This document shows positions 1 through 54,327 of a DNA stretch of 54,327 bases, piece by piece. The position numbers were made by a program, and so were the translations under genes. The stretch is from Candidatus Peregrinibacteria bacterium CG10_big_fil_rev_8_21_14_0_10_49_10. Lineage in GTDB: Bacteria > Patescibacteriota > Gracilibacteria > Peribacterales > Peribacteraceae. The stretch covers positions 1 through 54,327 of the forward strand of contig PFDR01000065.1 of assembly GCA_002772545.1 (NCBI GenBank). The letters run 5' to 3'. Below the pieces are notes generated by a model. It saw nothing but the letters and a program-made list of their open reading frames with translations. It ran no database searches and was not told the DNA's origin. Position 1 is the stretch's first letter. Every line of letters starts with the position of its first letter.

Positions 1-55
1 GAAACCCTGTACCGAACGCTCTATAAATTGAGGAGGAACCAATGCACCATTCATT

Positions 56-73
56 CCCGACCTTACGGTCGGG
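56..73. repeat. Short perfect hairpin upstream of secF
   Basis: CCCGACC-TTAC-GGTCGGG, a perfect 7-bp stem with a 4-nt loop. It lies before the chosen secF start at 148 and after the expected end of secD. No T-run follows, so it is not a typical intrinsic terminator; it may be an RNA-processing or spacing element. Bases 1-147 are otherwise open in the secF frame without recognisable protein similarity. Confidence 0.5.
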
Positions 74-147
74 CGTTCTGGTACACGGGTAAAAAAAGTC
101 CAATTCCCAATTTCAAAGTTACGCCAAAGTCGCTACCCTACCTCCAA

Positions 148-1047
148 ATGCCATTCATCCAATCTGCCAAATTCTTCTTTGCACTCTCCTCTGCACTTGT
201 TGTAGCAGGGATAGTGCTGTTCTTTATTCCGGGTCCGGTACTCAGCATCGACTTTACGGGAGGAACCCTCATAGAGCTTGACCTGCCGGCAGAAGTGACA
301 AAAGAGGCACTCACTTCTGCTCTTGCAAGTATCCCGGGGGAAACACCACTCGGGAATGTGGCTCTTTCCCGCACCAAAGATGGGAGCGTTCTGCTGCGTA
401 TGCGCGATATAACCAACGAAGAACATGTGGCTCTGATAGCACATCTGGAAGAGGAATTTGGGGCTGTGACCGAACACCAGTTTACGACTATAGGACCCAC
501 CGTCGGTGCATCTCTTAAGAAACGCGCCGTGTGGGCATTGTTCATTGCCTCTGTTGCCATAGTGGTATACATCGCCTTTGCCTTCCGTAAAATTCCACGC
601 AGATTAAGTCCGTGGCGCTTTGGAATTGTTGCTGTTGTCACGCTGTTGCATGACATTATTGGCACTGTGGGAATTTTTGTGATCATGAGCCACTACACAT
701 CTTTTGAGGTAGATACGCTCTTTGTTACGGCATTGCTCACCATTCTTGGCTACTCAGTAAACGATACCATCGTTATTTTTGACCGTATTCGGGATAACCT
801 CGCAAACCAGGAACGGGGAGAGCCTTTCGCAGTCGTCGCAGAACGAAGCCTGAAGGAAAGCATTACCCGCTCCTTCAACACCAGCTTCTCCACGCTCATT
901 ATGCTCTTTGCTCTCTACTTCCTGGGCTCCGAAAGTATCCGCTGGTTCGTGCTCACACTCTGTGTGGGCACCATCATCGGAACATACTCCTCTATCTTTA
1001 TAGCTACACCACTTCTGGTCTACTGGCAGAAGAATCCCCGCGCATGA
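148..1047 (+). CDS. secF: Protein translocase subunit SecF
   Basis: SecF works with SecD as a proton-driven accessory of the SecYEG translocon in the cytoplasmic membrane. With ATG 148 the protein is 299 aa. TM1 (about residues 8-28) is followed by the SecD/F signature SIDFTGG (33-39), an extracytoplasmic loop, and five more membrane segments carrying the conserved LHDIIGTVGIF and GYSVNDTIVIFDRIR elements of TM4/TM5. The frame stays open to base 1 (a TTG at 28 would add 40 residues), but those residues have no SecF character and span a hairpin, so ATG 148 is preferred. secD probably lies just left of the window. The stop overlaps the tig start by 4 bp (ATGA), suggesting coupled translation. 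Confidence 0.95.
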   Translation: MPFIQSAKFFFALSSALVVAGIVLFFIPGPVLSIDFTGGTLIELDLPAEVTKEALTSALASIPGETPLGNVALSRTKDGSVLLRMRDITNEEHVALIAHLEEEFGAVTEHQFTTIGPTVGASLKKRAVWALFIASVAIVVYIAFAFRKIPRRLSPWRFGIVAVVTLLHDIIGTVGIFVIMSHYTSFEVDTLFVTALLTILGYSVNDTIVIFDRIRDNLANQERGEPFAVVAERSLKESITRSFNTSFSTLIMLFALYFLGSESIRWFVLTLCVGTIIGTYSSIFIATPLLVYWQKNPRA

Positions 1048-2324
1048 CCACTCCTTCCACCATTCATCGCGAAGACAACGGACGTATTACCTGCACAGTT
1101 TCTTTCAGTGCAGAAGAAGCTACTTCTTCTGAGGAAAAAGCCCTCCAAAAACTCGGAACCAACGTACAGGTAGACGGCTTCCGGAAGGGCGCAGTACCCG
1201 GTTCCGTGCTCAGGGAGAAAATAGATCCGGCAAAGCTCTTTGAAGAGACGGTTCGGGGTTTACTCCCGGGTGCATTCACGTCGCTGGTACAGGAGCATGA
1301 CATCAAGCCGGTTATTTCACCCAAAGTGGAAATTACCGGAGAATCCCCCATTACCATTAAAGTAACTTTTGTAGAACGACCAAAGGTAAAAATAAAAGGT
1401 GCATCGAAAATCTCCGTGAAGATGCAGAAACCCATAGTGGAAGAAAAAGATCTCGAACAGATGATTGGCTACATGCTCAAACAACATCAAACGAGCAAGC
1501 CGGTCGACCGACCTGCGCAGGAAGGAGACAGAATCACTATGGATTTCTGGGGAGAGGCAGCAAACGGCAAAGAGATAGAAAGTATACGCACGAACGGTCA
1601 TCAGGTTGTTGTTGGCAGTAAGGTATTACTACCCGGTTTCGAAGAGCAACTCAAAGGCCTGAAAAAAGGTGCATCAAAAGACTTTACACTCCCCTTCCCC
1701 GAAAAACATCAGTCCGAAGAACTCCGCGGGAAGCCGGTAACATTCCATGTCATTGTAAAAGCAGTGGAGGAACTTTCTACCCCCGAGCTGACCGATGCAT
1801 TTGTACAGAAACAGATGCAGACAGATTCTGTCGACGCATTCAAAAAACAGGTGAGAGAATCCATGGAAGCACAGGAAGAATCCATGTTGCGCAGAAAAAC
1901 CGAAGAAGAAGCCTTTGAAAAAATCCGTGAAGCAACCAAGGTAGATATTGTTCCCGAATTCATCGAAGATGAAAAGCAATCGCTCTTTGAAGAGCTGGCA
2001 AAGCAACTGGATCGCCAAAAAATGAGTTTTCCGGACTGGTTAACACAAACCGGAAAAAAACCGGAAGAGGTAGAGAAGGATCTGGAAGAACAGGCAGAGA
2101 AGAGGATAACACTACGACTTGGCATCTCTGCGCTTATGGAAGAGAAAGAGATTGATGTAACGGACGATGAAATGAAAAAAGTAGTGGAAGCTCTCGTGTC
2201 GCCCCTTTCTGTGGAGGAACGCCTCAAGATTGCACCAAACTACGCCAAAGGAGAACAAGCCTACGAACAACTGAAGTGGCAGAAGAAGGTAGAGAAGTTG
2301 TTGGATTCGATTACTAGAAACTAG
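1044..2324 (+). CDS. tig: Trigger factor, ribosome-bound peptidyl-prolyl isomerase
   Basis: Trigger factor is the nascent-chain chaperone docked at the ribosomal exit tunnel (L23). At 426 aa it has the usual family length. The N-terminal ribosome-binding domain contains the signature GFRKGAVPGS (near residue 45), followed by an FKBP-type PPIase domain (about 150-240, with LLPGFEEQLKGLKKG) and a long, charged helical C-terminal arm. It overlaps secF by 4 bp, so export and nascent-chain folding genes are co-transcribed. The last three codons and the TAG stop lie inside a heptamer repeat (CTAGAAA CTAGGAA) that starts the tig/relA intergenic element. The assignment is secure. Confidence 0.96.
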   Translation: MTTPSTIHREDNGRITCTVSFSAEEATSSEEKALQKLGTNVQVDGFRKGAVPGSVLREKIDPAKLFEETVRGLLPGAFTSLVQEHDIKPVISPKVEITGESPITIKVTFVERPKVKIKGASKISVKMQKPIVEEKDLEQMIGYMLKQHQTSKPVDRPAQEGDRITMDFWGEAANGKEIESIRTNGHQVVVGSKVLLPGFEEQLKGLKKGASKDFTLPFPEKHQSEELRGKPVTFHVIVKAVEELSTPELTDAFVQKQMQTDSVDAFKKQVRESMEAQEESMLRRKTEEEAFEKIREATKVDIVPEFIEDEKQSLFEELAKQLDRQKMSFPDWLTQTGKKPEEVEKDLEEQAEKRITLRLGISALMEEKEIDVTDDEMKKVVEALVSPLSVEERLKIAPNYAKGEQAYEQLKWQKKVEKLLDSITRN

Positions 2325-2457
2325 GAATTCAGTTTTGCATCTTTTATCTCTTGGGATTTTCTCATAGCTAAGAGCTAAGAGCTTTAAGTTCTAAGTTTTT
2401 GCAGGTATCTAAGGAACAAGGAAATGAAGTTCTTAAATCCTAATTTCTAGTTTCTAG
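2314..2457. repeat. Heptamer inverted-repeat element between tig and relA
   Basis: Three runs of 7-bp words fill this convergent intergenic region: CTAGAAA CTAGGAA (2314-2327), five words all beginning AG (2366-2400: AGCTAAG twice, AGCTTTA, AGTTCTA, AGTTTTT), and ATCCTAA TTTCTAG TTTCTAG (2437-2457). The outer runs are reverse complements (CTAGAAA / TTTCTAG), so the element can fold back. The stops of both tig (2322-2324) and relA (2454-2456) lie inside the outer repeats. It probably doubles as a bidirectional 3'-end structure; no protein is encoded. Confidence 0.75.
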
Positions 2458-4364
2458 GAAGAGGGCCACCACACGCGAATGAGTCGTTCCGGGTTGGCAT
2501 TTCCTATCATGCCGCAATCTTTGCGATGCACAACCACCACACCGGCACGCCCTACGACTCCCATGAGTGGACCATGAGGCCATTCATTGGGTTCGCAGCA
2601 CTTGGCTGTACGGGTAGGAAGAGGAACACTCCCTTCTACTTCAAACTGCCATTTTTGTGTCTGAGATTTTGGTAAGGAAGCTGTGTGCTGCTGCACAACA
2701 CGTTTTTCGGGCAGAACATCATTCAGGGCTTCCAGACGCTGCAGCATTGGCAGAATACGCTCGGATCGTTGCCCTATTTTCATAAGGAGATCTTCCCGCT
2801 CAGCCATACTCAGCACTTTGCCATCACATATACGCAGAAGAGATAGATCTGTATCTAACAATGGCAACTCAAGCTTCTTCAGTTCTTCATTCACCATCTC
2901 CCTGCCCTCGGTTACATAGTGAGGTCTGTTCTGTGCGTACAGGTACCGCTTGAGCTTGGAACGCGAAGAAGCCATCTTCAGCAACTGCATCCAGTGAGAA
3001 GATGGCTGCGGGTGCTTATTTTTTAGTACATCCACAATATCACCGTTCTCCAATATGTAGTCGAGCGAAACAATGCTCCCGTTCACCGTAGCACTCTTAA
3101 AGGAGAGACCAAGATCGGTATGTAACTGGAAGGCAAAATCCAAAGGCGTAGCACCCTTGGGCAGTTCCACAAGATCGCCTCGCGGTGTGAGTACATAAAT
3201 GTGATCTGCGAGGGCATCGGACTCCCCCTCCTCCTCCAGTGGCTGCTGCAGCGAAAGCATACTGCGCAACTGCACTTGCTGGAGTGCATGCGCAGCAGAA
3301 CCACGCTCTTTATACATCCAGTGGGCGGCCACCCCATACTCCGCATCGTGGTGCATAGCCTGAGTACGCACTTGCACCTCCACGCACAGTGACTCATCTT
3401 CCATCCCCGGCAAATGCATCAGCGTGGTATGGAGACTGCGGTATCCGTTGGGTTTAGGGAAAGCAATATAGTCTTTAAACCTGTTCGCTACAGGTTTTCC
3501 TATTTTGTGCAGAAGTCCGAGCACCTGGTAACACTCGGATTCTGTCTGGACAATAACGCGTATGGCAAAGAGGTCGTAGAGTTGCTGCACATGCGTGGCT
3601 TCCTTCTGCTGCATTTTACGGAAGATGCTGTAGATCTTCTTGTCACGCATCTCAATGGAAACAGAAACACCCGCTCCCTGCAGATAGTCTTTGAGTCGTG
3701 CGGCAGCATCATCCAGGAAGAGACCATAGCGGTTTCGCAGTTGCTGCAGCTGCTCCGTAAGGCGCTCAGCATCATTGGGGTACACAATGGGAAACGCACC
3801 GTGCTCCAACTTGTAGCGGAGTTTATACATACCGAGCCTGGCTGCAACAGGCGCAAAAAGCTGAAGCACATCCTGTGCCGTTTGCCGTCGCTCCGGTGTG
3901 GAAAGCTGAGGCAGACACTCCAGTAAAAACGCACGATCACACAGTATAAGGAGTACCGTTCGAATGTCGTCGGAAACGGTAAGGAGTATGAGACGCAAAT
4001 CTTCTACGGATCTGCGCTTATCACGCAATGTCACGTGGGAAAGGAGATGTGCACCGCTCACGAGCTCCCGCGTTTTGGCCCCGTATGTCTCTTCCAGTTC
4101 TGTGAGCATGCACCCCTTGCAATCCAGCATATGCTGAAGCAGACAGGCAACAATGGCTTCCTCATCGGGCTGAAACGGGAGAAGAATATTCAGAACTCCA
4201 ATGGCATAGTCCATGAGAGGAATACCGGTCCAGTGGGTCTTACCCTCGTACTCCTGCTCGGCATGCCTCCAGGCAGTGGCAATCCTCTTGGTATTGCAGG
4301 GAATATCTGCTGACTCTATCCGCTTCACAAGAAGATCGCATGTGTTGACCACGGGAATGTTCAT
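2454..4364 (-). CDS. relA: RelA/SpoT-family (p)ppGpp synthetase with degenerate hydrolase domain
   Basis: Alarmone synthetase of the stringent response (ATP + GDP/GTP to AMP + (p)ppGpp). In order: a degenerate N-terminal HD domain, a synthetase domain with RDKKIYSIFRKM, YDLFAIRVIV, KDYIAFPKPNGYRSLHT and EVQVRTQAMHHDAEYGVAAHW, a TGS domain (IYVLTPRGDLVELPKGATP), and a C-terminal Cys motif (CCEPN...VVHRKDC). No C-terminal ACT domain is visible, so at 636 aa it is shorter than the usual 700-750. The hydrolase HD-x2-ED motif reads LLQHMLDC (about residues 74-82) and the DRLHNM motif reads DRAFLL, so ppGpp hydrolysis is very probably lost. ATG 4364 is chosen because a TATACT box lies inside the alternative 5' extension (start 4391). 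Confidence 0.93.
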   Translation of the reverse strand: MNIPVVNTCDLLVKRIESADIPCNTKRIATAWRHAEQEYEGKTHWTGIPLMDYAIGVLNILLPFQPDEEAIVACLLQHMLDCKGCMLTELEETYGAKTRELVSGAHLLSHVTLRDKRRSVEDLRLILLTVSDDIRTVLLILCDRAFLLECLPQLSTPERRQTAQDVLQLFAPVAARLGMYKLRYKLEHGAFPIVYPNDAERLTEQLQQLRNRYGLFLDDAAARLKDYLQGAGVSVSIEMRDKKIYSIFRKMQQKEATHVQQLYDLFAIRVIVQTESECYQVLGLLHKIGKPVANRFKDYIAFPKPNGYRSLHTTLMHLPGMEDESLCVEVQVRTQAMHHDAEYGVAAHWMYKERGSAAHALQQVQLRSMLSLQQPLEEEGESDALADHIYVLTPRGDLVELPKGATPLDFAFQLHTDLGLSFKSATVNGSIVSLDYILENGDIVDVLKNKHPQPSSHWMQLLKMASSRSKLKRYLYAQNRPHYVTEGREMVNEELKKLELPLLDTDLSLLRICDGKVLSMAEREDLLMKIGQRSERILPMLQRLEALNDVLPEKRVVQQHTASLPKSQTQKWQFEVEGSVPLPTRTAKCCEPNEWPHGPLMGVVGRAGVVVVHRKDCGMIGNANPERLIRVWWPSS

Positions 4365-4379
4365 AGGGAGAGATTTAGA

Positions 4380-4385
4380 AGTATA
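4380..4385 (-). promoter_or_regulatory. Putative -10 box of relA
   Basis: TATACT on the minus strand, 15 nt before ATG 4364. No clear -35 is visible. If used, the mRNA leader is only about 8 nt and the longer ORF start at 4391 is excluded. Confidence 0.45.
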
Positions 4386-4454
4386 GCACATCTTCGTGAT
4401 GAAAAACTAGAAACGAAGAATTCTGAAGCTTATCATAAAATCTCAACGGGATTC

Positions 4455-4482
4455 TTGACACACGAAACCCCTCGAATACAAT
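4455..4482 (+). promoter_or_regulatory. Sigma70-type promoter of the rplJ-rplL operon
   Basis: TTGACA (4455-4460), a 16-bp spacer, TACAAT (4477-4482). This is close to consensus and sits directly upstream of the L10 leader RNA, as expected for a highly expressed ribosomal protein operon. Confidence 0.85.
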
Positions 4483-4488
4483 AGTGAC

Positions 4489-4654
4489 TACCGTCCGAAG
4501 ACCGAGGGCATTAGGCTGATGGCCGAAGGTAAGCCCCTCCGAGGCACACAGCATCGCTCACTCGGCTCTTGCTTAGTGCGTCGTGTCGTTTGCCTCGCTG
4601 GTCTCCCGGATGGGAGACTGGCTTTATTTTTTGCAAGGATTACTCCACTGAACT
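4489..4654 (+). ncRNA. Ribosomal protein L10 leader RNA
   Basis: The 5' leader of rplJ has the conserved L10-leader elements: CCGAAGACCGAGGG near the 5' side and TAAGCCCCTCCGAGG about 30 nt later, the kink-turn-like structure that L10(L12)4 binds for autogenous repression in the known family. It ends with GTCTCCC-GGAT-GGGAGAC (stem 4601-4618) followed by a T-rich run (4621-4632), an attenuator-type terminator just before rplJ. Family membership is from recognised sequence; the attenuator role is inferred. A covariance-model search would confirm it. Confidence 0.85.
4601..4632 (+). terminator. Attenuator-like hairpin in the L10 leader
   Basis: Perfect 7-bp stem GTCTCCC/GGGAGAC with GGAT loop, followed by GGCTTTATTTTTT. 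It lies between the leader fold and the rplJ start, consistent with premature termination when L10 is in excess. Confidence 0.6.
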
Positions 4655-5365
4655 ATGGCACTTACCAAGGACCAGAAACAGGCACAAGTGAAGGAGCTCA
4701 CCGAAAAGATGAATTCTGCTTCCTCCATTATCCTTGCACACTACATTGGACTCAGCGTGAGTGAAGTAAGTGAACTGCGCAAAAAGTTGCGCGAAAACGA
4801 TGCGGAAATGAAAGTGGGAAAGAAAACGCTTATGCATATAGCCGCAAAGGAGGCAGGCCTCCCGGAATTTGATGAAAAAAACATGGAAGGGCCCGTTTCT
4901 CTCATTTTCAGTTTTGGTGATCCCCTCTCGGGCGCTCAGGTGGCCTTTAAGTTCGCGAAAGACCACGACAAGGTCAAACTGCTTGGCGGACTCTACGACG
5001 GCAAAGTGCTTACAAAGGAAGAGGCAGTGGCGCTGGCACAAATGCCAAGTCGCGACGTCCTTCTTGCAACATTCGTGTGTATGATTCGTTCTCCACTCGT
5101 GAGCTTTGCCGGCATATGTAACTCCCCGCTTTCCGGTTTTGCCCGTGCCCTAAAGGAATTGGCGGAAAAGGGAGGTGTGCACCCTGCAGGGGAAAGTGCT
5201 CCGGCAGAAACTGCAGAAGCAGAAAAGCCAACCGAGAGCGCTGCCCCAGCCGAAGCAGCCACGGAAGCAACCGTCGCTCCTGCTTCCACCCAAGAAGAAC
5301 CCAACGAGTCTGCGGAGGAAAACGCTCCTGACGCAGGTGCTCCCGAACCTACAGCAAACGCGTAA
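4655..5365 (+). CDS. rplJ: 50S ribosomal protein L10 with long acidic Ala-rich tail
   Basis: L10 anchors L7/L12 dimers on the ribosomal stalk and represses its own operon through the leader RNA. Residues 1 to about 165 are a normal L10 ([19 protein letters not shown], then [20 protein letters not shown] and the [20 protein letters not shown] helix that carries L12). The last roughly 65 residues are an Ala/Glu/Pro-rich low-complexity extension absent from typical 165-175 aa L10. It resembles the Ala-rich hinge of L7/L12 encoded next door. The start ATG 4655 is fixed by the conserved N terminus. Confidence 0.96.
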
Positions 5366-5391
5366 TTTTATTTTATTTTCCCATTATTCCC

Positions 5392-5817
5392 ATGTCCGAT
5401 GATACAGCAACTGCAGAGGCTGAGGCGGTAAAACTCTCCAAAGAAGAGAAGGCCGTCATCGACGCTCTGGAAAAACTCAACGTTGTACAACTGAACAATG
5501 TCGTCAAATTCATGGAATCTGAGTACGGCATTTCTGCTGCTGCTCCGGTAGCCGTGGCTGCTGCTCCCGCTGCAGGTGGCGGTGACGAAGGCGGAGCTGC
5601 AGAAAAGAGCAGCTACGACATAGAACTCACGGAAGCCGGCGGCCAGAAGATTGCCGTTATTAAGGTCGTACGTGAAATCACTGGTCTCCCACTTGGTGAA
5701 GCCAAAGCAGCCGTAGATAATGCTCCCAAGGTAGTAAAGGAAGGTGTGCCAAAGGAAGAAGCAGAAACAATGAAGAAGAAGCTGGAAGAAGCCGGAGCCA
5801 AAGTGACTCTGAAATAA
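5392..5817 (+). CDS. rplL: 50S ribosomal protein L7/L12
   Basis: Stalk protein that recruits translational GTPases. At 141 aa it is slightly longer than usual. The N-terminal dimerisation helix region ([20 protein letters not shown]) is followed by an Ala/Gly hinge (about 52-70) and the C-terminal factor-binding domain ([20 protein letters not shown], then [20 protein letters not shown]). It lies 26 bp after rplJ in the same operon and is followed by a strong terminator. Confidence 0.97.
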
Positions 5818-5843
5818 GACAGAAGATGATGCATCGCTTCTAG

Positions 5844-5869
5844 AGCCCGGGCCTAAGCCCGGGCTTTTT
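5844..5869 (+). terminator. Intrinsic terminator of rplJ-rplL
   Basis: Perfect 9-bp GC-rich stem AGCCCGGGC-CTAA-GCCCGGGCT followed by a run of T. It closes the ribosomal protein operon. Confidence 0.95.
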
Positions 5870-5920
5870 GTAACATCCCATGCGCATGACTGAAGAGTTC
5901 CATAAAAATCTGCAGAGTAA

Positions 5921-5949
5921 TTGACTTTTATTAAAATTTATTCTTTAAT
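5921..5949 (+). promoter_or_regulatory. Promoter upstream of the 108-aa secreted protein
   Basis: TTGACT (5921-5926), 17-bp spacer, TTTAAT (5944-5949); an alternative -10 TATATT lies at 5953-5958. The transcript would carry an untranslated leader of about 80 nt containing the hairpin AAGAGC-GTAGT-GCTCTT (5973-5989). Confidence 0.65.
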
Positions 5950-6037
5950 ATGTATATTGGAATGACCTTACTAAGAGCGTAGTGCTCTTGGGTCTCCAGT
6001 GTTCGTTCGTTGATGGAATTCAAAAAGGAGAACCAGA

Positions 6038-6364
6038 ATGAAAACCATCACTGTTTGTTACATCACGCTCATTCTCACCGCCACGACTTGTTTGGCTGAC
6101 AACACTGTCAAAACGTCCGGAATCGATCTGTGGACTCAACCACAGCTTGAATTTATGGACTTTTCTCCGGTCAGATCTACAAAGGAAACATCCCGAATGG
6201 GGGATGAAAAAACACCGGGAATTATCCGGTTCTATTTTTTCCTCGATAGATATGATTTGCCTGGTAAGCGGCTTCTACGGCATGTTGAGTTGAACCTTCA
6301 CTCAGATGAAGAGGGTACCCATGTCGTGATCTTTGAATGGGTGGTACGCGTAGGCCGACGGTGA
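6038..6364 (+). CDS. Small secreted protein of unknown function
   Basis: A 108-aa protein with an N-terminal signal sequence (MKTITVCYITLILTATTCLA, probable cleavage after the LA of CLAD). The mature part is about 88 residues, mixed polar, with no recognised domain or repeat. A good ribosome binding site, AAAAAGGAG at 6022-6030, decides the start. The gene has its own promoter with a structured leader and a strong terminator, so it is a monocistronic unit. I do not recognise the family. Confidence 0.75.
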   Translation: MKTITVCYITLILTATTCLADNTVKTSGIDLWTQPQLEFMDFSPVRSTKETSRMGDEKTPGIIRFYFFLDRYDLPGKRLLRHVELNLHSDEEGTHVVIFEWVVRVGRR

Positions 6365-6384
6365 AAAGAGATGGAACGAATAGT

Positions 6385-6416
6385 TCACCCCTGCTGAAGA
6401 GCAGGGGTGATTTTTT
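6385..6416 (+). terminator. Intrinsic terminator
   Basis: Perfect 11-bp stem TCACCCCTGCT-GAAG-AGCAGGGGTGA followed by TTTTTT. It ends the 6038-6364 transcript. Confidence 0.95.
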
Positions 6417-6439
6417 CATTTTATCTGAATCCCTCACAA

Positions 6440-6468
6440 TTGAGAATTTCTGTCAATTTTGGTACAAT
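6440..6468 (+). promoter_or_regulatory. Promoter of the Cys-rich membrane peptide
   Basis: TTGAGA (6440-6445), 17-bp spacer, TACAAT (6463-6468), only 10 nt before the ATG at 6479. The expected transcript starts about 4 nt before the start codon. Confidence 0.7.
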
Positions 6469-6478
6469 AGGAGACGAC

Positions 6479-6691
6479 ATGAAGAACATAACTCGCTCCC
6501 CCTGGTTTACCGTCTCACTCATTATTGTGGGTGTGATTCTGGGGTACAGCATTGTACTGGTACAGAATGAAGGAGCTCTGGCTGCCTGGTCATGCCCTGC
6601 AAAAGAACACTGCAGGAACGGAAACTGCAAACAGAACGCCGCATGTGCATCGGGTGAGTGCAGCACGGACTGCCCGGGGAACTGCCATTAG
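6479..6691 (+). CDS. Cys-rich single-pass membrane peptide, possible metal-binding protein
   Basis: 70 aa: a short cationic N terminus, one TM segment (about 10-28, FTVSLIIVGVILGYSIVLV), then a compact extracytoplasmic tail with seven cysteines in about 32 residues and a terminal CH. The spacing (C-x5-C-x4-C-x5-C-x4-C-x3-C-x3-CH) is regular enough to suggest a disulfide-knotted or metal-binding domain, but I do not recognise it. A longer ORF begins at 6407 but runs through the preceding terminator, so ATG 6479 is chosen. It is followed after 36 bp by a four-TM protein with a CPVC motif, hinting at a shared metal or thiol function (inference). Confidence 0.7.
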   Translation: MKNITRSPWFTVSLIIVGVILGYSIVLVQNEGALAAWSCPAKEHCRNGNCKQNAACASGECSTDCPGNCH

Positions 6692-6713
6692 GGACTCAGT
6701 GCAAATCATTTGG

Positions 6714-6719
6714 TATACT
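6714..6719 (+). promoter_or_regulatory. -10 box for the four-TM CPVC protein
   Basis: TATACT placed 8 nt before ATG 6728, so the mRNA would start at or next to the start codon. No strong -35 is visible. Confidence 0.5.
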
Positions 6720-6727
6720 GCCACCCT

Positions 6728-7156
6728 ATGAAGACAAGTTTTTTGAAATCCACAGTTTTCTGGAAATGGACTGCGCTCACAGCTCTGTTGTGCGGCTTTT
6801 TCTTTGCGTGGGAACTGGGCATGTTTCCAGCTCTCCCCTCTTTACCACGCCCACCGGTAACACAAAACGAGATCCTCTATAGCATTGCTATTGCTGTTTT
6901 GATCTCATTCAACGCAGGATTGCTCGGCTGGAAAAAAGCAACAGGCACCTGCCCTGTTGGTTCCAAAAGAGCGGCAGAGATGGGTGGTGTACTGGGTGCA
7001 GCTGCTCTCCTCTGCCCCGTCTGTCTCATTGCACCCCTTACACTCTTTGGGGTGAGCATCAGTTTGAGTATCCTCGGACCATTTTTGCCCTTACTCAGAG
7101 TTATTGCCCTGGTTCTGCTGATCGCAAGCGGTTGGATGGTGCTTGTGCGTCCATAG
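6728..7156 (+). CDS. Four-TM membrane protein with CPVC motif
   Basis: 142-aa hydrophobic protein with about four TM helices: residues 12-32, 48-66, 86-110 and 116-140. A GTCPVGSKRAAEMGG loop precedes LLCPVCLIAPLTLFG in the third helix. The paired Cys in and near a membrane helix recall MerT-like mercury or other metal-thiol transporters, but overall similarity is too weak to name it. ATG 6728 is chosen because TATACT lies 8 nt upstream. It directly follows the Cys-rich membrane peptide; the pair may act together. Confidence 0.7.
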   Translation: MKTSFLKSTVFWKWTALTALLCGFFFAWELGMFPALPSLPRPPVTQNEILYSIAIAVLISFNAGLLGWKKATGTCPVGSKRAAEMGGVLGAAALLCPVCLIAPLTLFGVSISLSILGPFLPLLRVIALVLLIASGWMVLVRP

Positions 7157-7251
7157 AATGCACATTCCTTGCTATTCTGCTGAGGCTTTTGTGGCAAGCA
7201 AATTCCAATAAACAAATGACTTAGGAGGCTTTTTGCCTTACTCTATTGCCC

Positions 7252-8787
7252 ATGTCCTTCCATGTTCGCCACATAGAAGAAAAGTCCGACACGCCTCCCC
7301 GCTGGCGGAAGCTTGTTATAGGCGCTCTGGAGATTGGGAAGCCACTTATTGGCTGGTACGGCCTGTGGAAAGAACGCAAAGAAAAAGAGCAGCAGAAAAA
7401 GAAACGAGTGATGGTACTCAAACGGTTTCTGCTCATTCTCATTGCAGTTCTTCTGGGCCTTGTACTGTTTGCACAAACTGTAAGAAGCCTGACATCCATT
7501 CACCTGTTTAGCTTTGGAAACATTGCCTCGTTTGCCGGTTCGGAACTTTTACAGAATGAGAACGGTACCATCAACCTGCTCCTTACGGGACAAGGCAACG
7601 AAGAGCACGATGGCAAAGACCTCACAGATACCATCATGGTCGCCAGCATAGACCCCACCCAAACAAAAAGTATTGTGCTTCTCTCACTGCCGCGAGATGT
7701 ATACCTCCTGAGTACTGAGAAAATGGGTAAAGGAAAGATCAACAGCTTCTACAGAGACTACAAGGGCTATCTCCGGTATCAAAAGGGAATGGAGGAGCAG
7801 GAGGCTGCAGTGGAAGCACTCCGGGAAATAGGGAATGAAATAGGAAGAAAACTGGGAATGGAGATCAACTATACGGTCAAAGTAAATTTCACTGCCTTTA
7901 CAGAGGCAGTAGATGCATTGGGGGGTGTGGATATTGTTGTACCGGAAGACATAACGGATACCGAGTACCCGGACGAAAATTTTGGCTATGAAACCTTCAC
8001 GCTGGAGAAGGGACCACAACATTTGGATGGCGCTACTGCGCTCAGGTATGCAAGGTCACGGCACTCCAGTAGCGATTTTTCCCGCTCAGCCAGACAGCAG
8101 CAGCTCCTGGAAGCTATGGGAGAAAAAGCCAGAGGAAGCGGCAAGTTGAAAGATCCGGATTTCATCACTCAGATGATGCACACGCTTTCAGAAAATGTGG
8201 AAACAACCATGTCTGTAAGAGAATTGATTGGTTTGGCAGGTCTGCTGCGCAAGATGGATACGCACCGGGTTGTTTCCTTCCAACTCAATGACCGCAATGC
8301 ACTCTACGACAGTTTCATAGAACCCGGAGGTTTCCTGTACACCCCTCCCCGCTCGCTCTTTGAAAGTATGTCTGTTCTGCTCCCGGTTTCTCGTCCGGAA
8401 TTCCCCGTCACATGGAGGCAGCCACAGGCATTTGTGCACCTACTGCAATCGGCACGGGCCGTGTACCTTGCAAAGCCTACCATCCATATCCTGAATAATG
8501 GCGCGCCGAGCGGATCGGCAGGAAAATTAGCAACCGAGCTCATTCGATACGGTTTCTCTGTGGAAAAAGTTGCCAATGCCTCTCTCCCCAAAAAACAGGA
8601 ACAGTCTGTGCTCTTTGCAGGATCTCCTGAACGTGATGATCTTGCCCTCTTTTTCTCTACACTCCTTGGAATAGATAAGGACGAAAAACCGGTGGAGCTC
8701 CCACAGAACGAAGTGGCCGATATCACCCTTATCCTAGGAGAAGACTACGCGTACACTCCCCTGCAGAATCTCCTTCCCTCCTCTTAG
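7252..8787 (+). CDS. LytR-CpsA-Psr (LCP) family protein with LytR C-terminal domain
   Basis: LCP proteins transfer undecaprenyl-linked glycopolymers to the cell wall or to surface glycans. The 511-aa protein has a cytosolic N terminus, one TM (about 60-80, FLLILIAVLLGLVLF), the LCP catalytic domain (LTDTIMVASID, VLLSLPRDVYL, INSFYRDY, ALRYARSRHSSSDFSRSARQQ, the last carrying the conserved Arg residues) and a C-terminal LytR_C-like domain (about 400-510, IHILNNGAPSGSAGKLATEL). AGGAGG at 7223-7228 is rather far from ATG 7252, and TTG 7246 is an alternative start. It is 4 bp from the next gene and so co-transcribed with it. Confidence 0.92.
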   Translation: MSFHVRHIEEKSDTPPRWRKLVIGALEIGKPLIGWYGLWKERKEKEQQKKKRVMVLKRFLLILIAVLLGLVLFAQTVRSLTSIHLFSFGNIASFAGSELLQNENGTINLLLTGQGNEEHDGKDLTDTIMVASIDPTQTKSIVLLSLPRDVYLLSTEKMGKGKINSFYRDYKGYLRYQKGMEEQEAAVEALREIGNEIGRKLGMEINYTVKVNFTAFTEAVDALGGVDIVVPEDITDTEYPDENFGYETFTLEKGPQHLDGATALRYARSRHSSSDFSRSARQQQLLEAMGEKARGSGKLKDPDFITQMMHTLSENVETTMSVRELIGLAGLLRKMDTHRVVSFQLNDRNALYDSFIEPGGFLYTPPRSLFESMSVLLPVSRPEFPVTWRQPQAFVHLLQSARAVYLAKPTIHILNNGAPSGSAGKLATELIRYGFSVEKVANASLPKKQEQSVLFAGSPERDDLALFFSTLLGIDKDEKPVELPQNEVADITLILGEDYAYTPLQNLLPSS

Positions 8788-8791
8788 AAGG

Positions 8792-9709
8792 ATGAAACCA
8801 CGAGATGTGATTGCACAGGCATGGGTCATTACCAAAAAAGAGCGCATTCTGCGCAAGTGGGGTTTTGTGGGAGCACTGCTCAGAACCATGTTGAATGCAA
8901 AGCTCTTCCTCTTTCAGGCATGGCTCATTTACTCCTACTTCATTCTGCATAATCCCATTGGATTTTTTACAATTGAACGCACGCTTCTCACAAACCTTCC
9001 CACCTGGCTTGCCGTAAGTATCATTATGTTCTTCTTCTTGCTTCTCTTCATAGAGTGGCTCTTCCCGCACTTTGCCAAAGGCGCAATTATAGGACTGGGT
9101 GCAAAGGCCTACCGGAAGGAGGAAATAAAAGGAGGATTTATTTTGGGTCTGTACAACTTCTTCCCACTCTTTGCGCTGCATGAGATGCTGTTTATAAGTA
9201 CCTGGACGACAGCCATTACCCTCGGTTCGCTTGCTCTACGCTACGGAGCAGGTGCAGGCCCCATTGCCTGCGTGTTTATTATAGCGAGCTGGGCCGTCTC
9301 CAATATTGTGGAATTCTTCTGGGTATTTTCCGAAGAGGCGGTAGTGGTGAAAAAAACAGGCATCAAGGGGGGAATTCGCCAGAGCTTTAAACTTGTGATC
9401 AGTTACTTTGGACATGTGGTGTTTCTTGTGCTCCTTCTCTTTGTTATCGCCCTGCGGATTGTGGTGAACCTGTTCATGGTCATTTTAGTGCCCGCCGTTG
9501 TGCTGGGCCTGGGATTCGTTCTTGCTACCTTCCTACCCCCCGCAGTCAGCTACAGCATTACCACTCTTGCCGGACTGGTACTCATTGCATTTGCCAGCTA
9601 CTTCTTTGCCTACATAGAAGTGTTTCGGCAAACCGTGTGGACCATTACCTACATAGAACTCAGTGCGCTTAAAGAACTCGATGTGATTGAGGATGGAGAA
9701 GAGAAGTAA
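8792..9709 (+). CDS. Polytopic membrane protein of unknown function
   Basis: 305-aa integral membrane protein with about six hydrophobic segments, a conserved-looking amphipathic region GIKGGIRQSFKLVISYFGHV that recalls membrane-domain DUF proteins of Patescibacteria, and an acidic C terminus. It begins 4 bp after the LCP gene, so both are probably co-translated, suggesting an envelope-related role. No catalytic motif is visible and I do not assign a function. Confidence 0.8.
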   Translation: MKPRDVIAQAWVITKKERILRKWGFVGALLRTMLNAKLFLFQAWLIYSYFILHNPIGFFTIERTLLTNLPTWLAVSIIMFFFLLLFIEWLFPHFAKGAIIGLGAKAYRKEEIKGGFILGLYNFFPLFALHEMLFISTWTTAITLGSLALRYGAGAGPIACVFIIASWAVSNIVEFFWVFSEEAVVVKKTGIKGGIRQSFKLVISYFGHVVFLVLLLFVIALRIVVNLFMVILVPAVVLGLGFVLATFLPPAVSYSITTLAGLVLIAFASYFFAYIEVFRQTVWTITYIELSALKELDVIEDGEEK

Positions 9710-9757
9710 TACGTTTCAGCTCATGCTGCCAAATATCCGAAGTGGTATGTAACAGTC

Positions 9758-9802
9758 TTGACCGTGCACAATCGTACACCTACTATGGTGGACGATTGTC
9801 CC
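9758..9802 (+). promoter_or_regulatory. lexA promoter with overlapping palindromic operator
   Basis: TTGACC (9758-9763), 17-bp spacer, TACTAT (9781-9786). A candidate LexA box TGGAC-GATT-GTCCC (9789-9802) covers the start point, and the same palindrome precedes rmuC. A second, larger imperfect palindrome (9768-9799) with arms ACAATCGT/ACGATTGT and inner CACC/GGTG spans the -10. Autorepression by LexA is the natural reading (inference). Confidence 0.75.
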
Positions 9803-9814
9803 CCTTGCATACCT

Positions 9815-10423
9815 ATGTCTCCCCTCACTCCTCATCAGCGCACAGTACTTACCTACATTGGTGAATTCCAACGGAAGCGCGGGTACTCACCATCACTTTC
9901 AGATCTCGCTATTGCCTTTGGCGTGCGCAGTAAAAACGCCATCGCCAAAGTGATTACAGTACTGGTCCGCGAGGGGCACATAGAAAAAGACCCCAAGGGG
10001 CGTATTAAAATTCTGGAAAGAGCAGAAGCACTGGATGCTCCCCAGCCTATGGTGCTGCCTCTCTTCGGTCCCATTTCTGCGGGCTTTGCTGCCCCTGTAG
10101 AAGAGCAGGCAGAAGAACTTGTAAAATTGGATGATTACCTTATACGTGATCAGGCAGCAACATTTTTACTGCGGGTAAGAGGTGACAGTATGATAGACGC
10201 CGGCATCTTCGAAGGAGATCTGGTGATTGCAGAACGTGGAAAGGAGCCCAAAGCCAATGAAGTGGTTGTGGGAGTTCTGGACGGAGAATTTACTCTCAAA
10301 CGCCTAAAGAAAGAGAAGGGAAAGTACTACCTGCAGGCCGAAAATCCTGAGTACCCGGATATGTATGCACTGGAAGAGCTGAAAGTAGCGGGAGTAGTGC
10401 GGGGAGTCATTCGGAAATACTAG
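9815..10423 (+). CDS. lexA: LexA repressor
   Basis: SOS repressor that self-cleaves when stimulated by RecA filaments. 202 aa: winged-helix DNA-binding domain (LTPHQRTVLTYI ... YSPSLSDLAIAFG), a linker with the Ala-Gly cleavage site in ISAGFAAP, and the S24 peptidase domain with catalytic Ser in GDSMIDAGI and Lys in FTLKRL. ATG 9815 matches the conserved MSPLTPHQ start; an upstream TTG at 9758 is the -35 box and is rejected. It is followed by a four-helix-bundle gene and a Y-family polymerase on the same strand. Confidence 0.95.
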   Translation: MSPLTPHQRTVLTYIGEFQRKRGYSPSLSDLAIAFGVRSKNAIAKVITVLVREGHIEKDPKGRIKILERAEALDAPQPMVLPLFGPISAGFAAPVEEQAEELVKLDDYLIRDQAATFLLRVRGDSMIDAGIFEGDLVIAERGKEPKANEVVVGVLDGEFTLKRLKKEKGKYYLQAENPEYPDMYALEELKVAGVVRGVIRKY

Positions 10424-10427
10424 CTTC

Positions 10428-10893
10428 GAATTAAGAATTAAGAATTATGAATGAAGATTAGCATGGCACAAGTAGTACAAAATAAAACGGCTCCGCACAA
10501 GAAGATACAATCTTTCACAGATCTAGATGCTTGGAAAGCAGGGCATAATCTTGTCATTACCGTTTATGAAATTGCAAAAAAATTCCCAAAATGCGAAGAA
10601 TTTGAACTAGCAAAGCAGCTAAAAAGAGCAGTGACATCTATTACTTCAAATATTGCGGAGGGATTCAGTAGGCAGTCGTATAAGGAAAAAATGTATTTTT
10701 ATAGGATAGCGCTCGGTTCACTTACAGAGGTGCAAAATCAATTACTGATTGGTAGGGATGTACAACTGATTACTCAAGATATTTTTTATAGAGCGACTAA
10801 TCAGGCTGTTACTGCAAGTAAAATCATCAACGGACTCATCAAATCAACAGGGATGAGAAGAATGCAAGTTCCTAATTCTTAATTCCTAATTCC
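10428..10893. mobile_element. Heptamer-flanked four-helix-bundle element, copy 1
   Basis: Left arm 10428-10454: GAATTAA GAATTAA GAATTAT GAATGAA (7-bp words). Right arm 10873-10893: TAATTCT TAATTCC TAATTCC. The arms are inverted repeats of the word RGAATTA and enclose one S23-family gene whose stop codon is inside the right arm. It sits between lexA and a translesion polymerase. Mobility is inferred from the shared architecture with copies 2 and 3. Confidence 0.65.
10451..10882 (+). CDS. Four-helix-bundle protein (S23/IVP family), copy 1
   Basis: 143-aa member of the four-helix-bundle family first known from ORFs in 23S rRNA intervening sequences and structurally related to Avd. Family marks: FTDLDAWKAGHNLVITVYEI at the start of helix 1, then AVTSITSNIAEGFSRQS, and ALGSLTEVQNQL. 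Biochemical function is unknown; related Avd binds nucleic acid. ATG 10451 or 10463 could be the start, both next to the left heptamer arm. The stop TAA belongs to the right arm. AT-rich codon use differs from the neighbouring GC-richer lexA and polymerase genes, consistent with an insertion. Confidence 0.88.
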   Translation: MKISMAQVVQNKTAPHKKIQSFTDLDAWKAGHNLVITVYEIAKKFPKCEEFELAKQLKRAVTSITSNIAEGFSRQSYKEKMYFYRIALGSLTEVQNQLLIGRDVQLITQDIFYRATNQAVTASKIINGLIKSTGMRRMQVPNS

Positions 10894-10900
10894 CTGCCTC

Positions 10901-12091
10901 GTGATAACGCATATTGATGCTGACGCTTTCTTCGCCTCCGTACTCCAGCGGAAGTACCCCAAACTCCGCGGAAAACCCCTTTTGGCACTGGGAATGGGCG
11001 GTGGGTGTGTTATTGCAGCCAGTTACGAAGCGAAAGCGATGGGCGTACGTACGGGCATGCGCCTGGTGGAAGCCCGCAAGCTCTGTAAGGGTGCGATAGA
11101 AATGCCCTCGGATTTTGAGGAAACGGCCGTCGCTTCGCATCAGATTGCTTCCATTCTCGGAGAACAATGTCCGGTACTGGAAAAAATGTCGGTGGATGAA
11201 TGGTTTGCGGATCTCAAATTATTGCAGGGAGGACTCCCAAAGAACCCGGGGCTGTGGGCACAGAGAATGCAGGAAGATATTGTTCTGCGTGTCGGCATTT
11301 CTGTCTCTGTCGGCATAGCACAGAGCAAATTGCTCGCTAAAATGGCCAGCGAGTACCGCAAGCCTGCAGGAGTAACAGTGGTAGAACAGAAGGACATCGA
11401 AGCATTCTTACGGGATCGTCCTGCAGCAGCTATTCCGGGCATTGGAAAAAGACGTTCTCTGCATGCCGAAGCCAATCGCTGGGAAACAGCATGGGATATT
11501 GCCACCGCAGACACTGAGATCATCAACCGGCTCTTCGGCAAACCCGGAAGGGAGATGCAGCTTGAGCTCCTTGGACACCGCCTCTATGAGGTAGAGACTT
11601 CTTGCACACCTCCCAAATCTATTTCACGGTGCCGGAGCTTTCGTGCCGACGAAAACCGGGGTGCCATCTTCTCCTCTCTGCTTGACCATGTGAGTTACAC
11701 CATCCTCAAAATGCGCCGCCATGGGCTCGTGTGCCGGGAAATAACAGTATGGCTGCGCAACGGTGAATATCGGCACAATGGCAGAAATGCCAGGCTCCCC
11801 CAGCCTATGGATACCGAAGAACAGATTTTGCCGTATGTGCGCCAGTGCTTCGGCCGTTTGTACGCCGAAACGCCCCGCTGTACGCAGACAGGACTTGCTC
11901 TCTGTGGGTTGCAGTCAAAGGGCGTACTGCAATACTCCCTTTTTGAAGACGTAAAACGCACGGGTTCCAGTGAACAGATTCAGGAAAAACTGGATGAACT
12001 CCACACACGTTTCGGAAGAATGTCGGTGACACGGGGGTCAGCCATACCGGCTAAAAAAGAGAGCAGGCCGCACCTCAATATTTTGCATTAA
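10901..12091 (+). CDS. dinB: Y-family translesion DNA polymerase (DinB/UmuC type)
   Basis: Error-prone polymerase that bypasses damaged bases. 396 aa starting at GTG 10901. Catalytic carboxylates are present in HIDADAFFASVL (family HIDMDAFFAS) and SVDEWFADL; the finger motif is ASYEAKAMGVRTGM, the helix-hairpin-helix region AAAIPGIGKRR, and a little-finger domain follows. The EWFADL variant departs from the usual EAYLDL. The position behind lexA suggests an SOS operon, now interrupted by the four-helix-bundle element. No good RBS is visible. Its 3' end overlaps the convergent valS by 4 bp. Confidence 0.88.
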   Translation: MITHIDADAFFASVLQRKYPKLRGKPLLALGMGGGCVIAASYEAKAMGVRTGMRLVEARKLCKGAIEMPSDFEETAVASHQIASILGEQCPVLEKMSVDEWFADLKLLQGGLPKNPGLWAQRMQEDIVLRVGISVSVGIAQSKLLAKMASEYRKPAGVTVVEQKDIEAFLRDRPAAAIPGIGKRRSLHAEANRWETAWDIATADTEIINRLFGKPGREMQLELLGHRLYEVETSCTPPKSISRCRSFRADENRGAIFSSLLDHVSYTILKMRRHGLVCREITVWLRNGEYRHNGRNARLPQPMDTEEQILPYVRQCFGRLYAETPRCTQTGLALCGLQSKGVLQYSLFEDVKRTGSSEQIQEKLDELHTRFGRMSVTRGSAIPAKKESRPHLNILH

Positions 12092-14823
12092 GCCAAGCTC
12101 TGCAGGCGCTCTTGTATCTTTGCAAGCTTCTCCTGCGTACTCGTTAACTTCTCCTGCTCTCCCTGCACCACTTCCGCAGGTGCGGAAGAAAGGAATGTCT
12201 TGTTGTTGAGTTTTGCCTGTATTCCGGTAAGGAACTGCGAAAGACTTGCCTGCTCTTTTATTAATTTTGCCCGTACCTTCTCTTTGTCTACGAGTCCCTC
12301 CAGAGGCATATGCACTTCTGTTCCCTGTAGAAAAGTACTGGCTGCATTTTCATGCTGCTGTGGGTTGCCATCTATAGTCAGGTTTTCCAGACGCGCCAGA
12401 CGAATAATATGCTCACGTTCGTTCTCCAGAAGAGAACCGTGTTTGGAGTGAATAACAACATTCACTTTCTTTGCCGGCTCCAGGTCCTGCTCGGCACGCA
12501 TGACACGGATGGAGGAGATAACATCTATAACCACCTGTAGCTGATTAAAAGCCTCCTGATCGTGGAGCTTCGCATCTACCTCGGGCCAGGGCATCGTAAG
12601 AAGCATAGGAGCCTCCTGAGGCTTGCAATGCTCCCACAGGGCTTCTGTAACGAACGGACAGTAGGGATGAAGAAGTAGCAGAAGTGTACGCAGTGCATGA
12701 ACCAGTACGGCAGGATTTGCATCGCCCTTGGAAAGTTCTAAGTACCAGTCGCAGAAGTAGTCCCAGGTAAAGCTGTAGAGCCGCTCCCCCACATCACTCA
12801 GACGGTATGCTTCCATTCCTTCAGTGACATCCCGAATGAGATCCTGCAGAGCAGAAAGAAGCGCCCGATCCGCCAGCGAGCTGTCAGCTGATAGCTGATA
12901 ACTGATAGCAATTGTATGCAGATCTACCTTTGCCTCCTCACACTGCATGAATACAAACCGACTCGCATTCCAAAGTTTATTGATGAAGTTTCGGTACCCC
13001 GCAATCTTTTCATCATACAAACGTGAATCGTTTCCGGGACTCTGGCCGAGGATCATGGAAAGGCGCAATGCATCGGCGCCGTACTTGGGGATAATCTCGA
13101 GAGGATCTATACAGGTTTCGGGGTCGGACTTGCTCATCTTCTTCCCTTCCCGTGTGCGGATGAGACCATGGAGGTAGACGGTTTCAAAGGGTATGTTCCC
13201 CGTAGCGTAGGTTGTCATAAGGATCATACGAGCCACCCAGAAGAAGAGAATATCGTAGCCTGTTTCCATGACCTGCGTAGGATGGAACCGTTGGTAGTCG
13301 GGACTCTTTTCGAGGATGTCTTTGAGTGAAAGAGAGTAGTCTTCGGTCAGGCTTTTATCCACCAATGTGCTCCACGTCCAGAGAGCGGAAGAAAACCAGG
13401 TATCCAATGTATCGGAATCCTGCTCTACGAACTCTCCGCAATGTGGACATGTGGGAAGCAGCTGTACGGAGACGTACTGACCGCTTTCTGGACTACTGCT
13501 ATCACCACATTTCGTACAGTAAAAGACCGGCACCCTGTGCCCCCACCAGATCTGCCGGGAAATGCACCAGTCACGCAGGTTATCTATCCAATGGAAGTAG
13601 ATCTTGTTGAACTTCTCCGGAATAATTTTGATGTCCCCGGTATTCACAACAGTTTGCATCACCTCCTTTAAGCTCATTTTTTTCGGAGAAAGAACACCGA
13701 ACCGTTTGCCGCCCCACGGCACAACCTTCTTATTCACATCTATAAACCACTGCAAACGCACCTGCGGTTCTATCTTCCCTTTCCCACGGGAGTTGATGGC
13801 TACAGCATGTTCGTAGTTATCCTCTACACGCACGACAAGTCCTTTCTTCTCCAGTTTCTCCAGTACTTTCGGTCGTGCCTCCTCTATGGGTAAACCGGCA
13901 AACTCCTCTCCGGCAACCGAGAGCAGCTTCCCTTCAAAATCAATAATCTGACCGTAGTCGAGCTTGTGCCGCTGGGCAATTTCAAAGTCAGTATGGTCGT
14001 GCCACGGTGTAATGGTCATACAACCGGAACCGAAAGCAGGGTCTACCGCCGCATCTTTTATGACGGTAGCCGTGATGGGACCATTGATCCACTCGCACTC
14101 AAACGTATCACCGTGCTTGTACTCCCTGTAACGTTCGTCGTCCGGATGCATAACAACGTACTTGTCACCAAACTTGGTTTCCGGACGCACCGTACCTATC
14201 TGAAACGGCCCGTACTGAAACCAGTAGAAAGGATCTTTTCGGTTCACATGCTCCACTTCGTCATCCGAAACATTCGTTTGTAAATTTGGATCCCAGTTTA
14301 CGATGCGGTTACCGCGATAAATGAGACCGTCGTTGTACATCTGTACAAATACTTCATTCACACAGCGATTCAATGTGGGATCCATAGTATAGGCCTCACG
14401 GGACCAGTCGCAGGAGCTGCCCATTTTACGCACCTGCGAGCGGATGGTATCGCGACTGGTCTCTACAAATGCTGCAATCCGTTTGAGGAGCTCCTCTCGC
14501 CCCAGTTCTTCACGGGGATGCGCCATGCCCTCTTTTTGGAGTCGTGCTATGACCACATTCTCTGTGGCAATGGCAGCATGATCTGTACCGGGAACCCATA
14601 GGGCCTCCTTCCCTTTCATGCGCTCATAGCGAATAAAGATGTCCTCCAGTGCCAACATGACCGCATGACCAAGGTGCAGTTGCCCCGTCGCATTCGGCGG
14701 AGGCATGCTGATGGTAAATGTCTCCTTATCGCTCTCTGTACTGGGTGTAAAGGCGCCACTTTCCTCCCACATAGAATAGATGCGGTCTTCGGTACCCTGT
14801 GGATCATACGCTTTGGGCAACAT
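12088..14823 (-). CDS. valS: Valyl-tRNA synthetase
   Basis: Class I synthetase charging tRNA-Val, with CP1 editing. 911 aa from ATG 14823, whose N terminus MLPKAYDPQGTEDRI is typical. HIGH motif HLGH in PPPNATGQLHLGHAVM, editing domain with GSGCMTITPWHDHTDFEIA, KMSKS in GKKMSKSDPETCIDP, anticodon-binding domain and a C-terminal coiled coil. A heptamer array (12875-12902) is translated as part of an insertion (about AISYQLSADSS) in a variable stretch before SLADRALL. The ATG overlaps the stop of an upstream small ORF (TAATG) that duplicates the first 15 codons. Confidence 0.96.
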   Translation of the reverse strand: MLPKAYDPQGTEDRIYSMWEESGAFTPSTESDKETFTISMPPPNATGQLHLGHAVMLALEDIFIRYERMKGKEALWVPGTDHAAIATENVVIARLQKEGMAHPREELGREELLKRIAAFVETSRDTIRSQVRKMGSSCDWSREAYTMDPTLNRCVNEVFVQMYNDGLIYRGNRIVNWDPNLQTNVSDDEVEHVNRKDPFYWFQYGPFQIGTVRPETKFGDKYVVMHPDDERYREYKHGDTFECEWINGPITATVIKDAAVDPAFGSGCMTITPWHDHTDFEIAQRHKLDYGQIIDFEGKLLSVAGEEFAGLPIEEARPKVLEKLEKKGLVVRVEDNYEHAVAINSRGKGKIEPQVRLQWFIDVNKKVVPWGGKRFGVLSPKKMSLKEVMQTVVNTGDIKIIPEKFNKIYFHWIDNLRDWCISRQIWWGHRVPVFYCTKCGDSSSPESGQYVSVQLLPTCPHCGEFVEQDSDTLDTWFSSALWTWSTLVDKSLTEDYSLSLKDILEKSPDYQRFHPTQVMETGYDILFFWVARMILMTTYATGNIPFETVYLHGLIRTREGKKMSKSDPETCIDPLEIIPKYGADALRLSMILGQSPGNDSRLYDEKIAGYRNFINKLWNASRFVFMQCEEAKVDLHTIAISYQLSADSSLADRALLSALQDLIRDVTEGMEAYRLSDVGERLYSFTWDYFCDWYLELSKGDANPAVLVHALRTLLLLLHPYCPFVTEALWEHCKPQEAPMLLTMPWPEVDAKLHDQEAFNQLQVVIDVISSIRVMRAEQDLEPAKKVNVVIHSKHGSLLENEREHIIRLARLENLTIDGNPQQHENAASTFLQGTEVHMPLEGLVDKEKVRAKLIKEQASLSQFLTGIQAKLNNKTFLSSAPAEVVQGEQEKLTSTQEKLAKIQERLQSLA
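12875..12902. repeat. Heptamer array inside the valS coding sequence
   Basis: GCTGTCA GCTGATA GCTGATA ACTGATA: four 7-bp words in a row, read on the minus strand as part of the valS ORF. The words resemble the AGCTGAT/AGTGGTC array after pcrA. The net change keeps the reading frame, and the segment lies between the catalytic core and anticodon-binding helices, where family members vary in length. Confidence 0.7.
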
Positions 14824-14987
14824 TAGAAGTGGAGAAACAGTACAAAGTCGCGAAGCGGAAGCTTGCTTTCGCTGGAGCGACACCTCTTAAGGGAAAGGGG
14901 TGTCCGTGAGGGGAAAACCGCAGGTTTGCCCCTCACGATAGAAATGCGGTCTTCGGTTCCCTGTGGATCGTAAGCTTTTGGGAGCAT
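14823..14987 (-). other. Small ORF duplicating the valS 5' end (leader ORF or gene fragment)
   Basis: 54 codons, ATG 14987 to TAA overlapping the valS ATG (TAATG). Its first 15 residues, MLPKAYDPQGTEDRI, are identical to the start of ValS, yet six of the 15 codons differ, all synonymously (TTG/CTC, CCC/CCA, GCG/GCT, TAT/TAC, GGT/GGA, ATC/ATT). Similarity then stops where a palindrome begins. It may be the remnant of a second, diverged valS allele left by recombination, or a coupled leader peptide. No homologue is recognised for the remaining 39 residues. Confidence 0.65.
14905..14937. repeat. Palindrome within the valS leader ORF
   Basis: CGTGAGGGG-A-AAAC / GTTT-G-CCCCTCACG: a 13-pair stem with one mismatch and a 5-nt loop, located where the duplicated valS coding sequence ends. 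No T-run follows on either strand, so it is not a standard terminator. It could be a palindromic insertion or an RNA control element for valS. Confidence 0.65.
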
Positions 14988-15096
14988 GGAAAAGCAATGA
15001 GCTATGCGTTACAAGCAGCATAATGCTACCAGCAAAGAGCAGAAAGCTAAATCCAATGAATACATAGGCATCCCGCAAAGAAATTCAGAAAAACAA

Positions 15097-15125
15097 TTGA
15101 GTCGGCTTGTGCTCAGGATTACAGT
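15097..15125 (+). promoter_or_regulatory. Promoter of the 168-aa hypothetical
   Basis: TTGAGT (15097-15102), 17-bp spacer, TACAGT (15120-15125), 11 nt before ATG 15137. The region 14824-15136 otherwise holds only the valS leader ORF and palindrome. Confidence 0.6.
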
Positions 15126-15136
15126 TATCCGCTAAC

Positions 15137-15643
15137 ATGACACTTTTTGCAAATACCCTTCAGGCCGCTCTGCGAAAGCGAAAATCCATCGCCATACCTC
15201 ACCTTGTGCAACTAAAAAGGGATATTTGCATACGCCACCTGCGTACCGACGGAATTCTACAGACTGTAGGCGCTCTTCCTCTGGCAGTGGGGGCTGGTGT
15301 AACAAAACTGGGAAACGCAGTTGTGGGAGATGTTGCTGTATTCTTCGGAGCACATGTAGAACCTATTCCCCTTCCCGAAGGATACTTTCCCTACACACGT
15401 AGGAACGTTGCTTCAATTTCAGAAAATATATCCAAATTAGTGCACAACATTCTGCATCTACACCTGCTACAGGCACTGGCGAACGCTGCAAAGAGCAGCG
15501 CCGACATCTTCGACCTGTTTGGGGATACTCTCCTGGATGCAGGAACAACCGTCTTCTGCCATACGTACTCCACCCGCAGAATACAGGAGCCACTTTTCAG
15601 TGATCCTTCCGAAGTTCTGCCACAATTTGGGCTCCCTGCCTGA
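15137..15643 (+). CDS. Hypothetical protein
   Basis: 168 aa. No recognised domain. The central part (about 45-80) is moderately hydrophobic and Gly/Val-rich (VGALPLAVGAGVTKLGNAVV), a pattern seen in amphipathic or membrane-associated segments; the rest is mixed with several His and Leu. ATG 15137 is chosen because the promoter lies just upstream; the longer ORF from TTG 15107 is inside that promoter. The next gene on the same strand has a similar small, Gly/Ala-rich character, so they may form a functional pair (weak inference). Confidence 0.6.
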   Translation: MTLFANTLQAALRKRKSIAIPHLVQLKRDICIRHLRTDGILQTVGALPLAVGAGVTKLGNAVVGDVAVFFGAHVEPIPLPEGYFPYTRRNVASISENISKLVHNILHLHLLQALANAAKSSADIFDLFGDTLLDAGTTVFCHTYSTRRIQEPLFSDPSEVLPQFGLPA

Positions 15644-15684
15644 CGTTTGGAAAGCACAGAAAAGTGTTTTTCTTTGTTGATATA

Positions 15685-15712
15685 AAAAACGACCGCCGGT
15701 AGAGGGCGGTCA
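15685..15712 (-). terminator. Intrinsic terminator oriented on the minus strand
   Basis: Minus strand: GACCGCC-CTCTACC-GGCGGTC followed by GTTTTTT. The plus strand has the A-run in front, so it does not fit as a plus-strand terminator. There is no minus-strand gene immediately upstream, which raises the possibility of a short minus-strand RNA (region about 15713-15850). Confidence 0.6.
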
Positions 15713-15808
15713 TCTTCAAATGGGAGAAAGATCAATAACTTCTTTAGTTGAAGCCGACACTTTTTACAGCAAGATGTAAAACCGTGCAAGTATTTCTACA
15801 GGAAATCG

Positions 15809-15837
15809 TTGCCAAAAAGAGTGTTTCATACTATATT
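15809..15837 (+). promoter_or_regulatory. Promoter of the 158-aa hypothetical
   Basis: TTGCCA (15809-15814), 17-bp spacer, TATATT (15832-15837), 10 nt before ATG 15848. It selects that ATG over the upstream TTG. Confidence 0.6.
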
Positions 15838-15847
15838 TCTCGTTCAC

Positions 15848-16324
15848 ATGCATGTAGATATAGGATCAGAAATGGGCATGAAGGAACAGAGGCTTGTGTG
15901 GAAGCAGACTCCAAACACATTGGGAAGCAACACAGGCTTTTCTGAGCCATCCGACAGACTGTGTACTCTTACGGGCATTACACGTATTCGAGAGAGTACG
16001 GTGGATGCTGTGGGGGGTATTATGAAAGGAACTGGGAAGATTTTGAGCGGTGAGCCTCTCAAGGGATTGGCAAAGGTCGGTGAATCTGTATTCAATATAC
16101 TGGATATTCCTGCCAGTGCAGTCGCTGACTTCAGCACCGCAATCACCCGGCCTGTAGACCGTAAACCGGGGACTTCTGAATATGGTTTAAACGTTTCCCG
16201 TGCACTCGGATCGTTTAAAGAGGCAAAGAGGCCAACAGAATTTATCGGGGCTACCATAGATACGATACACGCCATCGGCTTCCGTGCAGGCAGCGACATT
16301 CTCCGCATCATTCAGAAGAACTAA
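15848..16324 (+). CDS. Hypothetical protein
   Basis: 158 aa from ATG 15848. No family recognised. The middle part has Gly/Ala/Lys-rich amphipathic stretches (GGIMKGTGKILSGEPLKGLA, then ILDIPASAVADFSTA) that could associate with a membrane. The TAA stop overlaps the ATG of the next small membrane protein (TAATG), so the two are translationally coupled and probably act together. Confidence 0.65.
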   Translation: MHVDIGSEMGMKEQRLVWKQTPNTLGSNTGFSEPSDRLCTLTGITRIRESTVDAVGGIMKGTGKILSGEPLKGLAKVGESVFNILDIPASAVADFSTAITRPVDRKPGTSEYGLNVSRALGSFKEAKRPTEFIGATIDTIHAIGFRAGSDILRIIQKN

Positions 16325-16527
16325 TGTCTGTGGAAGCAGCAGCACCGGCGAGTGAAGCCGCACTCAACACAAGTGCAGTAGCGGGTTCTGTGGAGCTTAT
16401 TCAGAAATTCTTCAGCCTGAAACTGGGAGAATACACTGTACTGGAGTACACAGGTGCCGCTTTCATTATTGCCGGTGTGGTCGGTTTGACGCGGTGGGCT
16501 TTTGCAAAAGCGTTCGGTTCCAACTAG
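16324..16527 (+). CDS. Small single-pass membrane protein
   Basis: 67 aa: polar Ala-rich N terminus, then one TM helix (about 43-62, AAFIIAGVVGLTRWAFA). No known family. Its start is coupled to the stop of the preceding gene (TAATG at 16322-16326). Confidence 0.65.
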   Translation: MSVEAAAPASEAALNTSAVAGSVELIQKFFSLKLGEYTVLEYTGAAFIIAGVVGLTRWAFAKAFGSN

Positions 16528-16563
16528 CAGACAGACGACGGAGCTGCTTCAATACACATCACT

Positions 16564-16884
16564 ATGCCTACGTTTGATTTTAAATGTACAGGTTGCAGCG
16601 CAGTGTTTGAATTTCATCGCCCCTTCGGGAGCACTAAAAAACCTGCGTGCCCGGAGTGTGCATGTAAGGATGTGCAGAAGCTTATTGCTCCGCCAAGCAT
16701 CCAGTTTAAAGGGGAAGGTTTTTACAAGACAGACAGCAGGAAAGAGGCCGAAAAACCTGTAAAGGACACAAAGAGCGACAAAGCAGCTCAAACGGCACCC
16801 ACAGCGGAAAAGAAGGAACCTGGCCCAAAACCCGGGGAGAAGACCCAAAAGGAGCAAAAGGATTCTAAAGAGAAGGCGAAATAG
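16564..16884 (+). CDS. FmdB-type zinc-ribbon protein with charged tail
   Basis: 106 aa. The N-terminal half is the small zinc-ribbon family named after FmdB: PTFDFKCTGCSAVFEF, then CPECACKDVQKLI, giving a CxxC/CxxC metal site, and a final SIQFKGEGFYKTD typical of the family. From about residue 60 the protein is a Lys/Glu/Pro-rich low-complexity tail. Family members are thought to be transcriptional or small regulatory proteins; the exact role here is unknown. The start ATG 16564 fits the conserved N terminus. Confidence 0.88.
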   Translation: MPTFDFKCTGCSAVFEFHRPFGSTKKPACPECACKDVQKLIAPPSIQFKGEGFYKTDSRKEAEKPVKDTKSDKAAQTAPTAEKKEPGPKPGEKTQKEQKDSKEKAK

Positions 16885-16976
16885 CACGACTTCGTTGTAA
16901 AGTTTTGCCGTTACCTGCCTTGAATAAAGATTCCGTCCCCAATCATTAAGCTATTTAAAGGCAGAGCCGTATAGGG

Positions 16977-16982
16977 TATAAT
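16977..16982 (+). promoter_or_regulatory. -10 box of the K+ channel gene
   Basis: TATAAT followed by GGAGGGA (16983-16989), which serves as RBS for ATG 17001. No convincing -35. Confidence 0.5.
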
Positions 16983-17000
16983 GGAGGGAACCCAACATAT

Positions 17001-17873
17001 ATGAACCAAAAAAAGCCTTTCCGCAATCACTCGTCGGTCTTCACTCGCTTCTTTGAAAAGCTGAACGATCTCACGTACTCACAACTCTTCCTGCTTTGGG
17101 CAGAACTCGCGTTGCTTTTTGCGTTTGGGTACTTTTTGTTTAGCACCATTGGCGATGTACAACACCACGGACCGGTCGCCTTGGTAGAAACCAAAGGAAT
17201 ATGGAATCGGTTTTTCAATAGTCTCTACTACAGCATTATTACAGCCACCTCTACAGGGTATGGAGATATTGTTCCACGGGGACTTTCTAAACTGCTCGCA
17301 AGTGCACAAAGCATGAGCGCTCTGCTCATTTTCGCTATATTTGTCACCAAGTTGGTTGCGCATCGCCAGGAAATTGCATTGCGCGAGGTGCACCGATTCA
17401 CCTTTGAAGATGTGTTTCATAATATCCGCGAAGGGCTCTTTATTATTCGTAAAGACTTCGACGGTATTATAGAACGGGTAGAGACGAATAAGCAGTTGGA
17501 AGAAGAGGACTGGGACACGCTTATTATCGCCTACAAACAGGCACAGAGTCTCTTTGCAGAAATTCCCGACTTCTATGACGAAGACAATCACCTCTTCACA
17601 CTGGACATGCGTCGTGAACAGCTCCTGCATGAGGCAGTCCATCGCACACTCCACCGCATAAACCATACGTTAGATGCCCTGAGCAAACATCATGTGGACT
17701 GGATTTCCAACGAGAAGAGCGTGAAAGAACTACGGGAACTTATGCTGGTGGTGAACAGGATCACACCGGTATGGCGGGAGAAGTCTCCCTATGACCGCAA
17801 GGAAGCATTTGAGGACATCATGCACTTAAAAGACAGTGTGACAAAAAGGATAGAAGGAGCATTGCCGGTATAA
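17001..17873 (+). CDS. Two-TM potassium channel with helical cytosolic domain
   Basis: 290 aa. TM1 (about 30-50, LFLLWAELALLFAFGYFLF), a pore helix and selectivity filter ATSTGYGDIVP (about 80-91), TM2 (about 100-117), then a long helical cytosolic C-terminal region without a recognisable RCK/TrkA-N nucleotide-binding domain. The TxGYGD filter makes K+ selectivity very likely. The C-terminal region (His- and acidic-rich, 130-290) is not recognised and may be the gating domain. RBS GGAGGGA supports ATG 17001. The gene is monocistronic, and 17874-18023 downstream shows nothing. Confidence 0.88.
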   Translation: MNQKKPFRNHSSVFTRFFEKLNDLTYSQLFLLWAELALLFAFGYFLFSTIGDVQHHGPVALVETKGIWNRFFNSLYYSIITATSTGYGDIVPRGLSKLLASAQSMSALLIFAIFVTKLVAHRQEIALREVHRFTFEDVFHNIREGLFIIRKDFDGIIERVETNKQLEEEDWDTLIIAYKQAQSLFAEIPDFYDEDNHLFTLDMRREQLLHEAVHRTLHRINHTLDALSKHHVDWISNEKSVKELRELMLVVNRITPVWREKSPYDRKEAFEDIMHLKDSVTKRIEGALPV

Positions 17874-18058
17874 CCGCAAAGAAGCGTGCAGGTATTCTGG
17901 ATTGGAAGGATAACGTGAGTAAGAAGAGAGGAGGGGCATTATAAAAGTGCATGTGTTCTGCGGAGCAATAGAACAGGTTTTGTGGCTTACTGAAGAGGAT
18001 TTTTCCTAACCGTAGAAAGAAAAAGTGGGCAGTGGCAAGTGGGCAGTCTCGCAATAGA

Positions 18059-18064
18059 TACAAT
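18059..18064 (+). promoter_or_regulatory. -10 box of four-helix-bundle copy 2
   Basis: TACAAT, 6 nt before ATG 18071. The left heptamer arm occupies the position of the -35, so the element carries its own expression signal. Confidence 0.5.
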
Positions 18065-18070
18065 AGTGAT

Positions 18071-18454
18071 ATGACAAGACTACCCTATCAAAAATTGCAC
18101 ATCTGGCAGAAAGGCATGCAGTTAACCAAAAAAATCTATGCCATAACCAAATTGTTGCCTGCTGATGAACGTTACGGACTCATATCGCAAATGAATCGAG
18201 CAGCAGTCTCTGTTCCATCGAATATTGCAGAAGGCAGTCAGAGAATAACAAAAGAAGGAATGGGGCACTATTTGCGCATCGCAAGGGGATCACTGGTTGA
18301 ATTGGAAACACAAACCCTTCTCTGCAGAGAATTATTTTCGGTATGCAGTGACAGCATCACACTGCCAATTCTCAATGAAATACAGGAACTAAAAAAGATG
18401 ATGTACAGTTTCCAGCAAAAGCTACAAAGCGACAGCGAGCAAGTTTGCACATAA
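18071..18454 (+). CDS. Four-helix-bundle protein (S23/IVP family), copy 2
   Basis: 127 aa. Family signature: LPYQKLHIWQKGMQLTKKIY, RAAVSVPSNIAEGSQR, and IARGSLVELETQ. It shares only the family core (W-x-G, SNIAEG, GSL-x-E) with copies 1 and 3 in this window, so the three are old paralogues rather than recent duplicates. ATG 18071 is chosen because TACAAT lies 6 nt upstream. It is transcribed toward, and convergent with, pnp. Function unknown. Confidence 0.9.
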   Translation: MTRLPYQKLHIWQKGMQLTKKIYAITKLLPADERYGLISQMNRAAVSVPSNIAEGSQRITKEGMGHYLRIARGSLVELETQTLLCRELFSVCSDSITLPILNEIQELKKMMYSFQQKLQSDSEQVCT

Positions 18455-18519
18455 GCACTGCCCACTTGCCACTGCCCACCTGTGGTACACGTGGGCAGCA
18501 GCAAAAGAATCATTCATCG

Positions 18520-20778
18520 CTATCTCCTTGGCGGTCCTCTCCTGTCCCCCCCTCTAAACCCTCCTCCATGACGTGGCGGTCCGCTGTGGCGTGGTCTGTC
18601 CGGCGGCATGCCGGCAGGGCGCTCTGTCATCTGCTTCAGCGAGAGACGAGTCTTACCTTCGGTGGCATTGTATTCCACACATTTTGCTTTTACTTCATCC
18701 CCCACCTTCAGCACGTCTTCCACCTTTTCGGTACGAGCCCACTGCAGTTCGGAAATGTGGATCATAGCATCCTTGCCTCCAAGGAATTCTACTATGGCAC
18801 CTATACCATCAATAATCCGCACAACCTTACAGTCGTACATAGCACCCTCTTCCGGCTTGGCTACAATTGTTTCTATCCATGCCTTCGCTTTTGCCATACT
18901 TTCACCATCCACAGAAGTTACAAAGATGAGACCACTGTCCTCTATGTCTATTTCTACTCCTAAGTCTCCGGTGATCTTCTGGATGGTCTCTCCGCCCTTT
19001 CCTATAACAAGACGGATGTCATCGGGATTGATTTGAATGGTTTCTATACGCGGAGCATACGGACTCATTTCCTTGCGTGGTTCCGCAATAGCCTTGAGCA
19101 TGGTTTCCATAATAGACATACGCCCCGTTTTTGCACGTTCCAATGCCTCTTTAAACACTTCGTCCGGGAGTCCTTTAATTTTAATATCCATCTGAATAGC
19201 GGTAACTCCCTTTTCGGTACCTGTGACTTTAAAGTCCATATCTCCTCCAAAGTCTTCTTCGTCTTGAAGATCGGAGAGAATGACGTACTTGCCCGCTTCT
19301 TCATCGGAAACGAGGCCAAGTGCTATACCTGAGACCGGAGCAGAAATGGGTACACCTGCCGCCATAAGAGCAAGGGTAGATCCGCATGTAGCAGCCATGG
19401 AAGAAGAACCATTACTCTCTAAAATCTCTGTGACGGTACGAATGGTGTAAGGGAAACTTTCTTCGGAAGGCAACACAGGCTCTATACCACGCTGGGCAAG
19501 ATTTCCGTGTCCTATTTCCCTATTCCCCACAAAGAGCCTGTTGCTTGTTTCTCCTACGGAGAACGGTGGGAAGTTGTAGTGATGAAAGTAACGATCTTTT
19601 TTCTCACCCATCATACCCTCTGTAAGTTGCTTATCTCCCGGTGCGCCAAGTGTGCAGGTGGTAAGCCCCTGTGTTTCTCCACGCTGGAACAGTGCTGAGC
19701 CATGTACCCGGTTTGGGAGCACATCTACCATTACTCCAATGGGACGAATTTCATCCACCTTGCGACTGCTCATGCGAAGTCCTTCTTCCAGAATGAGACG
19801 ACGCACTTCTCCTTTGACCACTTTATCCATGAGATCACCGGCATGTGCGTAGAGCTCAGCCAATTCTTCATTTCCTTCTGCAGAACCAAATTTCTCCTCC
19901 AGTTTTGCAGCAGCGCCGTCTATAAAAGTAGTGAATATTCCTCTGCGATCCAGCTTCTCCAACGGCTCTTTAATAGCCTTGTTTACATCTGCAAGCGCCC
20001 AGTCTTTGAGTACCTGTAATGCTTCCTTATGGGTGTAGGATGCGGGTGCCTCCCACTTTTCCTTCCCGATCTCCTTTTGAATGTCTGCAAAGGCTTTGGC
20101 AATTTTCTGTGCCCACTTCTTGCCAAACTCTATGGCACGCAGCACATCCGCCTCCGGAACCTGATTTGCTCCCGCCTCTATCATCACTATCTTTTCCTGT
20201 GAAGCGGTAAGGACCATATCTAAATCTGCAGTCTTGCGGACTTCGTGCGAAGGATTGAGTATCAACTCTCCACCTACCATACCCACACGCACCGTGCCAA
20301 TGGGACCATCTGCAGGGCAATCCGAAATGGCCACAGCGAGGCTGGCTGCATTGGCCGAAGCAATGTCGTGCTCATTCTCAAAATCGTAACTCAGGATGGT
20401 GCAAAACACCTGAATATCGTTGTGAATAGTCTTGGCAAACATAGGACGCAGGCCACGGTCTATGACACGGGCCATAAGAACATAGTCATCTCCGGGACGA
20501 CCTTCTCGCTTGCGGAAGCGGGAACCGGCAATTTTACCTGCCGCATAAAATTTCTCCTGATACACCACCTGCAGAGGCAAAAAATCCACACCGTCACGTG
20601 CCTGCTTACTCACGGTGACGTTGCTCATACACACTGTGTCGCCCAGTTGGCAAAGCACAGTTGCGTTTGCTTGCTGTGCAAGCATACCCGTTTTAAAAAC
20701 GAGCTTTTGATCACCGAGTTCAACGGTGTACTCTTTTTGGGGAGCTATGGCGCTCGACCCTTTTTTTAAACCAAACAT
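18520..20778 (-). CDS. pnp: Polyribonucleotide nucleotidyltransferase (PNPase)
   Basis: 3'-5' phosphorolytic exoribonuclease and RNA-degradation enzyme. 752 aa from ATG 20778: two RNase PH-like domains (first with FYAAGKIAGSRFRKREGRP; second with RGETQGLTTCTLG and the catalytic-site Asp region around DFKVTGT), KH domain with IGKGGETIQKI, and an S1 domain. The C-terminal 30 residues are Arg/Gly/Pro-rich (HGGGFRGGDRRGPPRR), an RGG-like RNA-binding tail. The start at MFGLKK is preferred over 20808. It is convergent with the second four-helix-bundle element, whose right arm ends 39 bp before the pnp stop. Confidence 0.97.
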   Translation of the reverse strand: MFGLKKGSSAIAPQKEYTVELGDQKLVFKTGMLAQQANATVLCQLGDTVCMSNVTVSKQARDGVDFLPLQVVYQEKFYAAGKIAGSRFRKREGRPGDDYVLMARVIDRGLRPMFAKTIHNDIQVFCTILSYDFENEHDIASANAASLAVAISDCPADGPIGTVRVGMVGGELILNPSHEVRKTADLDMVLTASQEKIVMIEAGANQVPEADVLRAIEFGKKWAQKIAKAFADIQKEIGKEKWEAPASYTHKEALQVLKDWALADVNKAIKEPLEKLDRRGIFTTFIDGAAAKLEEKFGSAEGNEELAELYAHAGDLMDKVVKGEVRRLILEEGLRMSSRKVDEIRPIGVMVDVLPNRVHGSALFQRGETQGLTTCTLGAPGDKQLTEGMMGEKKDRYFHHYNFPPFSVGETSNRLFVGNREIGHGNLAQRGIEPVLPSEESFPYTIRTVTEILESNGSSSMAATCGSTLALMAAGVPISAPVSGIALGLVSDEEAGKYVILSDLQDEEDFGGDMDFKVTGTEKGVTAIQMDIKIKGLPDEVFKEALERAKTGRMSIMETMLKAIAEPRKEMSPYAPRIETIQINPDDIRLVIGKGGETIQKITGDLGVEIDIEDSGLIFVTSVDGESMAKAKAWIETIVAKPEEGAMYDCKVVRIIDGIGAIVEFLGGKDAMIHISELQWARTEKVEDVLKVGDEVKAKCVEYNATEGKTRLSLKQMTERPAGMPPDRPRHSGPPRHGGGFRGGDRRGPPRR

Positions 20779-20810
20779 TGGAAAGAAGGAAAAAGATAGA
20801 GATCCCACCT

Positions 20811-20852
20811 TCGTTCGTCTTTCGACAAACTCAGGACAAACTTCGGCGGGAA
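20811..20852. repeat. REP-like repeat upstream of pnp
   Basis: Minus strand contains GTTTGTCCTGAGTTTGTCGA within an imperfect palindrome (outer CTTCGTTCG... and ...CGGCGGGAAG). This resembles a widespread intergenic repeat type (TTGTCCTGAGCTTGTCGAAGG) that I recall from many bacterial genomes; the assignment is from memory and needs a search. The intergenic region 20779-21238 otherwise holds only the heptamer hairpin at 20964-21035. Confidence 0.45.
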
Positions 20853-20963
20853 GACCTTTTCCCCCAGCGCAAACTGTACTGTTATGGATTCACACAGCAA
20901 TCTCTGTTAGTACGAATAGAGCGGAGTGGTATGCTTGTACAACATGCAATCGTTGTTCGTGAG

Positions 20964-21035
20964 TAGTTATTGGTTATTAGTTCGGTGTTTTTGATGTGAA
21001 CAACCTCACTAATAACAAACAACCAATAACTATCT
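20964..21035. repeat. Gene-less heptamer hairpin between pnp and trpEG
   Basis: Left arm AGTTATT GGTTATT AGTTCGG (20964-20984) and right arm AATAACA AACAACC AATAACT (21012-21032), inverted, separated by about 27 bp. Words are 7 bp long. It is a short, MITE-like version of the four-helix-bundle elements without the gene. Confidence 0.65.
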
Positions 21036-21238
21036 TGTCAGTGCCAAGCAACAACCTATCACTACAAACGTGTCAGAGACTCTTGCGTAAACCCAGTACG
21101 GTAGAGCGGCGGTGGAGGGAAGGAACTGCGGGTAGTGTAGGGATGTTTGTGTGTGAAGGAAAGTGTTCTTAGAAGGAAAATTTCCTATGCAACTGGTTTC
21201 TGAGGCGACTGTGATTGAATGTTCTTAGGAGCATTAGA

Positions 21239-23296
21239 TTACGCACCTGTAATGAAATCAACAAAACTAGAAACAGTTGGAAAGTTTTTTTTGAAAAAAC
21301 TGGGACGCTCAGCAGCCGTCATACCCTTCGTTTCTTCTTCAGGAAGCACGCGTAAGAGAAAATCCGCCAGCATATCGTAACCATCCGTAGTGAGCACAGA
21401 CTCTACATGGAACTGCGAACCGGCAAACTTCTTACCACGCAGAGCATGCACTTCTCCTGTTTCCGGATCAGAGGAATACTGAACACCTTTCTCAACTTCA
21501 GGTTTTTTAGCAGCAAACGTATTGTAGAATCCCACACGTTGAAGATCTCCAAAGAAATCAATCTCCTTACAAACACCCTGTGCAGGATCCTGCTTCTGAA
21601 CCACATCCAATTTTAGTTCTTTGCAGAGAATTTGATGCCCCAGACATATGCCCAAGAGAGGCTGCCCCGTGCTCTTGAGATGAGCTGCAATTTCCCCGAG
21701 ACACTGCATCTTTTTACAATGCTCATCATTGGGATCTCCGGGTCCGGGACCCAGAATAACAATATCTGAACTATGATCATGAACCTTAAAATGATTGTAG
21801 CGTACTACCGTTACATCTGCCCCCATATGTTGAATCATATTACGTAATATGTAACAGAAATCATCTTCATTATCGATAATGGTTATCTTTTTACCTCTAA
21901 GTCTTGGGACTTCCAGACATTTCTTTCTCTGATCCTCAAAATGATATTCCGACAATCGGGTATTCCTTTTCTTTAAAAGATGTTCGACCTCAGATCTTAT
22001 TGCAGGAGGAAAACATTCAAGACACCGCTTTGCTGCAACAGCAACCGACTGCTCCAGACTGGCAAGCGGTGCAGCTAACTTTACAGAAGCCTCCCTTGCT
22101 TCATCTGGCGGATTGGAATCTCGCACAATGGTTGTTCCAGCCATCATTGTAAGCACACCACGTACTATCTCAATGGTACGAATGAGTATGGTGCTGTCCA
22201 ATGTATCCCGATTCTTCTTATCACGACCAAGCAGAACAAGGGCGGCACTATAGAAACGACGCGGTACGGAATCATGCTTTGCAATAACACGGCAAGCATT
22301 CTCCACCGGGCTGCCTGTCACTGTGGGTGCCCACATGGATTTTATAAGCAGTTCCAATACGTCCAACTCACTCATCCCCTCGAGTTCATACTCTGTGTGG
22401 AGCAACTTAGACATTTCTTTGAATTTTGGACCTTTTATTTTACCGCCCTTCTCACACATACGTGCCATCATTTTGAGTTCTTCATCCAGTACCATAAAGA
22501 GTTCCATAATTTCCTTTTCATCATTTAAAAACTCAGTGAGCTCTTTCTCAGAAAACTCAAATCCGTCATCTGCGGCATTTTTTGTTTTACGCAACGTACC
22601 GCTAATAGGATTCATCGTAACCTTATTGACATCTATTACTGCATCATCATCCAGCTCCAGTTCTCCCGGCTCTACCGTAAGCTGACGCTCTGGAGACGCA
22701 AATATAAGATAATCTTTTCCGTTGCTAAATACACCGGTCATGTATGTGCCAAACTCATTATTCAACAGTGTGTGAAAAATGGAAAGAGCCGAAGAACGCT
22801 GAAAACCCTCTATTTCTGCACTTTTGCTTCTTGGAAGCACAAAGTTGGCACCTTCTCCCTTGCCTATTTCGTTTTCAATAATGTTCCGCACCAATTCCTC
22901 ATATTCTTCATCGGTATGGCTGTCTGTAATTGTCCCCAGCTTAAGAGCATCCACAGGCAATCGACTCAGTAGTTCACGAAGCTTCATATGCGTCACTCGA
23001 GTCACCTGAAGGCATTGAATTCTTGCCTTATTCTCTCCATCCTCAGTAACAGCTGGGTATTCTCTTTCTGTTTTAATTGAAGAATAAGGGACTGCACAAA
23101 TGGTATCTACGATACCCGGCTGTGTGCGATTTTTACGCTTCTGAGCAACCTCATTGAGCGTATCCAAAAATTCCATGGTGCCTTCATACACATCTACTTC
23201 CTCTCCCCCCTCTCTTTGAATAATGGCAAACGGTTGATGGCCGTCCAAAATACGATTCAGAGCATCAGCCGATGAAGACGGTACCGTTTCAGACAT
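21239..23296 (-). CDS. trpEG: Fused anthranilate synthase TrpE-TrpG, PhzE-like
   Basis: 685 aa fusion of a chorismate-binding domain (about 1-430) and a class I glutamine amidotransferase (about 470-640). The first domain has MNPISGTLRKTK, LFMVLDEELKMMARMC, MWAPTVTGSPVENACRVI and LDSTILIRT, which match the PhzE/ADIC-synthase-like branch better than classical TrpE. The GATase has LGPGPGDPND, GICLGHQ with the nucleophile Cys, and a HVES catalytic His-Glu. It converts chorismate + Gln to anthranilate, or possibly to 2-amino-2-deoxyisochorismate. A TrpR-family gene lies upstream and trpD lies 29 kb away, which favours a tryptophan role. Confidence 0.9.
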   Translation of the reverse strand: MSETVPSSSADALNRILDGHQPFAIIQREGGEEVDVYEGTMEFLDTLNEVAQKRKNRTQPGIVDTICAVPYSSIKTEREYPAVTEDGENKARIQCLQVTRVTHMKLRELLSRLPVDALKLGTITDSHTDEEYEELVRNIIENEIGKGEGANFVLPRSKSAEIEGFQRSSALSIFHTLLNNEFGTYMTGVFSNGKDYLIFASPERQLTVEPGELELDDDAVIDVNKVTMNPISGTLRKTKNAADDGFEFSEKELTEFLNDEKEIMELFMVLDEELKMMARMCEKGGKIKGPKFKEMSKLLHTEYELEGMSELDVLELLIKSMWAPTVTGSPVENACRVIAKHDSVPRRFYSAALVLLGRDKKNRDTLDSTILIRTIEIVRGVLTMMAGTTIVRDSNPPDEAREASVKLAAPLASLEQSVAVAAKRCLECFPPAIRSEVEHLLKKRNTRLSEYHFEDQRKKCLEVPRLRGKKITIIDNEDDFCYILRNMIQHMGADVTVVRYNHFKVHDHSSDIVILGPGPGDPNDEHCKKMQCLGEIAAHLKSTGQPLLGICLGHQILCKELKLDVVQKQDPAQGVCKEIDFFGDLQRVGFYNTFAAKKPEVEKGVQYSSDPETGEVHALRGKKFAGSQFHVESVLTTDGYDMLADFLLRVLPEEETKGMTAAERPSFFKKNFPTVSSFVDFITGA

Positions 23297-23316
23297 GAAG
23301 TAAAGATAAGGAAGTA

Positions 23317-23322
23317 ACTATA
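23317..23322 (-). promoter_or_regulatory. Possible -10 box of trpEG
   Basis: TATAGT on the minus strand 20 nt before ATG 23296. Upstream (23330-23460) is an untranslated stretch with a weak hairpin GGAGTT/AACTCC. No T-box sequence and no Trp-rich leader peptide were found. The gap 23297-23611 otherwise holds the heptamer element at 23499-23617. Confidence 0.35.
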
Positions 23323-23498
23323 ACACAAATACAGCTGTATCCGTGCAGCGGGAAAGGACTTTTTAGTGCACCCTACTGCAACAGGAGTTTCACTGCGGAA
23401 CTCCAACGAACGGGCCGGAGAGGGATAAGATTCCTTTGCACCGCTACAACAGTACATTGTTTCTGTGCTTCATGCAAGAAATTTTTACGAAAACATAA

Positions 23499-23617
23499 TT
23501 AGAAACTAGAAACTAGAACTTGAAGCTTAGGCCGGGACCCTATTTTCTTAGGAAATTTTTGGTCCTAAATGACCAAGACACAAGAATATCTAGTGCTGAA
23601 TATTCTAGTTTCTATGT
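23499..23617. repeat. Gene-less heptamer inverted repeat between trpEG and trpR
   Basis: One arm AATTAGA AACTAGA AACTAGA ACTTGAA GCTTAGG (from 23499), the other TTCTAGT TTCTATG (23603-23616), inverted relative to each other over CTAGAAAC. The words match the tig/relA element (CTAGAAA). The stop codon of the TrpR-family gene (23612-23614) is inside the right arm. Confidence 0.65.
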
Positions 23618-23914
23618 ATTCAACTTCTTCAAAAAATGCACAAATCCCCCACTGCCGTACTGCAGCATGCGGGATCCGCGTGTAATTTTGCTGATACTCA
23701 CTCCCAGTTCCTTTGCAATATTGCGCTGCGGCTCTCCTGCATGAAGCTTTTGGATGAGTTGCCATCGCTCTGCCAGGCTATCTACTTCCTGCGGGGTGAG
23801 AATGTCTTCCAAAAGAATTTTTGCCTCGTGGGTAGTTTCCACTGCAGCAAAAAGCATATAGAGATCCCGAAGGTATTCCTGAGGGGCAGGCACAGCCGTA
23901 GTGTAACGGTACAC
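23612..23914 (-). CDS. trpR: TrpR-family transcriptional regulator
   Basis: 100 aa, all-helical Trp-repressor fold. LLEDILTPQEVDSLAERWQL, then HAGEPQRNIAKELGVSISKI and ITRGSRMLQYGSGGF. The helix-turn-helix and ITRGS match TrpR, while the ending LQYGSGGF is closer to the YerC/YecD sub-family, so tryptophan as co-repressor is likely but not certain. The start is GTG 23914, in the centre of a perfect palindrome (GTAACGGT-GT-ACCGTTAC on the coding strand). It lies between rpsO (2 bp away) and trpEG; the stop comes from a heptamer repeat. Confidence 0.8.
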   Translation of the reverse strand: MYRYTTAVPAPQEYLRDLYMLFAAVETTHEAKILLEDILTPQEVDSLAERWQLIQKLHAGEPQRNIAKELGVSISKITRGSRMLQYGSGGFVHFLKKLNT

Positions 23915-23920
23915 CGTTAC
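23903..23920. promoter_or_regulatory. Palindrome over the rpsO stop and trpR start
   Basis: Perfect 8-bp arms GTAACGGT/ACCGTTAC with a 2-bp centre. It contains the rpsO TAA stop and the trpR GTG start. It could be an autoregulatory operator or an RNA hairpin that masks the trpR start. Confidence 0.55.
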
Positions 23921-24186
23921 TTTTTCAACTTATTCGCTTCCAGCACATTCTGGTACTGCTCCGGCTTATTCATTTTAAGGTAGGTAAGCAGTGTCCGGCG
24001 TCGCGCGACCTTGCTCAGTAAACCCTTGCGGGCAGAGTGGTCCTTTTCATGCTCCTGTAAATGCTTGGTAAGCAAACCAATTTCCTTTGTGAGGATGGCA
24101 ATTTGCACATGGGGGGAACCGGTATCTTTCTCGTGTGTGCGATGTTTGCTGATGAGTCGTTTTTTTATGGTTCTCTTCATGGACAT
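23917..24186 (-). CDS. rpsO: 30S ribosomal protein S15
   Basis: Binds 16S rRNA early in 30S assembly. 89 aa, normal length. Family motifs: HEKDTGSPHVQIAILTKEI, LTKHLQEHEKDHSARKGLL and ARRRTLLTYLK. Start ATG 24186 or 24180 (MKRT). trpR follows after 2 bp, an unusual partner: rpsO is normally followed by pnp, which lies 3 kb further on the same strand here, with trpR and trpEG between. Confidence 0.97.
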   Translation of the reverse strand: MSMKRTIKKRLISKHRTHEKDTGSPHVQIAILTKEIGLLTKHLQEHEKDHSARKGLLSKVARRRTLLTYLKMNKPEQYQNVLEANKLKK

Positions 24187-24341
24187 AGCTCAGAAGTGGG
24201 AAAGTGGCATTCCAACCACAGCCCCTAAAGCAGAACGCCTTACGTAGCGTGGTCGGCTTTCTATTGTATGCATGGATGAATCAAAATCAAGTATTTGGGC
24301 TATTTTTAGCAATTTGCCCTCTAAAAAGCCGAAAAAATGGA

Positions 24342-24370
24342 GTGGACAACTGTCCACCATTTGCTAGCAT
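24342..24370 (+). promoter_or_regulatory. rmuC promoter with candidate LexA box
   Basis: Perfect palindrome GTGGACA-AC-TGTCCAC (24342-24357). Its TGGACA half also reads as a -35 (24343-24348) with a 16-bp spacer to TAGCAT (24365-24370), 6 nt before ATG 24377. The core TGGAC-N4-GTCC is shared with the lexA operator at 9789-9802, so repression by LexA is proposed. Confidence 0.65.
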
Positions 24371-24376
24371 AGAGAT

Positions 24377-25495
24377 ATGGAAACCATAGTCGCATTTATC
24401 GTGGGGCTCGGGCTCGGGCTCGGGCTTGGCATCTGGGTCTATAAGAAGATCGCAACAGATTCCGAGAAGAATTTTAAGTCTCTCTCAGAGGAGGCACTGC
24501 GTTTGCAAACCGATCAGATTCTTAAGCTTACAGAGACCAAACTTGCCGGGAAGAAGGAAGCCATAGACGATACTCTAAAGACTATGCGGGGAGATTTGCA
24601 AAAGGTAGAAAAGCTGATGCGCGAGCTGGAAAAGGACCGGGAGCACAAGTACGGCGAACTGGGAAACAGGCTGGAAAACGCCGCAGAGGTGATTAAAAAA
24701 CTCAACACTCAAACAGAAGGACTCACCGCTGCACTCTCCAGTAACAGCAAGCGTGGTCAGTGGGGAGAGCGAATGGCCGAAGATGTTCTGCGGCTGGCGG
24801 GCCTTATAGAAGGAGTGAACTACATCAAGCAGAAAAAACTGGAAGATGCGGGCTCGCGACCGGATTTCACCTTTATGCTCCCCCACAATCTCAAGCTCAA
24901 TATGGATGTAAAGTTCCCCTTTAATAATTACGAAAGTTTTGTAGAAGCAAAAACAGACGCAGAGAAGGAGAAGTACAAGAAGGAGTTTTTAAACGACGTA
25001 AAGAAAAGAGTGCGGGAACTGCAAACGCGCGAATACATTAACCCCAACGACAACACGGTGGACTACGTACTGCTCTTCATTCCCAATGAACAAATTTTCA
25101 GCTTTATCAACGAAGTGGATCGTTCAATTGTAGATGAAGCTATGCAGGGCAAAACCATTCTGTGCTCACCACTCAGCCTCTATGCCATCCTTGCTGTTAT
25201 TCGCCAATCTATAGATAACTTCCAGTTCGAATCCAAATCACTCGAGATGCTCAAAGTCTTTGGCACCTTTAAAACACAATGGGAACGGTATAAGGAACAA
25301 ATCGCTACCGTGCGTGATCGCTTTGAAAAAGTACATAAAGAGTATGAAGATCTTGTAGGGGTACGGGAACGCCAACTGGATAAACCACTGGAGAAATTGG
25401 AGGAATTGCGGCAGGAAACAGACACTCTCCCCAGGAAGGTGATTACAAAAAAGATAGACGAAGTTCGGGAAGCGCAAAACGTAAAGACAAGGTAA
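24377..25495 (+). CDS. rmuC: DNA recombination protein RmuC
   Basis: RmuC limits recombination between inverted repeats in E. coli and has a PD-(D/E)XK-like nuclease core. 372 aa: N-terminal membrane anchor (VAFIVGLGLGLGLGIWV, encoded by a GGGCTC hexamer repeat), a coiled coil (about 35-120), then RGQWGERMAEDVLRLAGL, PDFTFMLP, LNMDVKFPFNNYE and LLFIPNEQIFSFI. ATG 24377 follows the -10 box by 6 nt. pcrA starts 11 bp after the stop, so both form one operon under the candidate LexA box. A factor acting on inverted repeats is of interest in a genome with many of them. Confidence 0.94.
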   Translation: METIVAFIVGLGLGLGLGIWVYKKIATDSEKNFKSLSEEALRLQTDQILKLTETKLAGKKEAIDDTLKTMRGDLQKVEKLMRELEKDREHKYGELGNRLENAAEVIKKLNTQTEGLTAALSSNSKRGQWGERMAEDVLRLAGLIEGVNYIKQKKLEDAGSRPDFTFMLPHNLKLNMDVKFPFNNYESFVEAKTDAEKEKYKKEFLNDVKKRVRELQTREYINPNDNTVDYVLLFIPNEQIFSFINEVDRSIVDEAMQGKTILCSPLSLYAILAVIRQSIDNFQFESKSLEMLKVFGTFKTQWERYKEQIATVRDRFEKVHKEYEDLVGVRERQLDKPLEKLEELRQETDTLPRKVITKKIDEVREAQNVKTR

Positions 25496-25506
25496 GATAC
25501 TTCCCC

Positions 25507-27780
25507 GTGCCTACCGCTCCCCACCCCACACTCGAAGGCTTAAATGAAATGCAGAGAAAGGCTGTGCTGCACGAGAAGGGGCCTGCACTCATTCTTGCAG
25601 GAGCCGGTAGCGGAAAAACGCGGGCACTCACGCACCGCATTGCCTACCTTATAGAACAGGGCGTCCCCCCGTGGCAGATTCTTGCGGTCACATTTACGAA
25701 TAAGGCGGCAAAGGAAATGAAAAACCGCATTGTAAACCTGCTGCATATTACCGGAGGGGAAGATCCAGGCAGTCTGTTTACTCTGAACCCGGGAAAACTG
25801 CCTGTTATGGGCACATTTCACTCCGTGTGTGTGCGCATGCTCCGCCGTGATATAGAGCATATTGGTGGAAACCGCAGCTTTGTTATTTACGATGCAGATG
25901 ACCAGGAGAAACTCATGAAGCAAGTACTCAAAGAAATGACCATAGATGAAAAAGAGCTTAAACCGCGTGCCGCACTCTCGTACATTGGCCGGTTTAAGGC
26001 GGAAGCCATGAGTCCCAAAGAAGCCGAGGGGCAAGCCACTACGGCACATATGCACCATGTGATAGATGCGTACAAACGCTACCAGTCTGCACTCAAGCAA
26101 GCCAATGCACTGGATTTTGATGATCTGATTCTCAAAACAGTGCATCTGTTTCATGAGTGTCCTGTAGTACTGGATCGGTACCAGGAAACATGGCGCTTTC
26201 TGCACGTAGACGAGTACCAGGATACGAACCATGCACAGTACTTGCTCATGTCTTTGCTCGCAAAGAAGTACCGAAATCTCTACGTCATTGGTGACCCGGA
26301 CCAGTCCATCTACTCTTTCCGTGGTGCGGACATCCGCAACATTTTGGAGTTTGAAAAGGAATACCCGGATGCCGTGCGCATAAAGCTGGAACAGAATTAC
26401 CGCTCCACGCAGCCCATACTCACGGCAGCAGATGCGGTGATAGCTGCGAATCCAAGCCGACCCGAAAAGCAGATGTGGACAGAGCGAAAAAAGGGTCCGC
26501 AGATCATTGTGAATGAAGTGGAAAATGAACGGAAAGAAGCAGAGGAGGTACTCGTATCTGCTCAGAAGTTGCGCGGAGAAGGCGTGCGCCTGAATGACCA
26601 AGTTGTTCTGTACCGCACAAATGCACAGTCCAGACTCTTCGAAGAGGCCTGCATGCGCAGCGGTATACCCTACCGCATAATTGGGGGTGTAAAGTTCTAC
26701 GCCCGCAGGGAAGTAAAAGACCTCCTGGCGTATCTCTACGTCATTTTAAACCCGCAAGACACACTCTCACTTCTGCGCATTATAAATGTTCCCTCACGTA
26801 AAATAGGACAGACCACAATCAGTCGTCTGCAGGCTTATGCATCTGCAAACGGTCTGACTCTCTGGGAAACACTACAGGCAGTGGAAGACATTGCTGATAT
26901 CAATGCTCCCACAAAAGACCGACTCGTGCAATTTGTGCAGAAGATTCAGCACCATAGAGAACGCGCCGAGGAAGAAGTGGTTTCTATTCTCTCCGAACAT
27001 CTGCTTGCTTCCATTGGAATGGAGAAGTGGTTACGGGATGAAACAGAAGAGGGAGAAACGCGCTGGCAGAACGTACAGGAGCTTCTCTCTGTAATGCACA
27101 AGTACGACAAACTGGACCCCCAACTTTCCCTTACGAGTTTTCTGGAGGAAGTCGCTCTCGTTTCAGAGGTGGATAAATTACATGAAGTAGAGGATGACGC
27201 TCTCACGCTCATGACCTTACACCTCTGTAAAGGACTTGAATTTGAGGCAGTGCACATTGCCGGTTGTGAAGAGGGAATCTTTCCACATAGCAATAGCCTC
27301 TTCGACCGCCAGCAACTGGAAGAAGAACGGAGAATAATGTATGTAGGAATGACACGGGCGAAAACGCATCTGCACATTCTCTGTGCCCGCTCCCGTATGC
27401 TCTGGGGAAACACGCAGAGCAATGCACCCAGCAGATTTTTGGATGACCTGCCGGAAGAGGTGCTGGAACGAAGAAGTGATGACGTACTGAGTGCATTTGC
27501 CTGGGCAAGTAAAAGCGGCTTACAGAAGGCCATTCACGAAATAGAACCCTTCCGCCAGCAGAGCGGCGAACGAATGGACATGGAATTCAACCAGGACATA
27601 CGTTTTGGCGACGATGACACGAATCAGGACGAAAATCTCCGGATAGGAAGCCGCATAGAACATCCCGTCTTCGGAGAAGGGACAGTTACTGCTCTCCGAG
27701 GAGACATAGCAGAAGTACAGTTTGACACCGGAGGAAGAAAAAACTTTGCTCTGAGCATAGCACCGCTCAAGCTTCTGTAG
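25507..27780 (+). CDS. pcrA: ATP-dependent DNA helicase PcrA/UvrD
   Basis: Superfamily 1A 3'-5' helicase used in repair and in clearing RecA. 757 aa, GTG start at 25507. Walker A AGAGSGKTRA (residues 31-40), motif Ia AVTFTNKAAKEMK, Walker B DEYQDTNHAQY, motif III GDPDQSIYSFRGA, motif IV QNYRST, motif V LMTLHLCKGLEFEAVHI and motif VI VGMTRAKTHL. The C-terminal RIGSRIEHPVFGEGTV domain is typical of PcrA. Co-transcribed with rmuC. Confidence 0.96.
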   Translation: MPTAPHPTLEGLNEMQRKAVLHEKGPALILAGAGSGKTRALTHRIAYLIEQGVPPWQILAVTFTNKAAKEMKNRIVNLLHITGGEDPGSLFTLNPGKLPVMGTFHSVCVRMLRRDIEHIGGNRSFVIYDADDQEKLMKQVLKEMTIDEKELKPRAALSYIGRFKAEAMSPKEAEGQATTAHMHHVIDAYKRYQSALKQANALDFDDLILKTVHLFHECPVVLDRYQETWRFLHVDEYQDTNHAQYLLMSLLAKKYRNLYVIGDPDQSIYSFRGADIRNILEFEKEYPDAVRIKLEQNYRSTQPILTAADAVIAANPSRPEKQMWTERKKGPQIIVNEVENERKEAEEVLVSAQKLRGEGVRLNDQVVLYRTNAQSRLFEEACMRSGIPYRIIGGVKFYARREVKDLLAYLYVILNPQDTLSLLRIINVPSRKIGQTTISRLQAYASANGLTLWETLQAVEDIADINAPTKDRLVQFVQKIQHHRERAEEEVVSILSEHLLASIGMEKWLRDETEEGETRWQNVQELLSVMHKYDKLDPQLSLTSFLEEVALVSEVDKLHEVEDDALTLMTLHLCKGLEFEAVHIAGCEEGIFPHSNSLFDRQQLEEERRIMYVGMTRAKTHLHILCARSRMLWGNTQSNAPSRFLDDLPEEVLERRSDDVLSAFAWASKSGLQKAIHEIEPFRQQSGERMDMEFNQDIRFGDDDTNQDENLRIGSRIEHPVFGEGTVTALRGDIAEVQFDTGGRKNFALSIAPLKLL

Positions 27781-27789
27781 AACGTCACA

Positions 27790-27817
27790 AGTGGTCAGTG
27801 GTCAGCTGATAAGTGCT
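27790..27817. repeat. Heptamer run after pcrA
   Basis: AGTGGTC AGTGGTC AGCTGAT AAGTGCT: 7-bp words between the convergent stops of pcrA and the SLH gene. The words are close to those in valS (GCTGATA) and in element 2 (AGTGGGC). No inverted partner is seen nearby. Confidence 0.6.
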
Positions 27818-29537
27818 ATTGTTCATAGTACGTTCCCCGGACCACAGGACTGCCAAAGGGGACCCAGGTGAGACTTTCGGATCCATCGGTCCAGGTAATG
27901 TCCCCTGCGGAACTCGGACTACCCGGCTGGTTGATGCTTGCAGAGAGAGACGCCTTGAGTGCATTACCCGGTATGCTCACATCAGCCTTAAGCTCTAAAA
28001 TGAGAGGACCGTCCTCAAATGAGCCGATGGTATCGGGAATGGCAGAACAGGTAATCCGGAAGGAGGAAAGGCTGCAACTGTGCCGACTGTCTATACCCTG
28101 CCGCATGAGTTCTATATTGGAAACAGTGACTCCCCCAACGGAGGAAAGAGTGAATGTGATGTCTGTGACTGCCACATCGGCCTGACCATCGCCTCTCTTT
28201 CCGCTAAAGAGATAGGACCCAATGGTGAGATCTGTTCCTTCACTCAGAACATCCCTGCCGCTATCGGGATTGGAGATAGTGGTGATGCGGGAGCGAGCCG
28301 TTTGGAACAGAGGAAAGGTGTCACTGGAATTTTTCGTGTAGGACCTGTTGCTCCACCCACCGTCTCCTTCAACCGTAACGGAAGAGACGGTGAATGACTC
28401 TCCGCTCACCCCACCCAGAGTAAAGGGCTTAAGACGTGCACGAATGTAAAAGGAGTAGTCTTCGCGACGCGGAATAGTAATATGACTGTTCTTCACGCTC
28501 AGGATGTAGGTACCACCGGATTCCCGGAACGCACGACCGAGGTATGCGCCAACGTGATCGTAAACAAGTAGCGAATCGATAGAAGAAACTGATGTATTTA
28601 AGTTGATGGTAACGGAATTGAGATTCAACGGTTCGGTATCACTGAACACATTCACCCCCGCAAGAACCGGTGAGGCATCATCACCCAGAAGCAAAACGTT
28701 GTTGTACTGAGAAACATTGGAATCGGGATCGTAGGAGACAGCGGGAGATGAAACAGACGATGTGGAAGATGACAGTGATGAGAGAGATGGGGAGGAAGAA
28801 GAGGAAGAGGCTGACAATGAGACAGTAACGTTCGATGAAACGAATGAGGAAGATGAAGAAGTGCTCTGTTGCGCCTCAGCTGTTCTGTAGGCTGCAAGCT
28901 CTCCGGACGCATTGGCAACAAATGCAACAGTCAGCCTTGCCATATCGGCACGAGAGAGAGTGATACCTGCCAGATTATCGGAAGCAAGATCAGCATTGCG
29001 GAAATCAAAGACGGGATCGGCCTGAAGCACAGGAAATGCCGCTGCAAAGTACCCCGCATACCAAGGCTCTTGCGGAGCTTGTACCTGGACCGGGATATCA
29101 AAGACTTCCACAAGTATTTTTACTGCTTCAGCTACATTCACACTGCGCTCAGCAGCAAACGGCCGGTCTCCTGCCGGCGCACCGGGCAGATCGTTGCCGC
29201 TCACTATTCCCAATGCTTTTGCCCGGCATACCGGTACTGCATACCACACATTCGGAGAAACATCGGTAAAACAGCTCAGACCGTAGGGTGTGCCGTCATC
29301 CGGGACCAAGCCCATCACTATTTTTACAAACTCTGCTCTGTTTAAAGAGTTGAGCGGCCTAAATGTTCCATCGGGGTTCCCCTCAACCACACCCATTTGA
29401 GTGAGAGTGCTTATGGCTACGGCACTGTTGGTGCCAGACCTGACATCGCTATATCGCAACGTAATCACACCATAGGATCGTGCAAAGAGAATGCCCGGTA
29501 CAAGCAGAAAGCCGATGAGTAGAATGAAACGTTTCAT
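27816..29537 (-). CDS. SLH-domain cell-surface protein with Ser-rich linker
   Basis: 573-aa exported surface protein. Signal peptide MKRFILLIGFLLVPGILFA, then three S-layer-homology domains (about 28-80 with GVVEGNPDGTFRPLNSLNRA; 88-148 with VWYAVPVCRAKALGIV; 160-212), which normally bind pyruvylated wall polymer. A Ser-rich linker (about 222-270) leads to a beta-rich C-terminal region (about 280-570) without a recognised family. ATG 29537 has TATACT 9 nt upstream. It lies next to a second SLH protein on the same strand; both probably build the S-layer or an appendage base. Confidence 0.88.
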   Translation of the reverse strand: MKRFILLIGFLLVPGILFARSYGVITLRYSDVRSGTNSAVAISTLTQMGVVEGNPDGTFRPLNSLNRAEFVKIVMGLVPDDGTPYGLSCFTDVSPNVWYAVPVCRAKALGIVSGNDLPGAPAGDRPFAAERSVNVAEAVKILVEVFDIPVQVQAPQEPWYAGYFAAAFPVLQADPVFDFRNADLASDNLAGITLSRADMARLTVAFVANASGELAAYRTAEAQQSTSSSSSFVSSNVTVSLSASSSSSSPSLSSLSSSTSSVSSPAVSYDPDSNVSQYNNVLLLGDDASPVLAGVNVFSDTEPLNLNSVTINLNTSVSSIDSLLVYDHVGAYLGRAFRESGGTYILSVKNSHITIPRREDYSFYIRARLKPFTLGGVSGESFTVSSVTVEGDGGWSNRSYTKNSSDTFPLFQTARSRITTISNPDSGRDVLSEGTDLTIGSYLFSGKRGDGQADVAVTDITFTLSSVGGVTVSNIELMRQGIDSRHSCSLSSFRITCSAIPDTIGSFEDGPLILELKADVSIPGNALKASLSASINQPGSPSSAGDITWTDGSESLTWVPFGSPVVRGTYYEQ

Positions 29538-29546
29538 AGAGGTAAC

Positions 29547-29575
29547 AGTATACTCCCACCGGAAACGCGTGTCTT
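29547..29575 (-). promoter_or_regulatory. Promoter of the 573-aa SLH protein
   Basis: Minus strand AAGACA (29575-29570), 17-bp spacer, TATACT (29552-29547), then 9 nt to ATG 29537. Confidence 0.55.
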
Positions 29576-29626
29576 GAGTTTCAAAAAAGTATTGCCTATT
29601 GCGCTACGTGTACCGCAGTGACTATT

Positions 29627-31255
29627 TCAGGGTTTGTACTGCCCGACCTCTTTTGCCATGAGCACCTGGTAGACCGCCCAGACCGCTTCCCTGCGGATCA
29701 TGAGCAAATCGGGAGTAAAGAAAATCTGATCGTAGAGAAAGAAAACATACGTATCCGCTACCCCAACAAAAGGTGTGTACCACGCGCAGGGCTGTACATC
29801 TATGTACGAGTGCGGCAAATACTGTTCCAGCCGGAATGCTGAGCTCACCATCTTTAAAAATTCCGCATGGTTCACAGTACGCAACGGACGGAAAGTACCA
29901 TCCGGGTACCCCTGCATGATGGCGTGTGCAACGGCACTCATGGCGAAGAGCTCTTCCTCTGATCCGGGCGAGAGATCCGGGAAAACGCCGTCATTTTGGA
30001 CAGGGGAAACATGGTACCCGGCAGCAAGCAACAGCATGTGAGCAGCCTCTGCACGACTTATGCGCTCGTTTCCGTGGAACATGCCATCGGAGCCCAGCTG
30101 GATAATCCCCCGCTTCAGGAGTTCACGTACGGCTCTTCCCAGATTGCTATAGGGGTTCACATCCGACGGGAACGGAAAATTTCCTTCATTGAAAAACCCA
30201 ACGGTAATGACATCCTTCATTCCTACAGTTAGAAACGGACGTGAGTAGTAGTGGTATTTCCCAACATCCTCAAACGTATATTCAAATTCATTGTTCCTCC
30301 ACTTGGTAATAGGACCGGAAGAAAACAGGGCTCCGTCATCGGCACTCCACAGGCCATCACCGTCATCATCCGAGGTCACTGTGTGCGTGTAGTCGTCCGT
30401 TACGGCCCACCGCACGGTATCTCCGGGCCGAATGTGCATGCCCTTGGGACTGTAGCCCGAAACGTACTTGTCCCTGTTGATTTCTACTACATAGGTGATG
30501 GGCAAATCCGCAAATGCCGGATCCCGCGTACTGCCCGGACCATATGGCTCGGCATCGAACTCATTGAGAATGCCATCACCGTCGGCATCGGGATCTTGAG
30601 CATTCGGAATATCGTCTCCGTCCATATCATCATCTTGGTTATTTGGGATGCCATCGCCATCGATGTCATCATCCTGGTCATTTGGAATACCGTCTCCATC
30701 TCTGTCGTTTGGATCAAAACGTACAACAGAAGAGCGTGATGAAGAAGACGATACAGAAGAGGACAGAACGGAAGAGCTGGAAAAAGATGAACGACGGGAA
30801 GATAGAGAGGAACGTCTGCTACTGGAACTCTTGGAGAGTGCAGAAGAACTGGAAGACGAACGGCTGGAAATGGAAGAGGAGGAAAATGAAGAAGAGGAGA
30901 AGGAAGAAGAAGAAGAAGAAGAAGAAGAAGGCACTGAAGAAAAAGAACGGGAGCGGGAAAACGATCTGGAGGATCCCGCACTGGAACTCCCTCCGAATCC
31001 CCCACTACTCCCCGCAGTTCTCTCTCCGCAATCGCGATGGATGGTGAACGGCGCAAGACCATGCACGACAGAATCACCCCGCTTTGCACTCGGCAGATAC
31101 TCATACAGATTTGGAACTGGACCAAATACGCAGGGATAGTCCGTGGAAGGAATAGGCCCAAAGAGTGACTGTGCGTAGAGGGGTAGAGCTACGAAAGCCA
31201 TCACCAAAGTGAGGACTCCGACTACTGCAAACCGATGTAAACGATGCTTGAACAT
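29627..31255 (-). CDS. SLH protein with Ser-rich stalk, Ca-binding repeats and cupredoxin-like domain
   Basis: 542 aa from ATG 31255. Signal peptide (1-28, ending LPLYAQS), a short Cys-containing region, a nearly pure Ser stalk (about 90-180), four DxDGDG-type calcium repeats (182-246, e.g. DRDGDGIPNDQDDDIDGDG), a cupredoxin-like beta domain (about 255-350) and two to three C-terminal SLH domains (e.g. AIMQGYPDGTFRPLRTVNHA). In the cupredoxin part the first copper His is kept in YTHTVTS, but the usual YxYxCxxH reads YHYYSRPF, so Cys and the second His are missing. The Ser stalk is encoded by a GAA/TTC-type trinucleotide run (about 30890-30930) prone to slippage. The start is set by the signal peptide; ATG 31267 is possible. 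Confidence 0.87.
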   Translation of the reverse strand: MFKHRLHRFAVVGVLTLVMAFVALPLYAQSLFGPIPSTDYPCVFGPVPNLYEYLPSAKRGDSVVHGLAPFTIHRDCGERTAGSSGGFGGSSSAGSSRSFSRSRSFSSVPSSSSSSSSSFSSSSFSSSSISSRSSSSSSALSKSSSSRRSSLSSRRSSFSSSSVLSSSVSSSSSRSSVVRFDPNDRDGDGIPNDQDDDIDGDGIPNNQDDDMDGDDIPNAQDPDADGDGILNEFDAEPYGPGSTRDPAFADLPITYVVEINRDKYVSGYSPKGMHIRPGDTVRWAVTDDYTHTVTSDDDGDGLWSADDGALFSSGPITKWRNNEFEYTFEDVGKYHYYSRPFLTVGMKDVITVGFFNEGNFPFPSDVNPYSNLGRAVRELLKRGIIQLGSDGMFHGNERISRAEAAHMLLLAAGYHVSPVQNDGVFPDLSPGSEEELFAMSAVAHAIMQGYPDGTFRPLRTVNHAEFLKMVSSAFRLEQYLPHSYIDVQPCAWYTPFVGVADTYVFFLYDQIFFTPDLLMIRREAVWAVYQVLMAKEVGQYKP

Positions 31256-31373
31256 GAAGTGCACCATTCTGAGATCCGAAGTGGAGAGAGTCAACGCAGG
31301 GTTGTTCTGGTTTTGTATACAGAAAAGGCTTTCTGCAGAGAGAATCTGCTCCTGATAGAATGTAAAAAGAAAT

Positions 31374-32423
31374 CTAACCCCTTTGCCGTACGTAATCAGC
31401 CAACTCTTCGAAGAGTGACTCTGCATTATCTATTCCAATACACGGATCGGTAATAGATAGACCCTCCATATTCATATCAGGACCAGCCTTTTGCTTTCCT
31501 GGAAGAGTAAACACCTCTGTCATAATGCCACGGAAGTGACGGTATGCCTCCGGATAATCAAACCTGTTCTTCACCACTGCTCGCAGAACACGCATTTGTT
31601 CCTCCACAGTTTTTTCTCCACTCTTTCTATCAATACAATTCGCATGGCTGCAATCCACAATGACTGCAGGGTTTTTTACCTGTGCGTCACACAACATGTC
31701 AGTTATGTTTCCAATAGCGTGAGGTTCCCAGTTAGGGCCATTTGCTTCGGAGCCGCGTAAGATAGCGAATGCGTGAGGATTGCCAGAGACAGACTGTTGC
31801 TTCATCTGTAGAATAAGATGATTGCCCGGAGTTTGGGCAACAATCACTCCATCTACTGCAGATTTCAGATCGCCACTCATGTCATGCTTCATCCCCATGG
31901 GAAATTCCATACCTCCCGCCGCTCGCCTATGCCACATTGCACAAGCATTGCGAGCTCCTATGGCACCACAGCAGAGAAGATCGTTGAAGTAATCTTTTAA
32001 GTCCGGATTGAGAATTTCATCCATCACTCCTATATGCGGAGCAACCTGATGAAAAGCAGAACGGGTAGCGTAGATGCCCTCCACAATATTCACACCACCG
32101 TTATGAGGCTTATTGGGGTAAGGATTGAACTGAATCCCTTCCCATCCATTATTCGTCCGTGGCTTAATGGAATACACACGTTCTATGAAATAAAAAACAT
32201 CACCAAATCTTTTATTGAAGTCTGCTATACGCTTTGCATTTTGCACTCCTGCCTCAATAGGAAAAAATGAGCAGGGTCCGGCACCAACGAGCAAACGCTG
32301 ATCCTTTCCCTCTAAAATGCGCCGAATGCTTTCGCGCTGTTGCTCAACAACCTCAGGCATTGCCGGGTACGTTTGCAGTACTTCCTGAATGGGTGGGAGA
32401 TCACGCTCTACTGTGAATGCCAT
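31374..32423 (-). CDS. aroG: DAHP synthase, type I alpha (AroG family)
   Basis: First step of the shikimate pathway: PEP + erythrose-4-phosphate to DAHP. 349 aa, full length. Motifs: LLVGAGPCSFF (family VGPCSIH), RVYSIKPRTNNGWEG, LCCGAIGARN, MKHDMSGDL and IVDCSHANCID. It carries metal and PEP ligands and no extra regulatory domain. It follows pheA by 21 bp on the same strand, so both share a transcript: entry to the pathway is coupled with phenylalanine formation. Confidence 0.95.
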   Translation of the reverse strand: MAFTVERDLPPIQEVLQTYPAMPEVVEQQRESIRRILEGKDQRLLVGAGPCSFFPIEAGVQNAKRIADFNKRFGDVFYFIERVYSIKPRTNNGWEGIQFNPYPNKPHNGGVNIVEGIYATRSAFHQVAPHIGVMDEILNPDLKDYFNDLLCCGAIGARNACAMWHRRAAGGMEFPMGMKHDMSGDLKSAVDGVIVAQTPGNHLILQMKQQSVSGNPHAFAILRGSEANGPNWEPHAIGNITDMLCDAQVKNPAVIVDCSHANCIDRKSGEKTVEEQMRVLRAVVKNRFDYPEAYRHFRGIMTEVFTLPGKQKAGPDMNMEGLSITDPCIGIDNAESLFEELADYVRQRG

Positions 32424-32444
32424 AAGGAGAAGAGGTAAGAAATA

Positions 32445-33701
32445 CTATGGTTCTACAGGCTCAAGAGCCTGAAGCTCTTTGAGTGAATCGGTGGAACAAA
32501 TCCATACAACATTTCGTATATGGGAGTTATAGCGCAGTTGGTTGAAAAGAATGTTCATACGACTCGGAGATGTTTTGCTTGCATCCATCTCTAAAAGAAA
32601 GGCGTATGTCTTTGGGCCAATGGGTCGCGAGTGAATAGACGTAAGATTCACATCGGATGTTGCAATATCACCTGTAATATCAAACAGAACACCCGGATAA
32701 TTATCCGGTATGACCTCCACACAATGGTAACGACGACTGGTATCGAGTTCTGATCCCTGTACTATCCGATCTGCTCTTTCATAAGCCGAATTTCCCATAC
32801 CAATGGAAGGAGAAGCAATGTGATGGTTCCAGCTACCCAACCACTGCATTGCCCTTACTGCAGAACAGTTTTCCAGTTTGCGACGCATAAGTTCAAATGC
32901 TGTACCATCTCTGCAGGAATCCATTTCCATAAAAAATCTGTATCCATCTCCACCGTCAATTTTCTGTGAATGAAGAGAGCGAAGATCTGTTCCCGCATTA
33001 CGAATAATCCCCAGAATATTGTGTAGTATGCCAATACCGTCCTTTTCCGGAATAACAATAGCCGCATGATGTTCTTTCTGGATATCCGGGAGATCTACTC
33101 CCCCATTCATATGCATGAGATAAAACTGCGTAATGTTTCCCACACCCTTCTGATTTGCCATATCTTCACGAAGCACATTCAGTCCCCATTCCTCAATGGC
33201 AAGACGAGAGGCAAGACAAATACGATGAGGATCTTTCAGCTCAGCAACATGCTGAGGAGCATCTGCCGTTACGGCTTCTATTACATGGTTCTTATCTGTG
33301 AGTCCCAACTCAGCGAGAGCGTCGCCGCACTGCGCTATACCCATAGGATGTGAATGCACATAAGATATGTCTTGCAAATCCGTATTGGGCAAAACACCTA
33401 AACACATACGTACATGCAGTTCTATTTCACCACATATAGCTTCAGAACTGTTATCTCTCAATTGGTTAAGGTGTTTCCAAACGGGTCCCTTTGATGAATT
33501 TTCCACTGGAACTACTCCATAATCACCCCCCGCAATACCTTCCCAAACACCCTCAATAGTATCGGCATAGTGAATACGGGTTGTAGGTACTTCTTTTTGC
33601 ACAAGCCGTGCTGCTTCATCCGAAAATGAGAGTTTTTTCATGGCCCAGAGATTTGATTGCTCAGGAAGAATGGACGATTCTGATGAAATTTTTTGAGTCA
33701 T
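32445..33701 (-). CDS. pheA: Prephenate dehydratase-like protein with two ACT domains
   Basis: Converts prephenate to phenylpyruvate. 418 aa. The dehydratase domain keeps GDYGVVPVENSSKGPV and YVHSHPMGIAQC (family SHPQALAQC). The Thr motif reads GNITQFYLM (family TRF), a conservative change near the active site. Two consecutive ACT domains follow (about 215-290, GILHNILGIIRNAGTDLRSL; 325-400, GVLFDITGDIATSDVNLTSI with IHSRP), the second bearing the ESRP-like effector motif. Usual PheA proteins have one ACT. No chorismate mutase domain. ATG 33701 is preceded by a structured leader. Confidence 0.85.
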   Translation of the reverse strand: MTQKISSESSILPEQSNLWAMKKLSFSDEAARLVQKEVPTTRIHYADTIEGVWEGIAGGDYGVVPVENSSKGPVWKHLNQLRDNSSEAICGEIELHVRMCLGVLPNTDLQDISYVHSHPMGIAQCGDALAELGLTDKNHVIEAVTADAPQHVAELKDPHRICLASRLAIEEWGLNVLREDMANQKGVGNITQFYLMHMNGGVDLPDIQKEHHAAIVIPEKDGIGILHNILGIIRNAGTDLRSLHSQKIDGGDGYRFFMEMDSCRDGTAFELMRRKLENCSAVRAMQWLGSWNHHIASPSIGMGNSAYERADRIVQGSELDTSRRYHCVEVIPDNYPGVLFDITGDIATSDVNLTSIHSRPIGPKTYAFLLEMDASKTSPSRMNILFNQLRYNSHIRNVVWICSTDSLKELQALEPVEP

Positions 33702-33736
33702 AGTCTGAAGCAGGTAACAAACAAAACACCTCCGCT

Positions 33737-33809
33737 GCGTGGGGAAGTGCGTAGAGTCTGCTTGATTTTTTTAATCGATTACATCAGACGCATCGGCTCC
33801 TTCCCCGCA
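33737..33809 (-). promoter_or_regulatory. Structured leader of pheA-aroG
   Basis: Inverted repeat: TGCG-T-GGGGAAG and GTCTG on one side (33737-33760) pair with CAGAC and CTTCCCCGCA (33785-33809). Between them is an A/T-rich loop with a T-run (GATTTTTTTAATCGATT). It could act as an attenuator or as a bidirectional terminator between pheA and rsmA. No known riboswitch recognised. Confidence 0.4.
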
Positions 33810-33902
33810 CTAAAGGGGGAGAAATAGAAGCCGTAGCTAAAGGTCTGCTGTATCACGTTGAACACACTTTACTTGTCTTACACAGGATGTCAAGCTACGG
33901 AC

Positions 33903-34724
33903 GTGCAAAAACTGGAAGAACACGTCCGGCAGTTCTGCAAGACCTATGCCCTCAAACTCAACACAGACCTCGGTCAGCACTTTCTTGTAGATCAGGAAGT
34001 GCTGGATGCCATTGTGGATGCATCCGGCATTCACACGGAAGACACGGTGGTAGAAATAGGACCGGGCATAGGGGTGCTTACAAAAGAACTACTCACACGT
34101 GCCGCAAAGGTTGTAGCGGTAGAGCTGGACGCACGCCTGATTCCTCTGCTGGAAACATATGTGGAAGATGACCCCAGGCTCGAGGTCATACAGGGAAACG
34201 CACTCCGGGTGCCCCTGCCAAAAGAACCGTACAGAATTGTCGCCAATATTCCCTATCACATTACCTCGCCGCTGCTGCGACATGCTTTTTTAGAATCAGA
34301 CATAACACCGGTCTCTCTTACACTTCTCATACAAAAAGAGGTGGCAGAAAAAATCTGCGATACACAGCACACCGGCCTTCTTACCATTCTTGTAGGTCTC
34401 TTTGGTACACCCGAGATTATTGCAGATGTTCCGCCTTCTTGCTTCCTGCCACCACCACAGGTCGACTCGGCGGTGCTGCACATACAGTGTTTTCCGGAAC
34501 CTATTGCTTCTGCCGACGAACTCAAGAAGATTTTTTCTCTCACAAAAATTGCCTTCTCCCGGAAGAGAAAAATGCTCAGTAACAGTATAGGAAAACAACC
34601 GGGTGGCGCAGAGATGCTAAAAAAAGCGGGAATACATGCAGATAGAAGACCGGAAACACTCACGGTGGAAGAGTGGGTGAAGCTTGCGAAGGTCGACCTC
34701 ACCCCCACGTTCTATCACCCTTAA
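33903..34724 (+). CDS. rsmA: 16S rRNA (adenine1518-N6/adenine1519-N6)-dimethyltransferase
   Basis: KsgA/RsmA dimethylates two adjacent adenines in helix 45 of 16S rRNA late in 30S assembly. 273 aa from GTG 33903 (TTG 33858 would add 15 residues). Motifs: LNTDLGQHFLVD, VVEIGPGIGVLTKEL (SAM-binding), VVAVELDARLI, and IVANIPYHITSPLL (catalytic N-[IL]-PY). The GTG is chosen from the usual 20-30 residues before GQxFL. After the stop a palindrome GGCTTTATAAAGCC (34737-34750) lies before comEC. Confidence 0.94.
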   Translation: MQKLEEHVRQFCKTYALKLNTDLGQHFLVDQEVLDAIVDASGIHTEDTVVEIGPGIGVLTKELLTRAAKVVAVELDARLIPLLETYVEDDPRLEVIQGNALRVPLPKEPYRIVANIPYHITSPLLRHAFLESDITPVSLTLLIQKEVAEKICDTQHTGLLTILVGLFGTPEIIADVPPSCFLPPPQVDSAVLHIQCFPEPIASADELKKIFSLTKIAFSRKRKMLSNSIGKQPGGAEMLKKAGIHADRRPETLTVEEWVKLAKVDLTPTFYHP

Positions 34725-34736
34725 GAACAGTTTTTA

Positions 34737-34750
34737 GGCTTTATAAAGCC
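34737..34750. repeat. 14-bp perfect palindrome after rsmA
   Basis: GGCTTTATAAAGCC. It has TTTTT before it on the plus strand (so an A-run follows on that side); it may terminate weakly on the minus strand. Confidence 0.4.
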
Positions 34751-34822
34751 ACATATCCATATGTATCGGAGAAATTTTTCACAGGGGACATACAGAGGAA
34801 AAAATGAGAGGAAACTATAGGT

Positions 34823-36334
34823 ATGCATGCCCGCAGATGTTCCTACACCTTCCTTCTCAGTTTTCTTATTGGCATCTTTCTGTTGCAGTGGAACCAGCAA
34901 AAAATGTATCCGCCGGATGTCTGGGAACTCCTGCTCATGCTCGGAGCGCTGGGTGCGGTCTCCGTTTGTATACCGCAGACAAGGAAGATGGGAGGCATAG
35001 CCCTGGCCATGGCACTGGGCATTGCCGTGTCTCTGAGTACCGTGGAACGCACAACACATGTGCCAACGGCATTGACTGTAGATACCTATGCAACGGAGCA
35101 GTTCGTAAAAGTGTATGGAACCATTGCCGCAGAACCCGACAGAAGACCTATGCAAACTAAATACACCGTAGACGTACATCAGATTCAAACTGCATCGGGC
35201 ACCATTCTTTTTCCCGTACAGGGAAAGGTACTTGCTACGTACGGGAGCTGGCCACGCTTTGCCTATGGAGAGGATGTCGTAGTGCAGGGCACACTCCAGG
35301 CACCCCGTGCCATAGAAACCTTTCAGTACGACCGCTATTTGAGCCGCTATGGAGTCTATGCAGTCATCTATAGAGCGGGTATGCAGAAGAAACAAAGTGT
35401 CGCACCGAAGGATGACATCTGGGCAAGGTTCAAATCCTCTCTCTTTACACTCAAAGACCACTTTGAATACCGGATCAATACTCTGTATGCAGAACCACAT
35501 GCTTCATTTATGGCAGGTCTGCTTACAGGTTCCCGACGTGGCATACCCGATGCATTGCTGAAGGATTTCAATACCACAGGTCTCACACACATTATTGCTA
35601 TTTCCGGCTACAACATCACCATTGTTATCACCATGATTTCAGGAATGCTCTTCTGGTTGCCACTGAAGAAACGGTTCTTCCCCGCAGTTGCTGCCATCAT
35701 TGCATTTACGCTTTTTGTGGGAGCAAGCGCCGCTATAGTTCGTGCAAGCATTATGGGAATACTCGGACTGCTTGCACTGCAAACAGGACGCCAGTCTGAA
35801 GTGCGACTGAGCGTACTGTGGACCCTCTTTTTCATGCTCCTGTGGAACCCAAAGTACCTGTGGTACGACGCAGGCTTCCAGCTCTCGTTCCTTGCCGTGC
35901 TGGGGCTCATAGAAGTAGCTCCGCTGCTCGACCCCCTCTTTCAATACATTCCTCAGACACTCGGTATTCGTGAAGCACTGCAAATGACCGTATCCGCACA
36001 GCTGAGTGCGGTACCGCTCATTATTTTTTTGTTTGGCAGACTCTCCCTTATAGCACCCATAGCAAATCTCCTTGTTGCTCCTTTTATACCGCTTGCCATG
36101 TTGTTTGGATTCCTCGGAACGGTAGCAAGTTTTGTATGGTTCCCTCTGGGGCAAATGCTCTCCTATATTGCATGGGGATGTCTGGAGTGGATTGTAATCG
36201 TGGCACATCAACTTTCTAATATTCCCTTTTCATCGGTAGAACTAGGAAAGATAAGTAGTATAGTTATTGTGGGGTATTACTGCCTTCTCCTTCTTGTGTT
36301 GTATCGCCATCAGCGAATGGTTGCTTGTTACTAG
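34823..36334 (+). CDS. comEC: ComEC/Rec2 DNA-uptake channel, core form
   Basis: Membrane channel that transports single-stranded DNA during natural transformation. 503 aa: short N-terminal TMs, an OB-like extracytoplasmic domain (about 85-190), then the competence domain with HIIAISGYNITIV, ASAAIVRASIMGILGL and DAGFQLSFLAVLGL and about eight TMs. The C-terminal metallo-beta-lactamase domain of many ComEC proteins is absent, as is common in Patescibacteria. The last five codons (MVACY) and the TAG stop are encoded by the left heptamer arm of element 3, so the original C terminus was replaced. Confidence 0.92.
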   Translation: MHARRCSYTFLLSFLIGIFLLQWNQQKMYPPDVWELLLMLGALGAVSVCIPQTRKMGGIALAMALGIAVSLSTVERTTHVPTALTVDTYATEQFVKVYGTIAAEPDRRPMQTKYTVDVHQIQTASGTILFPVQGKVLATYGSWPRFAYGEDVVVQGTLQAPRAIETFQYDRYLSRYGVYAVIYRAGMQKKQSVAPKDDIWARFKSSLFTLKDHFEYRINTLYAEPHASFMAGLLTGSRRGIPDALLKDFNTTGLTHIIAISGYNITIVITMISGMLFWLPLKKRFFPAVAAIIAFTLFVGASAAIVRASIMGILGLLALQTGRQSEVRLSVLWTLFFMLLWNPKYLWYDAGFQLSFLAVLGLIEVAPLLDPLFQYIPQTLGIREALQMTVSAQLSAVPLIIFLFGRLSLIAPIANLLVAPFIPLAMLFGFLGTVASFVWFPLGQMLSYIAWGCLEWIVIVAHQLSNIPFSSVELGKISSIVIVGYYCLLLLVLYRHQRMVACY

Positions 36335-36837
36335 TTGCTTGTAACTTGTTATGGCTATATTTATTACATTCGAGGATATAAAGGCTTGGCAGGAAGGTCG
36401 CAAGCTCATGCAAACCATACGCCAATACTGCAATAGAGCTCGTGCCAAAAGAGACTTTGCATGGGCAGACCAAATCAGCAGATCCACTCTTTCTGTTATG
36501 GCCAATATTGCGGAAGGACATGATGCACTTAGTAAAAATGAATTCATTAGGTTTTTAGGATATGCAAAGCGCTCATGCGCAGAAACAAGATGTCACTTGT
36601 ACTATGGTTTTGATGCTGGATACATCACAAAAAAAGAATTCCAATCTACAGCTTTACAGGCAAAACAGATTTGCGCTCAAATTGCTAGCCTCATCAAGTA
36701 TCTAAGAAGTAGCAAATGAGCAACAAGTAACTAGTAACCAGCAACAAGTAACTAGTAACCAGCAACAAGTAACTAGTAACCACTAACCAGCAACTAGTAA
36801 CTAGTAACCACTAACCAGCAACTACTAAACAAGCACC
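36320..36837. mobile_element. Heptamer-flanked four-helix-bundle element, copy 3
   Basis: Left arm (36320-36354): GTTGCTT GTTACTA GTTGCTT GTAACTT GTTATGG. Right arm (36719-36837): seventeen consecutive 7-bp words such as AGCAACA AGTAACT AGTAACC, this triplet of words repeated three times, then ACTAACC AGCAACT AGTAACT AGTAACC ACTAACC AGCAACT ACTAAAC AAGCACC. The arms are inverted (AGCAAC/GTTGCT, AGTAAC/GTTACT). One S23-family gene lies inside, and its ATG is part of the last left-arm word. Confidence 0.8.
36351..36719 (+). CDS. Four-helix-bundle protein (S23/IVP family), copy 3
   Basis: 122 aa. FEDIKAWQEGRKLMQTIRQY (helix 1), RSTLSVMANIAEGHDALSKN and FLGYAKRSCAETRCHLYYG follow the family pattern. 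It is divergent from copies 1 and 2. The ATG lies in the final heptamer of the left arm (GTTATGG), and the TGA stop abuts the right arm, so the gene fills the element completely. Function unknown; the family is found in rRNA intervening sequences and next to retroelements. Confidence 0.9.
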   Translation: MAIFITFEDIKAWQEGRKLMQTIRQYCNRARAKRDFAWADQISRSTLSVMANIAEGHDALSKNEFIRFLGYAKRSCAETRCHLYYGFDAGYITKKEFQSTALQAKQICAQIASLIKYLRSSK

Positions 36838-36840
36838 AGT

Positions 36841-37374
36841 CTACCACACATACATCCGGAGCTTTCTCTGGCCCGTAAGCCAAGGAACCGATTTCTCCTG
36901 TACCGGTTTTTTATGTGGAAATTGAAATGCATAGGAAACCACCTTTGTTCCGGGTTTGAGTTCCGCATCAAATTTCTTTTCCAATTTTGTAAGGAGACTG
37001 GGAATAAGGTAGAGAAAAATACAATCCGCGTCCGAAACATCCTGCTTGAGCACATCTTTCAAACGCAGTTCTACCGTTTGCCGGGAAATCCAAATACGTA
37101 CCTTTCCAAGGAGCCACACTGTGGGCACAAACTCTACTCCTATGGCAGTGATGGAAGGGTATTTTCGCTTTGCATAAATGAGCAGGCGGGCATCCCCTGC
37201 TCCCAGATCGTAGAGTGTTTCACTGCCCTGCAGACCAGCAAAATGGAGCATCTCTTCTCCCACATGTTTGGGCGTGGGGATAAAGGGGACAGCTATCCAG
37301 ATATGCGCCACGACCGTCACTACAATAAAGAGAGTGATGAGAATGGCGAAGAGAAGCAGTACATCTAGAAACAT
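36841..37374 (-). CDS. Membrane-anchored SAM-dependent methyltransferase-like protein
   Basis: 177 aa. One N-terminal TM (about 5-32), then a class I methyltransferase fold: LYDLGAGDARLLIYAKRKY (motif I), AIGVEFVPTVWLLGKV (motif II) and DADCIFLYLIPSLLTKLEKK. The substrate is not predictable; similar short anchored methyltransferases occur in Patescibacteria. The stop is 4 bp past the right arm of element 3 on the opposite strand. Confidence 0.78.
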   Translation of the reverse strand: MFLDVLLLFAILITLFIVVTVVAHIWIAVPFIPTPKHVGEEMLHFAGLQGSETLYDLGAGDARLLIYAKRKYPSITAIGVEFVPTVWLLGKVRIWISRQTVELRLKDVLKQDVSDADCIFLYLIPSLLTKLEKKFDAELKPGTKVVSYAFQFPHKKPVQEKSVPWLTGQRKLRMYVW

Positions 37375-37462
37375 ACAATGACTGTAATACGGTTAGATTG
37401 TTTGCATGGCATGAACTCAGCGTAACGCTTGCACAGAAATATAACCATGCAAGAATAGACGC

Positions 37463-38167
37463 ATGAACTTTACAATTTCTCCTACTGTCTTTGAAAAGCA
37501 TCCCGGTCTTACCGTGGGTGTTATTGTCACCACACAAATAGATAATGCAAAGACACACCCGGAAATAGCACAGTTGCTGCGCCAGGAAGAAGCACATATT
37601 CGCAGCAGTATGGACCCCGACACCTTTCGGGACCATCCGCACATCGCTTCGCTGCAGGAAGTGCATCGCTCGTTTGGCAGTAACCCCAACAAGTTCCCTC
37701 CTTCCGTTCAGGCACTGGTGAAACGCGTGCTAAAGGGCGGTACATTGCCGAGTATCAATTCTCTTGTGGATGTGTATAACATCATTTCCCTGCGCTACGT
37801 CATCTGTGCAGGCGCAGAAGATACCGATGCCTGCAACGGAGACATCCAGCTGGCTTTTGCAGATGGCAACGAAGCGTTCCTGCCCCTTGGTGAGCAGGAA
37901 CACGCACCACCGGAAGCAGGTGAACTTGTGTACAAAGATCATGCAGGCATCATCTGCCGCAAACTCAACTGGCGGGAAGGCGACCGGACCAAAATTACAG
38001 ATAGCACAAAGAATGCCGTGGTTGTCGTGGAAGGATTTCCACCGTTCCCAAAGAAGCAGTTGGAGCAGGCACTGGAAGAACTGGCAAACCTCCTGCAAAA
38101 GTATTGCCGGGCAACGACAAGAATAGAAGTATTACATACAGATAAGACGGATTGCATAGTCCACTAG
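37463..38167 (+). CDS. B3/B4 tRNA-editing-like domain protein
   Basis: 234 aa, a stand-alone copy of the B3/B4 domain found in the PheRS beta subunit, where it hydrolyses Tyr-tRNA(Phe). Motifs: VHRSFGSNPNKFPPSVQALV, LPSINSLVDVYNIISLRY and VVVVEGFPPF. Stand-alone members are thought to edit or deacylate mischarged tRNAs. It is convergent with the RlmN-like gene and overlaps it by 4 bp. Confidence 0.85.
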   Translation: MNFTISPTVFEKHPGLTVGVIVTTQIDNAKTHPEIAQLLRQEEAHIRSSMDPDTFRDHPHIASLQEVHRSFGSNPNKFPPSVQALVKRVLKGGTLPSINSLVDVYNIISLRYVICAGAEDTDACNGDIQLAFADGNEAFLPLGEQEHAPPEAGELVYKDHAGIICRKLNWREGDRTKITDSTKNAVVVVEGFPPFPKKQLEQALEELANLLQKYCRATTRIEVLHTDKTDCIVH

Positions 38168-39084
38168 GGAACTAAGTGAATCCTTCCCTGCCTCTTCAGT
38201 GTAGATACATACTGCCCGCAGTTGCTGCCTATCTGGTTTTCTTCCAGAGCTCCTATACTCACCAAACTCTCAAAACCATGCCGTGCAAGATCCTCTACAA
38301 GTGCCTGGACCGACTGACCGTCGTACGGATCTAACTTTGTTTGAAGATGATTTGTTTCTGCCATACCTGTGGGATTCAAAGGCGTAAGCTTGATAATAAA
38401 CTTTGCAGGATCAAAGTGCTGCGCAAGTACGGTGGGTTCAATGGGATACTCCTCCATCACAATAAAGTTGAGGGTAATCTTTCTGTCTCCCTCTTCGTAG
38501 AAACGCTCTCCAAATGCAGCAATGTCATCCAAATCCATTTTGCGGATGGGAATGAGTTTGTCTCTCATTTTTTTATCCGTGGTATGAACCGAAAACTGCA
38601 TCTGGAACATACCACTCCCATACAATCGCTTTTTAATCTCTGTAAGGCGCCGAAGGAAACCGTGGTCGTTCTTGGGCCCGACCGTAGAAACCGATGGGAT
38701 GAGCCCGGGGGCATGGTAATGGTGTGGCAGTTCCTCGAGTACATCCAAAATAGCAGGACAAAAAACTGGTTCCCCCATGCGGGTAAACTGCACCTTGAAC
38801 TTCTTGCAGGGAATTGTTCCGGTCGGGTACCGCCGCATGACCATATAATCGATTTGATCGAAAATTTGCTGCTCCGTAAGCACGCCGTGGCACTCCTGCC
38901 CCGCATCGCACATAAGACACTGCACAGGACACCCAATAAGACAGGAAAGAACAAGTACCCACTTTTCTTCACGTGTGTGGGGAGGCTGAATGGATTCGAC
39001 AAACTCAATAGTATGACCGTTGATCTCTGCCACATAAACTTTGGCAAGACTGTCACTACCGAATTCTTTGATGACGTTCAGCAT
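38164..39084 (-). CDS. RlmN/Cfr-like radical SAM protein
   Basis: 306 aa from ATG 39084. Radical SAM cluster motif CPVQCLMC (C-x3-C-x2-C), TRMGEPVFCPAILDVLEEL (family GMGEP), VSTVGPK, FSVHTTDKKMRDKLIPIRK, IKLTPLNPTG and a C-terminal NCGQYVST (family ACGQL, the methyl-carrying Cys). It is divergent from standard RlmN (m2A2503 of 23S rRNA and tRNA), so a different RNA or substrate is possible. It overlaps the upstream TrxR-like gene by 29 bp, indicating coupling. Confidence 0.82.
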   Translation of the reverse strand: MLNVIKEFGSDSLAKVYVAEINGHTIEFVESIQPPHTREEKWVLVLSCLIGCPVQCLMCDAGQECHGVLTEQQIFDQIDYMVMRRYPTGTIPCKKFKVQFTRMGEPVFCPAILDVLEELPHHYHAPGLIPSVSTVGPKNDHGFLRRLTEIKKRLYGSGMFQMQFSVHTTDKKMRDKLIPIRKMDLDDIAAFGERFYEEGDRKITLNFIVMEEYPIEPTVLAQHFDPAKFIIKLTPLNPTGMAETNHLQTKLDPYDGQSVQALVEDLARHGFESLVSIGALEENQIGSNCGQYVSTLKRQGRIHLVP

Positions 39085-39922
39085 GAGGAGTAAGAAGAGA
39101 AAAAGTGATATCCATGGCAATACGCAATGCATCGCCGGCTGCTATGTGCACCTGACGAAATCGACTGCCGTGCACATCTCCCGCAAAGTGGATACCGGAT
39201 CGATTGTATGCAGTAATACGAGGGTAATAGGGTTCCCTGCCTACGGCAATTAATACGTAGTGTGCCTGAAGTGTTTGATTCGCACACTGTACTTCTATGC
39301 CATCACCCTTCCCTCGTACGCCCAATACGTCCAGATGTTCCAGAAAGGGAATTCCCTTCTCTTCTGCACGCACACGTAACATGGGCAAGCAGCATGCTTC
39401 ACTTCTTGTAACAAGAGTGGGAAAGTGCCCCTGTCTGTGCAAATGGAGTGCATAGTCAAATGCCGCATCTCCTCCTCCTACTACCACTATAATTGCATGA
39501 CGTGCCTCCTCCGGTACATCAGCTACTTCATAAAAAAGGGTAGTCCCCACAAGCTCTTTTTCTCCCGGAAATCCCGCCTGCTTGGCAACAGTTCCTGTGG
39601 CTATAACCACTGTGGCTCCTGTATAGCTTGCTGCTGCTGTTTTTACAACATACGCATCTTCCTCCCCACCTATCTCCACAATTTCTTCCCGAATGAGCGG
39701 TACCTGATTCTTTATGAGATGATCCTCAAAGTATGCAATGAGTTCTTTACCGGAAATACCATCCGGAAACCCCAGATAGTTCTCCACTCTGTTGGCATTA
39801 CGTAACAATCCTCCAATTCGTCCCTTTTCAAAAAGCGCTACCTTGAGACCTGACCGCTTCATGTGCACTGCAGCGGTAATGCCTGCAGGACCGGCGCCAA
39901 TGACAATACTGTCGTACGTCAT
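39056..39922 (-). CDS. Thioredoxin reductase-like flavoprotein lacking the CxxC motif
   Basis: 288 aa. FAD site VIGAGPAGITAAVHM, NAD(P) site VVVGGGDAAFDYAL, ATG motif VIATGTVAK and FAD-closing motif GIHFAGDVHGSRFRQVHIA. The redox pair CATC that should precede the NADPH site is replaced by VGTTLFYEVADVPEE, so it cannot reduce thioredoxin by the normal mechanism. It is more like ferredoxin/flavodoxin-NADP reductases of the TrxR fold or an oxidase. It overlaps the isochorismatase stop by 4 bp and the RlmN-like start, so all three form one operon. Confidence 0.85.
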   Translation of the reverse strand: MTYDSIVIGAGPAGITAAVHMKRSGLKVALFEKGRIGGLLRNANRVENYLGFPDGISGKELIAYFEDHLIKNQVPLIREEIVEIGGEEDAYVVKTAAASYTGATVVIATGTVAKQAGFPGEKELVGTTLFYEVADVPEEARHAIIVVVGGGDAAFDYALHLHRQGHFPTLVTRSEACCLPMLRVRAEEKGIPFLEHLDVLGVRGKGDGIEVQCANQTLQAHYVLIAVGREPYYPRITAYNRSGIHFAGDVHGSRFRQVHIAAGDALRIAMDITFSLLTPHAERHQRIR

Positions 39923-40650
39923 GCACCCAGCATATCAGAAGTACAAAGCGGTGTTGCGAAACCGTACGAGAGATTTTGCAGGCTCAAAAGATGCATTTCT
40001 TCTGTGTAAGTAGCCAAAGCATCTGCTGGTACAAATACATCAAACCCCAAACAAAATGCTTCACGTGCTGCAGTTTCGCAACAGAGATTGGTAAGTACGC
40101 CGGTTACCACAAGACTCTGTACCTCCTTCTTTCGTAAATATTCTTCCAATTCCGTTCCCTGGAACGAGCTGTACGAGGACTTTCGTAAAAGTAGCTCCCC
40201 TTCCTGCGGTACAAGCTCCGAAGTAAGAAGGCTTTCTGCTGATCCATCCGGAACCGACTCTCCCCACCAGCGCAAAATAGGATCGTCTTCACCTTCCTGT
40301 ACCGCAAAGTATGTAAAGATAACGGGACGACCATGCCCACGAAAATGACCAACAAGATCTAAAATATTGGGAAGGATAGCTCTTCCGCTCTCCACAAACG
40401 CATGAGAGGAAGGATCCAGAAAATAGTTCTGCATGTCTATAATCAGGATTGCAGAATGCTCCACATCAAATGCATTCCAATGGAAAGAATTTTCCCGGAG
40501 TGCTGTACTCCACGCTTCTACTTTCTTCGCATCCTGTGGTCCACGGTAGTAAGACTGCTTCTGCATGAAGAGATTCTGGAAGGTTGTGAATGGGAGTTCA
40601 ACGAATTCCTGATGATTTTTATGACAATCAAATGCTGAAAAATGTTTCAA
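39919..40650 (-). CDS. Isochorismatase/nicotinamidase-family hydrolase
   Basis: 243 aa cysteine-hydrolase fold. The catalytic triad is visible: Asp in LIIDMQNYFLD, Lys in LRKSSYSSFQGTEL and Cys in GVLTNLCCETAAREAF (with the non-proline cis-peptide region VVTGVLTN). An N-terminal extension of about 60 residues precedes the domain. WWGESVPDGS and YSSF recall EntB/PhzD-like isochorismatases, which is interesting with the PhzE-like TrpEG in the same window, but nicotinamidase or other amide substrates cannot be excluded. Start TTG 40650 is uncertain; ATG 40566 is an alternative. Confidence 0.82.
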   Translation of the reverse strand: MKHFSAFDCHKNHQEFVELPFTTFQNLFMQKQSYYRGPQDAKKVEAWSTALRENSFHWNAFDVEHSAILIIDMQNYFLDPSSHAFVESGRAILPNILDLVGHFRGHGRPVIFTYFAVQEGEDDPILRWWGESVPDGSAESLLTSELVPQEGELLLRKSSYSSFQGTELEEYLRKKEVQSLVVTGVLTNLCCETAAREAFCLGFDVFVPADALATYTEEMHLLSLQNLSYGFATPLCTSDMLGA

Positions 40651-40686
40651 GGCGTATACTCTGACGTATCTCCCCCTTCTCCCATT

Positions 40687-41064
40687 ATGGAATCCTCCAC
40701 TCTCATTGCACAGCTGCTGAGCCTGGTCTACATCATTATCGGCCTCGGTATACTCGCCGATACCACACGGTACCGTTCACTCTTTGAGTCAATGCTCGGG
40801 AACCAGGTGTTTCTTTTTTTGGCAGGTATACTCTCACTGGTCATTGGATTTGTAATCGTCAAATTCCATAACACCTGGCAGGCAGACTGGAGTGTGCTCA
40901 TTACTGTAATAGGATGGATTGCCCTGGTAAAAGGAGTATTGCTCATCGTATCTCCCGATGCACTCCTGAAACAGGCACACTACTGGCTGGAGCACCTGCA
41001 GTTGGTTGCCCTGGTCACCATAGTGCTCGGACTCGCACTGGGGTATATGGGCTTTGTGGCATAG
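40687..41064 (+). CDS. Four-TM membrane protein of unknown function
   Basis: 125 aa from ATG 40687 with four hydrophobic helices (about 5-25, 42-62, 74-92 and 102-122). The core VIGFVIVKFHNTWQADWSVL followed by ITVIGWIALVKGVLLIV looks like a conserved small family seen in Patescibacteria, but I cannot name it. It is divergent from the isochorismatase gene. TATACT at 40655-40660 could be its -10. Confidence 0.7.
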   Translation: MESSTLIAQLLSLVYIIIGLGILADTTRYRSLFESMLGNQVFLFLAGILSLVIGFVIVKFHNTWQADWSVLITVIGWIALVKGVLLIVSPDALLKQAHYWLEHLQLVALVTIVLGLALGYMGFVA

Positions 41065-41131
41065 CACCCATAAAGTGCATAAAAGAGGATCTATTGGTTC
41101 TTTAGAGCTATTATTTTGGAGTTGAGAATAG

Positions 41132-41159
41132 TTGACATTAATGGAAAGTTAATTATAAT
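41132..41159 (+). promoter_or_regulatory. Strong promoter of the DHp-REC protein
   Basis: TTGACA (41132-41137), 16-bp spacer, TATAAT (41154-41159); both hexamers match consensus. The leader to ATG 41187 is about 20 nt. Confidence 0.85.
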
Positions 41160-41186
41160 GTACTTCCATTTTTACTCTTCTCTTTT

Positions 41187-42272
41187 ATGAGTACCTCAGA
41201 AAACCAGGAACAAAGCGATGGTGGTGAAGATATCAGCTTACAGGATACACAGGCAGTAGAAGTAATAGAAGCAGAAACGCCATCATCTAGCTCTGAAGTT
41301 GATACAGGTGCAAGCACCAAGGCTGTTATAGCTTCTCAGGAAGGCACATCTTCTGCACTCAGGGAAACAATTGCACCGGACTCTCCAGAGGAATTGAGGA
41401 AATTGCTCTCAGAAGCAATGGAACTTTTGGATGCAACAAAGGCACAGGAAAAAGTGTTGATGAGAGAAAAAGAAGTATTGGCTGCTGAAATAGTAAGATT
41501 AGATAAAAAGTTAGTGGAAATAACCAGTCAACAACAATCAGATAGTGCAGAGCTAGCACATACCGTACGTAATGCCTTATCTGCACCAATCGGAATGACC
41601 GAAATCCTCCTAGAAGATGAAGAGAAAGATTTAGAAGAACAAAGGAGGCTGTTAAAAATAATACTATCAGGCATGCAACAGACGATAAGATCCTTAACTG
41701 CTTTTGTAGCATCGACCGGAGTAGTAGTAGCAGAACAATCTGTAGCTGCAATGGGTGAAAGAACATCAACTGAAGAGAGAGCTCAATCGACAACAGAAGC
41801 ATCGCTGGAATTACCAGCTGCCCGAAAAGGAAGCATTCTTATTGTGGACGATGAACTTTCCATTAGAGAGTTGCTGCCTTTGCAATTGGAAGCAGCCAGT
41901 ATTCCTACCATCACCAGTACCAAAACAGCTGCTTCTGGAGAGGAAGCCCTGAAGCTCTGGGATGAAAACGATGGATTTGATCTTGTGATTACTGACGTAA
42001 GAATGCCGGGCATGACCGGTCCTGCATTAGCTGTAAAACTCAGAGAGAAGCAACCCTGCGTAAAGATACTCTTCATTACTGGCCAGGCTGGAACCGAACT
42101 GGATGATATCTATAAGGTTCTTGGGGAAAATGGTTGGGTACAAGGCCTGAGCAAGCCATATGATTTGGATGAACCAAAAGAAGGCAGGCGAAGAAATAAT
42201 CCCGATCAACCTACTCTAAAAGAACTTATACTGGATGCATTGCCTACTGACCAGGAGAAGGCTCAAAAATAA
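41187..42272 (+). CDS. Response regulator with N-terminal DHp-like helices and no kinase domain
   Basis: 361 aa. Residues 1-70 are acidic and disordered-looking; about 70-115 form a coiled coil; 118-175 (SAELAHTVRNALSAPIGMTE) resemble the dimerisation/phosphoacceptor helices of histidine kinases with His in the H-x4-N context. There is no HATPase domain. A receiver domain follows (about 215-325: ILIVDDELSIREL, VITDVRMPGMTG with the phospho-Asp, LFITGQ and the SKPYD Lys). It could be a phosphotransfer relay protein. It has a consensus promoter and its own terminator, so it is expressed alone. Confidence 0.82.
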   Translation: MSTSENQEQSDGGEDISLQDTQAVEVIEAETPSSSSEVDTGASTKAVIASQEGTSSALRETIAPDSPEELRKLLSEAMELLDATKAQEKVLMREKEVLAAEIVRLDKKLVEITSQQQSDSAELAHTVRNALSAPIGMTEILLEDEEKDLEEQRRLLKIILSGMQQTIRSLTAFVASTGVVVAEQSVAAMGERTSTEERAQSTTEASLELPAARKGSILIVDDELSIRELLPLQLEAASIPTITSTKTAASGEEALKLWDENDGFDLVITDVRMPGMTGPALAVKLREKQPCVKILFITGQAGTELDDIYKVLGENGWVQGLSKPYDLDEPKEGRRRNNPDQPTLKELILDALPTDQEKAQK

Positions 42273-42286
42273 ATGTAGTTATTTAG

Positions 42287-42329
42287 ATGCGCCACTTTAT
42301 CTAAACAGATTGAAGTGGCGCATTTTTTT
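42287..42329 (+). terminator. Intrinsic terminator of the DHp-REC gene
   Basis: 11-bp stem ATGCGCCACTT/AAGTGGCGCAT with a 15-nt loop, followed by a T-run (TTTTTTT). Confidence 0.92.
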
Positions 42330-42348
42330 GGTTTAGTACCCGTGACCT

Positions 42349-42497
42349 GGAGCCGCACCCAAGGAACAAACAGTACCTAAGAAGCCTCATTCAAGGAGGC
42401 GCACTCCGGAGCCGCACCCAAGGAACAAACAGTACCCTAAGGAGCCTCATTCAAGGAGGCGCACTCCGGAGCCGCACCCACGAAGGGGTGCGGCTCC
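42349..42497. repeat. Tandem 59/60-bp repeats ending in a strong hairpin
   Basis: Two complete units start at 42349 and 42408 and a third begins at 42468 (periods 59 and 60). Each starts GGAGCCGCACCC and contains a GCCTC/GAGGC mini-hairpin. The third start pairs with GGGTGCGGCTCC (42486-42497) in a perfect 12-bp stem. It lies between the DHp-REC gene and hsp20; on the minus strand it can end hsp20 transcription. Confidence 0.8.
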
Positions 42498-42508
42498 TTC
42501 ATAACGTT

Positions 42509-42949
42509 TTACTGAATTTTGAGCGTCCTCCCCTTGCCCTTCTCCTCTTCTTTTCTCTTGGGAATGGTCACAGTGAGTTTGCCATTCTTCATGGCACACT
42601 CTGCTTTTGCTTCTTCTGCGGTAGCAGGCAAAGAAATCTGACGACAGAAGCTGCCGGAAGAACATTGTTTGCAGTAGTACTTCCTTTCTTGCTCTTCCTG
42701 TTCCTGATGCATGGTACCGGAAATGGTGAGGAGACCGTCTTCCACAGTGACCTCTATGTTTTCTTTGTCGTACCCGGGAAGGTCGGCAACGACTTGTACT
42801 TCTTTCTCTGTTTCACAGAGGTCTATCTTCGGGAGGAACATATTCCCGGACTCCTGGAAGAGTGTGGGGAAACTCCAGAAGGAGTCATCGAAGAACCGGT
42901 CAAAGGGGCTTACAAGCTGCCCCCTGTTTCGGCGTGATATAAGCTGCAT
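42509..42949 (-). CDS. Hsp20/alpha-crystallin small heat-shock protein
   Basis: 146 aa from ATG 42949. Alpha-crystallin domain (about 45-140: KIDLCETEKEVQVVADLPGY, NIEVTVEDGLLTISG, and the C-terminal LTVTIPK). ATP-independent holdase. The loop before SLPATAEEAKAE contains three Cys (YYCKQCSSGSFC) where most family members have ERSYGSF, so redox or metal response is possible. A CIRCE operator overlaps its promoter. The adjacent minus-strand transport operon is not part of the same transcript. Confidence 0.93.
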   Translation of the reverse strand: MQLISRRNRGQLVSPFDRFFDDSFWSFPTLFQESGNMFLPKIDLCETEKEVQVVADLPGYDKENIEVTVEDGLLTISGTMHQEQEEQERKYYCKQCSSGSFCRQISLPATAEEAKAECAMKNGKLTVTIPKRKEEEKGKGRTLKIQ

Positions 42950-42972
42950 ACTATAAGGGGGAAAAGGATAAA

Positions 42973-43013
42973 TTAGCACTCTCCAGTGTAGAGTGCCAAC
43001 TCTAGAAAGTCAA
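42973..43013 (-). promoter_or_regulatory. hsp20 promoter with CIRCE (HrcA) operator
   Basis: CIRCE: TTAGCACTC (42973-42981), 9 nt, GAGTGCCAA (42991-42999), one mismatch in the second arm from the canonical TTAGCACTC-N9-GAGTGCTAA. Minus-strand promoter: TTGACT (43013-43008), 17-bp spacer, TACACT (42990-42985), so the -10 lies exactly in the 9-nt spacer between the CIRCE arms. HrcA repression is the expected control (established for CIRCE). Confidence 0.93.
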
Positions 43014-43128
43014 GATTCTCCTTACAATTTTCCCCTCTCCTTGCAGGTCATATCTATAAGAAAAATCAAGACCGAACCTTCCCTCTCCCCGCACTGAATG
43101 GAAGTGGAGGAGAGGGGTGCCCCGACCT

Positions 43129-46100
43129 CTAGGAGGGGCAGGGTGAGGTCATCTTCTCCCGCAACATGGCAAACAACACCGGTAGTACAATGAGCGAAAG
43201 GAAAATAGATGTGGTAAGACCGGCTACCACAACCAATGCGAGCGGTTTTTGCACTTCTGCTCCTGTTCCTGTGGTTATGAGCATGGGCAGGAGTCCGAGG
43301 ATGGAAGTAAACGCTGTCATAAGAATGGGACGCAGACGGAGCGTGGCTCCTTCCAATACCGCTGCATGAATCCCCTCTTTGGTAATGCGCTGCGCCGGAT
43401 CACGCATGTACGCACCTTCTTCTTCCATAAGAGGTAAACCGAACTGCGCACGGAAGGCATTTTCCAGGTACACAATGATCACCACTCCCGTTTCCACGGC
43501 ATTACCGAAGAGTGAAATAAAGCCCACCCACACTGCCACCGAAAAGTTGTAATCTGCAATGAAGAGCGCAACCACTCCTCCTACAAGACTGAGTGGAATG
43601 GTAAGCATAACAATGGAAACAAGGCTGAGATCCTTATAGGTAAGATAGAGCAGAAGGAAGATGATAAAGATAACAATGGGTACGACAACAGCCAACTTCT
43701 TCTTGGCACGCAACTGGTTCTCGTACTGCCCTGTCCACTCCAATGCGTACCCTGTCGGGAGTTCCAGATTCTGTTCCAGGTACTCCTGTGCACTTCGCAC
43801 AAAAGAGACAAGGTCTATGCCCTGCGCATCGGTTTGTACCACAGCAAGCAACCTGCCATTCTCACTCTTAATCATAGCGGGCCCATCCACAAGACGAATG
43901 GTTGCCACACTGTCCAAAAGTACCTGAGTGCCGTTCGTACCATGAAGAGGCAATGATTTTACGTCTTCAAGATCCTGCCGGAAGGATTGCTGCAGGCGTA
44001 CCTGTACGCCATAGCGCTCACGCCCCTCTATAGTTGTGGTCACGAGCGCCCCGCCGACCCCTGCGGCGATGGTTTTGAGAGCATCACCTTTGAGGATGCC
44101 ATACTGCGCCAGAAGCTCATCGTTTAAATCTATATTGAGATAGCGCAAACCCATGGTGCGAATGGCAACGGTATCTGCTGCACCCGGAACATTGCCGAGC
44201 ATGCCCTCGATCTGTAGAGCAATCTTTTCGAGTTCCACAGGATCATCTCCAAAAATCTTCACACCTATTTGGCTCCGAATGCCGGTAGAAAGCATATCCA
44301 CACGCCCAATGATGGGCTGCGTAAAACTGTTCCAGAGATTTTTTGTACGGGTGGCTTTGTTTATTTCCGCAATGAGCTTCTGTTTGGTCATGCCCTTGCG
44401 CCACTGTTCTTTGGGCTTGAGCGTAATGAATGTTTCAAACATGGCAAGAGGAGCAGGGTCTGTGGCGGTATCTGCTCTTCCTGCTTTGCCGACCACTGTT
44501 TCCACTTCGGGGAATTGTGAAATAATTTTATTGGTCTGGAGCAGAAGTTCCTGTGCACGCTCTTCGGAGACATCGGGGATGGTAATGGGCATATACATGA
44601 TGGATCCCTCGTTGAGGGGAGGCATGAATTCCGAACCAATCTGCATCATGGCAACGACACCCGAAAGAATCAGAATGCCCATAGTCACCAGAACCTTTCT
44701 GCGATGTTCCAGAGCCCAGAGCAGGAGCGGTTCATACTTACTCTGCAAGTAACGTACAACGGGAATTTCCTGGTCTCCCCGCAAGTTTCCTTTAAGGAAG
44801 AATACGGAAAGAAGGGGTACAAGAAACAAAGCTGCAATGAGCGCACCGAGCATGGCAAAAACATTGGTAAATGCCAGAGGTGCAAAAAGTTTTCCTTCCA
44901 TACCTTCTAAGAAAAAGATGGGAAGGAAGGAAAGAATAATAATAAAGATAGCAAACACAATGGGCCTGCCTACTTCCAGAGTGGCTTCCAGTACACGTTG
45001 TACCCTCTCTTGAGGGGAATGAGGCGGGAATTGCAGAAGCTTACGATAGGCATTTTCACTGATGACAATAGCGCTATCCACCATGGTCCCAATAGCTATG
45101 GCTATGCCTCCCAAACTCATAATATTGGAGGGTAAGCCAAAAAGGCGCATGAAAATGAATGTCATGAGCACACCCATGATGAGTGCAATGGACGTGATAA
45201 TGGTTGAGCCGATATGCCAGAGAAACACACCCAACACGAGAGCGGTAATAACCAGTTCCTGACTGAGTACGCTGCTGAGCGTATGGATAGCACTTAAAAT
45301 GAGAGACGTGCGATCGTAGAATGGTTTGATGGTCACACCAGTAGGCAGCGTCTGTTCCACTTCCGTGATTCTTTTCTGTACAGCATCTATAACGGCAAGC
45401 GGATTTTCTCCGTAGCGCATAACCACTATCCCCCCGACTTTCTCTGCTCTTCCGTCTGCAAGAATGGCACGCCGGAACATACCGGATGTACGTACTTCGC
45501 CAATATCTGTGATGGTAAGCGGCATACCGTCCTGCCGCATACCCACAGTAATATGAGCAATATCATCGGGGCTCTGGAAGAACCCAAGACCCTGTATGGC
45601 CACTTCCCGTCCGCCGGTATCCACCACCTTACCGGATACGTTGTTGTTTCCCTGCATAATGGCATCCATCACCTGCATGATGCGCAGGTTGTATTGCTGT
45701 AACTTTAAAGGATCCAGAACCCCCTGATACGTTTTTACATACCCGCCGACAGATGCGACTTCTGCGACCCCGGGAACACTCTGGAGCGCATAACGGACAG
45801 TAAAGTCCTGTATGGACCGCAGCTCTGTAAGTGAATGCGTATCACTCTCAAGTGTATACATAAAGATCTGACCGAGCCCCGTAGCATCGGGACCAAGGAT
45901 GGGCGTGACACCCATGGGCAACTGCATTTGAGCAAGACTCAGACGTTCGGAAACACGATCACGGGCAAAGTAAATATCTACATCGTCAGTAAAAATAACT
46001 GTGACCATGGAAACACCCAGCATGGAAGAAGCCCGAATAGTCCGAACACCGGCAAGTCCCTGCATGCTCACTGTGAGAGGATACGTAATTTGATCTTCTA

Positions 46101-46281
46101 TATTCTTGGGACTTTGCCCGGTCCATTCGGTCATCACCACCACCTGATTTTCGGAGAGATCGGGAATGGCATCCACAGGGGTTTGGATGACGGAAAGTAT
46201 GCCCACTATGGTCAGCACACCAAAGAATACAAGGGTCAGAAACCTGTTTTGAAGAGCCTTTGTAATGAGGAAATTGATCAT
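43129..46281 (-). CDS. cusA: CusA-type heavy-metal RND efflux pump
   Basis: Proton-driven Cu(I)/Ag(I) exporter of the HME-RND class. 1050 aa, full length. The TM4 motif GGIAIAIGTMVDSAIV is of the CusA (monovalent ion) type. Periplasmic Met residues are in the expected places (GSEFMPPLNEGSIMYMP and DMLSTGIRSQIGVKIFG, matching the CusA three-Met copper relay). It overlaps cusB by 4 bp (ATGA). No outer-membrane channel gene (cusC/tolC) is nearby. Confidence 0.95.
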   Translation of the reverse strand: MINFLITKALQNRFLTLVFFGVLTIVGILSVIQTPVDAIPDLSENQVVVMTEWTGQSPKNIEDQITYPLTVSMQGLAGVRTIRASSMLGVSMVTVIFTDDVDIYFARDRVSERLSLAQMQLPMGVTPILGPDATGLGQIFMYTLESDTHSLTELRSIQDFTVRYALQSVPGVAEVASVGGYVKTYQGVLDPLKLQQYNLRIMQVMDAIMQGNNNVSGKVVDTGGREVAIQGLGFFQSPDDIAHITVGMRQDGMPLTITDIGEVRTSGMFRRAILADGRAEKVGGIVVMRYGENPLAVIDAVQKRITEVEQTLPTGVTIKPFYDRTSLILSAIHTLSSVLSQELVITALVLGVFLWHIGSTIITSIALIMGVLMTFIFMRLFGLPSNIMSLGGIAIAIGTMVDSAIVISENAYRKLLQFPPHSPQERVQRVLEATLEVGRPIVFAIFIIILSFLPIFFLEGMEGKLFAPLAFTNVFAMLGALIAALFLVPLLSVFFLKGNLRGDQEIPVVRYLQSKYEPLLLWALEHRRKVLVTMGILILSGVVAMMQIGSEFMPPLNEGSIMYMPITIPDVSEERAQELLLQTNKIISQFPEVETVVGKAGRADTATDPAPLAMFETFITLKPKEQWRKGMTKQKLIAEINKATRTKNLWNSFTQPIIGRVDMLSTGIRSQIGVKIFGDDPVELEKIALQIEGMLGNVPGAADTVAIRTMGLRYLNIDLNDELLAQYGILKGDALKTIAAGVGGALVTTTIEGRERYGVQVRLQQSFRQDLEDVKSLPLHGTNGTQVLLDSVATIRLVDGPAMIKSENGRLLAVVQTDAQGIDLVSFVRSAQEYLEQNLELPTGYALEWTGQYENQLRAKKKLAVVVPIVIFIIFLLLYLTYKDLSLVSIVMLTIPLSLVGGVVALFIADYNFSVAVWVGFISLFGNAVETGVVIIVYLENAFRAQFGLPLMEEEGAYMRDPAQRITKEGIHAAVLEGATLRLRPILMTAFTSILGLLPMLITTGTGAEVQKPLALVVVAGLTTSIFLSLIVLPVLFAMLREKMTSPCPS

Positions 46282-48107
46282 AAGGAAGTAGGGGTACTTT
46301 CAGGAGACTCTTCGGTCGGAAGAGCAATCGTGCCGGGAGAATCAAGAATAATACGGGACTCCGCTGTAATGTTTCCGGTCACTTCCGCAAATTCGCCATC
46401 TTCGGAACGTACACTTACACGAGCTTTATATGGTAAGTTTGATTCTTCATTCAGTACCCATAGAACATTGCCATCATCCTCCCGTTTTACAGCAAAAGAA
46501 GGAATGCGGAACAGAGGAGTAGCACGATCCACAATACGAACACGCACACTGGTATGGTGAGGAAGATTGAGACTGTCATCCACTTTCGCCTGCACCGTAA
46601 CCGTATGTGTCTGCCTGTCCACCTGCGGACTGATGCGTGCAACCTCGGCTTGGTACGTCTTTTCTTCCGATTCCGGAAGGAAGAAGACCAGAGTCTCACC
46701 TATGTGTAATGCTCCTGCCAGATGTTCCGGTAGACCAAACTGGATTTCGCTCTTTGCTTTCTTGGCCAGACTGGTAGGGACATCCGTGAGTTCAAATGCC
46801 GTCATGGAGGATGCAACAATTTTTCCGACTTCTATGAATCGCTTGGATACGGTTCCGGAGAACGGCGACCGGATTTCCCGGTGCCCGCTTTGTGCAACTT
46901 CGGATTGCAGCTGAGCATTTGCCACATCAACCATGGTTCTATATCTCTCCACCATCTGCTGCTGACTGGCATCGGTCAGTTCGTAGTTGTTTTGTATGGT
47001 ACGCAGCTCGGATGTCATCATGCGTACCTTATTGCTCATCGCAGCTTCTGTTTTACCACTGCGGTATGCTTTATAGAGTTCCGGCTCAGCAGCAATAAGC
47101 TTTTCGTACATGTTCACTGCATCTTCTATCTTCTCCTGCATTTTTAAAATGCTCTCCTGTGAAGCCAAAACTTTGTTGGTGAGGTTGGCAAGTTCCTGCT
47201 GCGTATAAAATCCTGTCTGCATGGTAGGCACCGATGGTGTCGCACTGAGTAACGTGATGGTTCCATTCAGTGCGTCATTGGCCAGATGTAAAATTTCCAC
47301 AATGTGCTCTTGTTTGCGTGCATCACTCACTGAAGGATACGCCTGCTCGGCGTCGTAAAGAGCGGTAAAGAGCGGAGCAACATCGTGTCGTGTCTGCCTA
47401 CTCAGCTGACCAAGCTGGTCAAGAAGGTCTTCTTCCTGCACGGTATCGCCCGGACGGGAATTGGAACCGATAAGGATTTGCTCTGTAACCTGCCTTGCCT
47501 GCCGTACGGTGGTAAAACCTTGGTCTACCATTTGCCGTACATTGGCAGCCTGTTCTGCAAATTGTTGCAGAAAGGAATCCTGCTCCCGTTTTGCTATAAA
47601 CAGAGCGGTTTCCTTCTCCTGAATCTTCTGCTGTGCGTTTATGAGCGTTTCCTGTGCAACATTTTGCGTGGTGACGTAGTCCGACTGCGCCTGCGCCTTA
47701 CGCGCATTCTTCTCTGCAATAACTGCGGTGCTCTGCCCTTCTACACCCTTGGGGAGCAGGAGAGCCACCACCTGGTTTTTGGTGACCTTGTCACCGATAT
47801 CAACATAAATGTCTTCCACTATCCCCTCCCTGCGGGGAAAGATGTTCGCCGTTTCGTGCGAGAGCACGGTACCCAGAAGAATAATGGAAGAAGACTGACT
47901 GAGGAGAACAGGTTGCAGGGTCGTGAATGCAGGTTCCTGCATAACTGCAGCCGCACCTGCTTCCACAAGGAGAGGCGGCTGCGTAGAACTAAAGGAAGCA
48001 AAAACGCTGTAGCTGACGCCTGCAGTAAGCAGGAGTGCAGCACCCGCAATACCTTTTCGTCCGGAGCGAGTCATGAGCCTATAGAGGGATAAAAACATAT
48101 TTTTCAT
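46278..48107 (-). CDS. cusB: CusB-like membrane fusion protein
   Basis: Periplasmic/extracytoplasmic adaptor of the RND pump. 609 aa, larger than typical CusB (about 400 aa). TM anchor (about 19-40), lipoyl-like half-domains (IFPRREGIVEDIYVDIGDKV; REIRSPFSGTVSKRFIEVGK), a very long helical hairpin (about 140-400) and beta-barrel and membrane-proximal domains. The extra-long hairpin may compensate for a missing outer-membrane partner or reflect spanning of a thick wall. It follows the lipoprotein gene by 18 bp. Confidence 0.92.
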   Translation of the reverse strand: MKNMFLSLYRLMTRSGRKGIAGAALLLTAGVSYSVFASFSSTQPPLLVEAGAAAVMQEPAFTTLQPVLLSQSSSIILLGTVLSHETANIFPRREGIVEDIYVDIGDKVTKNQVVALLLPKGVEGQSTAVIAEKNARKAQAQSDYVTTQNVAQETLINAQQKIQEKETALFIAKREQDSFLQQFAEQAANVRQMVDQGFTTVRQARQVTEQILIGSNSRPGDTVQEEDLLDQLGQLSRQTRHDVAPLFTALYDAEQAYPSVSDARKQEHIVEILHLANDALNGTITLLSATPSVPTMQTGFYTQQELANLTNKVLASQESILKMQEKIEDAVNMYEKLIAAEPELYKAYRSGKTEAAMSNKVRMMTSELRTIQNNYELTDASQQQMVERYRTMVDVANAQLQSEVAQSGHREIRSPFSGTVSKRFIEVGKIVASSMTAFELTDVPTSLAKKAKSEIQFGLPEHLAGALHIGETLVFFLPESEEKTYQAEVARISPQVDRQTHTVTVQAKVDDSLNLPHHTSVRVRIVDRATPLFRIPSFAVKREDDGNVLWVLNEESNLPYKARVSVRSEDGEFAEVTGNITAESRIILDSPGTIALPTEESPESTPTSL

Positions 48108-48125
48108 AGTAAAAAGGGGGATGCA

Positions 48126-48353
48126 TTACATATCCATACCCTCCATGTTCATACTGCCTTCATCCTGAACCATTCTGATATGATCTTCGAACTTCATACC
48201 CATACGGGCAGCGGCAGCTTTTTCTTCACGGTAGCGCTCTACGGTCATACCGTACTGAGCAGCCTGCTCATTTTCTGTAAGAGGCTTCTGCGATGCACAA
48301 CCTGTGAAGAGAACAACAGAGAGGATAAGAATTGTGGAAAAAAGTTTTTCCAT
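48126..48353 (-). CDS. Met-rich lipoprotein of the copper efflux operon
   Basis: 75 aa. Lipoprotein signal with lipobox LFTGC (Cys about residue 19). Mature part about 57 residues, helical and charged, ending in a Met-rich tail GSMNMEGMDM, typical of Cu(I)-binding extensions. It lies between a second Met-rich secreted protein and cusB. Probably a surface Cu(I) scavenger or CusF-like donor (inference). Confidence 0.82.
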   Translation of the reverse strand: MEKLFSTILILSVVLFTGCASQKPLTENEQAAQYGMTVERYREEKAAAARMGMKFEDHIRMVQDEGSMNMEGMDM

Positions 48354-48428
48354 AAAAAAATGGGGAAAAAGAAATACAGTCAGTCTTTGCAGTACATGTG
48401 TATTACAAAGCTAACAGACGTAATGGAT

Positions 48429-48797
48429 TTACACTCTCAATACCACCGTTCCGGTGAGCAGTATTTCCGGGAAAGGCGGCCCTGCACTGGCAATAGATAC
48501 AGTGGATTTCTTCAAAAGATCGGAAGCGCCTTTCAAATCGAAAGGGCTTACTGCAAACATAGGAGCAAAACTCGCAGAAACAGACAGAGTGGGCGCGGAC
48601 GCAATAGCAAGCTCCTGACCTTTCTGCTCACAGCGTTCACACGTCATATCTTTGTTTTCCTGACTCCTTTGCATCATGTGTGCCATCACTTGCTGATCGG
48701 AATGGTTCATGGGCATTGCCCCCATATTCATAGGACAAATACTCGCACACAGCGTGGAGAGGCTGAAACCGATGAGTGCAAACAGTGATGGATTCAT
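48429..48797 (-). CDS. Secreted Met/Cys/His-rich protein of the copper efflux operon
   Basis: 122 aa. Signal sequence (MNPSLFALIGFSLSTLCASI), then a Met/His cluster (CPMNMGAMPMNHSDQQVMAHM) and a CxxC (MTCERCEQ), all plausible Cu(I) ligands. The C-terminal 60 residues are hydrophobic and mixed without a known domain. The neighbours are csoR upstream and the Met-rich lipoprotein downstream, so a role in copper binding outside the membrane is likely. Confidence 0.78.
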   Translation of the reverse strand: MNPSLFALIGFSLSTLCASICPMNMGAMPMNHSDQQVMAHMMQRSQENKDMTCERCEQKGQELAIASAPTLSVSASFAPMFAVSPFDLKGASDLLKKSTVSIASAGPPFPEILLTGTVVLRV

Positions 48798-48812
48798 AGA
48801 GACAAAGAAATG

Positions 48813-49088
48813 TTAGCGACTTGTAACGTCGCATGCACGCATAATTTCATCTGCAAATTGTTCTTTGGCTTTTCTGCCACCTTTTCCGAGTTTCTTGGCA
48901 CTGCAAGTAATAAGATGACTCTGAAGAACATAGTAGTTTGTCTTTTTCAGTAATCCGACTCCGGCATTTACCTGCTGAGCAATGTCCATACAATAGTCAC
49001 CTTTTTCAATCATCTTCACCAAACGGTCTATTTGGCCGGCTGCCTTTTTAAGGTTGGTAAGGGCTTTGGACTTGTAGGGATCGATCAT
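48813..49088 (-). CDS. csoR: CsoR-family copper-sensing repressor
   Basis: 91 aa, all-helical DUF156 family. The Cu(I) ligands of CsoR are conserved: Cys in KGDYCMDIAQQ and His-x3-Cys in LQSHLITCSAKK. It is the first gene of the minus-strand operon csoR, Met/Cys protein, lipoprotein, cusB, cusA, and should derepress the operon when Cu(I) binds. Upstream of its ATG is an eight-fold perfect GGGATTA array (49095-49150), so the promoter must lie in or beyond the repeat. Confidence 0.93.
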   Translation of the reverse strand: MIDPYKSKALTNLKKAAGQIDRLVKMIEKGDYCMDIAQQVNAGVGLLKKTNYYVLQSHLITCSAKKLGKGGRKAKEQFADEIMRACDVTSR

Positions 49089-49094
49089 GATATA

Positions 49095-49157
49095 GGGATT
49101 AGGGATTAGGGATTAGGGATTAGGGATTAGGGATTAGGGATTAGGGATTAGGGATTC
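49095..49157. repeat. Perfect heptamer array upstream of csoR
   Basis: Eight identical GGGATTA units (49095-49150) plus GGGATTC. The first unit is 6 bp from the csoR start codon. The uniform word distinguishes it from the mixed arrays elsewhere. Copy number may vary by slippage. The region 49158-49261 shows nothing else. Confidence 0.9.
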
Positions 49158-49261
49158 CCTTAAACCATGACCTATGGTACAGGTTATGCTGCAGGAACGC
49201 AAGAAAATAGTGCACACACAAAACCAGCTACCACGCATAGATCACTACCTACAAGGGGCAT

Positions 49262-49642
49262 TCATTCTCTCTGCTCACTACCACCTTCAAACAACATCTT
49301 GATTGAATCCCATGTTTCTTTCACTGTTGTAGCCAAAGAGCACAATCTATCGACACTCTTTCTCAAGCGCAGTTGATCAGCACCTTCTGTATAACTGGTC
49401 CGCAAAGCCCATATGCCACCGATATTTTCAATCATATGCCTTTCACGAATTTTTGGGAGCATTGTTTGTATTGAACCGGGATAGTACTGATGCGCAACCA
49501 CATACTCCGCCTGCTCACGCGTAAGACCGGGCATTAGAATAAAGTATCTCTGCCCTTTTCCCGGTTCAGAACTTTCCCGCACTTCAGCTGTAAACTCTGG
49601 CATAGCAATTGACTTGTGAACTATGGAAAAGACTACGTTCAT
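49262..49642 (-). CDS. Hypothetical protein
   Basis: 126 aa from ATG 49642 (or 113 aa from ATG 49603, MPEFTAEV). Soluble, with GQRYFILMPGLTREQAEYVV and GGIWALRTSYTEGADQLRLR; no family recognised. It has a consensus promoter on the minus strand located inside the end of the upstream GIY-YIG gene, so it is transcribed separately. Confidence 0.65.
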   Translation of the reverse strand: MNVVFSIVHKSIAMPEFTAEVRESSEPGKGQRYFILMPGLTREQAEYVVAHQYYPGSIQTMLPKIRERHMIENIGGIWALRTSYTEGADQLRLRKSVDRLCSLATTVKETWDSIKMLFEGGSEQRE

Positions 49643-49660
49643 AGTGAAGAAGTTATATAT

Positions 49661-49689
49661 ATTATATATTATTTATTATATTTTGTCAA
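49661..49689 (-). promoter_or_regulatory. Consensus promoter of the 126-aa hypothetical
   Basis: Minus strand TTGACA (49689-49684), 17-bp spacer, TATAAT (49666-49661): perfect hexamers and spacing, within an A/T-rich tract. Confidence 0.85.
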
Positions 49690-49951
49690 CTATCCCAAAA
49701 CACTGCTTTCCACTCAATACGAGTTTCTCTTTCTCTACTTTCTCCCATTTTTTTACCTCTGCCTCCCTCTTCATGGCTGCAGAACGGGTGGGAAACTCCT
49801 CGCTGTGCAGGATACGCACGGGGAGCCTGGCACGCGTGTACCGGGCACCTTTCCCGGCATTGTGTACCCCTTCCCTCCCGTGAAGATCTTTGCAGTAGCC
49901 GGAGTACAGAGAGCCATCGCTGCAGCGAGCAAGGTAGAAGTAGTAGGGCAT
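49676..49951 (-). CDS. GIY-YIG endonuclease-domain protein (UPF0213 type)
   Basis: 91 aa from ATG 49951 (MPYYFYLARC). The GIY-YIG catalytic motif reads YYFYLARCSDGSLYSGYCKD, followed by the conserved HNAGKGARYTRARLPV and a helical end (AAMKREAEVKKW). Small single-domain nucleases of this group are widespread; their function is unclear. The longer ORF to 50059 is rejected because it would overlap the divergent MerT-like gene. Confidence 0.88.
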   Translation of the reverse strand: MPYYFYLARCSDGSLYSGYCKDLHGREGVHNAGKGARYTRARLPVRILHSEEFPTRSAAMKREAEVKKWEKVEKEKLVLSGKQCFGIVDKI

Positions 49952-49979
49952 AGGAAGAAAGTGTACAGTACCGCGTAGT

Positions 49980-50345
49980 ATGAAGATCAGAGAAATTTTC
50001 CGGCTCACATGGCTGCCTGTGGTAGGCGCTTCGCTCTGCTGCTTAAGCCCTGTGATCATAGTCCTTTTGGGACTCGGAACCGTAACTGTTGGCGGGTCAT
50101 TGGCAGATACTCTTTACGGAGAGTACAAGTGGATCTTCCGTTCCATCGGGCTTGTTCTCCTTGTTGTTGCTCTTGTTCTCCACTTCCGAAAAAAAGGAAT
50201 CTGTACGCTGGATAGCGCAAAGCGCCATCGTAACGAAATTCTGAATACCGTACTTCTCACACTGTTTGCGGGAGTAGTGGGATACATCGTCTTTCTCTAT
50301 GTGATAGTGCATTACATAGGAGTATGGCTGGGGTTGTGGGTGTAG
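49980..50345 (+). CDS. MerT-like small membrane protein
   Basis: 121 aa with about three TMs. The first TM contains a vicinal Cys pair in GASLCCLSPVIIVLLGLG, as in the MerT mercuric transporter, and a further Cys follows in KKGICTLDSAKR. Heavy-metal uptake or handling is possible, but no merP/merA is nearby and similarity is limited to the first helix. TACAGT about 10 nt before ATG could be its -10. It is divergent from the GIY-YIG gene. Confidence 0.7.
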   Translation: MKIREIFRLTWLPVVGASLCCLSPVIIVLLGLGTVTVGGSLADTLYGEYKWIFRSIGLVLLVVALVLHFRKKGICTLDSAKRHRNEILNTVLLTLFAGVVGYIVFLYVIVHYIGVWLGLWV

Positions 50346-50419
50346 GAAGAGAAAAAAATACGAGAGAGAAATGCTGCAAAAAAACAGGATAACATGTTTG
50401 TTCGCAGGCAAATACTGTT

Positions 50420-50425
50420 TACAAT
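50420..50425 (+). promoter_or_regulatory. -10 box of trpD
   Basis: TACAAT 12 nt before ATG 50438, with a weak TTGTTC -35 (50398-50403, 16-bp spacing). Confidence 0.45.
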
Positions 50426-50437
50426 TCTCTCCTTTTT

Positions 50438-51418
50438 ATGAGTGAACAGAGTCCAATAGAAGCGGCGGAAGTAAGAACAGAAGCAATGCTGAATGGTGAA
50501 CTGTCACAGGAAGACATCCTCACTATTTTTCGGCAGATGGAAGAAACGGGCATAGCAGCAGCAGACATTATGGGAGGCCTGCGTGCCATGCGCAAAAGGA
50601 CATCACCCATTACAGTACCGGAAGATGCCATAGAAACATGCGGCTCCGGCGGAAGCGGACTCGTCACCTTTAATACTTCCACTTTCAATGCGTTTCTGCT
50701 GGCTGCTGCGGGTCTGAAGGTGGCCAAAAGCGGCAACCGCTCGGCAAGCGGCAACTCAGGATCTATGGATGTGGTGGAAGCGCTGGGTGCAAAGGTGGAC
50801 CTTACACCTCAGCAGGAAATAGCCATTTTTAAGAAGGTAGGCCTTGTTTTCAAGTTCCCGAAATCCCGTAACCCTCTGCATGCAGAAAGCCCGCTTGCAG
50901 CGGCCAGAAGAGCGTACGGGAAACTCACCATCTTTAACCTGCTGGGGTGTCTTGCAAACTCCGTAGGAACAAAAAAGAGAATGACAGGTATAGCCAAAGA
51001 AGCATACGCACCTGTGGTACGGGAAGTTGCCTCCCAGGAAGGTACGGAGGGGAAGATAGTCACAGGCTTAGATGGGCTGGACGAAGTAACGGTCTGCGCT
51101 CCCACTCGCATATGGGATATTGCCTCCGGCGAAGAATCTCTCTTTAAGCCGCAAATGCTGGACATACCCACATCTGATGCCGGAGACATAGAAGGCGGAA
51201 CACCGCAGGAGAATGCGCGTACCATGCGGGAACTGTCCTATGGGAGGACATGTGGCCCTCTTGTAAATCTGGTGCTGGTCAATGCGGCGCATGCAATACA
51301 GATTTGCAGACCCGAGTTGAGCCTGCGGCAAGCCTATGAAATAGCCAAACAGACGCTGGAAAGCGGAAGCGTCCATAGCAAAATCATGGAGTATGTAAAA
51401 AGCTCACACGAGACATAA
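50438..51418 (+). CDS. trpD: Anthranilate phosphoribosyltransferase
   Basis: Second step of Trp synthesis: anthranilate + PRPP to phosphoribosylanthranilate. 326 aa. The PRPP-binding glycine motif reads ETCGSGGSGLVTFNTST (family GTGGD, so the Asp is Ser), followed by LKVAKSGNRSASGNSGSMD, VKFPKSR-like region VFKFPKSRNPLHAE, and LNLVNAAHAI-type end VNLVLVNAAHAI. The GSGGS change near the Mg/PRPP site is unusual. It is separated from trpEG by about 27 kb, so the trp genes are scattered. Confidence 0.9.
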   Translation: MSEQSPIEAAEVRTEAMLNGELSQEDILTIFRQMEETGIAAADIMGGLRAMRKRTSPITVPEDAIETCGSGGSGLVTFNTSTFNAFLLAAAGLKVAKSGNRSASGNSGSMDVVEALGAKVDLTPQQEIAIFKKVGLVFKFPKSRNPLHAESPLAAARRAYGKLTIFNLLGCLANSVGTKKRMTGIAKEAYAPVVREVASQEGTEGKIVTGLDGLDEVTVCAPTRIWDIASGEESLFKPQMLDIPTSDAGDIEGGTPQENARTMRELSYGRTCGPLVNLVLVNAAHAIQICRPELSLRQAYEIAKQTLESGSVHSKIMEYVKSSHET

Positions 51419-51421
51419 AAC

Positions 51422-51814
51422 CTACTTCCGAAGATCCACCCAAAAAATATCAAGATACTGCCGCACAGGATGAAGATCTCTGGCATTTACCTTCCGCCGC
51501 AAAGGAACCGGGTGTGCTTTTTGGTTTCGGATGATGAAGAGCGCATGCAAACTGCAACCGAGAAGAATAAGGAGCATACCCAGTGCTACCAGTCCTCCCT
51601 GTGTTTGTTCTGTGAGCGCTGCATAGTGCACGCTTCCCTGTACAAATGCCTGACCCTGCGCAGGAACGGAGAGTGCTACGGAACCGGGTCCGCTGTACGG
51701 GGTAATATCTGCACGAAGACCCTGCGATGTTCCCGCAATGAGAGATGCTATGCCCGCAATAACGAGGCATCCATTTACAAGACTGATGATAGGATTGGGT
51801 TGTGTGTTTGACAT
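51422..51814 (-). CDS. Two-TM membrane protein of unknown function
   Basis: 130 aa with two hydrophobic segments (about 10-30 and 72-94) and an extracytoplasmic loop between them, and a basic C-terminal tail. No family recognised. It has a consensus-like promoter just upstream and is convergent with trpD (3 bp between stops). Confidence 0.65.
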   Translation of the reverse strand: MSNTQPNPIISLVNGCLVIAGIASLIAGTSQGLRADITPYSGPGSVALSVPAQGQAFVQGSVHYAALTEQTQGGLVALGMLLILLGCSLHALFIIRNQKAHPVPLRRKVNARDLHPVRQYLDIFWVDLRK

Positions 51815-51825
51815 ATTTTGTATAT

Positions 51826-51854
51826 ATTATATAACAAAATAGTATTTCTTTCAA
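51826..51854 (-). promoter_or_regulatory. Promoter of the 130-aa membrane protein
   Basis: Minus strand TTGAAA (51854-51849), 17-bp spacer, TATAAT (51831-51826), 11 nt before ATG 51814. Confidence 0.75.
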
Positions 51855-51904
51855 GTCTCCGGTGTACTCGCACAGCAATTTTGAGTAACCTAGGGCAAGC
51901 TCTA

Positions 51905-51979
51905 GGCCCCGTCGTCTAACGGTTAGGACGCCAGATTTTCAATCTGGTAACGCGGGTTCGATTCCCGCCGGGGCTGCCA
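51905..51979 (+). tRNA. tRNA-Glu (anticodon TTC)
   Basis: 75 nt including an encoded CCA. Acceptor GGCCCCG pairs with CGGGGCT (one G-U pair); D-arm with TCTAACGGTTAGGA; anticodon stem CCAGA/TCTGG with loop TTTTCAA; T-arm GCGGG-TTCGATT-CCCGC. A terminator follows. Confidence 0.97.
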
Positions 51980-51992
51980 CACAAGTAAAGAA

Positions 51993-52025
51993 AAACAGCC
52001 CGCTCCAAGGAGCAGACTGTTTTTT
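51993..52025. terminator. Bidirectional intrinsic terminator after tRNA-Glu
   Basis: Stem AAACAG...GCTCC-AA-GGAGC...CTGTTT with small internal loop and T-runs on both strands. It serves tRNA-Glu (plus) and the tiny ORF (minus). Confidence 0.88.
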
Positions 52026-52041
52026 GGGATTACGAATCGGC

Positions 52042-52113
52042 TTAGTGACTACAACCGCCGCCGCAACCACCACCATCAGTGAACATAACGGAGATGGGAA
52101 AGATATAGAACAC
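52042..52113 (-). CDS. Possible tiny Gly/Cys-rich peptide
   Basis: 23 codons from GTG 52113 (or 14 from ATG 52086): a hydrophobic start (FYIFPISV) and the tail TDGGGCGGGCSH. TATACT (52123-52118) lies 4 nt before the GTG, and a bidirectional terminator lies 16 bp after the TAA, so it is a complete small transcription unit. The CGGGCSH end suggests metal or thiol chemistry. Because of its small size it may be non-coding. Confidence 0.4.
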   Translation of the reverse strand: MFYIFPISVMFTDGGGCGGGCSH

Positions 52114-52157
52114 GGCGAGTATAGCACATCACCTGTATGTTTTCTGTGCAAACACCG

Positions 52158-52997
52158 TTAAAACTCATGTTTCTTCCCCAAATCATCCCGATGGTATTTG
52201 CCAAACTCCTCTATCTTCCTGCAGATCTCCCCTTTTACTACGGGCCCGTCTACGCAGAGCCGAATACCCAAAGGATCTACCACACAGTTTCCGCAAATGC
52301 CAAAGCCGCACTTCATGTAGCGTTCCAAAGAAAGTTGGCAGGGTACACGATGCTTTTCAGAGATATCCAGCACAGCCTTGAGCATCATCTCCGGACCGCA
52401 GGCAAAAACCTTATCGATGGGTGGATCTTTGGTGTTGGGATCTGCAGCTACCTGCAGAAGCTCATCCAGGACTTCGGTGTTGTACCCCTTATGCCCCATA
52501 GAACCGTCATCGGTAGCAACGTGCAGTGAAACATGCTTGAGAGATTCCAATTCTTTGAGATACAGCAGATGTTCCGTACCGCGCGCACCGACTATGGCTT
52601 CCAGTGTACAGCCGTGCTTTACCGCCTCGGATGCCACAAAGAACATGGGCGCAGCGCCGTAGCCGCCTGCGACAAGGACGATGTGGTCACCGGCATCCCA
52701 CTGATAGTGGGTGCCGAAAGGACCACGCAACCCGACCAGATCTCCTTTTTTGGCTTGTGCCAACGCCTCGCTCATAGGCCCCACGGCAAAGAATGTAATT
52801 TTGGTCTCCGCACCGTCATCAAAGGCAACGGAGAACGGTTTTTCATCCACACCCGGGAGCCACACCATCACAAACTGCCCCGGTTTCGCTCCGAGTGAAC
52901 CGTCGAAGATATAGGTGCGCACCATTTCCGTCTCCTGAACAATATTTTTTATGCGGTAGGTCTTGGGGAGCGTAGATGCGAGTTCTATGGAAGACAT
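52158..52997 (-). CDS. pyrK: Dihydroorotate dehydrogenase electron-transfer subunit
   Basis: PyrK passes electrons from dihydroorotate dehydrogenase B to NAD+. 279 aa from ATG 52997, whose TATACT box lies 6 nt upstream (start 53021 is excluded by that box). FAD-binding barrel (PGQFVMVWLPGVDEKPFSVA), NAD domain with VAGGYGAAPMFF, and a [2Fe-2S] site near residue 240: KCGFGICGNCVVDPLGIRLC (C-x4-C-x2-C-x11-C). It is divergent from its partner pyrD, 128 bp away. Confidence 0.95.
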   Translation of the reverse strand: MSSIELASTLPKTYRIKNIVQETEMVRTYIFDGSLGAKPGQFVMVWLPGVDEKPFSVAFDDGAETKITFFAVGPMSEALAQAKKGDLVGLRGPFGTHYQWDAGDHIVLVAGGYGAAPMFFVASEAVKHGCTLEAIVGARGTEHLLYLKELESLKHVSLHVATDDGSMGHKGYNTEVLDELLQVAADPNTKDPPIDKVFACGPEMMLKAVLDISEKHRVPCQLSLERYMKCGFGICGNCVVDPLGIRLCVDGPVVKGEICRKIEEFGKYHRDDLGKKHEF

Positions 52998-53003
52998 GTC
53001 CGT

Positions 53004-53009
53004 AGTATA
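53004..53009 (-). promoter_or_regulatory. -10 box of pyrK
   Basis: TATACT on the minus strand, 6 nt before ATG 52997; the predicted transcript starts at the start codon. Confidence 0.55.
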
Positions 53010-53025
53010 GAGCGGACCCATGATG

Positions 53026-53059
53026 AGGGCTAGGCTTAGGGAATAGGGTTAGGGCTAGG
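53026..53059. repeat. TAGGG-type short repeat between pyrK and pyrD
   Basis: A run of TAGGG-like words (GGCTAGG, CTTAGGG, AATAGGG, TTAGGG, CTAGGG) spaced 6-7 bp. It is similar in composition to the csoR array but less regular. It lies between the divergent pyrK and pyrD starts, where promoters are expected. Confidence 0.6.
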
Positions 53060-53125
53060 GAGAACCTGACCATATTCTTCTTCACACCCTAGATCTCACT
53101 CCAACCCTCACGTATTATCCAGGTA

Positions 53126-54073
53126 ATGAACCTTGCCCAAAATGTCCTCGGTGTAGACTTTGAGAACCCCACCATTCTCGCCTCCGGTATTTGGGGAATT
53201 ACAGCAAACGGATGGAAGGAGGTAGTACGCAATGGTGCCGGTGGTGTTACAACCAAATCACTCTGGCTTAAAGAACACAAAGGACATCCGAATCCTACTA
53301 TTATTTCCACAGAGCATTGGATGCTCAATGCTGTTGGCGTACCTGATGCAGGAGTGGAAAAGGCAAGAGAAGAAATTGGATTGTATATGGAAACAAAGCC
53401 GGCACCGCTCATTGCAAATATTATTGCAGGAAGCATAGAGGACTACGCAAAAACAGCGGAGGGCATTCTGCCACTTCAGCCTGACTTCCTGGAAGTAAAT
53501 ATTTCCTGCCCGAATGTGGAAGATGAATTTGGCAGACCTTTTGCCTGCAGCGCACCGGATGCCGCTGCCGTAACAAAGAAGGTAAAAAGTGTAAGCGGTA
53601 ATACGCCTGTGTTCATTAAACTTTCTCCCAATGTAGAACATATTGCAACAATTGCCCTTGCCTGCGCAGAGGCCGGAGCAGATGGCTTTACCGCAATTAA
53701 TACGGTGGGCCCCGGTATGGCTATAGATCTCCGGAGCCGCATGCCCATTCTGGCAAATAAAGTAGGCGGTCTCTCCGGACCGGCCATTAAACCTATTTCC
53801 GTTAAATGTATTGCAGATGTCTACGCAGCCACAGAAGGAAGACTACCCATTATTGGCACAGGCGGAGTGTACACGGGAGAAGATGCCATAGAACTCATGC
53901 TTGCAGGAGCATCCCTTATAGGAATAGGAACAGCTGTTTCAACCAGAGGAGCAGACATTTTTGCGAAAGTCTGCAAAGAAATGCAGTTTTGGTGTACAAA
54001 CGAAGGAGTGGATGCCGTATCGGAATTGGTTGGAGGAATGCATAAGGAACTTTCAAAAAGGAGTGAGAAGTAG
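53126..54073 (+). CDS. pyrD: Dihydroorotate dehydrogenase, catalytic subunit (class 1B)
   Basis: Oxidises dihydroorotate to orotate in pyrimidine synthesis; partner of PyrK. 315 aa. FMN-barrel motifs: NPTILASGIWG, GAGGVTTKSLWL, FLEVNISCPNVEDEFG (class 1 catalytic Cys), VFIKLSPNV, ITAINTVGPG-type FTAINTVGPGMAID and IIGTGGVYTGEDA. The presence of PyrK indicates the NAD-linked class 1B enzyme. Confidence 0.95.
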   Translation: MNLAQNVLGVDFENPTILASGIWGITANGWKEVVRNGAGGVTTKSLWLKEHKGHPNPTIISTEHWMLNAVGVPDAGVEKAREEIGLYMETKPAPLIANIIAGSIEDYAKTAEGILPLQPDFLEVNISCPNVEDEFGRPFACSAPDAAAVTKKVKSVSGNTPVFIKLSPNVEHIATIALACAEAGADGFTAINTVGPGMAIDLRSRMPILANKVGGLSGPAIKPISVKCIADVYAATEGRLPIIGTGGVYTGEDAIELMLAGASLIGIGTAVSTRGADIFAKVCKEMQFWCTNEGVDAVSELVGGMHKELSKRSEK

Positions 54074-54096
54074 AACCTTCGCCCTACTCCATCACT

Positions 54097-54327
54097 CTAT
54101 ATCTCCCGTTCCTGCGGGAATAACGTATCTCGTCTCCACCATACTGCTCCAAAGAGGATCAACCCAAAAAGAATGAGCCGGACCGGACCAAGGACAGCCG
54201 GCGAAAGCGGAACAAAACGCAGAGCTTCTTTGAGGGAAATGAGGAGAATAGATGCCAGAGTGACACCCGGCACACTCCCCGGCTTCCCTGCTACTATGAC
54301 CATAACGTCAAAGACGAGCACGGGGAA
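54097..54327 (-). CDS. LivM-like branched-chain amino acid ABC permease, C-terminal part
   Basis: Partial gene that runs off the right end of the window (open to base 54327). The visible 76 residues include MVIVAGKPGSVPGVTLASIL and VRLILFGLILFGAVWWRRD, the last TM segments of LivM-type permeases (family GGxGSxxGPxxGA and LRxxxxGxxLIxxxLxRPxG). Assignment is from this C-terminal piece only. It is convergent with pyrD. Confidence 0.6.
   Translation of the reverse strand, partial: FPVLVFDVMVIVAGKPGSVPGVTLASILLISLKEALRFVPLSPAVLGPVRLILFGLILFGAVWWRRDTLFPQEREI

Follow-up and report, generated by a model that had tools for sequence, protein, structure and literature searches.

A predicted lineage-specific LexA operator and candidate SOS gene set in Candidatus Peribacteria

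The lexA locus and its promoter

The window analyzed here is a single contig of 54,327 nucleotides from a draft genome of 1.25 Mb (98 contigs, ~90% complete), and the source organism is a member of Candidatus Peribacteria, a placement based on the closest named relatives of its lexA, all from Peribacteria/Peregrinibacteria metagenome-assembled genomes. The lexA region of the window contains the following features:

9758..9763, plus strand: -35 hexamer TTGACC of the lexA promoter; TTGAC is kept across the lexA promoters of the family
9764..9779, plus strand: candidate upper lexA operator GTGCACAATCGTACAC; exact match to GTGnACN4GTnCAC, aligned position kept in the family
9781..9786, plus strand: -10 hexamer TACTAT of the lexA promoter, from the promoter scan
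9788..9803, plus strand: candidate lower lexA operator GTGGACGATTGTCCCC, the palindrome of the initial annotation
9815..10423, plus strand: lexA, with LexA_DNA_bind and Peptidase_S24 domains
10451..10882, plus strand: small ORF between lexA and dinB, found at the same spot in 6 relatives
10901..12091, plus strand: dinB, Y-family polymerase (Pfam IMS, 2.5e-39)

The lexA product is complete (202 aa), matches PF01726 (E 1.3e-11) and PF00717 (E 2.1e-27), both above the Pfam cut-off, and aligns over its whole length to solved LexA structures. Ala89-Gly90 (self-cleavage) and Ser125/Lys162 (catalytic) were read from the sequence at the places expected for a LexA, consistent with the alignment to the solved proteins; by its Pfam domains and solved relatives the LexA is intact.

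The lexA promoter is sigma-70-like (TTGACC-17-TACTAT, 9758-9786). The palindrome that the initial annotation had placed over the lexA start point was recovered as GTGGACGATTGTCCCC; it begins 1 bp past the -10 hexamer and, because the promoter lies at 9758-9786, covers the inferred start point. We predict with near certainty that LexA uses this palindrome as an operator. A better match to the motif defined below, absent from the initial annotation, is GTGCACAATCGTACAC, which sits within the 17-bp spacer of the promoter. The upstream regions of approximately 40 lexA orthologues share the conserved pattern TTGACnGTGnACnnnnGTnCACCTAnTATGGTGnACGnnnGTnC, which corresponds to the two predicted operators, and of 51 lexA promoters examined from the family, 47 have the pair at a spacing of 24-25 bp.

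At each of the 34 loci where dinB was found, it lies downstream of lexA in the same orientation, in most cases after a gap of 0-130 bp; this agrees with the earlier proposal of lexA-dinB as one controlled unit, and dinB is probably co-transcribed from the lexA promoter. The small intervening ORF probably encodes a four-helix protein of the 23S-intervening-sequence type. ORFs of this type recur in loci L034, L039, L052, L058, L070, and L072 and are missing from other relatives; where one intervenes, dinB starts ~450-470 bp after lexA.

The rmuC-pcrA locus

The second locus of interest in the window comprises the following features:

24342..24357, plus strand: candidate rmuC-pcrA operator GTGGACAACTGTCCAC, a perfect palindrome overlapping the -35
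24343..24370, plus strand: rmuC promoter-like TGGACA-16-TAGCAT, from the promoter scan
24377..25495, plus strand: rmuC (Pfam RmuC, 6.8e-67)
25507..27780, plus strand: pcrA/uvrD-type helicase (Pfam UvrD-helicase, 3.8e-92)

The perfect palindrome reported in the initial annotation to overlap the rmuC -35 is thus present as described. The pcrA gene follows rmuC directly, and in many relatives it likewise comes after the box-bearing gene. In genomes that have no Pfam RmuC match, such as two of the host genus, the rmuC position is occupied by a protein without a Pfam match that by eye shares a short PDF...D.K motif with RmuC, and pcrA is still next in most of those checked.

The palindrome could alternatively be the stem-loop of a minus-strand terminator, since the terminator scan reports, at 24358-24341 of that strand, a terminator-like stem and an accompanying T-run. 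However, the site is located upstream of both rpsO and rmuC, which are divergent, so that no minus-strand transcript end is expected there. Moreover, a box between rpsO and the gene in the rmuC position recurs in many relatives and was detected for 15 of the 16 rmuC orthologues examined. On these two grounds we rejected the terminator reading as extremely improbable and treat the palindrome as a candidate operator.

Definition and enrichment of the motif

The initial annotation had derived a shared core, TGGAC-N4-GTCC, from the two palindromes. Exact copies of TGGACN4GTCC gave 3 strand-hits in the window compared to 0.38 expected, a number reached in 2 of 100 shuffles. With one mismatch allowed, the core was not enriched in the window (8 hits vs 10.1 expected), and across the whole genome TGGACN4GTCCA was found at 3 sites, as many as for the reversed-pattern control. 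These two counts speak for the palindromes being unrelated short inverted repeats that had arisen by chance in 54 kb of DNA, and TGGAC-N4-GTCC was rejected as the motif for want of genome-wide enrichment.

Position tables for the upper lexA operator revealed that the three outer bases and the inner AC/GT are nearly invariant and that the fourth base is unconstrained. The motif thus reads GTGnAC-N4-GTnCAC and replaces the earlier core. The lower lexA operator has a weaker outer right arm in these tables. The corrected motif is enriched in the host genome (7 sites vs 1 in the reversed-pattern control), and summed over 57 genomes of the family there are 351 exact sites compared to 49 for the pattern read backwards. 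Its commonest form, GTGTAC-N4-GTACAC, predominates at comM and recA. Several boxes in the host genome are located inside ORFs and are probably there by chance.

Gene-by-gene reconstruction of the candidate regulon

Candidate target loci were fetched by protein or Pfam family rather than by motif, and the box was scored within -300..+40 of each gene with at most 1 mismatch, for which shuffled sequences gave a chance level of ~1%. Counted over related genomes, and hence not as independent events, the box precedes lexA at 47 of 48 loci of the family, recA at 29 of 30, comM at 29 of 30, and rmuC at 15 of 16. The comM gene had first been met through the motif, and its 30 tested loci were collected by Pfam PF13541 alone. 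For ssb the count was 19 of 30, or 19 of 26 once four single-OB ssb genes, whose match was confined to the second half of the query, were set aside. None of these four sampled single-OB genes has a box; the gene that bears it is the tandem-OB ssb, which carries two OB folds in one chain (C1:4433 in the host genome). A single box is common to comM and the divergent yraN (UPF0102).

When up to two mismatches are allowed per box, 27 of 30 recA promoters contain a pair of boxes at a spacing of 77-84 bp, which suggests a fixed two-operator arrangement; in the host genome these boxes are located at 5769 and 5851 of contig C52. Neither comM nor uvrB had a match in the host assembly, probably because the assembly is incomplete.

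Three genes served as built-in negatives of the test. A box was found at 0 of 33 dinB, 0 of 28 uvrA, and 0 of 20 uvrB loci of the family. For uvrB, the ORF call fell on the wrong strand in approximately half of the stretches, and thus the whole stretches were scanned too, with no box in 26.6 kb. We accordingly rejected an operator of its own for dinB and dropped uvrA and uvrB as targets; control of these two genes by the operator, a usual although not universal trait of SOS systems, is not found in the family. Of the repair genes that the initial annotation had suggested scanning, recA thus proved to bear the box, and uvrA, uvrB, and dinB did not. The same annotation had taken absence of the motif from the lexA, recA, and uvrAB promoters of relatives as evidence against its proposal; the box is present at the first two and missing from the uvrA and uvrB promoters.

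Boxes were also observed beside other genes. One is conserved in the interval that separates argS from a divergent, lipoprotein-like gene without a Pfam match (C62:9397 in the host genome, and loci L100, L112, L124, L125, and L205). Related genes in four genomes (L141, L150, L157, and L200) carry a box near their start, and the one tested is an N6_N4_Mtase DNA methylase. A gene that by eye appears RhuM/Fic-like has a box at its start (L099 1501).

Restriction to the family and the LexA recognition helix

All 13 sampled genomes of the family contain the exact palindrome GTGTACN4GTACAC, with 33 sites in total; of 86 genomes that represent 22 other families of the class, one has it. The proposal of a lineage-specific box common to lexA and rmuC-pcrA is therefore upheld in its corrected form. 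The lineage counts, the genome-wide excess of the corrected motif, and its recurrence at matching positions throughout the family (94-98% for lexA, recA, comM, and rmuC vs ~1% expected) together refute the chance reading, to which we assign a practically negligible probability.

In the recognition helix, S39, K40, N41, A44, K45, and V46 are invariant in 50 LexA proteins of the family and mostly different in outgroups. Nine sister-family lexA promoters, read by eye, bear altered palindromes, several of them on the same two-operator frame: GGTGAG-N6-CTCACC in the sister families f4, f13, f16, and f18 (L233-L236, L238) and ATAnAC-N4-GTnCATA-like sites in f5 and f19 (L232, L239, L241, L243). Box and recognition helix thus appear to change together between families.

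This apparent joint change bears on whether the palindrome could instead be the operator of a regulator other than LexA that controls lexA, recA, and comM in the family. Such a regulator would accommodate G004 and G042, two genomes of genus g3 that have boxes at recA and comM and in which LexA was not found; both assemblies are drafts, with completeness of 97% and 75%, and either an assembly gap or the loss or replacement of LexA might explain them. Against it stand the presence of the box at the promoter of lexA itself in nearly all relatives, in an autoregulatory geometry, the inclusion of recA, ssb, and pcrA, all classic members of SOS systems, among the remaining targets, and the parallel differences in box and helix. 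We therefore consider a regulator other than LexA very unlikely and LexA the probable binder of the box.

Comparison with known LexA operators

The cyanobacterial LexA box is RGTACNNNDGTWCB, represented by AGTACWNWTGTACT (PMC3091678). The peribacterial box has the same GTAC-N4-GTAC core when position 4 is T, and likewise combines a 4-bp spacer with palindromes at the lexA, recA, and ssb promoters. The conserved peribacterial arms instead reach out to GTG/CAC, and the bases conserved here do not correspond to the A/T at the ends of the cyanobacterial box. Inner arms of the GTAC/GTWC type are present at most comM and recA sites but not at lexA, and many sites are without GTAC because position 4 is free.

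The B. subtilis form of the Gram-positive box, CGAAC-N4-GTTCG (quoted in PMC3091678), is also a palindrome with a 4-bp spacer and has the AC-N4-GT core in common with the peribacterial box. Its outer C/G is replaced by GTG/CAC in the peribacterial box, in which the fourth base is variable and GAAC/GTTC is just one variant among several. The sister Patescibacteria families f4, f13, f16, and f18 retain the lexA frame, with the upper palindrome directly behind TTGAC, whereas the inner bases of their lexA palindromes differ from the peribacterial box. On the best reading, the operator is lineage-specific and has its nearest counterparts in the cyanobacterial and Gram-positive boxes.

Sanchez-Osuna, Barbe and Erill reportedly dealt with the DNA-damage-inducible network of the Patescibacteria superphylum in 2017 (Environ Microbiol 19:3465, doi 10.1111/1462-2920.13826). 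That 2017 comparative-genomics paper on Patescibacteria, cited in a work that counts 17 LexA motifs (PMC8565304), may already describe the box and gene set.

Proposed mechanism and physiological implications

The motif, its positions and conservation, the associated gene set, and the restriction to the family are results of computation. We infer from sequence that LexA binds the box, represses the genes behind it, and releases them upon DNA damage. The data are best explained by a LexA-RecA SOS switch of the ordinary type whose operator is specific to the lineage and in which LexA controls the lexA operator pair and the repair-gene set; we assign this reading a probability of approximately 0.94.

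In the proposed scheme, one LexA dimer would occupy the 16-bp palindrome GTGnAC-N4-GTnCAC within the promoter spacer of lexA and a second dimer the copy that lies 24-25 bp further downstream and covers the start point, and the two together would exclude RNA polymerase and bring about autorepression. At rmuC, LexA on the -35-overlapping box would block RNA polymerase, and the same box would govern recA, rmuC-pcrA, the two-OB-fold ssb, and the divergent comM/yraN pair. The spacing of the recA boxes, approximately eight helical turns, might speculatively allow cooperative or looped binding. Derepression of SOS genes through RecA-stimulated self-cleavage of LexA is well established. In Peribacteria, damage would lead to RecA filaments and to LexA self-cleavage at Ala89-Gly90, catalyzed by Ser125/Lys162, and the whole set would be released. 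Three observations count against control by LexA: the boxes at recA and comM in G004 and G042, the boxes inside ORFs of the host genome, and the conserved argS box, which an SOS regulon does not readily accommodate.

The LexA box differs from phylum to phylum. For an uncultured lineage, the present analysis yields a defined box, the associated promoter geometry, and a set of genes, together with sister families that have altered boxes on the same frame. How repressor and operators change together can therefore be tested on short DNA with purified proteins, and no culture of the organism is needed. The least expected part is the placing of comM/yraN within the candidate SOS regulon, for which we know of no precedent; a limited check of the literature gave none among the top matches. 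We tentatively propose, at somewhat less than even odds, a rebuilt SOS regulon for Peribacteria, centered on recombination and on DNA processing of the uptake type, in which LexA directly controls comM/yraN (a branch-migration helicase and a divergent YraN-type nuclease), the two-OB-fold SSB, the recA pair, and rmuC-pcrA, and from which excision repair is excluded. If this proposal is true, DNA damage would switch on DNA integration in an ultra-small bacterium.
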